Source: Candidatus Methylacidithermus pantelleriae
GTDB lineage: Bacteria > Verrucomicrobiota > Verrucomicrobiia > Methylacidiphilales > Methylacidiphilaceae
Direction of reading: 5' to 3'
Assembly (NCBI RefSeq): GCF_905250085.1
Contig: NZ_CAJNOB010000007.1
Location: forward strand, 1-49,624
Length of the DNA stretch: 49,624 nt
The notes beneath the pieces were generated by a model. It was not told the DNA's origin. It saw only the letters and a program-made list of their open reading frames with translations, and searched no databases. The position numbers and the translations under genes were made by a program. Positions 1 through 49,624 of the stretch are shown in pieces. Numbering within the stretch: the first letter of the stretch is position 1; the number at the start of each line of letters is the position of its first letter.

Positions 1-342
1 GCTTTGGAAGGGCTTGAAAGAGAAGGACCCCGATTGGGTGTGCCAGAAAAGGGGAGACTCCTTTTGGAGAGACTGGTGGGGTTAGCCTCGCGCTTTTCGA
101 TCCTTCGCGCGCCGCGGGGATTGGGCCTCCTGGCGGGTGTGGATGTGGTGGACAATAACGGTCGTGCCGATCCCCAAAAAGCTATCCAAATAGCAAAAAG
201 GCTTTTGGAACGGGGGCTTGTGTTAGTTCCTAGCGGGGTCAAGGGCTCTAGCCTTTCCTTTTGTCCTCCCCTAACGATCCGGAGGAAAGAATTGCAATGG
301 GCCCTTGAGGAGCTTGAGCGGGTGCTCGGATCCATGGCCTAG
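1..342 (+). CDS. Class III (PLP-dependent) aminotransferase, C-terminal fragment cut by the window edge
   Basis: The frame is open from base 1 and ends at TAG 340-342, so only about the last 113 residues of the gene are present. The sequence has the C-terminal small-domain pattern of class III aminotransferases: a 'RGLGLLAGVDV' strand (compare RGKGLMLGIEL in the family), then 'LLERGLVLVPSG', then 'LSFCPPLTI' and a final helix 'ALEELERVL'. The PLP-binding lysine and substrate-specificity regions lie upstream, outside the window. It could therefore be an acetylornithine, GABA or diaminobutyrate aminotransferase, and no substrate can be assigned. The gene is followed by about 260 bp with no recognisable gene before the decayed monooxygenase. 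Confidence 0.75.
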   Translation, partial: ALEGLEREGPRLGVPEKGRLLLERLVGLASRFSILRAPRGLGLLAGVDVVDNNGRADPQKAIQIAKRLLERGLVLVPSGVKGSSLSFCPPLTIRRKELQWALEELERVLGSMA

Positions 343-604
343 GAATCTTTGGAAAAGGTCTGGAGGGTCTGAGCTTGGGATGATCCATCGGTTGTTCTAT
401 AAGCGTTACGCCGGCACGCTGGACGAGATTAAGGTTTCCGGTGGCGGGATCTGAGCGTTACGGCAAGAGGACATGGTGTGCCGCTTTCCTAGCGGAAGTG
501 GAGAGGTGGGGGGTGTGGCTTGGGCGAGACAGGCCCATCGCACCGGTTTGTCCAAAAGTTGGCGACCAGAGGTCGGTGGTCGGGTTGGAACGCAGGCTGT
601 GGAC

Positions 605-1664
605 TCACCATGGGCACAAGGCGGCTGGGGACAACACTAGGGTTTGGGTAGGCCATTTGCCTCGATGCTGCACGGCGGCGGGATGAGGCTCTCAGACGTC
701 CCCGTGGAGAAGGCACGGGCCAACGGGATTGGCTGTCGCCACCGCGTCCTGGATCGCAAGGTTGATGCCGACCCCACCGATCGGCGACATCGCATGCGCT
801 GCGTCACCGATGCAGAGCACTCCACTTTGGAACCATTTCTCGAGCCGGTCGACGACAACGGTCAACAGCTTGATCTTGTCCCAGTCGTTTGAGCTCGTGC
901 ACACGATCGGCGAGGCTCGGAACGATCTCCACCAGGTCTTGGCGGAATGCAGGGAGGCCTCGCTTCCTGATTTGGTCTGACTTTCCCTTCTCGATGACGT
1001 AGGCGCACTGCCAGTGATCGTCGCGACCGAGCATCACCAGGATGTGGCGGGGTGCGAAATGGCCAAGCAGTGCATGCGGCTCATCGGTACGGCGGGAGAG
1101 GCGCAACCAGAACACGTCAATGGGAGCACCAAGATCGCGCACTTTTAGACCGGCCTGGGCTCGGATGGTGGAGTGCCGACCGTCGGCGCCGATGACGAGG
1201 GGGGCATGTATCTCTTCCGTTCCGCAGGGCGTCTTTGTCCTCACGCCGACAACGCGCCCATCGTCTTTGAGCACCTCAATGCCCTTCGCCTGCATCCGCA
1301 CGTGGAAGGTAGGGAAACGCTTCCCGTGCTCGGCAAGGAAGTTCAGGAATTTCCATTGTGGCATGAAGGCAACGAACGGGCAGCGCGTCGGCAGGCGCGT
1401 GAGATCGGCGATGGTGATCGTTTCTACACCCATCTCAATGTCGACTCGGCTGGCTTCGCTGTGAGGAAGCGCTAGAAACGTTTCAAGCAGGCCGAGCTCG
1501 TACATGATTTGAAGCGTAGACGGGTGGCTCGTGTCGCCACAGAAGTCGCGGAGAAAATCGCCGTGCCTCTCCAACACAACGGTCTTGATACCCATGCGTG
1601 CTAGCAGGAAGCCGAGCATTATCCCGGCTGGCCCGCCACCGACGATGCAGCAGCGGGATTCCAC
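605..1664 (-). pseudogene. Broken FAD-dependent aromatic-ring monooxygenase (UbiH/PobA-type)
   Basis: The N-terminal part (1664 down to about 885) has the FAD-binding motif GGGPAGIMLG at residues 8-17 and a second FAD contact VIGADGRHSTIR. The frame is then lost near base 885. The third family motif, CIGDAAHAMSPIGGVGINLA, follows in a different minus-strand frame (904-692), so at least one frameshift has occurred. That second frame hits TGA at 694-692, yet recognisable family sequence (AAVQHRGKWPTQTL, compare AAVQRRR.WPTQ.LQ) continues in the same frame to a further stop at 607-605. A conserved arginine in the DFRGDT-like motif is also Cys here. Two or more lesions argue for real decay rather than a sequencing error. 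The original substrate is unknown. Confidence 0.85.
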
Positions 1665-1929
1665 CGAGGTGTGAATGTAGCACCGCCATCATGCGCGGTA
1701 AAAGAGGGTCCGATGAGAGAAACCCGAGATACTGGTTGACACCGAAACCCTTCGATTACAGGGCTTTTGGGTCGATCGGCTGCCAGCAGCAGGTGTTCCT
1801 GTTGGTCGCCATTGCAAAAGCGATGACGATTCCCAACTTTACCTTCACTCCTGGGTGTGTTGGAAAAACACCATCAACCCTGCACGCTGATCCGATCTTC
1901 CTAGCTGCATCCGTCTTTTGCTGCGGCCT

Positions 1930-2250
1930 CTAGGAATAGCGGACGTCCTTTCCCGGCTCCATCTCGAAGTCTAGCTCCAATGCCTCATGGCGGTGGGTTT
2001 CCAGTACCTGGCGCTCGAATTGAACGTAGATGGCACTTTCGCGAATCACGGAAAGCTTCTGCATATCGTCCGTGTCAAAAGAATAAAAAAAGCCGTACGG
2101 ATTGCGGAGACTGTCGATCCGTTTTCCTACACGCAAATTGAGCACTTCCGGAATCTTAAGAAGCCGGATCCGGGTCTCGACCATGAGGTTCTCCAGCACC
2201 TCGTTGGAAACTGGCTCAAGAAAACGGACAAGACAGATATGGTGAACCAT
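1930..2250 (-). CDS. Dabb (stress-responsive alpha/beta-barrel) domain protein
   Basis: This 106-residue protein matches the Dabb family in length and pattern. It begins MVHHICLVRF, the family's usual N-terminal strand (MVxHIVLFRF), then has a helix ending 'LLKIPEVLNLRVGKRID', and ends with the 'VLETHRHEALELDF' segment that closes the dimeric ferredoxin-like barrel. Most bacterial Dabb proteins have no defined biochemical role, though some members act on polyketide or aromatic ring systems. ATG at 2250 is the only sensible start. The gene sits alone on the minus strand, divergent from the bactofilin, with about 290 bp between them. A specific function cannot be given. Confidence 0.8.
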   Translation of the reverse strand: MVHHICLVRFLEPVSNEVLENLMVETRIRLLKIPEVLNLRVGKRIDSLRNPYGFFYSFDTDDMQKLSVIRESAIYVQFERQVLETHRHEALELDFEMEPGKDVRYS

Positions 2251-2541
2251 AAGCTTTTTTGTCTTAGAAGGCCTAACTTGAAAAGCTTCTCTTGTACCTC
2301 GTCAAGAAAGACCCGTGCCGCCGGTGGGCCGCTATTTTTTCCCCAGCACTACTGACGAATTTTTTGCAATAGAAGCTCCTGTTTTTTTTACCTTGGGCGT
2401 GAATGAGATCTTGGGCGAGGGCCCTCCCAGCCATTGCCTCTGTTCTGGAATTTCTCAAAGACGACGGCGAGCTTTCCGTTAAGCTTTCTCTTGACAGAAG
2501 TGCAACCACTTCCTCACACTGTGGCTCCAATGCTTGGAGGA

Positions 2542-3003
2542 ATGAAAAGAAAGACGGAGTGGATGGCCGCCCCTGCAACCCCTTCAGTCCCACCGGAACC
2601 GCCCCGGGGAGAGCTTCCAGAGGTGACCGTACTCAATCCTGGGGCAGAATTCAAAGGGGTTTTGGGTTTTCGGGGTGAGCTTCACTTGAACGGGTGCTTG
2701 GAAGGCACGATTGTGTCCGAGGAAGGAACGCTTACCATCGGGGAAGAGGCGATGGTTAAAGCTGAGATCCGCGTCCGGGATGTGACCATCTTCGGAAAGC
2801 TTCAAGGCAATGTGGTGGCTCAAAACAAAGTGGATCTCCGGGGAAAGGCCCAGATGTACGGGGACGTGAAGGCAGCACGCTTGCTTATTGACGAGGGTGC
2901 TGTCTTTGTGGGGAAAGCAGAAAGCCTTGTGGGTGCTGAAATTCCCAAGCCAGATTTTAGTCAGATGTTTTCGCTTTTGCGTTCGGATCGAAAGGTTAGC
3001 TAA
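2542..3003 (+). CDS. Bactofilin (polymer-forming cytoskeletal protein)
   Basis: Bactofilins are short right-handed beta-helix proteins that polymerise without nucleotide and scaffold envelope or shape functions. From ATG 2542 the product is 153 residues, the usual size. A proline-rich N-terminal tail leads into repeated beta-helix turns of the form 'hydrophobic-x-G-x-hydrophobic': FKGVLGFRGELHLNG, LEGTIVSEEGTLTIGEEA, KAEIRVRDVTIFGKLQGNV, RGKAQMYGDVKAARLLIDEGAVFVG. The short C-terminal tail is basic. The start is uncertain: ATG 2530, 2542 and 2563 are all in frame. GGAGG at 2536-2540 is too close to 2542, and GGAG at 2556-2559 favours neither clearly. The gene is followed 29 bp later by the acyltransferase, so the two may be co-transcribed. 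Confidence 0.85.
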   Translation: MKRKTEWMAAPATPSVPPEPPRGELPEVTVLNPGAEFKGVLGFRGELHLNGCLEGTIVSEEGTLTIGEEAMVKAEIRVRDVTIFGKLQGNVVAQNKVDLRGKAQMYGDVKAARLLIDEGAVFVGKAESLVGAEIPKPDFSQMFSLLRSDRKVS

Positions 3004-3032
3004 CGTTTGCTGGGTTTCTGGGAGGAGGGGAG

Positions 3033-3755
3033 ATGGGGGAGGATGGGCCCACCCAAAAAGTGTCGCTTATCTCAGCACTCCAACCCATATGGTACCGGGC
3101 AGCAGCCATTGCGAGCGGTTGCCTTCTCCAACTCGGCGCTGACATCCATTGGGAGGGACTGGAGCATATCCCGGAACGGGGGGGTTGTCTTTTAGTTTCC
3201 AACCACATTAGTCACTTTGATCCCATTCTTTTGGGTGCTCTGTGTTCCAGGCCTGTGGATTACATGGCCACAGAAGAGTTTTTTCGTGTACCCATCCTGC
3301 GTTGGATATTGCGGTCAGTTTACTGTTTCCCAGTGGACCGGCAGAGGATGGACCGGCAGGCGGTTCGAACGGCGTTAGAACGGTTACGGGCCGGGCGAAT
3401 GGTAGGAATTTTTCCGGAAAAAGGGATCCGTCATGGGTGCCAGTCTATCCTTTTTGATGCTAAACTACCCGACAGCCCCGTAGCGCTGGCTCAACTAGCC
3501 GCCGTTCCGATCCTTCCTGCTGCGGTGGTGGGGTCCGATCAGCTCTACGAGCCGACGGCTTGGTTGAAACGGTGCCGGGTGTTTGTGGCTTATGGGGAAC
3601 CCTTCTATGTGGGTAAGAGGGAGGACCGCCAGAAGGCCACCTGGAAGCTCCAATTGGCCATCAAGTCTCTCTTTCGCGAACTGGGTCGTCGTTACCGGAT
3701 CGAAGAAAGAGAATACCCGCGCTCGGCCCAGGAGCGTTGGGCTGAGGTGTGCTAA
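3033..3755 (+). CDS. plsC: 1-acyl-sn-glycerol-3-phosphate acyltransferase-like protein (PlsC family)
   Basis: PlsC enzymes acylate lysophosphatidic acid to phosphatidic acid at the inner face of the membrane. The 240-residue product carries the catalytic NHxxxxD motif as NHISHFD (about residues 57-63), followed by a hydrophobic patch and RSVYCFPVDR. Block III is atypical: FPEKGIR replaces the usual FPEGTR, with one extra residue. Block IV is PILPAAVVG. A strong Shine-Dalgarno (GGAGGAGGGG at 3021-3030) precedes ATG 3033. The gene lies just downstream of the bactofilin and upstream of the decayed IS607-type element. The fold assignment is secure. The exact acyl acceptor is inferred from the family, and the altered block III leaves room for a different one. 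Confidence 0.85.
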   Translation: MGEDGPTQKVSLISALQPIWYRAAAIASGCLLQLGADIHWEGLEHIPERGGCLLVSNHISHFDPILLGALCSRPVDYMATEEFFRVPILRWILRSVYCFPVDRQRMDRQAVRTALERLRAGRMVGIFPEKGIRHGCQSILFDAKLPDSPVALAQLAAVPILPAAVVGSDQLYEPTAWLKRCRVFVAYGEPFYVGKREDRQKATWKLQLAIKSLFRELGRRYRIEEREYPRSAQERWAEVC

Positions 3756-3842
3756 GGGTTGACGGCGGCTGGAGCTTTTGTTTTTCACGTGTTTGAGCCC
3801 TGAAGGTTTTCGGGTGGGGGTTCGCGAGGGTTACCAAAAGCT

Positions 3843-3862
3843 AAACAGTATAAAACAGTATA
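3843..3862 (+). repeat. Perfect tandem direct repeat of a 10-mer at the left end of the IS607-type remnant
   Basis: AAACAGTATA occurs twice back to back (3843-3852 and 3853-3862) in an otherwise GC-rich region, 36 bp before the ATG of the tnpA remnant at 3898. IS607-family serine recombinases bind short direct repeats near element ends, so this is a plausible left-end recombinase site. Its function is inference. The repeat itself is directly visible. Confidence 0.5.
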
Positions 3863-3897
3863 GGAACCCATAAGGCTGTTCGTCGTATCATCTCCGA

Positions 3898-4488
3898 ATG
3901 AAGTTGGGTATGTGGGCCAAGCGGGAGCGTGTTTGGAACAAGGGGGCTTGGCAGATGCGGAAGGAGGGGTGTTTGTCTTTCCCCGCAGAATAGTTGCGGA
4001 GCGGGACGGTAATCGTGCATGCGGAGGCGGCATCACCCGATGGAGCGGTGCGCTACGCACGGGTGTGCAAGCGTCGATCAAACAGCGGATGGACGAAGAC
4101 AATTGGATTGGGTTCTCCGGGTTGGCTCTCGAAGCAACCGTTGCGGATCGTCAAGGCCGTCAGGGAAATGGGCTCCGGGATAAACGGCCATCGTAGAAGG
4201 CTCAATTGGGCAGCTACGTGATCCGAAGGCTAGCGTCATCCTGGTCGAGGAGCGCGACCGGCTGATCCGCTTTTGGCTTTGAGTACCTGAAAACAGCATT
4301 GGCTGGCTAGAGTTGATCCATCCTGCTGGTGGATCCGAATGAGATGACCGACGGTACATATGCGCGAGCTACACGAAGAGATCGTTCCATTGTGTGCCAG
4401 GCTTTGCGAGAAGAAAATCCGCGCAGAAGGGTGCCAACAACGCGCCCGAAGCGAGCGCATGAGAAAGCTCTTTATTTTCCCTTACTAG
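3898..4488 (+). pseudogene. tnpA: IS607-type serine recombinase (TnpA), broken
   Basis: The fragment begins at ATG 3898 with MKLGMWAKRERVWNKGAW, matching the MerR-like helix-turn-helix start of IS607 TnpA (MKLSxWAKxxGVxYxTAxxW). Later pieces read AVRYARV (the catalytic-serine strand, normally YARVSS), REMGSGINGHRRRL (family EVGSGLNGxRRKL), ERDRLIRFGFEYLKTALAG and VPLCARLCEKK (family LCARLYGRR). These pieces lie in different frames with internal stops, for example after the FPAE segment and after TALAG. The frame holding the C-terminal piece ends at TAG 4486-4488. The catalytic serine region is disrupted, so activity in cis is very unlikely. Confidence 0.8.
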
Positions 4489-5970
4489 ACGCGGTTGCCG
4501 GTGACGATCGAACAAGGGGGACGTTGCTTGCCACCTATGTGACGCTCTATGGTCAGGTGGAGCGGAGTTTTTTCTCTTAGATGCATGCTGGTGTTTCGCT
4601 CAGCAAGCTAAAGCGATTTTTCTTGCGGTTTGGCTTGGCCGCCGGAGAGTTCCATGCGCTCCGGATCCGAGCTCGAAGGAAAGATCGCTTCGAGTCGCGA
4701 AAAGCGGTCCGAGACCATTGGGGAAGTTAACGAGCCGGATGCGGAGGAGCGGAAACGGTGATCCGCAAGCTCAAGGAAAAGAAGCCAGGATCAAACGTTT
4801 TGCAGGAAAAAAGGAGCGGCTGAACCATCCTGCGAACCAGGCGGTACCAGCGCCTGGCCGATCAGGGGTTCGGGCCGGTGGGTCTCTTTTTTGATGCGCG
4901 CCGGCTCTTCCCCGTAAAAACTTTTCCTTGGAAGATGACGGGTGCGGCAACCGTTTGGACTGGAAGGAGATTTGGCAGGTGGGCGGAAGAGCCAGTTCGA
5001 TGTCGCTCGGGTCGAAAGACAAGACTGCCGGGACTCCTCCTTTTTACCCACGCTATCGACAGACGGGAGCCTATCAGCTGCGCTTGCAGGTACCGAACGG
5101 ATTGGGAGGCTGGCAAACTCGTCCGGAACCGAGAGGGATTTTGCGTTTAAGCTACCGTTTCGTGTGGGACCGGAAGGGGTGGCCGGTATTGGCAAGCGTC
5201 AAGGCGCGGATCCGTTTCCCTGGTAAGACGCCGCCGTGCCGGAGCCCGTCGGGATCGACATGAACGAAAATCATCCCGCTCTGCGGGAAACGGACTGCTT
5301 TGGCAATCGCTTGAAGATCCGCGGGATCCCGATTGAATCTCCGTGGCAAAAGCGAGGAAGAGGCCAAAGCGCTTTTTAGTGATGCGTGCGAAGGGATCGC
5401 TCGGTCCTCCGCCGAATCGGGCAAGGTGCTTGTGATCGAACGATGGGATCTTCGCTAGAGGAAACTCGAGTTGGAGTTAGTGGATCCCGTTCGGGCTTGG
5501 TTCGCTCTCTCTTCGTCTAGGGCCAAGGCGATTGCGATGGTGAAGTCGGCTTTTTTGCTGCCGAAGTCGAGGGTATGGAAGCCGATCCGACCCGCATGTT
5601 TGTGGCAGAGGCGGTCAACGACGCGCGCGGTGAGGGCAGAAGTTTTTTACCAGGGCGCGGCCTTGTACCATTGCTCGGAGGGGGTTGGGTCTCTCCGACC
5701 GCCGGTCGGTGCAGGAGGCAGTCCTGCCTACTGGCAATGGCGGTCATGTCACGCTGGCCTACCCGAGAGGTTTCGGACCAAGCGTGTATGGTCGTTTCTC
5801 TGGTGGGGGTTTGGAAGAGAGTCAAAGCGGCGCATGCGGCGCATGCCCGCTCGGGAGGCAATGGAGGGCTTTCCCGCGCCTCTGTCGCGCGAAAAGGCGC
5901 GACTGGGCGCTTACCTAGGGGTTGTCGGTGAAACCCCAGCGCGCAAATCGTCGTCAGCGCTCTTCGGCTA
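4489..5970 (+). pseudogene. tnpB: TnpB-related protein of the IS607 element, heavily degraded
   Basis: TnpB proteins are RNA-guided nucleases encoded by IS200/IS605 and IS607 elements. Fragments in several plus-strand frames recall the family: LATYVTLYGQVERSFF then, after a stop, SLSKLKRFFLRFGL near 4560-4640; GIDMNENHPALRETDCFGN near 5250-5305, where families have GVDLNxDHLAVxExDxxGN; ARRGLGLSDR near 5670-5700; and GNGGHVTLAYP then WKRVKAAHAAHARSG near 5735-5855. Numerous stops and frame changes separate these pieces, and no single open frame covers more than a fraction of the expected length. The end near 5970 is approximate. No guide-RNA scaffold could be identified by eye. Confidence 0.7.
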
Positions 5971-6217
5971 GTGTCCCGGACGATCTCTCCTGGTAGGGGA
6001 ATCGTGGTTTATGGCTTTAGGAACGGTTGGTTACCGGCATCTTTGCCTTTAATAGCGCGGGTATTGGCTAACACCTGGGTCATGAGCGGCGAGCCAGCGC
6101 CACGCAAACTCTCGCTAGGACGATTCGAGCGGCACTAGAAACTCCCTTTTCTTGGGAGTGGAAGAGTTCTCTCTGGTTTGACCGAACGGATCCTTAAGGG
6201 AGAGGAAAGTTTCGAGT

Positions 6218-7018
6218 TTACGCCGCTGAGGCTTGGGGAGATTTCTTTTTCCGTTCCTCTTCCAAAAGAGAAAGAGCAGTTTCCACAAAAGCAAGGTGCG
6301 CCTTGACCCGGCAACGGATGTCCCACTCGGATGGGGTCTCCATGGTGTAAATCCGAGGGCAGCCCGCGCGGTAAAGATAGACAGCCTCCGGCATCCCGAT
6401 TTTTAGGAACCGTTTCCAACGCAGGGGGCGCCGAAGAACCCCGGTATCGTGAGGGCGACCCTCGATGCGGGTGCGGCTATCGATTGGACAATGGATTTGG
6501 GCGTTTTGTATCAACCGATGTCCCCAGGAGGAGACAGTCGCTGGCGTTTCATAGAGGTAAATCCCGCAGGCGTCGTAATCCTCGTGGAGCAAAAGAGCAA
6601 GATCAAAGGGTCCTCGAGCTTGATAAACCTGTCGGAGTGTTTCTACTAAGGGAACATCGTCGCGTAAAAACGATCGGTTCAAATCGATCCCCTCTTCGTT
6701 ATAGCGCGAATTGTTCCGCAGGCCCCATGGGTTTAAACAGGGGAGGACGGTAAAACAGAATGACTCAACCCATTGTGGAGGGGTTTCCATCCACTGGAGG
6801 ACAGCTTCCACACCGGCGGGCTCATCGCCGTGGATGCCAGCAGAAAGAAGCACGTTGGGTCGGGTTCTTTCGTTAGAGCCGCTGAGAAAACATTCTACGC
6901 CATCTTTTCCGATTCGGTGCAGGAGTTTCCTTTTCCAACCCAGCGCTCTGGCGGCGCGGCCGGCCCTTTGGGAAACCGCTTCGGGATCGTGGAGCAAGCA
7001 AAGATCCTGCAGCTTCAT
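6218..7018 (-). CDS. M14-family zinc carboxypeptidase-like protein
   Basis: M14 and related AstE/AspA-type enzymes hydrolyse C-terminal amino-acid or acyl-amino-acid bonds using one zinc. The 266-residue product shows the zinc motif HxxE in SAGIHGDEPAG (about residues 61-71). It has the substrate-binding pattern RNNSRYNEEGIDLNRSF (about 102-118), equivalent to the R...N-R residues of carboxypeptidases. A later histidine lies in LLHEDYDA (about 143-150), and METPSEW (about 226-232) probably supplies the general-base glutamate. There is no signal peptide, so it is probably cytoplasmic, as for murein-peptide amidase MpaA-like enzymes. It starts 27 bp after mazG on the same strand, suggesting co-transcription. 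The substrate is not determinable. Confidence 0.8.
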   Translation of the reverse strand: MKLQDLCLLHDPEAVSQRAGRAARALGWKRKLLHRIGKDGVECFLSGSNERTRPNVLLSAGIHGDEPAGVEAVLQWMETPPQWVESFCFTVLPCLNPWGLRNNSRYNEEGIDLNRSFLRDDVPLVETLRQVYQARGPFDLALLLHEDYDACGIYLYETPATVSSWGHRLIQNAQIHCPIDSRTRIEGRPHDTGVLRRPLRWKRFLKIGMPEAVYLYRAGCPRIYTMETPSEWDIRCRVKAHLAFVETALSLLEEERKKKSPQASAA

Positions 7019-7045
7019 GGTGGGTTCGTGTTCCCCTTCCCGTTT

Positions 7046-7855
7046 TTACGGGAGGGGCCGGTTGTCCTTAGGGTGGGTATTCGCTTCGACATCGAACCAG
7101 GTGGCGTAAGCCTCCTCATGAGGAAGCTCCTGCCACGTTTTCTTTTCTTTTCTCAAGCTATTTTCCTTGTGGCGAAAGCGGGCTTCAAAATCATGAAGGC
7201 TTTTACGAAGAAGTTCCTCGGCACTGAGCTTGTGGCAAAGGGCGAGACAAACCACGGTCCACAGAAGCTCCCCCAGAACTGTTTCTGCGGTGCAGCCATC
7301 CTCGTCGCTCATGGCTTGGAGTTTTTGTACCAACTCCCGCACCCGGTTAACGAGCCAAGAAGGTTCGGGAAAAGAAAGACCCGCTCCGCGAGCTCGCTTG
7401 GCTAGTTTCTCGGCTCGCAGAAGCGAAGGGAGGGGTTTGGGAATCCCATCCAGTTCACTGCTCCGGTCCTTTTTTTCCGCCTTTTTGATTTGGTTCCAGC
7501 GTTCTACCACTCCCTGGCTGGACAATGGCTCGGGCTGGTCTCCAAAAACGTGGGGATGTCGTCGAAGAATTTTCTGGCACGCTTCTTCGGCAATCTCTTT
7601 GAGATCGAATTGGTTTGCTTCGTGGGCCAGCTGGGCATGGAAGGCGATGTGAAGCAAAAGATCCCCAAGCTCTTCCTTTAGGGCCTCGGCTTGGCCACTA
7701 TCGATTGCCTCGACGGTCTCGTAGCATTCCTCCAAAAGCTGTCCTTTCAGGCTTTGGTGAGTTTGTTCCCGGTCCCAAGGGCATCCTTTCGGTCCTCGGA
7801 GGATGCGCAACAACTCTTCGAGGCGTTGGATGGGATCTTGAGGTAGGGTGTTCAT
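7046..7855 (-). CDS. mazG: MazG nucleoside triphosphate pyrophosphohydrolase
   Basis: MazG hydrolyses (d)NTPs to NMP and pyrophosphate, cleaning the nucleotide pool and modulating stress responses. The 269-residue length is that of a full two-domain MazG. The N-terminal domain has the hallmark GCPWDREQTHQSL segment (about residues 22-34) followed by the metal-binding EExxE...EExxD array as EECYE and EELGD. 'HPHVFGD' and 'RWNQIKKAEK' follow, both family signatures. The C-terminal domain repeats a MazG fold (SFPEPSWLVNRVREL onward), here with VLGELLWTVVCLA in place of a canonical EELGDLLF, suggesting a non-catalytic second half. Its ATG overlaps the stop of the DUF362 gene by 4 bp (7852-7855). 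Confidence 0.92.
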   Translation of the reverse strand: MNTLPQDPIQRLEELLRILRGPKGCPWDREQTHQSLKGQLLEECYETVEAIDSGQAEALKEELGDLLLHIAFHAQLAHEANQFDLKEIAEEACQKILRRHPHVFGDQPEPLSSQGVVERWNQIKKAEKKDRSSELDGIPKPLPSLLRAEKLAKRARGAGLSFPEPSWLVNRVRELVQKLQAMSDEDGCTAETVLGELLWTVVCLALCHKLSAEELLRKSLHDFEARFRHKENSLRKEKKTWQELPHEEAYATWFDVEANTHPKDNRPLP

Positions 7856-9006
7856 GGAAGGGCAATTAATTCGATTTTCGAAGGATCGGCAATCCCTAAG
7901 CCATACCGGGCCGCCGTTTCAATGTAACGGGTCCTTGGCCCAAGCGGTGGCAATTTGGCTTCCCTTCGCCAGGTCTCCAGTCGGGCCCGCACGGTGCTGT
8001 CAATGGCTACGGGATCCCGGGAGAGATAGATGCCGCCGAGTGGATAGGTGTATTGCGGGGCACATCGAGGCCCTCCTCCATACTGGATCATAAGGCAATC
8101 GAGCACATGGAGTACGGTTCGCGTACGGACAAAGTCTTGCGAAAGAATCTCTGGGATAGCGGGGTCCCCCCAGATACCCTCCGAAAGGAATCTGCGGCTA
8201 TTATCTACTATCCCTAAGGCTAGATCGGCAAGGCATCCCAAAAAGCCGACCGAAGGATGATCCACGAGCACAGGGACGTGAACAATTTTGGTACAAATCT
8301 GCGTAGCCAGGCGGGCGTAGAACGAGCGATTACTGGTGCTGGGATCTTCGGAGCTAATACCTCCCGATGCTTCAGCTGGATGTTCAAGCTCCCAGCGCCA
8401 CTGTCCAGCTGACGGCCGAGTTCCTCGAAATAAAAGATCTCCCCAGATTAGTTTGCCCCACAGTTCGTTCACATAATAGCGATGGGGATCGAACCCAGTT
8501 TCGGGGATGACCGAAGCTACACGGCAGCGAAGTTCCGTTGGGGCGGGCAAGTATCCGGAGTTTCTGAGATCGTCCTCGAACTTGTCCCAAACGATAATCT
8601 GGGAAGGTGCAAGGCCGCTTTCGATCAGACTATCGACAATCGCACGCACCAAGGCCAACCGGGTTGCCATAAGGGGACCCGCGGTCGTTGAAATCTTAAT
8701 CCCGACCGTATCCGAAGGTTGAACGCCCAGTGCCTCCCTCCATGCTTGGACCACGCTTTGGGTGTGGCACAAACGCAGAAGTCCTTGACGAAAGAGCGTG
8801 CGCACCGCCTCACTGTCGACCTGGAATTGTGAAGCGACTCGTGGGTTTTCTAGGTAGACCACCACACTGCCCGGTTTACCCGTGGCTTGACCATATTGGG
8901 TAGGGCAGGCCAAAAAGAAAAGGCCAAGGGCCACTGCGGCCAAGCCAAGCCTGCGGAAGCTGGGTGGGTTTTGAGAAAGGGTTCTGAGAAACCGGTGGCG
9001 GTTCAT
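7852..9006 (-). CDS. DUF362-domain protein with signal peptide
   Basis: The 384-residue protein begins with a basic region and a hydrophobic stretch (RRLGLAAVALGLFFLAC, about residues 19-35), so it is probably exported or membrane-tethered. The FLAC sequence is a weak lipobox candidate. The body matches the DUF362 pattern: SDTVGIKISTTAGP, then a segment on obtaining partner identities (LAPSQIIVWDKFEDDL), KIVHVPVLVDHPSVGFLG, and the end LSRDPVAIDSTVRARLETWRRE. No cysteine-rich ferredoxin domain is attached, unlike some relatives. I chose ATG 9006 because it places the signal peptide at the N-terminus. This start overlaps the divergent dnaG start. The biochemical function of the family is not established. 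Confidence 0.75.
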   Translation of the reverse strand: MNRHRFLRTLSQNPPSFRRLGLAAVALGLFFLACPTQYGQATGKPGSVVVYLENPRVASQFQVDSEAVRTLFRQGLLRLCHTQSVVQAWREALGVQPSDTVGIKISTTAGPLMATRLALVRAIVDSLIESGLAPSQIIVWDKFEDDLRNSGYLPAPTELRCRVASVIPETGFDPHRYYVNELWGKLIWGDLLFRGTRPSAGQWRWELEHPAEASGGISSEDPSTSNRSFYARLATQICTKIVHVPVLVDHPSVGFLGCLADLALGIVDNSRRFLSEGIWGDPAIPEILSQDFVRTRTVLHVLDCLMIQYGGGPRCAPQYTYPLGGIYLSRDPVAIDSTVRARLETWRREAKLPPLGPRTRYIETAARYGLGIADPSKIELIALP

Positions 9007-10780
9007 GTCACGGCAAGACTTAAGAAAGATCATCGAAGAGGTGCGAGCCGCCAATGACATCGTGGAAGTGATCGGCGGCTACGTGGCGTTACGCCGCGCC
9101 GGTTCCCAGTACAAGGGCTTAAGCCCGTTTACAGCAGAAAAAAATCCTTCCTTCTTTGTGGATCCGGTCAAGCAAGTCTTCAAGTGTTGGTCTAGCGGCC
9201 ATGGTGGAACGGTCTTCGATTTTATCATGCTTTACGAAAACGTAGATTTTCTGACCGCGTTGCGGCGCTTGGCGGAGCGGGCAGGCATCGATCTTTCCCA
9301 GACCCTGGGAGGCTCAGGAAAAGACGGGCAACGCCGGCAGAAACTCTATCACGTGTGCCAAGCCGTCGGAGAATTTTGGGCGCGGCTCCTGCGGGACGAT
9401 CCCGGGGCCCAGAGTGCGCGAAAGTATCTCGCGGACCGGGGGATCTCTCGCCAGATATGGGAGGAACTGGGATTAGGATTTGCTCCTGATGGCTGGCAGG
9501 CAACCCTCGGGTGGGCGCAACAAGAAGGAATGGAGCCCGATCTTTTGGTCGAGGCGGGGCTAGCCATCCGGTCCTCTTCCGGTCGTCCCTACGACCGGTT
9601 TCGGAACCGGGTCATTTTTCCGATTCGAGATGAGCAGGGGAGAACGGTTGGGTTTTCCGGAAGGATTTTGCAAGCCCAGCCAGAAACGCCCAAATACATC
9701 AACTCGGCAGAAAGCCCGATTTTTTCGAAGGGCAAGATCCTTTTTGGGCTCGATCGGGCAAAGCGGGCGATCGCCCAAGCGGGTTATGCTCTTTTGTGCG
9801 AGGGGCCAATGGACTGGGTGCAATGTCACCAGGCCGGGCTTTCCCAGGTGGTAGCTGTCCAAGGGACTTCCTTCACTCAAGAGCAGGCAAACCTGTTGCG
9901 CCGGTTTTGCCGCCGTGTGGTTGTCTGCTTTGATGCGGATCCGGCAGGGGAGCGCGCGACAGCCCGCACGTTTGAGCTTCTCCTGTCCTGTGGCTTAGAG
10001 GTCGAAATCCTCTGTTTACCGCCGGGCGAGGACCCGGATAGTTTCCTCTGTCGCTATGGGCGTGCGGCCTTTGAGGAAAAAATTGCGCAAGCCGCTCCGT
10101 ACATTCGCTTTCTATTGGATGTGGTGTGTCGCCGTTTCGATCTCACAGACCCGGGGGGTTGCGCGGAGGCCAGCGGGGAGATCGCCCAGGCTTTGGCGGT
10201 CATTCCAGATCCCGTGTATCGCGAAAAGGCCCTTTGGGAAGCTGCAGCCCGTCTAGGGGTTTCCTTTCGTTCGCTGGAACGTCGCGTGGGAGAGGCTGGC
10301 GGGACGCGCGAACCCAAGCGCGAGGGACTAGGCGAAGGCCACATTTCCGGATTGGGGCCGGTTCATCCGACCATTCGAGCGTTGGCCTCGCTTTTGCTTG
10401 CGCATCCAGAATACGCTGGCATCATCGATCGGGAGCTTTCCCGGGAGATCCTCCAGAGTTTTGTTGGGGGATCGGTGGTTGCTGATCTCGTTGCAGAGGA
10501 ACTTTCCGGAGACTGGCAAGGGGCTCCTCATTTTTTGGATCGCCTTCCGAAGGGGCCGCTGCAAAGTTGGCTTGCGGGGCTTTTGCTGGATCCTGAACCG
10601 ATCGATCCGGAGCTTGATCTCCAAAGTTATGCTCGGGGGCTGGCCAATCAGCTCAAAGAGTTGTGGCGGCAACAGCGGATTGAACGCTTGGAACAAGAAA
10701 TTCGCGCCGGCCAGGGCACGGCGGAGGAAATCCTGGCCAAGACTAGGGAGTTACTTGACCTTCGGAGGGTCAACTGCTAG
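9005..10780 (+). CDS. dnaG: DNA primase DnaG
   Basis: DnaG synthesises RNA primers for replication. The 591-residue protein has the expected order: N-terminal zinc-ribbon-like domain (1-100), RNA polymerase/TOPRIM core, and C-terminal DnaB-interaction region. The TOPRIM motifs are LLCEGPMDW (Glu near residue 265) and VCFDADPAGERA (Asp near 309 and 311), at positions matching the E. coli enzyme. The zinc ribbon is odd: by position, the four usual ligands C40, H43, C61 and C64 are S40, T43, C61 and S64 (GLSPFTAEK and KCWSSGHGG). Metal binding at that site is therefore probably lost. ATG 9005 fits the start of the conserved helix (DIVEVI). It is the first gene of dnaG-rpoD-recA. Confidence 0.95.
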   Translation: MSRQDLRKIIEEVRAANDIVEVIGGYVALRRAGSQYKGLSPFTAEKNPSFFVDPVKQVFKCWSSGHGGTVFDFIMLYENVDFLTALRRLAERAGIDLSQTLGGSGKDGQRRQKLYHVCQAVGEFWARLLRDDPGAQSARKYLADRGISRQIWEELGLGFAPDGWQATLGWAQQEGMEPDLLVEAGLAIRSSSGRPYDRFRNRVIFPIRDEQGRTVGFSGRILQAQPETPKYINSAESPIFSKGKILFGLDRAKRAIAQAGYALLCEGPMDWVQCHQAGLSQVVAVQGTSFTQEQANLLRRFCRRVVVCFDADPAGERATARTFELLLSCGLEVEILCLPPGEDPDSFLCRYGRAAFEEKIAQAAPYIRFLLDVVCRRFDLTDPGGCAEASGEIAQALAVIPDPVYREKALWEAAARLGVSFRSLERRVGEAGGTREPKREGLGEGHISGLGPVHPTIRALASLLLAHPEYAGIIDRELSREILQSFVGGSVVADLVAEELSGDWQGAPHFLDRLPKGPLQSWLAGLLLDPEPIDPELDLQSYARGLANQLKELWRQQRIERLEQEIRAGQGTAEEILAKTRELLDLRRVNC

Positions 10781-10825
10781 CTTTGAGTGTCTTGTTCCTT
10801 TGGCCTGGAACCCCTTTAGGACCCT

Positions 10826-12646
10826 ATGAAGCGAACCAATCGTCGAACCCAAATGGAACGATCCTCTGAGTCCTTAACTGGAACCGATTACTCTCCCGTC
10901 AAGTTGGATCCCTCTAGCTTCTCCCCTAATGGCCTCGACTCTCATAGCTCGTCTTTTTTGTCCCGACAGAAGGGGGGGGTGGGAAAACTTTCCGAATTGT
11001 GTGATGGACTCCCTGAAAAGCAGGAAATTCTTCGCCATTTAATTCGCTTGGCCAAGGAGCAGGGCTACCTGACCTCCGACGATGTGAATGAGGCTCTTCC
11101 AGAGGGTAAAAACGGGCCGGAGGAAATTGAAGAGATCCTTTCGTTTTTGCACAACCTCGAGATCAAGGTAATTGACCCATCGGAGGTAGATCGGTTCAAG
11201 GGATCGGGCCGCATGGACCTGGATCGGGAGGAGGAAAAGGAAACAAAGCTGGACATCCTGGATGATCCGGTACGGATGTACCTCAAGCAGATGGGTCAGG
11301 TTCCCCTGTTAACGCGGGAGCAAGAGGTTGAAATTTCCAAAAGGATTGAAGAGGCAGAGCTGACGATGCAAGCGTGCCTTCACCGGTTTGGTTTCATTGC
11401 CCAAGAGTATCTTCAGCTTGCCAGCAAGTTGGAACAGGGAAGGGAACGGTTTGATCGAGTGATCCAGGACAAAAAGATTGAAAGCCGTGACCAGTATATG
11501 AAGTCCCTCAAAGGACTGACGCGAAAGGTCGAACAGGCTATGCTCGACTTAAACGAGCTGTATCGCAAGGTTTGCCAATTCAAGCCAGGGAGTCGCAACC
11601 AGATCAAATGGAGCAGGGAGTTTGAGAAAAGACGAGGAGAACTGGAGAGGCTCTACCCGAAGTTTTACTTTAAACAGAAGGTCATCGAGGATTTCGCCGC
11701 GGTGAGCACGGCTCGTTTTGAAGAGCTGTTGCGTTTGGAAGAGGAAAAGAAGCAGCTTGTGGCTGGGCCGCTCTGCGAAGAGAGGAATAAGCGACTAGGG
11801 GAAATTGAGTCTCGGATAAAGGAAATGGAGCAGGAAGCCTGGTGTAATGTCGAGGATTTTAAGAAGTATCACAAGGAATTGCGAGAGGCGCTCGACCGCG
11901 CGCTAAAAGCCAAGACGGAGATGGTGGAGGCCAATCTTAGGCTCGTCATTTCCATTGCGAAAAAGTACACCAACCGGGGCTTGTCCTTTTTGGACCTGAT
12001 CCAGGAGGGCAATATGGGGCTTATGAAAGCGGTCGAGAAATTTGAGTATCGCCGCGGCTACAAATTTTCCACCTATGCGACCTGGTGGATTCGCCAGGCG
12101 ATTACCCGGAGCATTGCGGATCAAGCCCGCACGATTCGGATCCCGGTGCACATGATTGAGACCATTAACAAGCTCATGCGTGTTCAAAAGCAATTGATCC
12201 AGGAGCTCGGTCGAGAACCTTCTCCGGAGGAAATCGCCGAGGAAACCCAGCTTCCGGTGGAACGGGTACGGGCGATTCTCCGCATGGCTCAGCATCCGAT
12301 TTCCTTGCAGGCTCAGGTAGGGGATAGCGAGGACACTACGTTTGGAGATTTTATCGAGGATAAATCCGCCGAGAACCCTTCAGAGATGACAGCCTATTTC
12401 CTCTTAAAAGAAAAGATTCGTCATGTCCTCCATACGCTGACCGAACGGGAAAGAACGGTGATTGAACAGCGATTCGGGCTTGTCGATGGTTATCCTCGCA
12501 CGCTGGAGGAGGTAGGGCGTCAGTTTAAGGTGACCCGGGAGCGGATCCGGCAGATTGAAGCAAAAGCCTTGCGAAAAATGCGCCATCCGACCCGGTTACG
12601 ACATCTCCAGGGGTTTTTGGATGGAGAGCATGCCTTTTGTAGCTAG
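10826..12646 (+). CDS. rpoD: Primary RNA polymerase sigma factor (sigma-70)
   Basis: This 606-residue protein is a full-length group 1 sigma factor. It has region 1.1 (about residues 55-115, [20 protein letters not shown]), region 1.2 ([17 protein letters not shown]), and a long acidic/basic non-conserved insert. Region 2 carries the -10 recognition helix ([31 protein letters not shown]). Region 3 begins with [14 protein letters not shown]. Region 4.2 carries the -35 helix ([21 protein letters not shown]). It follows dnaG by 45 bp and is immediately followed by recA, which starts at the next base after its stop. The dnaG-rpoD linkage echoes the 'macromolecular synthesis' arrangement known in many bacteria, here with recA rather than rpsU. 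Confidence 0.97.
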
Positions 12647-13753
12647 GTGAGGCTCGAACAAGCCGTGGCGAGGGAAGAAGAAGGGAAGACGCTGGTCAAA
12701 GGGGCCCAGAGCCGGGATAAAAACCTGGAGCTGGCGCTTCAAGCTATTACCAAGCAGTACGGGGACGGTTCCATCGTCCGGCTGGGGGATGATCGTGCCA
12801 AGCTGGCTATTGAGGTGATCCCAACCGGATGTCTGGTGTTGGACCAGGCGCTGGGAGTGGGCGGGTTCCCTCGGGGTCGAATTGTAGAGATTTTTGGTCC
12901 TGAATCCAGCGGTAAGACCACCCTGGCCCTGACGGTCTTGGCACAGGCTCAGCGGATGGGGGGTGTTGGGGTGCTCATTGACGTCGAGCATGCTCTGGAT
13001 CCCAATTACGCCCGCCGTATTGGGGTAAACATGAACGAGCTTTTGGTTTCCCAGCCGGATTCGGGAGAAGAAGCGCTTATGATTGCTGAAACCCTCATCC
13101 GATCCAACGCGGTAGATGTGGTGGTCGTCGACTCCGTAGCTGCGCTTGTTCCCCGGGTGGAGCTTGAGGGGCAAATCGGTGATGCAACGGTCGGAGCGCA
13201 GGCACGGCTTATGAGTAGCGCCTTGCGAAAGTTGACCTCGCTCATCAGTCGGGCGAAGACCGTGTGTATTTTTACCAACCAGTTGCGAGAGAAAATTGGG
13301 GTCCTCTTTGGCAATCCCGAAACAACTCCTGGTGGGAGGGCGTTGAAATTCTACGCGTCGGTACGCATCGATATCCGAAAAGTGGCGCAACTCAAAGCGC
13401 CCGATGGAAATGTGATCGGAAACCGGACACGGGTCAAAATTGTAAAAAATAAAGTGGCCCCTCCTTTTACGGAATGCGAGTTTGACATTCTGTACAACGA
13501 AGGGATTTCTCGAGAGGGGGCACTGGTAGACTGGGCTTTGGAAGTGGGGCTTCTTGAGCGTAAGGGTTCCTGGGTTTTCTTTGAAGGTCGGCAGGTGGGG
13601 CAAGGCCGAGATCAAGCGGTTGCCGAGCTAAAAAAGAACCGCGAGCTTTACGAACAGCTCGAGGCCCGCGCGAAGGCCCGGCTTGCGGAACACGAGGCCT
13701 CCTCCGGGCCGGTAACCGCACCGAAAATCGCCGGGATTAAGGCAGAGCATTGA
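12647..13753 (+). CDS. recA: Recombinase RecA
   Basis: RecA forms filaments on single-stranded DNA, drives strand exchange and triggers LexA cleavage. The product has Walker A GPESSGKT at about residues 84-91, the [13 protein letters not shown] strand, Walker [11 protein letters not shown], the L1/L2 DNA-binding loops ([34 protein letters not shown]) and a basic/acidic C-terminal tail. As called from GTG 12647 it has 368 residues, with a slightly long N-terminus. An in-frame GTG at 12665 has a better-placed AGGTGAGG upstream and may be the true start. It abuts rpoD with no spacer and is probably translated from the same message. Its 3' end overlaps the convergent adenylate kinase gene by 17 bp. 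Confidence 0.97.
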
Positions 13754-14366
13754 GGATCGCTCGTAGTACCTGATATGGGAGCTGCGTGGCGTCCACATGG
13801 AGGACAAGGTCCTCGGAAAAACACGAAAGGATCGGCCGCGTTTCTTCCTCATAGGTCTTTAGCCTCTGGAGAATCACCTCTTCCTTTGCGTCGTCAGGTC
13901 GGCCTTCCTTGCGTGCTCGCTGGCGAAGACGTTCCAAAAGGATCGCTCGGTTGGGGCAACTTAAGTGAAACACCCTGAGGATTTCGACATAAGGGGCTAG
14001 CATGTGAACCTGGTTTACATTGCGGGGTATGCCGTCGAGCACCAGGTAATCCTCCTGCGGCCGGAAGCGTCCTTGGTCGATCATAGAGCGGAGGTGTTCT
14101 TGCCAGATTTGAACGGTGAGCGCGTCCGGTACCAGCTCGCCCCGGGTCGAATAATGCCAGAAAAGTTGCCCTGCCGAAGACTTGGGGTCAAGGGACCGAA
14201 AGATCTCACCACTGGCGCAGTGAAAAAACCCGGGGATCGTTCCTAGGATCTTGCCTTGGGTCCCCTTTCCAGATCCCGGGGCTCCCAAAAGAAGGAGGGA
14301 TCGGTAGCGCACAGCCGTTTCGATTAGTAGTAAAGGCGGCTTGCGTTGGCAAGCGAGCCGTCCCAT
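13737..14366 (-). CDS. adk: Adenylate kinase (or close NMP kinase)
   Basis: Adenylate kinases interconvert ATP + AMP and 2 ADP. From ATG 14366 the protein has 209 residues, the short-type length without the zinc LID. The P-loop is [10 protein letters not shown] near the N-terminus. The AMP-binding region has [14 protein letters not shown] (compare HISTGDMLR), then GELVPD, and [12 protein letters not shown] replaces the usual DGFPRTxxQ. The LID region is short and contains [29 protein letters not shown], as expected. The longer open frame upstream to 14561 is non-conserved. The DGIPRN variant means a different NMP specificity cannot be excluded. It is convergent with recA and divergent from the motor operon. 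Confidence 0.85.
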
Positions 14367-14502
14367 AGTCTTCGAAAAAAAGGAAGAGTGGTCTTTTTTT
14401 CGGGTCCCTGGCTGATTGGGCTGGGAGGATCCGAAAAAAAAGAGCCTTGGAAAAAGGGAAGGATACATCTTTACGGAACAAACCGCTTCTTTAGGCAAGC
14501 CT

Positions 14503-15213
14503 ATGACCTTCTTTGCCGCAGCTACCGTACCCACGCTTCCGCAATTGGGAAAGGTTTTCACGGTGTGGGAGCTTTTGCAGTCGGCCGGATGGGTGATGAT
14601 CCCCCTCCTTGGCGTTTCCGTTGCGGTTGTGGGGCTTGTTTTTTATTATCTGGTCTCGTTACGAGACAGCCGGATTACAACTCCAGAGTTAGAAAAAAAA
14701 GTGGATGCTTTTATTGAGAAGGAAGACTGGACCGGGCTTGCCGGATACCTACGCGGTCGCTCCCAGGCATTGGCGCGGCTATTGCGTTCGGTCCTTCATT
14801 TTGTGTGGAAGCAAGGTGAGGCGGATCCGGAGGCGATTCGTGCAGTAGCCGAATCCACAGGGTCGGCAATCGTTGCTGAGCTTGGCCAGCGGGTGATGTA
14901 TCTATTGGATCTGGGGGTCATCGCTCCCATGGTTGGGCTTTTTGGTACCGTGATCGGAATCCTTCGCTCTTTTGGCTCCATTGCTGCAGAACCTTCCCCG
15001 ATGCGGACGATGCTACTGGCGGGAGGAGTCTCTCAAGCCCTTGTTTCCACCGCGGTGGGACTGATCGTGGGGATTACGGCCATGTTATTTTACTCCTATT
15101 TCCGTGGAAAGGTTCAGCGGCTGGTCAGCCTTTTTGAGGAACGCGCCACCCTGCGGGTACAGGAGCTTGTGCTGGCAGTTAAGAGGGAAAAGGGAAAATT
15201 GTCATCCCTATAG
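14503..15213 (+). CDS. MotA/TolQ/ExbB-family proton-channel subunit
   Basis: This 236-residue inner-membrane protein has the three-helix ExbB/TolQ layout. TM1 lies around GWVMIPLLGVSVAVVGLVF. TM2 lies around LLDLGVIAPMVGLFGTVIGI, which contains the family signature APMVGLFGTVIG. TM3 is around ALVSTAVGLIVGITAMLFY. Between TM1 and TM2 lies the cytoplasmic domain. These proteins form a pentameric channel around the ExbD/TolR dimer and convert proton flow into force on a TonB/TolA-type partner. ATG 14503 is chosen over an upstream frame extension because it begins the conserved N-terminal periplasmic segment. It is the first gene of a four-gene plus-strand operon with ExbD, a TPR protein and a TolA/Pal-like hybrid. 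Confidence 0.88.
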   Translation: MTFFAAATVPTLPQLGKVFTVWELLQSAGWVMIPLLGVSVAVVGLVFYYLVSLRDSRITTPELEKKVDAFIEKEDWTGLAGYLRGRSQALARLLRSVLHFVWKQGEADPEAIRAVAESTGSAIVAELGQRVMYLLDLGVIAPMVGLFGTVIGILRSFGSIAAEPSPMRTMLLAGGVSQALVSTAVGLIVGITAMLFYSYFRGKVQRLVSLFEERATLRVQELVLAVKREKGKLSSL

Positions 15214-15231
15214 CAAGGGCCGAGCAGAGCC

Positions 15232-15663
15232 ATGAATCTTCGTCGAAGGCTGGTTTTTGAACCCATTGGTTTTCAATTGGCGCCGATGATTGATGTGATC
15301 CTTTTTCTTCTGTCCTTCTTTCTTCTCACCTGGAATCTGGCTCGCTACGAAGCCGATCTTTCCATTAAGGTTCCCAAGGCCAAACATGGGCAAGAGCCCA
15401 ATCGCTTACCAGGGGAAGCCGTTGTCAATGTGAGCAAGGACGGCAAGGTCAACCTCAATCGGCGTGTGGTTTCCCGGGAGGAATTGGAAGAAATTCTCAA
15501 GGGCTTGGTGGAGCAATATCCGGACCAGGCAGTGATCATCCGGGCGGATTCTGATACGAGCTATCAGGTGATCGTAAATGTGCTAGATGTGTGTCGAGCT
15601 GCCAACGTGTGGAACATTGCCTTTGCCACCACCCGACCCGAAGAAAAGACCTCAACCCCCTAA
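15232..15663 (+). CDS. ExbD/TolR-family motor subunit
   Basis: The 143-residue protein has one N-terminal transmembrane helix, LAPMIDVILFLLSFFLLTW (about residues 16-34). It contains the conserved proton-carrying Asp (MID) found in ExbD and TolR. The periplasmic domain follows the family pattern: PGEAVVNVSKDGKVNLNRRVVS, then LVEQYPDQAVIIRADSDTSYQVIVNVLDVCRAANV, where the usual text is 'v.i.aD..v.y..vv.v.d....aG'. It lies 18 bp after the TolQ/ExbB-type gene. Whether the pair is functionally Tol-like or Exb-like cannot be read from these two subunits. The fourth gene of the operon points toward a Tol-Pal-like role. Confidence 0.9.
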   Translation: MNLRRRLVFEPIGFQLAPMIDVILFLLSFFLLTWNLARYEADLSIKVPKAKHGQEPNRLPGEAVVNVSKDGKVNLNRRVVSREELEEILKGLVEQYPDQAVIIRADSDTSYQVIVNVLDVCRAANVWNIAFATTRPEEKTSTP

Positions 15664-15764
15664 AAGGTGACGGACCCGGCTCTCTTTCTTTCGCCGGCAG
15701 GCAGGATGGGTTGGGATCGGGGTATCGGGTCGCCAGTTTAGCTCTGGTTGCCGGGTTTGGGGTC

Positions 15765-18086
15765 GTGAAAGCCAGGGTCTTCTATTGGCTTTTGTTTTTC
15801 TTACCGCTGTGGGGATGGAGCCAGATGGTGAGGAGGGCACTTCCCCCTGGGATGAGCGTTTTGGACCCGGCGCAGGCAGAGTTTGAGGAGGGCCTTTCGT
15901 ACTTTCAACAGGGAAAGTATGCGCAAGCCATCCGGTCGCTGGGAAGTGCGCTTTCTAGCTTAGAAGAGTCCAAGCAGGAAGCTGCCCTCTTTTACATTGC
16001 CGAATCCTACCGGTTGCTTTCTCGTTACCCTGAAGCACAGGCAATCTATCGCGCCTTGTTGGCACGTTTTCCCCAGGGGGCCCTCGCAGCAGACGCCCGA
16101 TACCGGGAGGCGGAGACGTATTATCTCCAAGGTAAGTGGGTAGAGGCAGAGAAGCGGTTTTTGGATCTTTCCCGCACCGCTCCTCCATCCTTGCAAGGTG
16201 TGGCTCGCATTTACGAGGCCCTTTGCAGAATCCATCTTGGGCAAGAGACCGAGGGCCTCCGGGACTTGCAAGCGCTAGTGGAGGGTCCAGATTCGGGAAC
16301 GGCAATCGGTGCAGCTCAGGCTCTGGCGGGGTACTTTGAAGAGAGGCATCGCTATGACCAAGCCTATCGCTATTGGAGCTGGGTGGAAGAGCACGCAACC
16401 CGGTCTGAGACAAAGAGCGAAGCGGTAGCGCGAGCGGGATGGGCGCTCCTCAATCAAGGACAGTGGTCGTTGGCTCGCCAACATTTCGAGCAAGTTCGCC
16501 GGTCGTACCCGAAAAGCCCATGGATCCGGCTGGCCAATGCGGGTTTGCTCCAGGCCGTTTTTGGCGAGAAAGCCTTTGACAAGTATGTTGCATTATTTGC
16601 TGAGCTCCAATCTGAAACGCTGGAGAGCTTGAAACCGGTTCTGTGGTTTGATCTAGGGCATAGTTACTTGGAGCTGCAGAAATACCGAGAGGCAATTCGC
16701 GTGTTCGAGGAGACTTTACGTCGCTGGCCTCGGCATGCCTTGGCGGAACTAGTTTCCTACGAAGCAACCTATTGCCGTATAGAGCTCGATCCATCGCAAA
16801 CGCTGGAAGAGGTGCACCGGTTTCTTGAACACTACCCGGAAGGAGCCATGGCTCCGCGGGCCAAGTACCTTGAGGCAAGTTTTCTCTCCAAGGAAGGTCG
16901 ATGGGGAGAGGCGATTCCCATTTGGGAACAACTGGCTCAAAATCCTGACGGGATCCCTGTGGCGCACGTGCAGCTGGGTCTGGGCCGAGCCGCTTTTGAA
17001 CTGCATCGCTGGCGCGCAGCGGCTCAAGCGTACGAGAAGGTGGCGCAAGCGGATCCGCACGGCTCCTATTACGCGCAAGCGCGGTTGGCCCAAGGAATGG
17101 CACTGCGGAGGGCTCGCGAACCCGACAAGGCCGTAAGGGCTCTGGAGGAGGCCAAGAAGGCTCTCGCCGGAGGGCCTCTGGAAGAGTATGTGCTAGCGGA
17201 ATTGGGGCTTGCTTATGCTGATGCCAAGCACGCTGCAGAGGCCGTTCCTTTGTTGCAGGAGCTTCTTACCCGGTATCCAGAGTCACGTTTTCGTCCTTTT
17301 GCCGCATATAGTCTGGGCGTTGCCTTAACCGAGTTAAAGAAGTACGACTCGGCTTCGAGGATGCTCGAGATGGCTCGGGAGTTAAACCCGCAGGCTTTTT
17401 ACCTTCCAGCTACGTACCGGCTGGCTTGGATCGCCTACGAAAAGCAAGATGTAATCCAGGCTTCCCAATATGTGGAGCAGTACGACCAGAAGGTGGGGGA
17501 GGACCCAAACGCCGCACGGATCCCTGCCGGACTGTATTACTGGCTGGGAGTGCGATGGCTTGAGAAGAAAGATCCTGCCAGAGCCGAAGCTTTTTTGCGC
17601 AAAGTCATTGAGCATCCCCAACCTGGGTCCTATCTTGCTTCGGGGTATTTTGAACTGGCCGAAGCCGAACGCGAACAAAAGAAATGGGCCGAGGCGCTCA
17701 AGCATTATCAGGAGTTTCAGGCTAGGGAACCCAAATCGAAGGAGGCTAGCACCGTTCTTTTAGGGATCGCGGAGGCGGAACTCGGCTTGGGCCAATATGG
17801 CCCATCGTACTCGCTCATTGAGCAGGTCATGCGCAGGGAGTTAGAAGGAAAGTACAACGCAAAAGCCCGAATGCTTCTTGGGGAATGGTATCTAGCCCAA
17901 AACAAGTATTTGGATGCTGCGAAAGCGTTTAGCGCGTTGAGTCTTTTGTATGACGATGCGGAGCTCACACCTCGAGCGATGGCGAAAGCGGCGGAATGTT
18001 TTACGCGTGCCGGAGATTGGCGGCAGGCGGAACTATGGCGGAAAAAACTAAAGGAGAAGTATCCGGGCTTTCCTGGGAGTACATAG
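15765..18086 (+). CDS. Large periplasmic TPR-repeat protein
   Basis: About 773 residues, almost entirely tetratricopeptide-like helical pairs. It begins with a signal peptide (MKARVFYWLLFFLPLWGWSQ). Repeats start at EFEEGLSYFQQGKYAQAIRSLG and recur through YPEAQAIYRALLARFPQGA, KYREAIRVFEETLRRWPRHA, RWRAAAQAYEKVAQADP and KWAEALKHYQEFQAREPKS to the C-terminus. The frame is open further upstream across the end of exbD, but GTG 15765 puts the signal peptide first and is the best start. TPR proteins of the CpoB/YbgF and AglT kinds accompany TolQR-type motors and coordinate envelope processes. This one is far larger than CpoB. It precedes the hybrid anchor protein by 30 bp. Confidence 0.85.
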   Translation: MKARVFYWLLFFLPLWGWSQMVRRALPPGMSVLDPAQAEFEEGLSYFQQGKYAQAIRSLGSALSSLEESKQEAALFYIAESYRLLSRYPEAQAIYRALLARFPQGALAADARYREAETYYLQGKWVEAEKRFLDLSRTAPPSLQGVARIYEALCRIHLGQETEGLRDLQALVEGPDSGTAIGAAQALAGYFEERHRYDQAYRYWSWVEEHATRSETKSEAVARAGWALLNQGQWSLARQHFEQVRRSYPKSPWIRLANAGLLQAVFGEKAFDKYVALFAELQSETLESLKPVLWFDLGHSYLELQKYREAIRVFEETLRRWPRHALAELVSYEATYCRIELDPSQTLEEVHRFLEHYPEGAMAPRAKYLEASFLSKEGRWGEAIPIWEQLAQNPDGIPVAHVQLGLGRAAFELHRWRAAAQAYEKVAQADPHGSYYAQARLAQGMALRRAREPDKAVRALEEAKKALAGGPLEEYVLAELGLAYADAKHAAEAVPLLQELLTRYPESRFRPFAAYSLGVALTELKKYDSASRMLEMARELNPQAFYLPATYRLAWIAYEKQDVIQASQYVEQYDQKVGEDPNAARIPAGLYYWLGVRWLEKKDPARAEAFLRKVIEHPQPGSYLASGYFELAEAEREQKKWAEALKHYQEFQAREPKSKEASTVLLGIAEAELGLGQYGPSYSLIEQVMRRELEGKYNAKARMLLGEWYLAQNKYLDAAKAFSALSLLYDDAELTPRAMAKAAECFTRAGDWRQAELWRKKLKEKYPGFPGST

Positions 18087-18116
18087 AACGAACAAGCGAA
18101 CAAGGGGAGTAAGGTT

Positions 18117-19121
18117 ATGATTCTTGAGTCAGCGCAAGACCGGAAACTTTTTATTGCGGCCCTCGGGCTTTCATTCCTTGTCCACGGATTCCTTTTGTGG
18201 ACTTTCCGTTCCGTATCTTTGCGAGGATGGGCCATCCCCATTCATAGAGAAAAACTGCGTGCCTTTGAACTGAAACGGGTTGAGATTCCGGCTTCCTCCT
18301 TTCAAGGGGATCCCCGTGCCAAGGAACCGATTTCGGTCTCTGCCCTGGCCATGAGTACCCCGCGATTCAAATTACCGCGTCCCAACAATGCTCAAGAGCC
18401 TCTGGACAGCCGGACCTGGCAGACTGCGCTTCCGGAGGCCGCTTCGGGGAAAGCGCCGGAGCTGGCAGTGGTTGCCCCTACACCTCCCACAGCGGTGAGT
18501 CCTTACGCGCAGAGCGAGCTTGCCAAAGTGGATACAGAAATCGCTCAACTGGCCAATGACAGCTCCCGGGCCGGGGTATCGCGGCCGGAGCTCATTCTTC
18601 CTTCCAGTTCCGGTTCCAGCTACCTTGTGGGGGCGACGGAACAGGGAATCCTTTCTGATGCTACGCGCAAGGAGGCTGCCGGAAGTGCCATTCCTGGAAT
18701 CGAAGAAATCCAATCGCGTCTTCGTGCTGGGATTCCCCCGTTTAGCCCTAGCCTTTCCCGGCCGGTAGTGATCCAATTCCCCAATGAGATTCTTTTTGAC
18801 TTTGATTCGGCAAATCTTCGAGCAAGCGCCGAGCCCTATCTCCAGCAGGTGGTGGAGATTCTCCGCCGGTACCGGAGGGCCGATGTGCAAATTGATGGCT
18901 ACACAGACACCTTCGGAGACGACCTTTATAACCTTCGCTTGAGTGAAGCCAGGGCCGAGTCGGTCCGGCGCTGGTTGGCTCAGTTTTTTCCCCCGGATCG
19001 GGTGACGTTCCACACGCGAGGTTACGGGAAGAGTCACCCCGTCGTAAATCCCTATGGCACCATTGAGGAGCAAGAGAGGAATCGCCGGGTTGTCATCATG
19101 ATTCATGCATTAACAGACTAG
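18117..19121 (+). CDS. TonB/TolA-type anchor fused to OmpA/Pal peptidoglycan-binding domain
   Basis: This 334-residue protein has an uncleaved N-terminal hydrophobic helix (LFIAALGLSFLVHGFLLW, about residues 11-28). Ser19 and His23 there reproduce the SxxxH motif through which TonB and TolA engage ExbB-ExbD or TolQ-TolR. A Pro/Ser/Ala-rich periplasmic linker (about 40-210) follows. The C-terminal 110 residues are an OmpA-like domain: ILFDFDSANLRASAEPYL, QIDGYTDTFGDDLYNLRLSEARAESV, HTRGYGKSHPV and a final NRRVVI, including the Asp and Arg that bind diaminopimelate. In normal systems TolA and Pal are separate proteins in different membranes. Here one chain could link the inner-membrane motor directly to the cell wall. 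TAAGG precedes ATG 18117. Domain calls are solid; function is inferred. Confidence 0.88.
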   Translation: MILESAQDRKLFIAALGLSFLVHGFLLWTFRSVSLRGWAIPIHREKLRAFELKRVEIPASSFQGDPRAKEPISVSALAMSTPRFKLPRPNNAQEPLDSRTWQTALPEAASGKAPELAVVAPTPPTAVSPYAQSELAKVDTEIAQLANDSSRAGVSRPELILPSSSGSSYLVGATEQGILSDATRKEAAGSAIPGIEEIQSRLRAGIPPFSPSLSRPVVIQFPNEILFDFDSANLRASAEPYLQQVVEILRRYRRADVQIDGYTDTFGDDLYNLRLSEARAESVRRWLAQFFPPDRVTFHTRGYGKSHPVVNPYGTIEEQERNRRVVIMIHALTD

Positions 19122-19285
19122 GCAAAAAGTCCTGGCTCAGGGTCTCCGGCAGGAGCGCGACGAATTTCGGTCACAAGTTTCTCGAGACAAAACCTCCACG
19201 CGCCGCGGGACGCACGACTTTTTTGGTGTGCGGTTTGGCTCATGGCAAAAGAAAAGGAGCCCGGGGGCAAGGCCCCACAACCCTG

Positions 19286-21010
19286 CTAGAGGGAAATTGC
19301 GGCAGGGTGGTTTCGGTTGTGTTCCCTGAGAAGCTCGGCTACCTTTCGCAACTTGCTCTTCCAAGGCTCCTGATCGAGGTAGTCGGTCAAAGGCAAGGAA
19401 AGACGATCACGCCAGTTTTGGCCTCCTTCGGTACCTGGGCGATTGAACCATTCTTTGGTTCCCAAAAGATCCGGCGCGAGCCAAACGGCAAGCCAGCAAG
19501 GTGAAGCAAGCAAGATCTCGATCAGCCTCATGTGCAGTTGATCCGGAAACCTTGCAGGAAGCTCCGTGGCCGCCCACCCAGCGAATCTCAAAAGACACGT
19601 CAGTTCGTGATAGGCGTGTGCCCGCTTTTCGGGTCGAGGATCTTTTTGCGCGGATTCCCAAAGTTTCTCGTACAAGACAGCGAGGGGAGGATGGTCATGC
19701 GTTGCGTAGGTAACCACATTGTGGGGAGGATAGGTCGAGGGAGAGCGATAGGTTCCGTCGGGCTCGCGCTCGAACCGGGGGATCGTAAAACCGGGAATGC
19801 CTAGCTCCGTAAGAATGGGCCGCACGTAGGGGGGGACCATGCCCAGGTCTTCCGCAATCACTAGTGCGCCCTGCGATAGATCGAGGATTTTCTTAAGTAA
19901 CCTTGCGCCTTCAACCGCGTTGGCATTTGCCTCCGAAGGGGGATCATCAGGCCGTGGGAAAAACCGGGGCAAGCGTCCTCCTGTACGCTCGGCCACCTCT
20001 TGAGGTGAGAGAGGGAAAAATTCTCTGTTTCTTTCGGGTTCCCAGGGAAACGCGTAGATCCGAAAAAACCCTAGCACGTGATCTAATCGAAACCCATGAA
20101 AGATCCGTGTGGTGTGGGCAATTCTCCGAGCCCACCAGGCAAAATCCTCTTTCTGGTGAGCTTCCCAACGGTAGAGCGGGAGTCCCCAATTTTGCCCCCA
20201 TCGGGCCACAAAGGGATCCTCCTGAAAATAGGGCTCTGGGGGCGATCCTCCAGACCAGGAGAGGTCAAAAAGATGGGGTTGCCCCCACGTATCTGCGGAA
20301 TAGCGATTGACCCCGTAGGGAATGTCTCCAATGAGCGCAATCCCTTCTTCATCCGCCTTTTTCCGCACGGTTTCCCACTGGCAGAACGCAACCCATTGGA
20401 CGAAAGCATAGAACGAAAGCTTTCGTTCAAGCTCGGTCTTCCTTGGGTGTTGCTCGAGCCACTGGCGAGCCCTGACGGGGTTCTGAAGTTCCGTGTTCCA
20501 GCGAGTCCAGACCGGATCTCCCCGATGTTCGTCGATCAGCACCCGGAAAAGACAATAGGATGGAAGCCAATCGGCTTCCCGCTGGCAAAACGCCTGGAAG
20601 GCCTCCGTGAGGGATCCTTTTTTCCGCTGAAAAGTTTCGAAAGCTTGTTCCAAAAGCCATAATTTTGTTTGTTTTACCCGCGGATATTCAATTTGGGAGG
20701 CAGCCACGGCCGAGCCTAGCTGCGCCCTGGCAGCTTTCCAAGCCTCGGCGGAAAGTTCCGGAACCTCTCCCGGTTCGGTTGCCAAAAGCGCGGGATCTAA
20801 AGCGATGGAACTCACCGCATTGTACGGGCTGTGATCACCGCCAGTTTCCTGGATGGGTAAAAGCTGGAGGTAACCGATCCCAAGGGAGCGGCAAAATGCG
20901 ATCGCTTCGCGAACGGCCAAAGTATCACCGATCCCGAGATCTTGCGCCCGGCGAAGCGCGAAAGCAGGAATTGCTAAGCCCGAGGAACGATTCCTTGAAA
21001 AGGAGCTCAT
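19286..21010 (-). CDS. malQ: 4-alpha-glucanotransferase (amylomaltase, GH77)
   Basis: MalQ transfers alpha-1,4-glucan segments between maltodextrins and takes part in glycogen and maltose metabolism in the cytoplasm. The 574-residue product shows GH77 landmarks: GIGDTLAVREAIAFC near the start, LQLLPIQETGGDHSPYNAVSS (the usual LP..P.G..SPY.s.S), and IALIGDIPYGVNRYSADTW with the pre-nucleophile region. FHGFRLDHVLGFFRIY carries the catalytic Asp in RLDH (compare RIDHF.g). LVIAEDLGMVPPYV carries the acid/base Glu, and TYATHDHPP matches the third carboxylate region. I prefer ATG 21010 over the upstream 21055 because homologous sequence begins there. The gene converges on the hybrid anchor gene with 164 bp between them. 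Confidence 0.93.
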   Translation of the reverse strand: MSSFSRNRSSGLAIPAFALRRAQDLGIGDTLAVREAIAFCRSLGIGYLQLLPIQETGGDHSPYNAVSSIALDPALLATEPGEVPELSAEAWKAARAQLGSAVAASQIEYPRVKQTKLWLLEQAFETFQRKKGSLTEAFQAFCQREADWLPSYCLFRVLIDEHRGDPVWTRWNTELQNPVRARQWLEQHPRKTELERKLSFYAFVQWVAFCQWETVRKKADEEGIALIGDIPYGVNRYSADTWGQPHLFDLSWSGGSPPEPYFQEDPFVARWGQNWGLPLYRWEAHQKEDFAWWARRIAHTTRIFHGFRLDHVLGFFRIYAFPWEPERNREFFPLSPQEVAERTGGRLPRFFPRPDDPPSEANANAVEGARLLKKILDLSQGALVIAEDLGMVPPYVRPILTELGIPGFTIPRFEREPDGTYRSPSTYPPHNVVTYATHDHPPLAVLYEKLWESAQKDPRPEKRAHAYHELTCLLRFAGWAATELPARFPDQLHMRLIEILLASPCWLAVWLAPDLLGTKEWFNRPGTEGGQNWRDRLSLPLTDYLDQEPWKSKLRKVAELLREHNRNHPAAISL

Positions 21011-21887
21011 TGGAAGTGGGACCCTAAAGCGAAAGACCTGAAAGAACAATCCCAAGTTTGCCGCCAGGCTTTCTCCCTTGAAGGGATTTGCAAGGAATCA
21101 TTCTGGGACGAGCACGATCCATACCCAAAAAAGCCCGGAGCATCTTGGGTAAGCTTTTCAGGTCCCATACCATACATCTCCCAACTATTCTCCGTCCAAA
21201 ATTCATCAAAAGAGGATCGCTTTTTTAGGGAGCCAGGCAACGTAATCCGACGGCGGCATGCTAGAAAGCTCTCCAACGGCTGTCTTGTGGGGCTCCGTCA
21301 ATCCTTCTGGCTGGAAGGATGCGCTGGTCTCGGTACGGGCTAAAGGCAACCAGACGCGCCGAAGTAGCCGAACACCTGGTGATCTATGGCAGCCATGGAC
21401 CACAATAATCCTCAAGGCTTCGGCAAGAACGAATTGGAGGGCTTTTGCCCGATCAGGGGCCCTTTTTTTTCTTCGCGAAAGCATACTCTTGGTCTCGTGG
21501 TGGCTTTCGGGCTAGCGACGGGACGGAAGAGCCATGGAAGCTGGCCGGTTACCCGTTTTTTGGCATTCCCCAATGCCCGGGTTGTGGGATAGTTGAGGTC
21601 GCGGTGCGAGGAGTTCCAAACGAGGTTTTTTGGCAAAAAACCGTCCCAGCACCAGGCGCAGCATGAGCTATTTTGTGGTGCCTTGATCCCACCCAAGCCC
21701 CTCGGGTACTAGCTTCGAAGGTTTCTCGCTGGTTCCTATCCCTTGAGCAAGAGAAGCTCGCTCCTTACTGGCAGCAAAACCGGACTCGGAGACAAAATAG
21801 TGTCTCGCCGTAATGCCAGACGGAAGCTCCATCATCAGGGTTTCCAAAATTGCCCTTTTCGGTCGCTTTTTTTCGAGCACCTCTTGC
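21011..21887 (-). other. 877-bp gap without a recognisable gene
   Basis: This stretch lies between malQ and the 3-methyladenine glycosylase gene. Several short open frames exist, the longest convincing one on the minus strand at 21484-21206 (92 codons), but none resembles a family I know, and none has a clear ribosome-binding site. No tRNA-like cloverleaf or long T-tract hairpin was found by eye. It could hold a decayed gene or a small RNA. I cannot support either. Confidence 0.4.
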
Positions 21888-22517
21888 TTAGAAAAGGCAA
21901 TGATTTTGAGCTCCGATCCATCGGAAGCGCCATGGCATCTTGGCCCAGTCGCCAGCATAATCCACGCCGACTCTGGAGCCAATCTCCAGCTCCTTTTCCG
22001 GGACCACCAGGCCAGTCTCCTCCACCCATATCCGGTCTCCCACCAGCGAAAGCCCGTTGAAACTCCCGTCAATTCCAAGCGCCTGAGTTACCCTGCCTGG
22101 ACCATTAGCCCAATTCTTTGGATCGACTCCTTTTCTTCTTAGCTGCACAAGGGAGCGCCCTTCGATAATCCAGACCGCTCGGATGAGGACTGCGAGCGGG
22201 ATGCCTTTTGGCCCCAGGACGAAGTTGAGCAGGTAATGCATCCCGTAGCAGAGATATACGTAGGCGATCCCTCCTTCCTCAAAAAGAACCCAATTGCGTC
22301 GTGTCTTCCGATTGCCAAACCCGTGACAAGCGCGGTCTTCAGCGCCTCCATAGGCCTCCGTCTCACAAATAAGCCCACTAACCCTTCCCTCCGTTGTTTC
22401 CACCACCAGCCGCTTCCCCAAAAAAAACCGCGCGCGATCTACCGGATCACTGAGCCGGTAGGCTTCGAGCGGAATTTTTTTTCCCTTCTGGGTTCCGTTC
22501 CCATGCTTTTGATCCAT
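21888..22517 (-). CDS. mpg: 3-methyladenine DNA glycosylase (AAG/MPG type)
   Basis: AAG-type glycosylases excise alkylated and deaminated purines to start base-excision repair. The 209-residue protein has the family core. [19 protein letters not shown] carries the catalytic Glu in ETEAY and the following His. [29 protein letters not shown] corresponds to the conserved 'R...mf...G..YVY..YG...c.N' block with the intercalating Tyr. [22 protein letters not shown] and the final PWRF are also present. ATG 22517 is 5 bp after the stop of the upstream class V aminotransferase-fold gene, indicating one transcript. The monofunctional Mpg assignment is secure. Its damage spectrum is inferred from the family. 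Confidence 0.93.
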
Positions 22518-22522
22518 CGGCT

Positions 22523-23683
22523 CTAAAGGTGTTGCAGGATGTGGAGGACCTTTTCGAGTTCCTCTTCCGTGTTATAGAAATGTGGCGAGAAGCGAAGATA
22601 CGGTTTCGCTTCGCTATCCCACCGCAGGGAAACGCGAACGTTTTGTTCTTTCAGCTGTTCGAAAACCGGCTGAAGAGGGTGGGTGGGGTGTGACACCGAA
22701 ACAATTCCACTGCGTCGGTTCTCTGGGAATTTGGCGGAAAGAATCTCCCAGCCAAGTTGTTCCAATCGAGAAGCAAGGAAATCGTGAAGCTGGAGCAACC
22801 GGTTGCGAATCTTTTCGATTCCGACGCTCAAAAGGAGTTCTAAGGAGGCTTTCAAACCGAGGATCCCCAAAGCGTAAAGGGCACCACATTCATAGCGGCG
22901 AGCCGTAGGATGAAATACAAGACTCGATTGGGCAATGAACCGGGGACTTTGTACGTTCCACGCGCCTACAAGCAAAGGGAAGAGCTCATCTTGCCGTTCC
23001 TTTTTTACGAAAAAAATCCCGGCACCCAGGGGACCAAGTAGCCACTTATGGGAATCGGCGCTCAAGAAATCGAAAAATCGGCTATCGAGCTCCGCAGCCC
23101 CAAGCGATTGGATACCGTCTAGGCAAAAAAGGATCCCCCTCCGACGAAGTTCCTCCCCAATAGAGCGGTAATCCAAAAGATAACCAGACAGAAAGTGACA
23201 GCTAGAAAGAGCGACCAACCGGGTCCGTGGGGAGAGAGCTTCAAACACCATTTCTGGATCAATCTGGCCGGGCACCTTGGGCTGCAAAGGGATAAGAACC
23301 GCTCCCCGTTGAGCCAGGGTTCGCCAGGGATATACGTTGGAGGGGTAATCGCCTGGGTAATAGATGATCTCTTCTCCAGGCCTCCAGTCTAGCCCGTGAG
23401 CAACCAGGTTAAGCCCAAGCGCCGTTGGACCGAGAAGCGCAATTTCCTCGGGCTCTGCTTGTAAAAGATTCGAGGCGAGCACCCGGGTTTGCTCGACTTC
23501 CTGCCAGATTTCCTCACGTTCCTGGTCGCCGAGGGTAGACCGTTCGGCAGCTTCCTGGATTTTGCGTGCCACCCGACGAGGTAAGGGTGAGACCCCCGCA
23601 TGAGCGAGGAAAATTTCTCTCTGAACCACCGGAAACTCCTTTTGGCGGAGCTCCTCAGATTCCAGAATGTCTTCTAACGTCAT
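22523..23683 (-). CDS. Class V aminotransferase-fold PLP enzyme (cysteine desulfurase/epimerase-like)
   Basis: A 386-residue fold-type I PLP enzyme. It starts at ATG 23683 with an N-terminal segment leading into [19 protein letters not shown] (the usual 'yLd.a..gp.p'). [32 protein letters not shown] follows, then [15 protein letters not shown] (the PLP-contacting Asp) and [21 protein letters not shown], where the lysine in SHKW forms the Schiff base. The SufS/NifS active-site cysteine loop is not evident, so a persulfide-forming desulfurase is unlikely. Isopenicillin-N-epimerase-like proteins and selenocysteine lyase relatives are alternatives. It shares a transcript with mpg. I cannot name a substrate. 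Confidence 0.8.
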
Positions 23684-24104
23684 GGTTAGGTGGAAGGGAG
23701 AGTTTAGGTACTCCGCCCGATCAGCCGGGTAGTTAGGATTTTCTCGGGAGTTTTTCGTTCGCAAAGCAAAAAGGTTGGGATCTTTTTTGTAGTCCAATGG
23801 GAAAGATCCTGGTGGCCACCATCGGCCTGACTCCTTTTTTTGAAGCGATTGCGCTGGGCGTTGGATCGTTTCTTTTTTCCTTCTCCCTCTCCTTCCTGCG
23901 AGGCACTCACCCAGAGGGGCCGAAAAACATCCCCAGTAGGCTTTGGATTCCCTTCACAAGATCCGCTACCATCTTGGTACGCGAGGGAAGATCGTTTGAG
24001 CCCGGTGAGACTTTTCTCGGAGTCCAAACCCGTGAAACTGCCGGCAGTATCTCATCTCCTTCCTGGCCCAAAGGAGTCGCATGCCAAGTGCTTTCCCGGA
24101 GGTC
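23684..24104. other. 421-bp gap between the two class V PLP genes
   Basis: Only overlapping short frames with repetitive Ser/Arg-rich translations occur here, typical of shadow frames. A plus-strand frame from 23797 runs on into the neighbouring nifS gene antisense and resembles no protein family. No RNA gene or convincing terminator was found. The upstream control region of the 23683 gene is presumably here. Confidence 0.4.
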
Positions 24105-25268
24105 TCACGAGGAGTCGACCGAAAAGGCTCTTCGAACCTCTTCTACTAAAGAGGGCAAAATCTCCGTAAGGACACAAAGTTCCTCCCTCGTAGTGTAGCG
24201 GGAAAGGGAGATACGAAGGGTCGCTCTAGCTTCCCGGGCGGAGAAACCCATGGCCCGAAGTACGCGTGACGGTTCCACCGATCGCGAGCTACAAGCCGAA
24301 CCGGTCGATACGCAAATCCCTCGGTGAGAAAGTTCATGCACCAGGGTATAAGCCTCGGTACCGGGAACGAAAAGACTGGTTGTATTGGGAATGCGCGGAG
24401 ATCCTTGCCCCACTACTCGAACACCGGGAATCTCCGCCAATAGCTTGTCCTCAAACCAGTTCCGAAGCTCAGCCAGTTTGGCAGGTCCATTTTCGGCAAG
24501 ATACTGGGAGGCAAGTTCGGCGGCTTTCCCCATTCCAACAATCCCCGCTACATTCTCCGTTCCCGACCGGCGGCCTTGTTCTTGCCCACCTCCAAAAAAG
24601 AGAGGTTCCACGGGAACCCCTTTTCGCACTAGAAGCGCTCCTACTCCCTTAGGCCCGTGAAACTTGTGTGCGGACAGCGAAAGAAAATCCATGGGAAGTT
24701 GACTCCACTCAATCGGAAGCTTGCCCGCTACCTGGACTGCGTCGCAGTGGAAAAGAACTCCCTGGCTACGGCACAACTCTCCAATCATTTCTATTGGAGA
24801 GAGCACTCCTGTCTCGCTATTGGCCCATGCCACCGAAACAAGCGCGCTTCGCGAGCTGATATACCGCTCAAACTCCTCCCAGTTGGGTTGTCCGTGCTTG
24901 TTTACCCCTACATAGTGGACCTGGTAGCCCTTACGTTGCAAAAACTGGCAAAGGCGGTAGACAGAAGCATGTTCGACTTGCGTCGTAACGAACTGGGTTC
25001 GACCGGTCGTGCCTAGAGCGGAAAAAAAGGCCAGGTGATTGGATTCGGTTCCGCCGCTGGTAAAGATGATCTCTTCCGGCTGGGCGTGAAGGAAAGCGCT
25101 CAGTCTTTCTCGAGCTAGTTGGAGGGCTCGGGAGGCTTCCTGGCCCAAGCGGTGGAGGCTGGAAGGGTTCCCATAGCTTTCTCGCAGAAACGGGAGCATT
25201 TCCTCGAGAACTTCTGGTGCCAAAGGGGTGGTAGCGTTATGATCAAAGTAAAGAAGCTTTTCCGTCAT
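24105..25268 (-). CDS. Cysteine desulfurase (NifS/IscS type)
   Basis: NifS/IscS enzymes take sulfur from cysteine for iron-sulfur clusters, thiolated tRNA and cofactors. The 387-residue product begins with MTEKLLYFDHNATTPLAPEV and has YGNPSSLHRLGQEA and IIFTSGGTESNHLAF. It also has VLFHCDAVQVAGK, SLSAHKFHGPKGVGALLV (Schiff-base lysine in SAHKFHGPKG) and CVSTGSACSSRSVEPSRVL, which carries the catalytic cysteine loop. This SGSACSS loop marks the group I (NifS/IscS) class, not SufS. An upstream extension of the frame to 25559 is not conserved. No iscU or other assembly gene is adjacent. The name nifS versus iscS cannot be decided without genome context. Confidence 0.92.
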   Translation of the reverse strand: MTEKLLYFDHNATTPLAPEVLEEMLPFLRESYGNPSSLHRLGQEASRALQLARERLSAFLHAQPEEIIFTSGGTESNHLAFFSALGTTGRTQFVTTQVEHASVYRLCQFLQRKGYQVHYVGVNKHGQPNWEEFERYISSRSALVSVAWANSETGVLSPIEMIGELCRSQGVLFHCDAVQVAGKLPIEWSQLPMDFLSLSAHKFHGPKGVGALLVRKGVPVEPLFFGGGQEQGRRSGTENVAGIVGMGKAAELASQYLAENGPAKLAELRNWFEDKLLAEIPGVRVVGQGSPRIPNTTSLFVPGTEAYTLVHELSHRGICVSTGSACSSRSVEPSRVLRAMGFSAREARATLRISLSRYTTREELCVLTEILPSLVEEVRRAFSVDSS

Positions 25269-25453
25269 TTCTGGGAAGCCGCTCGTTTTTTCGTCATTGT
25301 TGGCTTTGCCAAAGCACAAGCTTTCTGGAGTAGGAATGCTCAAAGAGTGGCACCAGGAGCTAGCGGTAACGAAACCTATCTCGATTCTGGTTTCCGTCCA
25401 ATACGTCGACGGCCAAAAAGCTCCCTCTTTCCTTGGGGTCCATGCATCCTGGC

Positions 25454-26392
25454 CTAGCCAAGCAAGTTTTCTATGTGGGCGAGAACCTTTTCTGGAGAGA
25501 GCCCCTCCCATGTAGGCCCACCTTTGAGGATCGTAACCCGAGGCCCCCAGGGTTGCCACACGCCTGGGTCAGTTGGCCCGAAAAGTGCCAGCACTGGGCA
25601 TCCGCACGCGGCGGCTAGGTGAGTAATCCCTGAGTCATTGCCCACGTACAGGCTAGCTTGGCTTAAGAGCGCCACGAGAGTTGCCAGAGGCAGCTCAAGC
25701 CCGATCGTATGAGCTTTTTTTGCTAGCGAGCCGATCCAGTCTCTTTCGGCTTCCCCAGCCAGAAGCACCACCCAGAGGTCTCGATCGTGGAGACGCTCTA
25801 ATACCCAGTTCCAATAATCGACAGGCCAATTTTTTTTCCTGCTTCCGCTCCCTGCATGAAGAACGACCCATGGAAACTGGGAGGACCGCCTTTGCTGGCT
25901 TTCTTCAAGCTCACTTCGCCAAGCTTCAAACGCGTCAAGATCTTCTTTCCAAGGACAAATGAAGGGACCTTTCGGTAGGGGAAGTTCTAGCTGAAGGAAT
26001 TCGCGTAGCTGGAGCCAGTAATCAAGCGCCACCGGCCGGCCCGGTCGAGGGGGCAAAAGTTGGAGATAGCGTGCCGGGGTCCAGCGGCGAATCTCCCCAG
26101 CCCATGTCCCGTCTGGATCGGAGAGAAACGAAAGAATGAGATCAAAGTTTCGCAGCAAAGAACGGATCTTTTCCGGTAGTTCTCCCCCCTTCACCCAAAG
26201 ACTTTCCCATCCGGGTTTCTCCAGCGAGTACGCTGCAACAAATCCTGCCCGGAGGGCCAGTTTCACCCAGGAAGTTCTTCCCAGAAGAACGACCGAAGAG
26301 GGTGCCAGTGCTTGCCGCAGAGCGGAACACGCAGGCAACGTAAGTAGCCAGTCACCCAGGGCTCCCCCTTTGGCAATGAGGATCCTCCTCAT
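25454..26392 (-). CDS. Glycosyltransferase family 9 (heptosyltransferase-like)
   Basis: GT9 enzymes add heptose or related sugars to the LPS inner core at the cytoplasmic membrane. The 312-residue protein starts with MRRILIAKGGALGDWLLTLPA, the N-terminal Rossmann signature (I..galGD.l...P....L). It carries WVVLHAGSGSRKKNWP near residue 173 (the donor-binding 'hp.G.....K.Wp'). Near the C-terminus it has YVGNDSGITHLAAACGCPVLALFGPTDPGVWQPWG, the standard nucleotide-sugar binding block with D-S-G-x-x-H. It overlaps the upstream small membrane-protein gene by 4 bp. The heptose pathway kinase is present at 30802, consistent with an LPS role. WaaC, WaaF or WaaQ identity cannot be told apart here. 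Confidence 0.88.
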   Translation of the reverse strand: MRRILIAKGGALGDWLLTLPACSALRQALAPSSVVLLGRTSWVKLALRAGFVAAYSLEKPGWESLWVKGGELPEKIRSLLRNFDLILSFLSDPDGTWAGEIRRWTPARYLQLLPPRPGRPVALDYWLQLREFLQLELPLPKGPFICPWKEDLDAFEAWRSELEESQQRRSSQFPWVVLHAGSGSRKKNWPVDYWNWVLERLHDRDLWVVLLAGEAERDWIGSLAKKAHTIGLELPLATLVALLSQASLYVGNDSGITHLAAACGCPVLALFGPTDPGVWQPWGPRVTILKGGPTWEGLSPEKVLAHIENLLG

Positions 26393-26949
26393 GCTGGGTA
26401 GACTGTAAAGGAGAGGATGATCAAGAGCGCGCCCAGGAAGAGAAAAACCGCTCCGATTCCCTTTCCCAGAAAGGACGGGTTGGAATCCAGGCGGTCCGCA
26501 ATGGCCCGCCAGTGATAGGGAGTGACAACCATGGAAATCCCACTAGCGATCCAAGCGTAGGCAAGAAGACTGATAACGATCCTCCAAGGGGTCTCTTCCC
26601 AGAAGGCGGCCTCCAAGGGAATTTCCGCGGCCAAAAGAAGGATCACGCCTAAGGCGCGGACGAAGAGAAGCTCAACCAGAAGCCAGGTAACGCTCAGTCC
26701 GAGCATGATACATCCTAGAGTAATGATCCACCGGGCTTGGGAAAGCTCTCCAAGATCGATACTCGCACACAGAAGGGTGGCCCAAATCGTTGCGGACAGA
26801 CTCATAAGGCGTCCCGCCAGTGCGTTTCGGAGCAAAAGCCCCAGTGTACGCCCCACATTCTGAGGGAATAGATAGAGGGAAAGCCCAAAAAGAAAGTGCA
26901 AAGCTCCCAAAAAGAGACTCACGGAACGCAAGGAAAAGGCATAAATCAT
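26389..26949 (-). CDS. Small polytopic membrane protein of unknown function
   Basis: The 186-residue protein has about five to six hydrophobic helices, around residues 8-27, 48-66, 74-94, 96-114, 120-142 and 163-183. Short charged loops separate them (for example NVGRTLG and YHWRAIADRLD). I recognise no family motif. An AGGAG lies just before ATG 26949. The last 4 bp overlap the start of the GT9 glycosyltransferase, so the two proteins are probably translationally coupled. A role in envelope glycan handling is possible from that position alone, and nothing in the sequence shows it. Confidence 0.65.
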   Translation of the reverse strand: MIYAFSLRSVSLFLGALHFLFGLSLYLFPQNVGRTLGLLLRNALAGRLMSLSATIWATLLCASIDLGELSQARWIITLGCIMLGLSVTWLLVELLFVRALGVILLLAAEIPLEAAFWEETPWRIVISLLAYAWIASGISMVVTPYHWRAIADRLDSNPSFLGKGIGAVFLFLGALLIILSFTVYPA

Positions 26950-27815
26950 AGGCTCCTGGGGTTAGGGAATGTTTTAGGTGTTGTACTCAAAGGAAGGATG
27001 GGAGTGGGAGACTTTGTAGACCAGTTTCGGGAATGGGAGCGTTGCGTGCGTATGAGAAAGACGGCTCCGAGCAGGACCGCTTGACAATGGGCGCAGTTGT
27101 GCTGGCCCTTTTGCTGGGAACTGCCAGAAAGTTCCTTTTGTTTCTTCGGAGGGCATTCCTATTTCCCAACCATCGCCAGGGACTAGACAGTTTCTCCGGT
27201 TTTCCCTGGGTTGCGCCGCGTCTCCGGAGGCAGGCTCCCCAAGCCGAAACCGGAAAGAGAAGGTAGCCCGTACTTTCAAACGTTTGCTCGCAATCCAGGG
27301 TACTTGCCTAGGGGCGACCGGTCCGTCGTGAGGCCTTCATTTTCCCTTTTCCCCATCCTTCCCCTCCGGCTTAAGACAAGACCGTGTCCGGCGGGTCGTG
27401 CCAGGTCGTACCTCTTTTTTTTGCAAGATCCGGTAGCTTGTGCTTGCACTACCAAGGCTTTTGTTCGAGCCAAGGATCCTCTGGGAAATTCCGGGCAAGC
27501 TTTTGTAGAGCCCTGGCAACCGATGGGTGGCCTAGCCTTTCTGTCAACCGCCAATTGCTGGAAAGCGCGTTTTTTCTTCCCCGGTTGGCAAGAGGCTAGC
27601 CATAGCAGGGTTCCCGCAAAAGATTGTCTGTGGAGCTTCCTAGCCACGGCTACAAGCACCCCACAAGTTCTCTTTATGGCGCCTCAGCATCTGGTCCATA
27701 GATCGCATCGCCCGAAGCGAGAGTCTTTTTTTTCTTTTGCTCCTCCTAACCTTTTCGGTTCATCCCGATTTTCTCCGGGGATGCGCCCCATCGAAGCTTC
27801 TTATACCGGCTGGGT
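26950..27815. other. 866-bp gap without a recognisable gene
   Basis: It lies between the membrane-protein gene start and the end of aguA. Open frames of 60-211 codons exist on both strands, including plus-strand 27211-27846. Their translations are rich in Ser, Pro, Arg and Phe without hydrophobic-core patterning, and they match no family I know. A TTGACA at 27081-27086 has no -10 partner at 16-18 bp. No RNA gene is evident. Confidence 0.4.
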
Positions 27816-28841
27816 TTATAAAGGCTCTTGCAAGGTGATGCAATGAAAAGCCCCCAGTCCCCAGATGAGCCGACGCGCCTCCCAAAGCAGAATGCGCCGC
27901 CCGGGAAAGAACCCGGATAAAACCTCTTGGATTTGCCGTTCCTTAGCTTCCCATCCAAAAGAGGGAACAATCACGCAATGGTTGGCGATGTAGAAGTTGA
28001 CGTAGCTTGCCGGTAAGCGTTGGTGGCCATGCACGACGGCATCGGGAAGGGGAACGGGGACCACACAGAGCTTTTGCCCCCGGGCTGTTTCGCTTTTGGC
28101 CAAGCGCTGGTAGTTTTCCCAGCACACGGGGTAATTGGCGTCCTGGGGATCCTCGGGTAAACTGACGACAACCACACCCGGCGCCACGAAACGCGCAAGA
28201 TTGTCCACATGGCCGTCAGTATCGTCGCCTTCTAGCGATCCCGATAGCCAGATCACCCGCTTGACCCCGAGGAACTCCTCGAGAATTTGTTCCATTTCCC
28301 GTTGCGTCAATCCGGGATTGCGTCTTGGGTCCAGTAAGCAATCTTGAGAGGCAAGAAGCGTTCCTTCACCGTCAGTATCGATGGCACCCCCTTCTAAAAT
28401 GACCGGACCTTTCCACAGAGGGAGCCTTCGATATTGAGCAATTTTCTGAGGAACCAGGTCGTCTAGCTCCCACGGGGGGTATTTCCCACCCCAAGCGTTA
28501 AAACCCCAGTCAATGAGAGCCTTTCCGGCCGGGCCCACGAGAAACGTGGGTCCGTAATCGCGGGGCCACGGCTCGTAGGCAGGAAAATCATGCCAATAAA
28601 TGTTTTCCTTTTTTCCTTTGAGATAGCTCTGTGCTTGTTCCCGCTGAGCTTCGGAAAAGAGGCAAATGTGCACTTCTTCTCCTTGGGAAAGCTCATGGGC
28701 CAATTGAGCCCAGAGTTCCGGAATCCCTTCCCATCCACCCTCAAAGCTAATCCCGTCCTCTCTGGGCCAGCAGAGCCAGGTCGCCCGGTGGGTTTCCCAT
28801 TCGGCCGGAAAGCGGAAACCAAGTGCTTTGGGAGTGTTCAT
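27816..28841 (-). CDS. aguA: Agmatine deiminase
   Basis: AguA converts agmatine to N-carbamoylputrescine and ammonia, the first step of the agmatine route to putrescine. The 341-residue product shows the guanidine-modifying-enzyme fold: AEWETHRATWLCWPRE near residues 14-29, PRDYGPTFLV (substrate Asp), VILEGGAIDTDGEGTLLAS, LEGDDTDGHVDNLARFV (catalytic His-Asp) and AFHCITLQEP at the C-terminus, which carries the nucleophilic cysteine. The ATG overlaps the aguB stop by 4 bp, so the two enzymes are translated together. Arginine decarboxylase, which would supply agmatine, is not in the window. Confidence 0.95.
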   Translation of the reverse strand: MNTPKALGFRFPAEWETHRATWLCWPREDGISFEGGWEGIPELWAQLAHELSQGEEVHICLFSEAQREQAQSYLKGKKENIYWHDFPAYEPWPRDYGPTFLVGPAGKALIDWGFNAWGGKYPPWELDDLVPQKIAQYRRLPLWKGPVILEGGAIDTDGEGTLLASQDCLLDPRRNPGLTQREMEQILEEFLGVKRVIWLSGSLEGDDTDGHVDNLARFVAPGVVVVSLPEDPQDANYPVCWENYQRLAKSETARGQKLCVVPVPLPDAVVHGHQRLPASYVNFYIANHCVIVPSFGWEAKERQIQEVLSGFFPGRRILLWEARRLIWGLGAFHCITLQEPL

Positions 28842-29755
28842 GGGGAGGAAGAGCTTTGTGTGGCACTTGAGGATCCAAGGTTGGGGTCGAACAGTCCAAG
28901 AATGGACCGGTAACTGTCCACTCTACGGTCTCGCAAAAAGGGCCAGAACTTTCGGGTTTCTTCCACGAGGGATAGATCAAGCTCCGCGACTAAGATTTCC
29001 TCTTGTTCTCCGGCTTCCGCAACGATTCGCCCAAGGGGATCCGCCACAAAGCTGTGACCCCAAAACTCAAGCCCGGTTCCCTCGTCCCCTGCCTCCCACC
29101 CCACGCGGTTGACGGCCACAACATAACAGCCATTGGCAATGGCGTGTGCCCGCTGGACGATTTGCCATGCGGCCAACTGGTGCCTTCCTTCTTTCTCTTT
29201 CTCCTGCGGATGCCAGCCGATACTGGTGGGATAAAAAAGGAGCACTGCTCCTTGGAGGACACTACTGCGCGCAGCTTCGGGAAACCACTGATCCCAGCAA
29301 ATGAGGACGGAAAGGGGCCCGTAGCGGGTCGGCCAGACGCGGTAACCGAGGTCACCCGGGGCAAAGTAGTATTTTTCGTAATATCCGGGTTCTTCGGGAA
29401 GGTGCATCTTTCGATAAAGCCCCAAAACCTTTCCATCTTCACCCATAATGAGGGCGCTATTGTGGTAAACGCCTGGTGCCCTTCGCTCAAAAACCCCGCC
29501 GATAATCACCACGCCAAGTTCCTGGGCCACACGGGCCAGGGTGCGGGCGGTAGGTCCCCCAGGTATTTCCTCCGCAAGACGAAAATTGGCAGGGTCCATT
29601 TTCTGGCAAAAGTAGGGAGTTGCAAAGAGCTCAGGTGTACAGAGGATAGAAGCTCCCCGGGCGGCGGCTTCATGGAAAAGCCTTCCCGCTTTGGCTAGGG
29701 TTTCTTGGGAGTCCTTTTCGGCACCCATCTGGATCAACCCGACGGAAACTTTCAT
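28838..29755 (-). CDS. aguB: N-carbamoylputrescine amidase
   Basis: AguB hydrolyses N-carbamoylputrescine to putrescine, CO2 and ammonia, completing the pathway begun by AguA. The 305-residue protein is a nitrilase-superfamily amidase with the Glu-Lys-Cys triad visible. The Glu is in ILCTPELFATPYF, the Lys in GLYRKMHLPEEPGYYEKYYF, and the Cys in SVLICWDQWFPEAAR. The ELFATPYFCQ and PEEPGYYEKYYF stretches are characteristic of the carbamoylputrescine branch. I chose ATG 29755 (MKVSVGLIQ) over the slightly upstream 29779. It is 78 bp downstream of the prephenate dehydratase gene and overlaps aguA. Confidence 0.95.
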   Translation of the reverse strand: MKVSVGLIQMGAEKDSQETLAKAGRLFHEAAARGASILCTPELFATPYFCQKMDPANFRLAEEIPGGPTARTLARVAQELGVVIIGGVFERRAPGVYHNSALIMGEDGKVLGLYRKMHLPEEPGYYEKYYFAPGDLGYRVWPTRYGPLSVLICWDQWFPEAARSSVLQGAVLLFYPTSIGWHPQEKEKEGRHQLAAWQIVQRAHAIANGCYVVAVNRVGWEAGDEGTGLEFWGHSFVADPLGRIVAEAGEQEEILVAELDLSLVEETRKFWPFLRDRRVDSYRSILGLFDPNLGSSSATQSSSSP

Positions 29756-29833
29756 CGTCGAAATGACTCTAACTGGCATACCTCGATGCCGGCTGCAAGC
29801 TGGCCTTCTTTTTTTTTCGTTTCTTACTCTTTT

Positions 29834-30649
29834 CTAGGAGCTATAGGGTCGGCGAACCGGGTAGGAGCCCAAAAGGCGCATCTCCCACGTGTGTTTTTTC
29901 GCTTTCTCTGTGGCCTGGATAAAACGCGGGTCGGTGTTGGGAGCCTGGACACTAAGAAAGAAAAAATAGGTGTTTGGATGGCCCATCACCGGGTGAGACA
30001 CAATTCGCTTGAGGTTCAGCCCCTCCTCCCGAAAAGGTTCCAGAAACGAGCAGAGGCTACCCACTTTCTCCTTAAGCAAAACAGCCAGGCTGGTTTCCCT
30101 CGCTCCCGACCCCGCGGGGCGGTGCCCCAAGACAAAGAACTGGGTGAGATTTGCGGTATCGTCCGCCACAGGATATTCGAGAACCTCTAGCCCGTAAAGA
30201 ATCGCTGCATCGCGGGTGGATAGAGCTGCAGACGCAGGCTCAAGAGAGGCAAGTCGGGCTGCTTCCGCTGTGCTGGCCACACGTCGCAGCTGGACTTCTG
30301 GAAAACGTTGCATAATCCAGTTCCGGCAGTGATAGAGCGGGGCCGCATGGGAGTAGAGGGTCTTGATCTTGGCGCCTCGCCGACCCAACAGGGCTAACCG
30401 GACGCGCAAAGCTAGCTCCTCGCGGATGCATAGGGAGAAACTTCGATCCAGAAGAAGATCGACCGTTTCGGGGATCATTCCGCTGGAGGAATTTTCGATG
30501 GGGACAATGCCCGACGACAAAGGATGGCGTCGCACGTATTCCACCACCTCCGGAATGGACGGAAGAGGCAAAAGCTTCCTTTTGGGGAAGCGTTTCTTGG
30601 CCACAAGGTGGGAAAAGGTTTGGGCCGGTCCCAGAAACGCAACGCTCAT
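29834..30649 (-). CDS. pheA: Prephenate dehydratase (PDT + ACT), divergent
   Basis: PDT converts prephenate to phenylpyruvate in phenylalanine synthesis. The 271-residue protein has the monofunctional PDT-ACT layout without chorismate mutase: VAFLGPAQTFSHLVA at the start, SGIVPIENSSSGMIPETVDLL (about 46-66), STRDAAILYGLEVL (144-157), then an ACT domain from about residue 186. Two conserved motifs are changed. The catalytic TRF triad is T169-Q170-F171 (NLTQFFVLG). The phenylalanine-binding ESRP of the ACT domain is VSHP at 217-220, and the usual GAL is GSL at 197-199. Activity or feedback control may therefore differ. It precedes aguB on the same strand. Confidence 0.85.
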   Translation of the reverse strand: MSVAFLGPAQTFSHLVAKKRFPKRKLLPLPSIPEVVEYVRRHPLSSGIVPIENSSSGMIPETVDLLLDRSFSLCIREELALRVRLALLGRRGAKIKTLYSHAAPLYHCRNWIMQRFPEVQLRRVASTAEAARLASLEPASAALSTRDAAILYGLEVLEYPVADDTANLTQFFVLGHRPAGSGARETSLAVLLKEKVGSLCSFLEPFREEGLNLKRIVSHPVMGHPNTYFFFLSVQAPNTDPRFIQATEKAKKHTWEMRLLGSYPVRRPYSS

Positions 30650-30801
30650 GGGAAGACCTTTCTCATAGGGAGGCCGGGGTAAGGTAGGAGAAAAAGTAGG
30701 CCGGACGCAAGGATGGCAAAAAGGGGATGATCTGAGAAACGAAACCGGAGCCTTTGGGGAAGGTTGACACGGAGGGAAATTGCCGTTTTTAGTGGCTCGC
30801 T

Positions 30802-31802
30802 ATGCTGGAATCTTTCCCCGAAGTATCCTCGCTTTTCGAGAGTTTTGCACGTCTCCGGATCCTCGTGGTGGGGGACCTCATGCTGGATGAATACCTGTGG
30901 GGCCGTGTTGAGCGCCTTTCCCCCGAGGCTCCTGTGCCGGTGGTTGAGGTGGAGCGGACAAGCTACTACCCAGGAGGAGCAGCCAACGTGGCTCGCAATG
31001 TACTCGAGTTTACGCCCTTTGTAGTGGTAGCGGGTGTGGTGGGGGAGGACGCAGCCGGGCAACTGGTGCGGAAACTTTTGGCCGACGCAGGGGCCGATGT
31101 GAGTGGGGTTTTTGCCCTGTCCGATCGGCCGACGACCCAGAAAACCCGGGTCATCGGAAGAAAACAACAGGTGGTACGGGTGGACCGCGAATCCCGCGAG
31201 CCTCTGCCTGCAACAATCGCAGGCAAAATGCGTGAGTTCCTTGCCTTGCGGTTGGGAGAGGTCGATGCCGTCATTTTGGAAGACTATGGGAAAGGAATGT
31301 TTACACAGGATATGGCTGACGCAATTCTCCTTGCCTGCCAGCGCCAGAAGAAACTATCAGTCGTTGATCCTTGCTTATCCCATGCTGTCCAGTGGGTGGG
31401 AGCGCGGGTCGTTAAACCGAACCGGAAAGAGGTTCTCTTGCATGCCAAGGAACCCCAGCGGGAGGGGGAAAGAGCTTCCCTTGAGCGGGCGGCTCGTCTT
31501 CTTCGCAAGAGCTGGAACGTCTGGTGTGTGGTGGTTACCCTGGGAGAGGAAGGAATGCTGGTCGTTGAGCCCGACGGGGAACACTGGATTTGTGGGATCC
31601 GGCGAGAGGTCTTCGATGTGACCGGAGCCGGGGATACGGCTGTGGCCCTATTAACGCTCGGGCTTGCCGCAGGTCTTTCCCCGAGGCAAGCGGCGGTCAT
31701 TGCCAACTGCGGTGCTTCGGTGGTCGTGGGCAAGCTAGGGACAGCGACGGTTGGACGGGAGGAACTCGCTAAGGCTTTGCTCGAATCGGCTCCTGGGCAA
31801 AG

Positions 31803-31806
<4 letters not shown>
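30802..31806 (+). CDS. rfaE1: D-glycero-beta-D-manno-heptose-7-phosphate kinase
   Basis: RfaE domain I (HldE N-terminal half, HldA) phosphorylates heptose-7-phosphate at C1 on the way to ADP-heptose for the LPS core. The 334-residue protein is a ribokinase-family kinase alone, without the adenylyltransferase half. It has RILVVGDLMLDEYLWGRVERLSPEAPVPVV near the N-terminus and YYPGGAANVARNV (the GGAANVA substrate loop). VVKPNRKEV follows, and FDVTGAGDTAVALLTL near the C-terminus holds the catalytic Asp and anion hole. ATG 30802 has no strong ribosome-binding site. The GTG of kdsB overlaps its stop by 4 bp. It heads the LPS operon, divergent from pheA. Confidence 0.93.
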
Positions 31807-34153
<2,347 letters not shown>

Positions 34154-34250
34154 AGACCAAAACCAGGGGGCATGGCCGCTAGAAACGACGGGGAAAACGA
34201 AAGGAAAAGGAAAACGGGTTGGGGAGAGTTGGGAGGGCTAACCCTAGACC

Positions 34251-35051
34251 ATGAAGGACAGAACCCAAAAAAACCCTCTGGTTCTTATCGCTGGGCCCTG
34301 CTTGCTCGAAAGTCTCTCTCTTGGCCTGGAGGTGGCGGAGTTCCTTAAGGAAGAGGCCGTGTGTCGGGGATTTCAATTCGTTTTTAAAGCCTCCTTTGAT
34401 AAGGCCAATCGGAGTTGCATTAGCTCCCCCCGGGGACCAGGACTGGCGAAGGGTCTGGAAATGCTTGCAGAGATTCGGAATCGAGTGGGAGTAGCGGTAA
34501 CCACCGACGTGCACGAGTGCTGGCAGGTACGGGAGGTGGCTTCGGTAGCCGATCTTATCCAAATTCCTGCCTTTCTTTCCAGGCAGACGGAACTTTTGCT
34601 CACCGCTGCGCGGTCCGGCCGGCCGGTTAACGTAAAAAAGGGGCAATTTTTAGCCCCAGAGGATGCCGATCGGATCGCCGAGAAACTCCGGGCCGGAGGG
34701 TGTGGAAATTATTTTATTACCGAAAGAGGGACAAGTTTTGGATACCGGGATTTGGTTGTTGACATGCGCTCGCTTGCCCTTATGAGGCGAGCGGGTCACA
34801 GGGTTATTTTTGATGCAACTCATTCCGTCCAGCGCCCGGGAAGTCTTGGGAATTCTTCGGGAGGCGATCGGAGCCTGGTTCCCGTGTTGGCCCGGGCTGC
34901 GGTTGCGGCTGGGGTGGATGGACTTTTTATGGAAACCCATCCGGACCCGGATCGAGCCTGGTCCGATGGTCCTTGCATGCTTCCCTTAAAAGAGATACCT
35001 AGCTTATTGGACACCCTGGGGGCCATTTATGAAGCCATTGTCCTTGGCTAG
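34251..35051 (+). CDS. kdsA: 3-deoxy-8-phosphooctulonate synthase (Kdo-8-P synthase)
   Basis: KdsA condenses arabinose-5-phosphate with phosphoenolpyruvate to Kdo-8-phosphate. The 266-residue protein has all the family landmarks: LIAGPCLLES, FVFKASFDKANRSCISSPRGPG, VTTDVHECWQ, IQIPAFLSRQTELL, VNVKKGQFLAPED, FITERGTSFGYRDLVVDMRSL, VIFDATHSVQRPG and METHPDPDRAWSDGPCMLPL. A Cys in the ANRSC motif marks a possible metal-dependent class. A GGGAGG-containing leader precedes ATG 34251, 97 bp after pyrG. Its 3' end overlaps the next gene (lptC-type) by 23 bp. Confidence 0.97.
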   Translation: MKDRTQKNPLVLIAGPCLLESLSLGLEVAEFLKEEAVCRGFQFVFKASFDKANRSCISSPRGPGLAKGLEMLAEIRNRVGVAVTTDVHECWQVREVASVADLIQIPAFLSRQTELLLTAARSGRPVNVKKGQFLAPEDADRIAEKLRAGGCGNYFITERGTSFGYRDLVVDMRSLALMRRAGHRVIFDATHSVQRPGSLGNSSGGDRSLVPVLARAAVAAGVDGLFMETHPDPDRAWSDGPCMLPLKEIPSLLDTLGAIYEAIVLG

Positions 35052-35544
35052 GGTCTTTGTGGTTCTTTGTGGGGTTGGGCTAGCCGCAGGGCTTTTGGCC
35101 CAGGAACCCGGTGCGGATGTCCCTCTTGGGTCAACCATTAAAAATTTTTACCTGCCTCACCGGGACGAAGCGGGTCGGCTTGTTTTGAGTCTTCAGGGAA
35201 AAGAGGCCAAAGTTTTAAGTGTCAACCGGACGGAAATCCGAGATCTCACGATTGAGCTTTACCAAGGGAGGGAGCCAACGGTCACCATTCGTTCCCCCCG
35301 TTGTGAGTTATGGAATCTCGAAAGCCGGTTGGTGGGACACGATGGAGTGCGTGTCGAGCGGAAGGACCTTCAGCTTACGTCACGTTCCATCGAATGGGAT
35401 TTGAAAAGTCGGAAAGGGATTCTCCATGGGAACGTCCGTGTGGTGCTCTATGGCCTGCCCTTGGGAGCTCCTCCCAAGGGTCTTCCAAGAAACCCTAACT
35501 CCAAAGTTCCTCTCGAGGGATCCGGTGGAGCAACGGGGAGCTAA
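35029..35544 (+). CDS. lptC: LptC-type LPS export protein
   Basis: The 171-residue protein begins with a signal peptide or anchor (MKPLSLARVFVVLCGVGLAAGLLA) and continues with beta-strand-rich sequence: IKNFYLPHRDEAGRLVLSLQGKEA, then LTIELYQGREPTVTIRSPRCELW, SRLVGHDGVRVERKDLQL and RKGILHGNVRVVLYG. This is the OstA/LptC jellyroll pattern, where 'F....G.l.w.l.g..a.....i...l..p.' is usual. LptC links the LptBFG transporter to LptA in the periplasm. Assignment rests mainly on fold pattern and on the next gene being lptA-like. The start overlaps kdsA by 23 bp. Confidence 0.7.
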   Translation: MKPLSLARVFVVLCGVGLAAGLLAQEPGADVPLGSTIKNFYLPHRDEAGRLVLSLQGKEAKVLSVNRTEIRDLTIELYQGREPTVTIRSPRCELWNLESRLVGHDGVRVERKDLQLTSRSIEWDLKSRKGILHGNVRVVLYGLPLGAPPKGLPRNPNSKVPLEGSGGATGS

Positions 35545-35563
35545 TGGCTGGAATGGAGGCGTA

Positions 35564-36091
35564 ATGGAAGCGGCAAATCGTTGCGTGCGCTTGCTCGGTG
35601 TGCTGTTGGCGTGGATTTTTTTTCTACGCCTCTCGGGGATCTCGGCGTGGGGAGAAGGAGAGGAAGAGGAGGCTCCGGAGCTAAAAACCAATCCCAACGC
35701 GACGGTCATTACTTCGGAAGCCTTTCAGCTGGATATGGGCAAGCATGAGGGTCTATTTACTGGAAACGTGCTTCTTATGGGAAATAACCTGCGGATGAAG
35801 TCTTCCGACCTGACCGTGTACTTCGATGCCTCCGGAAAACAGGTAGAACGGTTGGTGGCCCGGGGGAATGTTGAAATTGAGCAGGGTAACCGGGTAGCGC
35901 GGGCGAGCCAGGCGGAGTATATCGTTTCGGAAGACAAGCTTGTGCTGACGGGTTCCCCCGAGCTTGTGCAGGATAAGAACCGGCTCACCGGTTCGACGAT
36001 TACGATTTACCGCTCCAGCGATCGAATGGAGGTCGATGGGCGCAGCCGTGTCGTTCTGTCGGATGTGGGAGCTAAGAAGGAAGACCATTAG
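35564..36091 (+). CDS. lptA: LptA/OstA-type periplasmic LPS transport protein
   Basis: LptA forms the periplasmic bridge that carries LPS to the outer membrane. The 175-residue product has a signal peptide (residues 1-30: RCVRLLGVLLAWIFFLRLSGISAWG). The OstA repeat follows: TVITSEAFQLDMGKHEGLFTGNVLLMGNNLRMKSSDLTVYFD, where 'a..f.GnV.v......l.ad.l.v.y.' is the family line. RVARASQAEYIVSEDKLVLTGSPELVQDKNRLTGSTITIYRSSDRMEVDG continues it. I chose ATG 35564, preceded by GGAGG, over the upstream ATG 35426 that lies inside lptC. Its end overlaps the next glycosyltransferase by 29 bp. Confidence 0.88.
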   Translation: MEAANRCVRLLGVLLAWIFFLRLSGISAWGEGEEEEAPELKTNPNATVITSEAFQLDMGKHEGLFTGNVLLMGNNLRMKSSDLTVYFDASGKQVERLVARGNVEIEQGNRVARASQAEYIVSEDKLVLTGSPELVQDKNRLTGSTITIYRSSDRMEVDGRSRVVLSDVGAKKEDH

Positions 36092-37274
36092 AGCATTGGG
36101 TGGCAAACGAGTTTTGATTCTTTCAGCCAGCGCGGGTACCGGTCATGTGCGAGCCGCCATGGCTCTTGACAAAGCTTTTCGTCAAGAGCCAGGGGTGGGC
36201 GAGGTGGTTACGGTAGACGCGCTCAAATTTACCAACAAACTATTCCGCGACTTTTATTCGAAACTTTACGTTCAGCTCGTGGTCAAAGCTCCGTCGGTGG
36301 TTAGCTGGGTTTATAAAATCACCGATGAGCCTTGGAAAACGGACCGGATGCGGCTCATGTTGGACCGCCTCAATACGCGCCCATTAGTCAATTTCATTTC
36401 AGAATTCGATCCCGACATTACGGTGTGCACTCACTTTTTGCCGGCGGAACTCATTTCCTATCTCATTGATAATGGCCAGCTTCATGCCAAGCTCTCCATC
36501 GTGGTGACCGATTTTGCTTGTCACGCAATGTGGCTTTGCCGGGTGTTCCATCATTACTTTGTGGCCTCGGAGGAAGCGAAAGTCCATTTGACGCGACTGG
36601 GACTCCCCGAAGATCGGATTACCGTTAGCGGCGTCCCGATTGATCCGGTGTTCCGGCCGGTAAACGAGCGAGAAAAGGTCTTGCAGGAATTGGGAATGGA
36701 TCCAGAGCTGCCTCTCTTACTGGTCTCGGGAGGGGCACTGGGGGTCAGTCCTGTGGAAGCGATCTTGGAAGAGCTTTCCTTTCTCGGTACACCCGCTCAA
36801 GTGGTCGTCATATGCGGGAGGAACGAAGTTTTGGCCCAAAGAATTCGACTGAACTTGCAGCTTCACCCGCATCCTTTGCCCGTTCATGTGATCGGCTATA
36901 CGGACCAGATGCATCGATGGATGGCAGCGGCTACCCTTCTGATTGGCAAGCCGGGAGGATTGACTGCGTCGGAAGCTATGGCCATGGGGTTACCGATGGT
37001 TATTGTTTCTCCGATTCCTGGGCAGGAGGAGCGCAATAGCGACTATCTTTTGGAGAGGGGAATTGCGATTAAGTGCAACGAGTTAACCACCTTGGCCTTT
37101 AAGGTGGAACAGTTGCTTCGGCATCCGGAACAGCTTGCGCAAATGCGGAAACAAGCTCTTGCGTGGAGTCGGCCCGACGCGGGGCAGGTGATCGTTCAGA
37201 CCCTCCTTTCGGAGGAGGAAGAGCCGGTGTTGGTGCCACGGAGGCAGATTCGCGCGGCTGGCAAAAGCAAATAG
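36063..37274 (+). CDS. MGDG-synthase-type glycolipid glycosyltransferase (GT28)
   Basis: The 403-residue protein starts with the MGDG-synthase N-terminal motif RVLILSASAGTGHVRAAMALDKAF near residue 16, the acceptor-binding loop of processive diacylglycerol glycosyltransferases and MurG relatives. Further landmarks are DITVCTHFLPAELISYLI, SIVVTDFACHAMW, VTVSGVPIDPVFRP, LLLVSGGALGVSPVEAIL, VHVIGYTDQMHRWMAAATLLIGKPGGLTASEAMAMGLPMVIV and PGQEERNSDYLLERG, the UDP-sugar binding domain. It probably makes a glycosyl-diacylglycerol, so membrane glycolipid rather than LPS. Its start overlaps lptA by 29 bp. The acceptor and sugar are inferred from the family, not shown. Confidence 0.85.
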   Translation: MWELRRKTIRALGGKRVLILSASAGTGHVRAAMALDKAFRQEPGVGEVVTVDALKFTNKLFRDFYSKLYVQLVVKAPSVVSWVYKITDEPWKTDRMRLMLDRLNTRPLVNFISEFDPDITVCTHFLPAELISYLIDNGQLHAKLSIVVTDFACHAMWLCRVFHHYFVASEEAKVHLTRLGLPEDRITVSGVPIDPVFRPVNEREKVLQELGMDPELPLLLVSGGALGVSPVEAILEELSFLGTPAQVVVICGRNEVLAQRIRLNLQLHPHPLPVHVIGYTDQMHRWMAAATLLIGKPGGLTASEAMAMGLPMVIVSPIPGQEERNSDYLLERGIAIKCNELTTLAFKVEQLLRHPEQLAQMRKQALAWSRPDAGQVIVQTLLSEEEEPVLVPRRQIRAAGKSK

Positions 37275-37321
37275 GATTGCCTGTCTTTTAACGCTTCTGG
37301 AGGATGGGAACGGGACGACCG

Positions 37322-38875
37322 ATGGATTTTTCTTTCCTACGGCCTTTGGAGAAAGAGGATGCTGGGCGTTGTCTACCCTTTCTATGGGGAGTAGCCACAT
37401 CCCCGTACCAACACGAGGGAGGGTATAACGGCCCTGGAGAGCCTCAAAACAACTGGGCGTGGGCGGAAGCGGCGGCTCGAGTGGAGCGTTCGGGGGAGGC
37501 AGTAGGGTTTTGGAAACGGGCGGAAAGCTTTCTGGAAGAGGTGGCCCGGCTGGGCTTAAACGCCTTTCGGATGGGTATCGGATGGGAGCGCGTCCAGCCA
37601 GTCCGCTTCCTTCATTCGCAAAAGAGAGCTGCCAGAATGGTTCCCCCGTTTGACCAGGAGGCTCTGGACCGCTACGCGGCGATCCTAGCGTATTGTCGCA
37701 AGCTTGGTCTAGAGCCGGTCGTGACCTTGCACCATTTTACTCATCCTGCGTGGCTGGGCCCCGACGCCTGGCTATCCGATGGAACGGTCGTTGCCTTCGA
37801 GAAGTTTGTTCACAAGACGGTCAGTTATTTCCTTAAGGTTCTTCCGGCCGATTACGGGTGTCCCCCTCCCCGGTTCTATCTCACCATTAATGAACCGAAT
37901 GTGTTGGCCCTCTGTGGTTACTTCTTCCCTCTATTCCCTGTCACTCAAACACATGGCCTGCGTGCGATGCTGGGAGCTTTGGCCCGGCTTTTGGAGGCTC
38001 ACGTTCGGGCTTTTGATTGCATCCATGAGCTTTACCAAGGGTTGGGTCTGTACCCTTGGGTGAGCCTCAACTTGCATGCTTCCAATCTTTACTGGCTCGA
38101 TATGGCTTGGTGGGATCTTTTGCACGCAGGGCCTTTGGGACTGAAACCCGACCAAGCGTTTGCGTACTTAAAGGATCGGGCACGTAGCTTGGAGAGGCGT
38201 TTGAAGAAGGAGCTCTCACTGCGGTTTCCTCTTTCCCAAAGGATACTCGGCGACTGGTTTCGTTGTTTGCATCATGGAATCGCGCACCTTTTGCCGTCGG
38301 AACGTTGTTGGAGAAGGCTTGTTAGGCTATTGGGTTCTCGTCCCAGCCCACCGCTGGATTTTGTCGCCTTCGATTACTACCTTCCCCTGGTAGAGGATTG
38401 GTTTCACAGACCCCGGCTCAAAGAGTTCGGTGGGCTTAAGGGCAAGAACTGGGCACAACGTCTTGCCTCCCTCTGTACAGTGCGATGGTGGGAATGGCCG
38501 TGCAGAGCTTCGGCACTCGAATGGTTTGTCACCCAGTTGGCAGAGTTTGGCCTCCCCCTTCTCGTCGCAGAGAACGGGATGGCGGAGCGGGCCACTGAAA
38601 GAGCTCGGCCGGATGGTGTATCTCGCTCCGAATACATCATCCAGCATGTACGGGAGCTGGTCCGGTTGCGCAGGGAAGGGCACCCACTCTTTGGCTATTT
38701 TTATTGGTCGCTCGTTGACAATTACGAGTGGGGAACCTATGAACCAGAGTTTGGGCTTTTTTCCCTATCGCCCGAGGGGAGGCTCCAGGAAAAGACCTCG
38801 GGGTCTGACGGTGACTCGGCCGCGGAGGTCTTTGCCCAGGAGGTAGCGAAGGCTCAGGAGCTTGTGGGTGTATGA
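37322..38875 (+). CDS. GH1 family beta-glycosidase-like enzyme
   Basis: GH1 retaining glycosidases use two glutamates. Here the acid/base is in YLTINEPN (near 37885) and the nucleophile in LLVAENGMAE (near 38572), both intact. FLWGVATSPYQHEG at the N-terminus is the family's 'FlwG.AtsayQ.EG' sugar-binding start. NAFRMGIGWERVQP and VVTLHHFTHPAWL follow, and GYFYWSLVDNYEWG is the aglycone/glucose-binding end. At about 517 residues it is longer than the usual 450, with an insert in the middle (about 38160-38340). No signal peptide. ATG 37322 is chosen; ATG 37304 is also in frame but directly abuts the GGAGG. It overlaps the MBL gene by 4 bp. Confidence 0.88.
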   Translation: MDFSFLRPLEKEDAGRCLPFLWGVATSPYQHEGGYNGPGEPQNNWAWAEAAARVERSGEAVGFWKRAESFLEEVARLGLNAFRMGIGWERVQPVRFLHSQKRAARMVPPFDQEALDRYAAILAYCRKLGLEPVVTLHHFTHPAWLGPDAWLSDGTVVAFEKFVHKTVSYFLKVLPADYGCPPPRFYLTINEPNVLALCGYFFPLFPVTQTHGLRAMLGALARLLEAHVRAFDCIHELYQGLGLYPWVSLNLHASNLYWLDMAWWDLLHAGPLGLKPDQAFAYLKDRARSLERRLKKELSLRFPLSQRILGDWFRCLHHGIAHLLPSERCWRRLVRLLGSRPSPPLDFVAFDYYLPLVEDWFHRPRLKEFGGLKGKNWAQRLASLCTVRWWEWPCRASALEWFVTQLAEFGLPLLVAENGMAERATERARPDGVSRSEYIIQHVRELVRLRREGHPLFGYFYWSLVDNYEWGTYEPEFGLFSLSPEGRLQEKTSGSDGDSAAEVFAQEVAKAQELVGV

Positions 38876-39510
38876 AGCGGGATCCCTGGATTTTTACGGG
38901 CGGGCCTTTCAACACCAACGCTTACCTTGTCCCTTCCCCAAAGGGTTATCTCTGCTTCGATGCTCCCGATGGGCTGGCCGACTTTTTGCGGGAAGAGGGG
39001 ATTCAATTGGAGGCATTGATCCTCACTCATGGTCATTTGGATCATGTGTGGGATGCGGAGACCGTCCGCGAACAACAGGCTTGTATGGTGTATGCCCATC
39101 CCGAGGACGAGCGATTGTTACGCAATCCATCCCAGGGAGAATTTTTTGGAATCCCTTGGCGTTTTCGCCCATTACAAGAGTACCAGCGCCTCCAGGTTCC
39201 TTTGCGGGGAAAGATCGAATGGGAACTGGCCGGGCGCCGGTTTGTGGTCTTCCACGTGCCGGGGCACTCTCCGGGGAGCCTTGCTTTTTACGAGAAAGCC
39301 AAGCGACGCATTTTTTCAGGTGATGTGCTTTTTGCCGGAAGTGTGGGCCGCTGGGATATTCCCGGTGGCTCCAGGGATGAGCTTTTGGAAACGCTGCGGC
39401 GCTGTTTTTGTACCCTTCCTGATGACACCACGATCTATCCCGGACATGGGCCGCCCACGACGGTTAGGCAAGAAAAGGAATCCAACGGTTTCTTGACCGA
39501 TTTTTCTTAG
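38872..39510 (+). CDS. Metallo-beta-lactamase-fold hydrolase (glyoxalase II-like)
   Basis: A 212-residue MBL-fold protein. The zinc motif HxHxDH is ILTHGHLDHVWDAE (near residues 50-62). The distal histidine is in FHVPGHSPGSLAFY, the bridging aspartate in IFSGDVLFAGSVGRWDIPGG, and the last histidine in YPGHGPPTTV. The SGDVLFxGSxGRxDxPGG block is typical of glyoxalase II-like hydrolases in bacteria, which hydrolyse thioesters such as S-lactoylglutathione or related thiols. ATG 38872 overlaps the glycosidase stop by 4 bp. The substrate cannot be read from the sequence. Confidence 0.9.
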   Translation: MKRDPWIFTGGPFNTNAYLVPSPKGYLCFDAPDGLADFLREEGIQLEALILTHGHLDHVWDAETVREQQACMVYAHPEDERLLRNPSQGEFFGIPWRFRPLQEYQRLQVPLRGKIEWELAGRRFVVFHVPGHSPGSLAFYEKAKRRIFSGDVLFAGSVGRWDIPGGSRDELLETLRRCFCTLPDDTTIYPGHGPPTTVRQEKESNGFLTDFS

Positions 39511-39553
39511 CCGCAGTAGGGTTGGGAGAACGACCGGAAAGGTACACAAAGCT

Positions 39554-40954
39554 GTGTCTATGTCCATTCAAGAGCTGGTTCGCCAACGGCTTGGGGAAAA
39601 TTACGCTCTCCACTATCGCTATCTCAACCGGACTCTTGTCCAGGTTCAGCGAATGATCGGGTTCGACAAGGTTTATGCGCGGGCCAAAGGAGCCTATTTA
39701 TACGATCAAGAGGGGCTCGACTATCTAGACTTTCTGGCGGGCTTTGGCGTTTTTAACATCGGTCGCAATCATCCTGCCGTGGCCGGGGCCATTCGAGAGG
39801 TTCTCGAACTTGATCTTCCCAATATGGTTCAGATGGACTCGGCTCTTCTTAGCGGGCTACTGGCTGAGGCTCTGGTGGATCGGTTCGCCCGGCAAGGAGC
39901 GGCTCACCTGGATGCTGTTTTCCTCTGCAACAGTGGAACGGAAGCCGTAGAAGGGGCCTTAAAATTTGCACGTTGCGCTACCGGAAGGCCCAAAATCATC
40001 TGCTTGGCTCATTCTTTTCACGGCCTTACCTATGGGTCGTTATCGGTGACCGCCAACGAACATTTTCAAGAAGGGTTTGGCCCTTTGTTGCCGGGTTGTT
40101 CCGCGGTTCCTCTGGGAGACCTCGATGCCCTCGAGAGGGAGCTTAGGACCAAGGAAGTGGCGGCCTTTCTTTTGGAACCCGTGCAGGGAAAGGGCGTTTA
40201 CTTTGCCGATCCGCAGTATTATCAGGAAGCACAGGCGCTTTGTCGCCGGTATGGGACGCTTCTGGTCTGCGATGAGGTCCAAACTGGGCTGGGCAGAACC
40301 GGTCGATGGTTTGGTTTTGAACACTGGGGCCTGGAACCAGACATTGTGACTCTGGCCAAGTCATTAAGCGGTGGATACGTTCCTTGTGCAGCCGTGGTGA
40401 GCCGGAGGGAGATTTACCAAAAGGTCTTCTGTCGTTTGGATCGGTGTGTTGTTCACTCCACAACGTTCGGGCGGAACAATTTGGCCTGCGCCTGCGGACT
40501 GGCCACTTTGAAGGTGATCGAGGAAGAGGGGCTAGTGGACAATGCGGCTCGGCAAGGGGAGTATCTTCGCCAAAAACTCCAAGAGGTGGCTCGGCGGCAC
40601 GAGCTTGTGGGACAGGTTCGAGTGCTGGGGCTTATGGCAGCTATCGAATTTCAAGAACCTCGCGCCTTGGGAATGCGAACCGGATGGAAGCTGGTGCACG
40701 CTGTGGATCGGAGTCTTTTTGCTCAGCTGATCGTTACTGCCCTCTTGAATCGATACCGGATCCTTACGCAGGTGGCCGCCAATAACGTGGATATTGTGAA
40801 GATCTTGCCGCCTTTGGTCATTGGGAAGCTGGAGGTCGACCGTTTTGTCGAAGCTTTGGATCGGGTGTTGGAAGAGTTTCGCAAATTTCCCGGGCCTCTG
40901 TGGGAAATGGGGATCAATTTTTGGAAAGGTGTGCGGGCCGCTCAAGAGGCCTAG
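39554..40954 (+). CDS. Class III aminotransferase resembling HpnO (hopanoid-linked)
   Basis: The 466-residue PLP enzyme has FLCNSGTEAVEGALKFARCATGRPKII, HSFHGLTYGSLSVT, AFLLEPVQGKGV, LLVCDEVQTGLGRTGRWFGFEHW and IVTLAKSLSGGYVP, where the Schiff-base lysine is in LAKSL. HSTTFGRNNLACACGLATL and a GxxGxxxAIEF block follow. The N-terminal YLNRTLVQVQRMIGFDKVYARAKGAYLYD and the C-terminal ILTQVAANNVDIVKILPPL resemble HpnO, which aminates the bacteriohopanepolyol side chain. That resemblance is from memory, and ornithine or acetylornithine aminotransferases are related alternatives. The start is GTG 39554, or ATG 39560. It ends the plus-strand block and converges on the OGG gene. Confidence 0.75.
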   Translation: MSMSIQELVRQRLGENYALHYRYLNRTLVQVQRMIGFDKVYARAKGAYLYDQEGLDYLDFLAGFGVFNIGRNHPAVAGAIREVLELDLPNMVQMDSALLSGLLAEALVDRFARQGAAHLDAVFLCNSGTEAVEGALKFARCATGRPKIICLAHSFHGLTYGSLSVTANEHFQEGFGPLLPGCSAVPLGDLDALERELRTKEVAAFLLEPVQGKGVYFADPQYYQEAQALCRRYGTLLVCDEVQTGLGRTGRWFGFEHWGLEPDIVTLAKSLSGGYVPCAAVVSRREIYQKVFCRLDRCVVHSTTFGRNNLACACGLATLKVIEEEGLVDNAARQGEYLRQKLQEVARRHELVGQVRVLGLMAAIEFQEPRALGMRTGWKLVHAVDRSLFAQLIVTALLNRYRILTQVAANNVDIVKILPPLVIGKLEVDRFVEALDRVLEEFRKFPGPLWEMGINFWKGVRAAQEA

Positions 40955-41045
40955 GATCGTTTCGCAACCCGTTGCAGGCAGGGCTTTCTTTTCCCTTTTC
41001 TTCGCCATCCATTTGTACCCAAAAAGATTCCTCTTTGGCCTTTGC

Positions 41046-41078
41046 CACCTGCCCAGGAAAGCATACCATGGGCAGGTG
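41046..41078. terminator. 10-bp stem-loop between convergent genes
   Basis: CACCTGCCCA (41046-41055) pairs perfectly with TGGGCAGGTG (41069-41078) across a 13-nt loop. It lies between the end of the HpnO-like gene (40954) and the end of the OGG-type gene (41099), where a shared bidirectional terminator would be expected. There is no clear T-tract on either strand, so intrinsic termination is not certain. Confidence 0.45.
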
Positions 41079-41098
41079 ATGGGCGGTTTGCGCGCGTT

Positions 41099-41965
41099 TT
41101 ACGCAAGGTTTTTCCGGCTCCAAACGAAAAGATACTGCTGCGCCCAGCCGGCATAGGGTCCGAAATGGCTCCGAAGGAAACTTTCCAGTTTTCCTTGCGG
41201 TTGCGTCCGCCGGGGAACCCGGTAGTAACGGGTTAGCACTCGCCCGATCCACCGGTCCACCGGAAAGACTTCCCAGCGCCGGTAGGCGAAAAGGAGAACG
41301 CAGTCGGCAATCTTAGGCCCCACCCCTTCAAGAGACATAAGGCGGCTACGAGCTTCATCGGTGGTTAGCTGGCATAGATTTTCTAAGGCGTGCTTGTTGT
41401 GGGCAAGACTCACCGCCGCCCGGTAAAGGTAACGCGCCCGATACCCAACCCCGCAAGTACGCAATGTTTTTTCCTCTGCCGAGGCAATCTTTTCCGGGCT
41501 TGGAAAGGGTGGAGGAAAGATGCAATAGGGTGTCGTGCCGAACCAGACCGCGAGACGTCGAAAGAGTTTTTCAATTTCCGGGATAGGCTTTGCCGAAGAG
41601 AGAAGAAAGGCCGCTAGAGTCTCCCAAGGATCCTGGTGGAGAAGCCGCAGGCCAGGACTTTGTTCGGCTGCTTTCCAAAGCAGCCGGTCTTTTTTGGGAA
41701 AGGTTTTGAGCACGTCGGCAATCCGTACGTCCCAGCAAAAGTAGCGAGCGACGGCTTCCATGGCGCCGGCCGGGGCAAGAAAGGTAACCTTCCCATTTCC
41801 TTCGATTACGATGCAAGGATTGCGCTCCACCCATCCGAACCATTGCGAAGAACCTAGTTGGGTCCATCCAAACGTCTGCCCGCAATGAAAGGTCACTTGC
41901 GGAGAGAACTCTTCTTTGGAAAGCTCTCCTACGGGGACCAGTTCGGGCAATCCGTATTGTGTCAT
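41099..41965 (-). CDS. OGG1-type 8-oxoguanine DNA glycosylase/lyase
   Basis: OGG1-type enzymes remove 8-oxoguanine and cut the abasic site. The product has the OGG N-terminal beta domain (TFHCGQTFGWTQLGSSQWFGWV, compare 'l..GQ.FrW'). The HhH-GPD core is recognisable in LRTCGVGYRARYLYRAA. The helix-hairpin-helix LMSLEGVGPKIADCVLLFAYRRWEVFPVDRWIGRVL has its catalytic Lys in GPKIADC and Asp in PVDRW. KPIPEIEKLFRRLA matches the N-x-x-I region. I chose ATG 41965 (288 residues). The frame is also open from ATG 42031, where the start codon would overlap that of the divergent dnaJ-like gene. This class is common in eukaryotes and archaea and scattered in bacteria. Confidence 0.88.
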   Translation of the reverse strand: MTQYGLPELVPVGELSKEEFSPQVTFHCGQTFGWTQLGSSQWFGWVERNPCIVIEGNGKVTFLAPAGAMEAVARYFCWDVRIADVLKTFPKKDRLLWKAAEQSPGLRLLHQDPWETLAAFLLSSAKPIPEIEKLFRRLAVWFGTTPYCIFPPPFPSPEKIASAEEKTLRTCGVGYRARYLYRAAVSLAHNKHALENLCQLTTDEARSRLMSLEGVGPKIADCVLLFAYRRWEVFPVDRWIGRVLTRYYRVPRRTQPQGKLESFLRSHFGPYAGWAQQYLFVWSRKNLA

Positions 41966-42029
41966 AGGGTAAAGAAGAGATTTCCCGTCCTGGGACGAGT
42001 GTCCCCTATCGGTATGCGCACGAGCTTCC

Positions 42030-43016
42030 ATGGAATTTAAAGATTACTACGCGATTTTAGGAGTTCCCGAGACCGCTTCGGCAGATGACATCCGCCAGGC
42101 CTTCCGCAAGCTGGCCCGACAGTACCATCCGGATGTCGCCAAAGACAAGGTTCGGGCGGAAGAAAAGTTTAAAGAGATTAACGAGGCCTACGAGGTTTTG
42201 GGTGATCCCGACAAGCGGCGGCGCTACGACGAGCTTCGGCGCGCATGGAAAGAAGGGGCAGTCGCTGCCGGAGTCGGGGGAGGGCCACGAGCTCAGTGGA
42301 GGTGGGAACCCGTTGAGGAGGAGGGCTTCCCTTTTGGGTTTGAAGGAACCGGGTTTAGCGATTTCTTTGAGCGATTTTTTGGGCCTGGAGCCGACATTTT
42401 TGGCGAGCTTTTTCGACGACGTGCAGGCACTTTCCGGGGGGATACAGGCGTCTCGACGGATTACGAGCGGGGGCGGGATCTGGAAGCAGATATTTTGGTG
42501 AGCTTGGAGGAAGTTCTTCGAGGGGGAACGCGAACCGTTCGGGTCCGGTTTCCGTCTAGCCAGGGAAGAACGATCGAGAGGGTGTACCAGGTCCGGATTC
42601 CTCCAGGGGTGCGGGAAGGACAAAGGATTCGCCTGCCGGGTCAAGGTGAGCCCGGCCGGGGAAACGCGCCTTCAGGAGACCTCTATTTGCGGGTTCGATT
42701 GGAGCGGCATCCGGTTTTCCAGGTAGGCGATTCCGATCTTTATTGTGAACTTCCGATTGCGCCCTGGGAGGCGGTGCTGGGAGGGAAAGCAGAGCTGCAA
42801 TCGCTGGATGGTAAAATTGAGCTAAAAATCCCACCCGGCAGCCAGGCTGGTAGCCGGTTGCGACTCCCTGGCTTGGGACTGCCAAGGCCTGAAGGAGGTC
42901 GAGGAGATCTCTATGTGACGTTGCGTGTGGTTGTTCCCGAAAAGGTTACGGCAAAAGAGCGAGCCCTTTGGGAAGAGCTAGCCAGAGTGTCTTCGTTCCG
43001 GCCAAGAGCGTCCTAG
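42030..43016 (+). CDS. cbpA: DnaJ-class co-chaperone (CbpA-like, no zinc finger)
   Basis: A 328-residue J-protein. The J domain (1-70) has DYYAILGVPETASADDIRQAFRKLARQYHPDV with the HPD motif that stimulates DnaK, followed by FKEINEAYEVLGDPDKRRRYDEL. A Gly/Phe-rich linker (about 80-140: GFPFGFEGTGFSDFFERFFG) leads straight into the two C-terminal beta-sandwich domains (DLEADILVSLEEVLRGGTRTVRV; GDLYLRVRLERHPVFQ; ELPIAPWEAVLGGKAELQSLDG). The CxxCxGxG zinc modules of DnaJ are absent, so this is the CbpA type, not DnaJ itself. It heads a plus-strand stress group that continues with hsp20 about 1 kb downstream. Confidence 0.93.
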   Translation: MEFKDYYAILGVPETASADDIRQAFRKLARQYHPDVAKDKVRAEEKFKEINEAYEVLGDPDKRRRYDELRRAWKEGAVAAGVGGGPRAQWRWEPVEEEGFPFGFEGTGFSDFFERFFGPGADIFGELFRRRAGTFRGDTGVSTDYERGRDLEADILVSLEEVLRGGTRTVRVRFPSSQGRTIERVYQVRIPPGVREGQRIRLPGQGEPGRGNAPSGDLYLRVRLERHPVFQVGDSDLYCELPIAPWEAVLGGKAELQSLDGKIELKIPPGSQAGSRLRLPGLGLPRPEGGRGDLYVTLRVVVPEKVTAKERALWEELARVSSFRPRAS

Positions 43017-43950
43017 GCCTTGGCTTGCCTGGGGCTTGTGTCCTATGGGCTATCCGGGAAAGCGAGTCGCTTGGCGGAAGCACTAACCGGATGGGGTTTG
43101 TGATTAGTTTTTCGGTGTGGGACCTTTGGGAACTCACCCAGGATCTTTGCTCCCAGGGGCTTTTGCGAAAGGCCTCTTTACCCATCCCTGCCTCTAGCCC
43201 CCCCAAAGGGTGGCCCTTTGGGGGGGCTGTAGACGCGTCCAGGGAAAAAGGAAGCTTTCGTTCTGGCTCCAAGGCGCGTGGGAGCTATTACGCGCGACTC
43301 TAGCTAGTTGCCCTTCCGGCACGCTTGCTACGTCCTGCAAGAAGAGTTCTCAGCCGGTATAGCGAGATACCTTTCGGGACGTCGTCGGTCCCGAGCGCCA
43401 AACGGCCGTTTTGTTTCGTCGCCTGGACGGGGGAAGCGTTTTGGGTGGGCTTGTTTCGGCTGGGCTAAGGAAAAGAACCGGGGAGAAAAAGGAGAGACGG
43501 CCAGGGTTTTTTGGTTGAAGGCATCCCTTTTTGGAGAGTCAAGAGCAACATTGGGTGGGAAGAGTAAGCCCTTCAGTTTTTTCCTCCTTTTTATGGGTTT
43601 TTTAGTAGCAAGAAAGAAGCGACTGGCAAAATTGTGCTGGCCAAGCTCATGAGCATTCTTCATAGACCCTCCGCAAAGAAACCCGCCATTTCGATTGGCA
43701 GAGGAATGGGCATGACCCAATGGGGGCCGAAGCGAGATTGCTTGAAAGGGGACCCGGGGGAACAAAGGCGGTTAGGCAGGGTTACTCTATCGATATAACG
43801 AGATTTTTTGTCTTACAAAGCTTTGCCTATGCACAAGAGCACGGGAAGGAAAGAAGGAGAGACAGCTGTCGTTTTTTCATCGGCCAGGACTGCAAGGAAA
43901 AGAACAGGTTTTGGGATGTGTGCGGTAGCCCATTCTGCGGAAGAGCGGTT
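43017..43950. other. 930-bp region without a recognisable gene, upstream of hsp20
   Basis: Short frames on both strands (for example minus-strand 43765-43328) have Arg/Ser/Pro-rich translations with no family resemblance and no good ribosome-binding sites. It contains a perfect 15-bp hairpin at 43196-43228 (listed separately). An open plus-strand frame from 43720 runs into hsp20 but its N-terminal part is not conserved. Long non-coding space beside heat-shock genes makes a small RNA possible, but I see no known RNA family. Confidence 0.4.
43196..43228. terminator. Perfect 15-bp GC-rich hairpin downstream of cbpA
   Basis: AGCCCCCCCAAAGGG (43196-43210) is the exact reverse complement of CCCTTTGGGGGGGCT (43214-43228), with only TGG as loop. 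It lies about 180 bp after the cbpA stop. No run of T follows on either strand, so it may be a Rho-aided stop, a transcript-stabilising end, or part of a structured RNA. The symmetry is certain; the role is not. Confidence 0.5.
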
Positions 43951-43979
43951 TTGAGATTCGGTGGCTGTTGTGTTACAAT
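43951..43979 (+). promoter_or_regulatory. Sigma-70-like promoter of hsp20
   Basis: TTGAGA (43951-43956) and TACAAT (43974-43979) are separated by 17 bp, close to the vegetative consensus on both sides. Transcription would start near 43986, giving a leader of about 60 nt. The leader begins with an imperfect hairpin (GGTTGG 43988-43993 with CCAACC 44008-44013) and contains GGAGGTGA (44034-44041), 5 nt before ATG 44047. No CIRCE element was found. Confidence 0.55.
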
Positions 43980-44046
43980 AACTTCGAGGTTGGACGAGAT
44001 TGGCGTGCCAACCAGGATCAATCCAAAAAAGAGGGAGGTGAGTACA

Positions 44047-44538
44047 ATGCCAAACTTACTTACAAGATGGGATCCCTTTGGTTTGACGGAGTGGGACCCG
44101 TTCCGGGAACTTCAGGAACTGCGCAACCGCATGGCTTCCCTCATGGGTCGAACTCGAGGTCTTGTTACGAGTCCTTGGGAGGGAAAAGAAGAGGCCCTCA
44201 CGTTAACGGAATGGGTTCCGCTGGTGGATATTAGCGAAGATGATAAGGAATACACGGTGAAGGTGGAGCTTCCAGAGGTAAGGAAGGAGGACGTCAAGGT
44301 AACGGTGGAGGATGACGTTCTTACTATCTCTGGAGAGCGGAAGATAGAGAAGGAAGAAAAGGGCAAGAGGTATCATCGGGTCGAGCGAAGCTACGGAGCT
44401 TTTGAGCGTAGTTTCACTCTACCTGACGATGCACTGGCGGATAAAATCCATGCGGACTTTAAGGATGGGGTCTTAAGGGTTCATATCCCGAAAGGGGAAA
44501 AGGCCCATAAGAAAGCGGTCGAAATCAAGGTGGAATAG
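44047..44538 (+). CDS. Hsp20/alpha-crystallin family small heat-shock protein
   Basis: Small heat-shock proteins hold unfolded proteins for refolding by the DnaK system. The 163-residue product has an N-terminal arm rich in W/F/L (LLTRWDPFGLTEWDPFRELQEL). The alpha-crystallin domain starts at about residue 55 (WVPLVDISEDDKEYTVKVELPEV, KEDVKVTVEDDVLTISGERK). The hallmark FxRSFTLPxxxxxDxIxAxFKDGVLxVxIPK appears as ERSFTLPDD and ADFKDGVLRVHIPK. The C-terminus has a short I-x-V (EIKVE). GGAGGTGA 5 nt upstream of ATG 44047 fixes the start against a longer open frame beginning at 43720. Its own promoter and terminator make it a single-gene unit. Confidence 0.95.
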   Translation: MPNLLTRWDPFGLTEWDPFRELQELRNRMASLMGRTRGLVTSPWEGKEEALTLTEWVPLVDISEDDKEYTVKVELPEVRKEDVKVTVEDDVLTISGERKIEKEEKGKRYHRVERSYGAFERSFTLPDDALADKIHADFKDGVLRVHIPKGEKAHKKAVEIKVE

Positions 44539-44539
44539 G

Positions 44540-44557
44540 GACCGCAGGATTGCGGTC
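44540..44557 (+). terminator. Small hairpin right after the hsp20 stop
   Basis: GACCGCA (44540-44546) pairs with TGCGGTC (44551-44557) across GGAT, starting two bases after the hsp20 TAG. It is followed by A rather than T residues, so it probably protects the 3' end or assists the stronger hairpin at 44572. Confidence 0.4.
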
Positions 44558-44571
44558 AAAAATCTTCGAAC

Positions 44572-44620
44572 TGGGAGGGGCACCACGGGCTGGGAGTCCC
44601 CTCCCACTTTCTTGTTTCTT
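44572..44620 (+). terminator. Rho-independent terminator of hsp20
   Basis: TGGGAGGGG (44572-44580) pairs with CCCCTCCCA (44598-44606) around a 17-nt loop, followed by a T-rich tail (CTTTCTTGTTTCTTT, 44607-44621). It ends just before the ATG of the hydrolase gene at 44623, so that gene either has its own promoter inside this leader or depends on read-through. Confidence 0.6.
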
Positions 44621-44622
44621 TC

Positions 44623-45315
44623 ATGCTGGAAGTCGTCAAACGGCCGGTTCGTATTCATGATCATTGGGTCGTTCTTCCGGGGGAGCTTGCTGTTCCCAAA
44701 GGAGCCCGAGGATTGGTGGTGTTTGCTCATGGCAGTGGGAGTAGCCGCCATAGTCCCAGAAACCGGTTTGTCGCCGAGCGTTTACAACAGACCGGTGCCG
44801 CCACACTTCTTTTTGATCTTCTCACCGCTGAAGAGGAGCGAGAGGATCGGGAGACCGCGGAATTTCGTTTTAACATTCCTCTTCTAACGGAACGGTTGCT
44901 TCAGGCGATTGCCTGGTGCCGCCAACAAAAGGAACTTGCTGCCCTGCGGCTTGGAATATTTGGGGCTAGTACGGGAGCTGCGGCCGCTTTGGCAGCCGCT
45001 GCGGAGCTGGGAGAAGAGGTCGATGCGGTAGTCTCGCGCGGGGGACGACCGGATCTAGCAACGGGGGCTTTGGGTCGGGTGAAGGCGCCCACGCTTTTGA
45101 TTGTTGGTGAATGGGATGAGCTTGTGCTTGAGCTCAATGAGCAGGCTTTGCAACAGCTTTCGTGTGAAAGAAAGCTGGTCGTGATTCCCGGAGCGAGCCA
45201 TCTTTTTGAGGAACCGGGTGCACTAGAACAAGTTGCAGAATTGGCTGCCCAGTGGTTTTCCAGCCATTGGAAAACGGCCGTTTGTTCTGAGGAAAGACAT
45301 GATTGTCCCGGATGA
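44623..45315 (+). CDS. Dienelactone-hydrolase-like alpha/beta hydrolase
   Basis: A 230-residue alpha/beta-hydrolase. GLVVFAHGSGSSRHSPRN (about residues 29-46) forms the oxyanion region. LGIFGASTGAAAALAAA holds the nucleophile Ser in G-A-S-T-G, TLLIVGEWDELVLELN the acid Asp, and VIPGASHLFEEPG the His. This is the compact subfamily (about 210-230 residues) commonly found beside or fused to a phosphoribosyltransferase-like protein. Its end overlaps the next gene by 17 bp, consistent with that linkage. The natural substrate of the subfamily is not known to me. Confidence 0.85.
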   Translation: MLEVVKRPVRIHDHWVVLPGELAVPKGARGLVVFAHGSGSSRHSPRNRFVAERLQQTGAATLLFDLLTAEEEREDRETAEFRFNIPLLTERLLQAIAWCRQQKELAALRLGIFGASTGAAAALAAAAELGEEVDAVVSRGGRPDLATGALGRVKAPTLLIVGEWDELVLELNEQALQQLSCERKLVVIPGASHLFEEPGALEQVAELAAQWFSSHWKTAVCSEERHDCPG

Positions 45316-46039
45316 AGGGATTGATTCTGGCGGGGACCCTTTAGAGGGGTTCTGGGAACCCGCCCAGTGGGAGGAGTTTACGTTTCGCGACCGTTTTGAG
45401 GCGGGGAGAATCCTAGCCGAGCGCTTAGCGCAGTTCCGGGGACGGAAGGACGTGATTGTGCTCGCGTTGCCGAGGGGTGGTGTGCCAGTAGGCTTTGAAG
45501 TTGCGCGTGCCCTTGGGGTTCCTTTGGACGTTTTTCTCGTTCGGAAACTTGGTGTTCCAGGAGAAGAAGAACTGGCTATGGGAGCCATTGCGTCCGGAGG
45601 GATCCGGATCCTTAATCGGGAGGTGCTCGCGCTATTCGAGATCCCTTCTGAAGTGGTAGAAGCGGTGACCCAGAAGGAACTGAGGGAACTGGAACGAAGA
45701 GAAAAAATCTATCGAGCCAATCGTCCTTTTCCGGAGGTTCGGGGCAAGACGGTCATCCTGGTGGATGACGGGATTGCCACGGGAGCCACAATGCGAGCTG
45801 CAATCCGAGCTTTGCGAAAATTAGGTGCTTCACGGATCGTGGTGGCGGCGCCCACAGTGGCGGGCTCCACGGTGGAGGCCCTGCGGGAGGAAGCGGATGC
45901 AGTGGTGACGGTCATCGAGCCGGAACCCTTTTTTGGGGTGGGTCGTTGGTATGAGGATTTCCGGCAGTTGACTGACTCGGAAGTGCAAGAGCTGCTGGAG
46001 GCTAGCCGGCGGCAAGGAAGCTTTTCCGAAGAGGCTTAA
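45299..46039 (+). CDS. Phosphoribosyltransferase-domain protein
   Basis: A 246-residue type I PRT-fold protein. FRDRFEAGRILAERLAQF opens the domain. VIVLALPRGGVPVGFEVARALGVPLDVFLVRKLGVPGEEELAMGAIASGG is the family's long conserved N-terminal block. VILVDDGIATGATMRAAIRALR is the PRPP-binding loop (V-D-D-G-x-A-T-G-x-T), followed by IVVAAPTVAGSTVEAL. The adjacent upstream hydrolase overlaps it by 17 bp, and fusions of the two are known in other bacteria. ATG 45299 is chosen, with GAGGA upstream. The nucleobase or other acceptor is unknown. Confidence 0.87.
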   Translation: MIVPDEGIDSGGDPLEGFWEPAQWEEFTFRDRFEAGRILAERLAQFRGRKDVIVLALPRGGVPVGFEVARALGVPLDVFLVRKLGVPGEEELAMGAIASGGIRILNREVLALFEIPSEVVEAVTQKELRELERREKIYRANRPFPEVRGKTVILVDDGIATGATMRAAIRALRKLGASRIVVAAPTVAGSTVEALREEADAVVTVIEPEPFFGVGRWYEDFRQLTDSEVQELLEASRRQGSFSEEA

Positions 46040-46087
46040 CCTCCGAACGAATCCCCGGGAAAGACACCTTTTGCGTAGGCCCGGGCC

Positions 46088-47149
46088 GTGAGTCGCACAA
46101 CCTCTTTCGAGAGTGATTCCCGGCGTGATCCCCTCGTGGCACGCCAGGCGCAAAGGCAATTCCTATTTGCTTTAGCCGCCTTGGGAACATTGGTTGCAAT
46201 CGGATTTGTTGGATACTGGTGGATCGAGGGCGAATCTCCGCTCGATGCCCTCTACATGGCGGTCACCACCTTGAGCCCAGTGGGGATTGCCGTTCAGAAG
46301 CCCCTTTCGGTACCGGGTAAGCTTTTGACCATGGCACTCATTGTTGCCGGTGGGGTGGTCGTCGCGTACGCGGTTGCCACAGCGGTGGAACTTTTTTCCT
46401 CGCCATGGTGGCACTCATCCTGGCAGGAGCGATTGCATATGCGAGCCATCGACGCGTTGTCTGGTCATGTGATCGTGTGTGGGTACGGACGATTGGGTCG
46501 CCATGTGGTAGCAGAGCTGATCGAGGAGAAGCTTCCGTTTGTCGTCATCGATCGCGATCCAGAAAAGGTTACCGACATTCGCGCTCGCGATGGGATCGCC
46601 CTGGAAGGGGACGCCTCGCAGGAGGATCTTCTGCAAAAGGCGGGAATCGCTCGGGCGCGGGGTCTTGTGGCTTGCACAGATTCCGATGCGGAAAACGTCC
46701 TCATAGTACTAACAGCACGAAACCTGCGTCCGGATTTAGTCATTGTGGCTCGGGCCAATTCAGAGGCTTCCGAACCAAAACTAAAAAAAGCGGGTGCCAA
46801 CCGGGTGCTTTTCCCCTTCCGGACGGCGGGCCGGCGCATGGTCACCCTGATTGTCCGGCCGGAAGTGGCCGACTTTTTTGAAGATGTCACTCGGGCGGGG
46901 GGACGGGAACTCGTAGTAGAGCAATTGACCGTCTTGGATCGATCCCCCTTAGTGGGTCAGACACTTCGCGAAGCCCAAGTTCGGAACCGGTTCAATGTCA
47001 CGGTTCTGGCGTGCCGAAAGGCTGACGGCGACTACTTCCTGCACCCTCGCGCCGACACCGTTTTGGAAGCGAACATGCAGCTGGTGGTTTTAGGCACCTG
47101 GGAGGAACTCCAAGTGTTGGCAGAGCTTGCTAGAGGGAAGGCCTCGTGA
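46088..47149 (+). CDS. Two-helix ion channel with RCK (TrkA-N/TrkA-C) domains and atypical filter
   Basis: The 353-residue protein is built like MthK/YugO potassium channels: TM1 (about residues 24-44, FLFALAALGTLVAIGFVGYWW), pore loop, TM2 (about 78-100), then a cytoplasmic RCK domain starting HVIVCGYGRLGRHVVAEL (127-144) with VVIDRDPEKV, and a TrkA-C domain (about 270-345). The pore loop is unusual: where potassium channels have TVGYGD, it reads T60-T-L-S-P-V-G66-I-A-V, with no GYG. This suggests altered or lost potassium selectivity. It starts at GTG 46088. It lies between the phosphoribosyltransferase and the nuclease-like gene, all on the plus strand. Confidence 0.85.
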   Translation: MSRTTSFESDSRRDPLVARQAQRQFLFALAALGTLVAIGFVGYWWIEGESPLDALYMAVTTLSPVGIAVQKPLSVPGKLLTMALIVAGGVVVAYAVATAVELFSSPWWHSSWQERLHMRAIDALSGHVIVCGYGRLGRHVVAELIEEKLPFVVIDRDPEKVTDIRARDGIALEGDASQEDLLQKAGIARARGLVACTDSDAENVLIVLTARNLRPDLVIVARANSEASEPKLKKAGANRVLFPFRTAGRRMVTLIVRPEVADFFEDVTRAGGRELVVEQLTVLDRSPLVGQTLREAQVRNRFNVTVLACRKADGDYFLHPRADTVLEANMQLVVLGTWEELQVLAELARGKAS

Positions 47150-47195
47150 AAAAATGGCTTTTCCAAGGGACCGGAACCGGTAACAACCAACCCGT

Positions 47196-48866
47196 ATGGG
47201 GACGGAAGAAAATCCCACCTATCCCAAGCGCTGGCAGAGGTTTTTCACACGAGATGGACAACCCTTCCCTGGCTCGTTAGACGAGATTGAGAGCCTTGGC
47301 ACGACTGTCTTTCCTTCGGCGCATTTGATTTGTTCCCTGGGGGAGGAGGATCGCTTCGAGCAAGAGCGCGCTTACCAAGCAGCCGTCGTCGCTTACCAGA
47401 CGTGGGTTCAACTCGGGTCCCATCAGCCCCTGGAACAATTAGCCGATCAGGCGGAACGTGTCCTGCGAAACTCTAAGAAACGATCTTGGAAAACGGAGTT
47501 TTTGTGCGAATGGGAGGCCTCCCTCTTTGCTTCCCGTGCCGGAAAAGCTGTCCACCAGTGGTTACAACAAAACGCAGAGCGGTGGGAAGTGGGCAAACTT
47601 TTCTGGTCCCCTGCGGGCTATGTCGCCATTGCCGATGAAATCACCTTGCGCGATGGAAGGAGGGTTTTGGCAGATGTTCGCCCCTGTTCCGGGCAGGAGC
47701 ACTGGAACGTTCCCTCACTACGAGCGGCCACGAAGTTGGCCGCTGCAGCCTTGGCCGATTATGACGCAAGAATCCACGACACGAAGGATCCGGCTCCGGT
47801 AGATGACCTTTTGACTCTGATGGTTTCTTTGGCTACAGGAGAGTGCGTTCCTATTTTTTGGAAAAACAGGGTCGATGCAAAACGTTGGCTCGGCGTCCTT
47901 GCCAGTCCGTTTGTTCGCCGCTTCGTAGCGTTTTCCCGAGCGTATGGGGATGGAGCTTGTTTTTTGTGGGACCCTAAAAAGACTCCGGCACTCGACCGGG
48001 TAGTTCGGCGATGGAGAAGCTACGCTGGTGATTTTCTTGAGTCTTCCGAGCGGTTCCGTTTTTACTCCCCTGACGGTGCAGCTCGGGTGTTTCTTTCCCC
48101 CAATGAAGCTCAGAAGCTGGGAATGCTCCCTTCCGTAACGACTGTGCTAGCGCCCTGGCGATTCGGTCACGCGGCCAAACTTCGGTCCTTTCTTGTACGG
48201 GAGGTGATCGAACAGACGCTCCGATACGTAAAAGAGCATCCGAAGGCGCTCGTCCAAGAGGCGATCGCATCTGGGGTGCGGCTTGCTCAGGACCAGAGCC
48301 AGGCACGGCAGGAGGAGGGAACGGTTGCCCATGCCCTGCTTGAGGGTTTTCACAAGGGAAAACCCTTGAACATTCCTGAGCATCTCCAAAAGGCTGTCCA
48401 TGCGTATCGACAATGGTTTGCGGACCATCGTGCCAGAGTGATCGAAGCGGAAAAGGCTGTGGTTGCGCCGGAGGGATATGCCGGTACTTTGGACGCCGTT
48501 TTAGTCCTTGCCTCTGGGGGAAGAGAGAAAAAAGCGGTGGTGGACATGAAATTCGTGGATTTCCGGAATGGTGTTGCTCCCACCGAAGCGGATTTTGAAC
48601 GAAAGCTTTACGAAGAGCGTGGACTTCAGCTAGCAGCCTATCGAGCTGCGTACGGGCAAGCGGAAAGCCTGGTCTCGGTACTGGTAGAGCGCAAGTCTGG
48701 CCGGGTCTATGCGAAGTTCTGGGACGAGCTACCAGGAGGCGTGGAACGACTGGAACGAATCTGGCGCCAAAGGTTAGCGGGATGGAAGGAGCTTTATTAT
48801 GATTCCCAACTGGCATACGAGCGTTGGAAAAAGGGAGACAAAGAGACATCTATAGCCAGGCAGTGA
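47196..48866 (+). CDS. Large protein with C-terminal PD-(D/E)XK nuclease-like domain and a degenerate N-terminal copy
   Basis: The 556-residue protein has a C-terminal half (about 310-535) with Cas4/RecB-type nuclease motifs: LPSVTTVLAP (311-320), GTVAH with His379, GYAGTLDAV with Asp433, VVDMK with Asp450-x-Lys452, and QLAAY (478-482). The N-terminal half (about 38-240) parallels it: FPSAHLICSL (39-48), GKAVH with His120, GYVAIADEI with Asp147, and LADVRP with Asp160-x-Arg162, so the active-site Lys is Arg there. An internal duplication with one worn copy is likely. No helicase motif or CRISPR array is near. Function is not established; DNA end-processing or defence is possible. Confidence 0.75.
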   Translation: MGTEENPTYPKRWQRFFTRDGQPFPGSLDEIESLGTTVFPSAHLICSLGEEDRFEQERAYQAAVVAYQTWVQLGSHQPLEQLADQAERVLRNSKKRSWKTEFLCEWEASLFASRAGKAVHQWLQQNAERWEVGKLFWSPAGYVAIADEITLRDGRRVLADVRPCSGQEHWNVPSLRAATKLAAAALADYDARIHDTKDPAPVDDLLTLMVSLATGECVPIFWKNRVDAKRWLGVLASPFVRRFVAFSRAYGDGACFLWDPKKTPALDRVVRRWRSYAGDFLESSERFRFYSPDGAARVFLSPNEAQKLGMLPSVTTVLAPWRFGHAAKLRSFLVREVIEQTLRYVKEHPKALVQEAIASGVRLAQDQSQARQEEGTVAHALLEGFHKGKPLNIPEHLQKAVHAYRQWFADHRARVIEAEKAVVAPEGYAGTLDAVLVLASGGREKKAVVDMKFVDFRNGVAPTEADFERKLYEERGLQLAAYRAAYGQAESLVSVLVERKSGRVYAKFWDELPGGVERLERIWRQRLAGWKELYYDSQLAYERWKKGDKETSIARQ

Positions 48867-48903
48867 CTGGGAGAAGGCGGAACGAGCATATGAGACGGCT
48901 TCG

Positions 48904-48932
48904 TTGCTGTCACTAGGTGCTTGCGGTATGCT
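48904..48932 (+). promoter_or_regulatory. Putative promoter of the Rrf2 regulator gene
   Basis: TTGCTG (48904-48909) and TATGCT (48927-48932) are spaced by 17 bp, resembling a sigma-70 promoter. The start of transcription would fall near 48939, about 11 nt before the GTG at 48950, so the leader would be very short. The -10 is imperfect, so this is a suggestion. Rrf2 proteins often bind their own promoter. Confidence 0.4.
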
Positions 48933-48949
48933 TTTTTTGAGAAAAGACT

Positions 48950-49414
48950 GTGAAAATCTCGCGTAAGACTGATTACGCGCTCAGAGCGCTTTTTACACTG
49001 GTGGAGTACTACGGTCGAGGTCCGATCCCTATCCGGGAACTAGCGCGCCGGAATGATGTGCCTAAGCGGTTTTTAGAGCATATCATGCTGGATCTTAAGG
49101 AAAAAGGATGGGTAGAAAGTCTCCCTGGAAAGCGTGGAGGCTATTTTTTGGCAAAGCCCCCCAATAAGATCACCATGGGGGAGATTGTGCGGCATTTTGA
49201 TGGGATTCTTGCTCCGATTGATTGTGTTTCGGTAACCGGATATCGGCGATGTAGCCAGGAAGGGGTGTGCCGGTTTCGGCGAGTATTCTTGGATATCCGA
49301 AACTATGTGGCTCGCATGATGGACCGAGCCACGCTTGCCGAGGTTTTCCAGGGGAGCCCTGTAGCGGATTCTGAGGTTACATGGGAAAACTATTCCGACG
49401 GTGCCGGGATTTAG
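48950..49414 (+). CDS. Rrf2-family transcriptional regulator with three cysteines
   Basis: A 154-residue regulator. Its N-terminal winged helix starts KISRKTDYALRALFTLVEYYGRGPIPIRELARRNDVPKRFLEHIMLDLKEKGWVESLPGKRGGYFLAKPPNKITMGEIVR, a textbook Rrf2 start. The C-terminal region has three cysteines spaced C-x8-C-x5-C (CVSVTGYRRC, then SQEGVC), the place where IscR/NsrR-type members bind an iron-sulfur cluster. It may thus sense cluster status, oxygen, NO or sulfur supply. The start is GTG 48950, with a candidate promoter just upstream. Target genes are not visible here; an unidentified frame follows immediately. Confidence 0.9.
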   Translation: MKISRKTDYALRALFTLVEYYGRGPIPIRELARRNDVPKRFLEHIMLDLKEKGWVESLPGKRGGYFLAKPPNKITMGEIVRHFDGILAPIDCVSVTGYRRCSQEGVCRFRRVFLDIRNYVARMMDRATLAEVFQGSPVADSEVTWENYSDGAGI

Positions 49415-49426
49415 GTTGGCAGCAAG

Positions 49427-49624
49427 TTGTTCGCCATTTGGGTTGAACTCTCCAGGGCCTTGCAAACCAGTTCTTTGTGGCCTTCCCGTCCAGAAGAACT
49501 CGTATTGGTGCAAGAGGAGCTTGCACGATTGAGTCCGGAACCTGTGCACTGGAACGAGGGTCCGTTTACGGTCGCGGGTCTTTTTGCCTGTTTCTCCCGC
49601 GGTCGAGTGGGGAAAGGGAGGGAG
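49427..49624 (+). CDS. Possible gene start running off the window edge
   Basis: After the Rrf2 stop the same frame stays open to the last base. It reads roughly FAIWVELSRALQTSS, PEELVLVQEELARLSPEPVHW and NEGPFTVAGLFACFSRG, with plausible amphipathic helices. The start would be TTG 49427, without a clear ribosome-binding site. I do not recognise a family. It could be the beginning of a gene regulated with the Rrf2 gene or a chance frame. Confidence 0.25.
   Translation, partial: MFAIWVELSRALQTSSLWPSRPEELVLVQEELARLSPEPVHWNEGPFTVAGLFACFSRGRVGKGRE

Follow-up and report, generated by a model that had tools for sequence, protein, structure and literature searches.

The window, that is, the whole stretch of 49,624 nucleotides that was analysed, carries four co-directional and closely spaced genes (14503-19121) for a TolQ-type proton-channel subunit, a TolR-type subunit, a large periplasmic TPR protein, and a transducer with an OmpA head (Table 1). 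The gene order TolQ/ExbB, TolR/ExbD, large TPR protein, transducer had been claimed in the first-pass annotation and is borne out by the open reading frames and their Pfam matches. The SxxxH pair Ser19/His23 was found at the residues that the annotation had named, and the wall-binding domain of the OmpA/Pal type which it had placed on the same chain was recovered there by Pfam. Judged from the sequences, the four-gene set is conserved and chance is excluded as its explanation. The ATG of tolQ sits within a longer open frame, and the frame of the TPR gene is open from 15591 onwards.

Table 1. Genes and protein features of the operon and its neighbour
Feature	Position	Strand	Basis or remark
tolQ-type proton-channel subunit, 236 aa	14503..15213	+	Pfam MotA_ExbB 2.4e-27
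tolR-type subunit, 143 aa, carrying the membrane Asp and dedicated to the module	15232..15663	+	Pfam ExbD 1.3e-27
Large periplasmic TPR protein, CpoB/YbgF-like	15765..18086 (start uncertain)	+	Pfam TPR hits, NCBIfam, conserved core
Transducer, 334 aa: N-terminal membrane helix, long linker, OmpA head	18117..19121	+	Pfam, ortholog alignment
SxxxH putative motor-docking motif, Ser19-His23 codons	18171..18185	+	His invariant in 23/23; role by TonB/TolA (PMC12215075)
Candidate D-box for TolR, FxLKRxEIP, residues 50-58	18264..18290	+	Conservation; resembles the TonB D-box by eye
OmpA peptidoglycan-binding domain, residues 226-323, with Asp264 and Arg279	18792..19085	+	Pfam 1.7e-17
adk-like gene (ORF), conserved divergent neighbour of the operon	13740..14561	-	True start probably further in

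The motor, the transducer, and the TPR protein

The operon contains TolQ and TolR motor genes of the Tol-Pal kind. In alignment with E. coli TolQ, the window TolQ keeps its pore threonines and TM3 proline, residues that are also kept in ten syntenic orthologs, and the membrane Asp of the window TolR aligns with that of ExbD. The pair scores below the NCBIfam equivalog cut-offs for tolQ and tolR, hence the assignment is to the TolQ/TolR kind only. The Ser-His pair of TonB and TolA touches ExbB and TolQ, respectively, and in the structures the Ser18 and His22 of E. coli TolA contact Ser28, Trp32, and Pro138 of TolQ (PMC12215075). The window TolQ keeps a Ser and the TM3 Pro, but the Trp is not evident by eye, which counts against docking on the motor. 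The coupling of the transducer to the motor is well supported by homology.

The transducer consists of one hydrophobic helix with Ser19 and His23, which a ~190-residue linker joins to the OmpA domain. The helix (LFIAALGLSFLVHGFLLWTF) has zero acidic residues, and the proton-binding Asp is found on TolR instead. Among 23 aligned orthologs, which share 27-43% identity with the window protein, His23 is the sole invariant residue N-terminal of Pro193, and Asp264 and Arg279 are likewise invariant in the OmpA domain. The OmpA match with an intact ligand Asp and Arg is the mark of a peptidoglycan-binding OmpA domain, and the spacing of fifteen residues between the two is the same as in the known domains of this type. 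The position of Ser19 is occupied by Ser in most orthologs and by Ala in genus g12, and a few OmpA-headed homologs of f11 (L115, L122) are without the helix His. Both observations count against the motor-driven reading favoured below; the two f11 homologs are possibly uncoupled from the motor.

Just after the helix, where TonB has its D-box, the transducers conserve an FxLKRxEIP island that resembles the D-box by eye. The D-box of TonB, QPISVTMVTPAD, is caught as a strand by the ExbD dimer (PMC10907165). Neither a TonB_C domain nor a TolA C-terminal domain was detected on the transducer with Pfam and NCBIfam, and the TonB_C matches of the genome lie elsewhere. A single-sequence AlphaFold prediction of the transducer gave one confident helix (residues 6-36) and folded the OmpA domain poorly; the head has solved structural relatives and resembles the domains of MotB, MotS, and MotY. 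A cleaved signal peptide at the N-terminus was rejected, since the His in the hydrophobic core is kept in nearly all homologs. This conserved His together with the confident helix speaks for the retained N-terminal anchor that the annotation had assumed. An anti-phage Zorya system was also rejected, as the ZorB matches are cross-matches of the OmpA domain only, and a scan of genome contigs yielded only OmpA-domain look-alikes.

The TPR protein has many Pfam TPR matches and reaches 164 bits against a cut-off of 90 with the NCBIfam tol_pal_YbgF/CpoB profile, a score that is inflated by the repeats. Of the companions of tolQR, its gene is the one shared most widely, also in lineages that encode the transducer at another locus. 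The protein probably acts on the OmpA head as a localiser or regulator; it may be a local regulator or the other partner.

Conservation of the module and of its dedicated TolR

Across 62 genomes of the same order, the transducer is present in all families but f9 and is mostly full length. Synteny of adk beside tolQ-tolR-TPR-transducer holds in f1, f5, and, within f8, genus g14. Elsewhere the module is split in one of two ways: tolQ-tolR-TPR stay joined in f3, f7, and genus g12 of f8 with the transducer at another locus, and in f6 and genus g13 of f8 the TPR gene stays by the transducer with tolQR at another locus. The first HMM pass found no tolQR beside the transducer at the distant loci, so the linkage has been lost there. 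Outside the order the transducer is unlinked from tolQR, yet the His is still kept in nearly all homologs.

The lack of adjacency to tolQR in many lineages counts against the favoured reading, and could be taken to mean that the transducer is a passive tether which joins the inner membrane and the wall with no coupling to a motor. The Ser or His missing from some homologs would agree with such a tether. However, the His is invariant within the order and widely kept at the class level, and the TolR dedicated to the module follows the transducer nearly one-for-one. The identity of this TolR is 48-74% across the genomes of the order, where it and the transducer are both present in 37, both absent in 21, and discordant in 4 of the 62, most of the discordant genomes being incomplete. 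The co-occurrence gives a Fisher p of ~2e-12, a value that is not independent of shared ancestry. At the level of the class, the dedicated TolR occurs in 59 of the 60 genomes with a transducer and in none of the 37 transducer-negative genomes listed, and every genome that has it also has the transducer. Where the linkage is broken, the dedicated TolR is still retained almost one-for-one with the transducer. A passive tether is the least probable of the explanations weighed here.

Tol-Pal in the relatives and its absence from this genome

All of the other genomes of the family (12/12) show PD40 matches, indicative of TolB, and a Pal-like OmpA protein from an ORF of ~180-220 aa. In the loci that were read, the order is CHASE2-like/J-like, then tolQ-tolR-tolA-tolB-pal-rarA-bat, and the Pal shows a lipobox. 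As these 12 genomes carry both the operon and a separate tolB-pal locus, the operon is a second system, and the loss of Tol-Pal does not explain its origin.

The genome of the window differs from its relatives in this respect. The annotation had proposed a search for separate tolB and pal genes and had named a canonical tolQRAB-pal locus elsewhere as a finding that would tell against it; neither was found by PD40, by a sister TolB, or by a census of OmpA-domain proteins. The genome has no PD40 match, the sister TolB query finds nothing, and just two of its proteins have an OmpA domain: the transducer and one of 307 aa with a single helix, both without a lipobox. The related expectation that there is no outer-membrane lipoprotein with an OmpA domain therefore holds for this genome, which has no Pal lipoprotein among its OmpA proteins. 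The CHASE2-like gene and rarA diverge with ~0.4 kb between them (L094:8210-8606, G000 contig C1, 401 kb), and no significant match to tolQ, tolR, tolA, tolB, or pal was found in this interval. The J-like gene is missing along with tolQRAB-pal, and the bat genes lie ~50 kb off. An assembly gap was rejected as the cause of the missing tolB-pal because the flanking genes are this close together inside a long contig. A relocated tolQR was also rejected, as the tolQR of the relatives has no close counterpart among the other exbB/exbD loci here. It follows that the whole tolQRAB-pal block was lost, unless it is unassembled in a genome estimated to be 99.91% complete.

Other genes of these families occur in the genome. 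The 307-aa OmpA protein (L016:4900-5823, G000 contig C4) has one N-terminal membrane helix and is encoded after an HtrA-like gene; the 11 kb read around it showed no gene of the MotA type. There are three further Ton-like sets (L013, L014, L015; G000 contigs C34, C1, C3), made up of exbB-exbD-TonB-like before guaB, TonB-like-exbB-exbD-def, and exbD-TonB with no exbB near a contig end, and one orphan exbB.

The operon could in principle be a compact Tol-Pal in which TolA and Pal are fused and TolB is dispensed with, the job remaining the same. A TolQ and a TolR do share one operon with both an OmpA domain and a CpoB-like TPR protein, and both TolB and Pal are gone from this genome. But the canonical tolB-pal is also kept in every other family genome, the operon predates the loss of tolB-pal, and the head is untied to the outer membrane, all of which makes a mere compaction improbable. 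The annotation had described a compact motor operon that ends in a TolA/TonB-Pal hybrid, and it is supported in part. The docking helix, the wall-binding domain, and the missing TolB and Pal of this genome agree with that description, while the sisters that carry both systems, and a core that matches the vWA modules described below, speak against a fused form of Tol-Pal. It is possible that the operon took over the work of Tol-Pal following the loss.

Relation to known systems and the proposed mechanism

The tolQ-tolR-TPR core recurs across the phylum. For example, the locus L159 from another class has the same core directly followed by a 608-aa protein (L159:3275-5098) whose SxxxH helix is joined by a linker to a vWA domain. 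The main text of a recent study places such vWA transducers beside a TPR gene, tolQ, and a paired tolR in the PVC group and predicts that their His docks on the motor; that main text contains no mention of a transducer with an OmpA head (Williams-Jones et al., 2025, PMC12204202). The vWA-type modules and the operon share the tolQ-tolR-TPR neighbours, a Ser/His helix, a linker (disordered in the vWA type), and a head which is neither TonB- nor TolA-like. They differ in that the former have a vWA head and a paired tolR, whereas the window has an OmpA head and one tolR. The window transducer is most plausibly a relative of the vWA-type transducers, with an OmpA head in place of the vWA domain, and no account of an OmpA-headed TonB-type transducer was found in the searchable literature.

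Likewise, the operon shares with Tol-Pal the TolQ/TolR motor, a CpoB-like TPR gene, a transducer with an SxxxH helix, and a Pal-type OmpA domain, but it is without the TolA C-terminal domain, TolB, and a lipidated Pal, and its OmpA domain is on an inner-membrane chain. With ExbBD-TonB it shares the type of motor, the SxxxH helix, a possible D-box, and the long linker; the window transducer differs in having no TonB_C, and an outer-membrane receptor as its partner is not expected. The MotAB, PomAB, and ZorAB stators belong to the same motor family and likewise have a wall-binding domain of the OmpA type. In these stators that domain sits on the pore (B) subunit, whereas in the window the B subunit is TolR and the OmpA domain is carried by a third chain, which is peripheral.

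The likeness to the stators raises the question of whether the OmpA head only fixes TolQR to the wall, in the way that MotA is anchored by MotB, with the force being exerted on something else, such as the TPR protein or a partner in the outer membrane. The resemblance of the head to the MotB, MotS, and MotY domains fits such an anchor, and so does the wide sharing of the TPR gene with tolQR noted above. However, the head is carried on a peripheral His helix of the TonB type, which in TonB and TolA receives force, and not on a pore subunit, and this helix is without the proton-binding Asp of MotB. MotB-like anchoring is unlikely, though it comes next after the preferred reading.

The preferred reading, which we consider probable, is that the operon encodes a TolQ/TolR-type proton motor of the inner membrane with a periplasmic, CpoB-like TPR partner and a TonB/TolA-type transducer that draws the membrane and the wall together or cycles its head. 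This is favoured by the domains, the invariant His23 and Asp264/Arg279, the motor residues, the synteny, the co-occurrence with the dedicated TolR, and the occurrence of the same core before an SxxxH-vWA transducer; wall pulling and head cycling are preferred here together. By analogy to TonB and TolA, the transducer helix would dock on TolQ through Ser19/His23, and the TolR dimer would hold a strand around residues 50-58. The head would bind peptidoglycan and not an outer-membrane receptor or TolB. Proton flow would then place tension on the linker, which the OmpA head would pass to the cell wall, and we infer from this that the motor exerts force on the wall. The inner membrane and the wall would be actively drawn together, or the head would let go and bind again, probably while the cell constricts or the wall is remodelled.

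In the Tol, Ton, and vWA transducers alike, the force is thought to be delivered to the outer membrane. A transducer head that binds the wall would, if the reading is true, add peptidoglycan as a third target of the proton-driven motor. As a tentative extension, a wall-gripping motor may have replaced Tol-Pal in this lineage, whose envelope would be constricted and held together with neither TolB nor Pal, and the OmpA-headed transducers may form a separate, class-wide class with a peptidoglycan output. A genome that has the operon and no tolQRAB-pal block is a natural experiment on the need for Tol-Pal, and the presence of the transducer and the dedicated TolR throughout the class means that cultured relatives can be used for testing. 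The operon persists here without the usual Tol-Pal, and may hence represent a second means by which a motor acts on the bacterial envelope.
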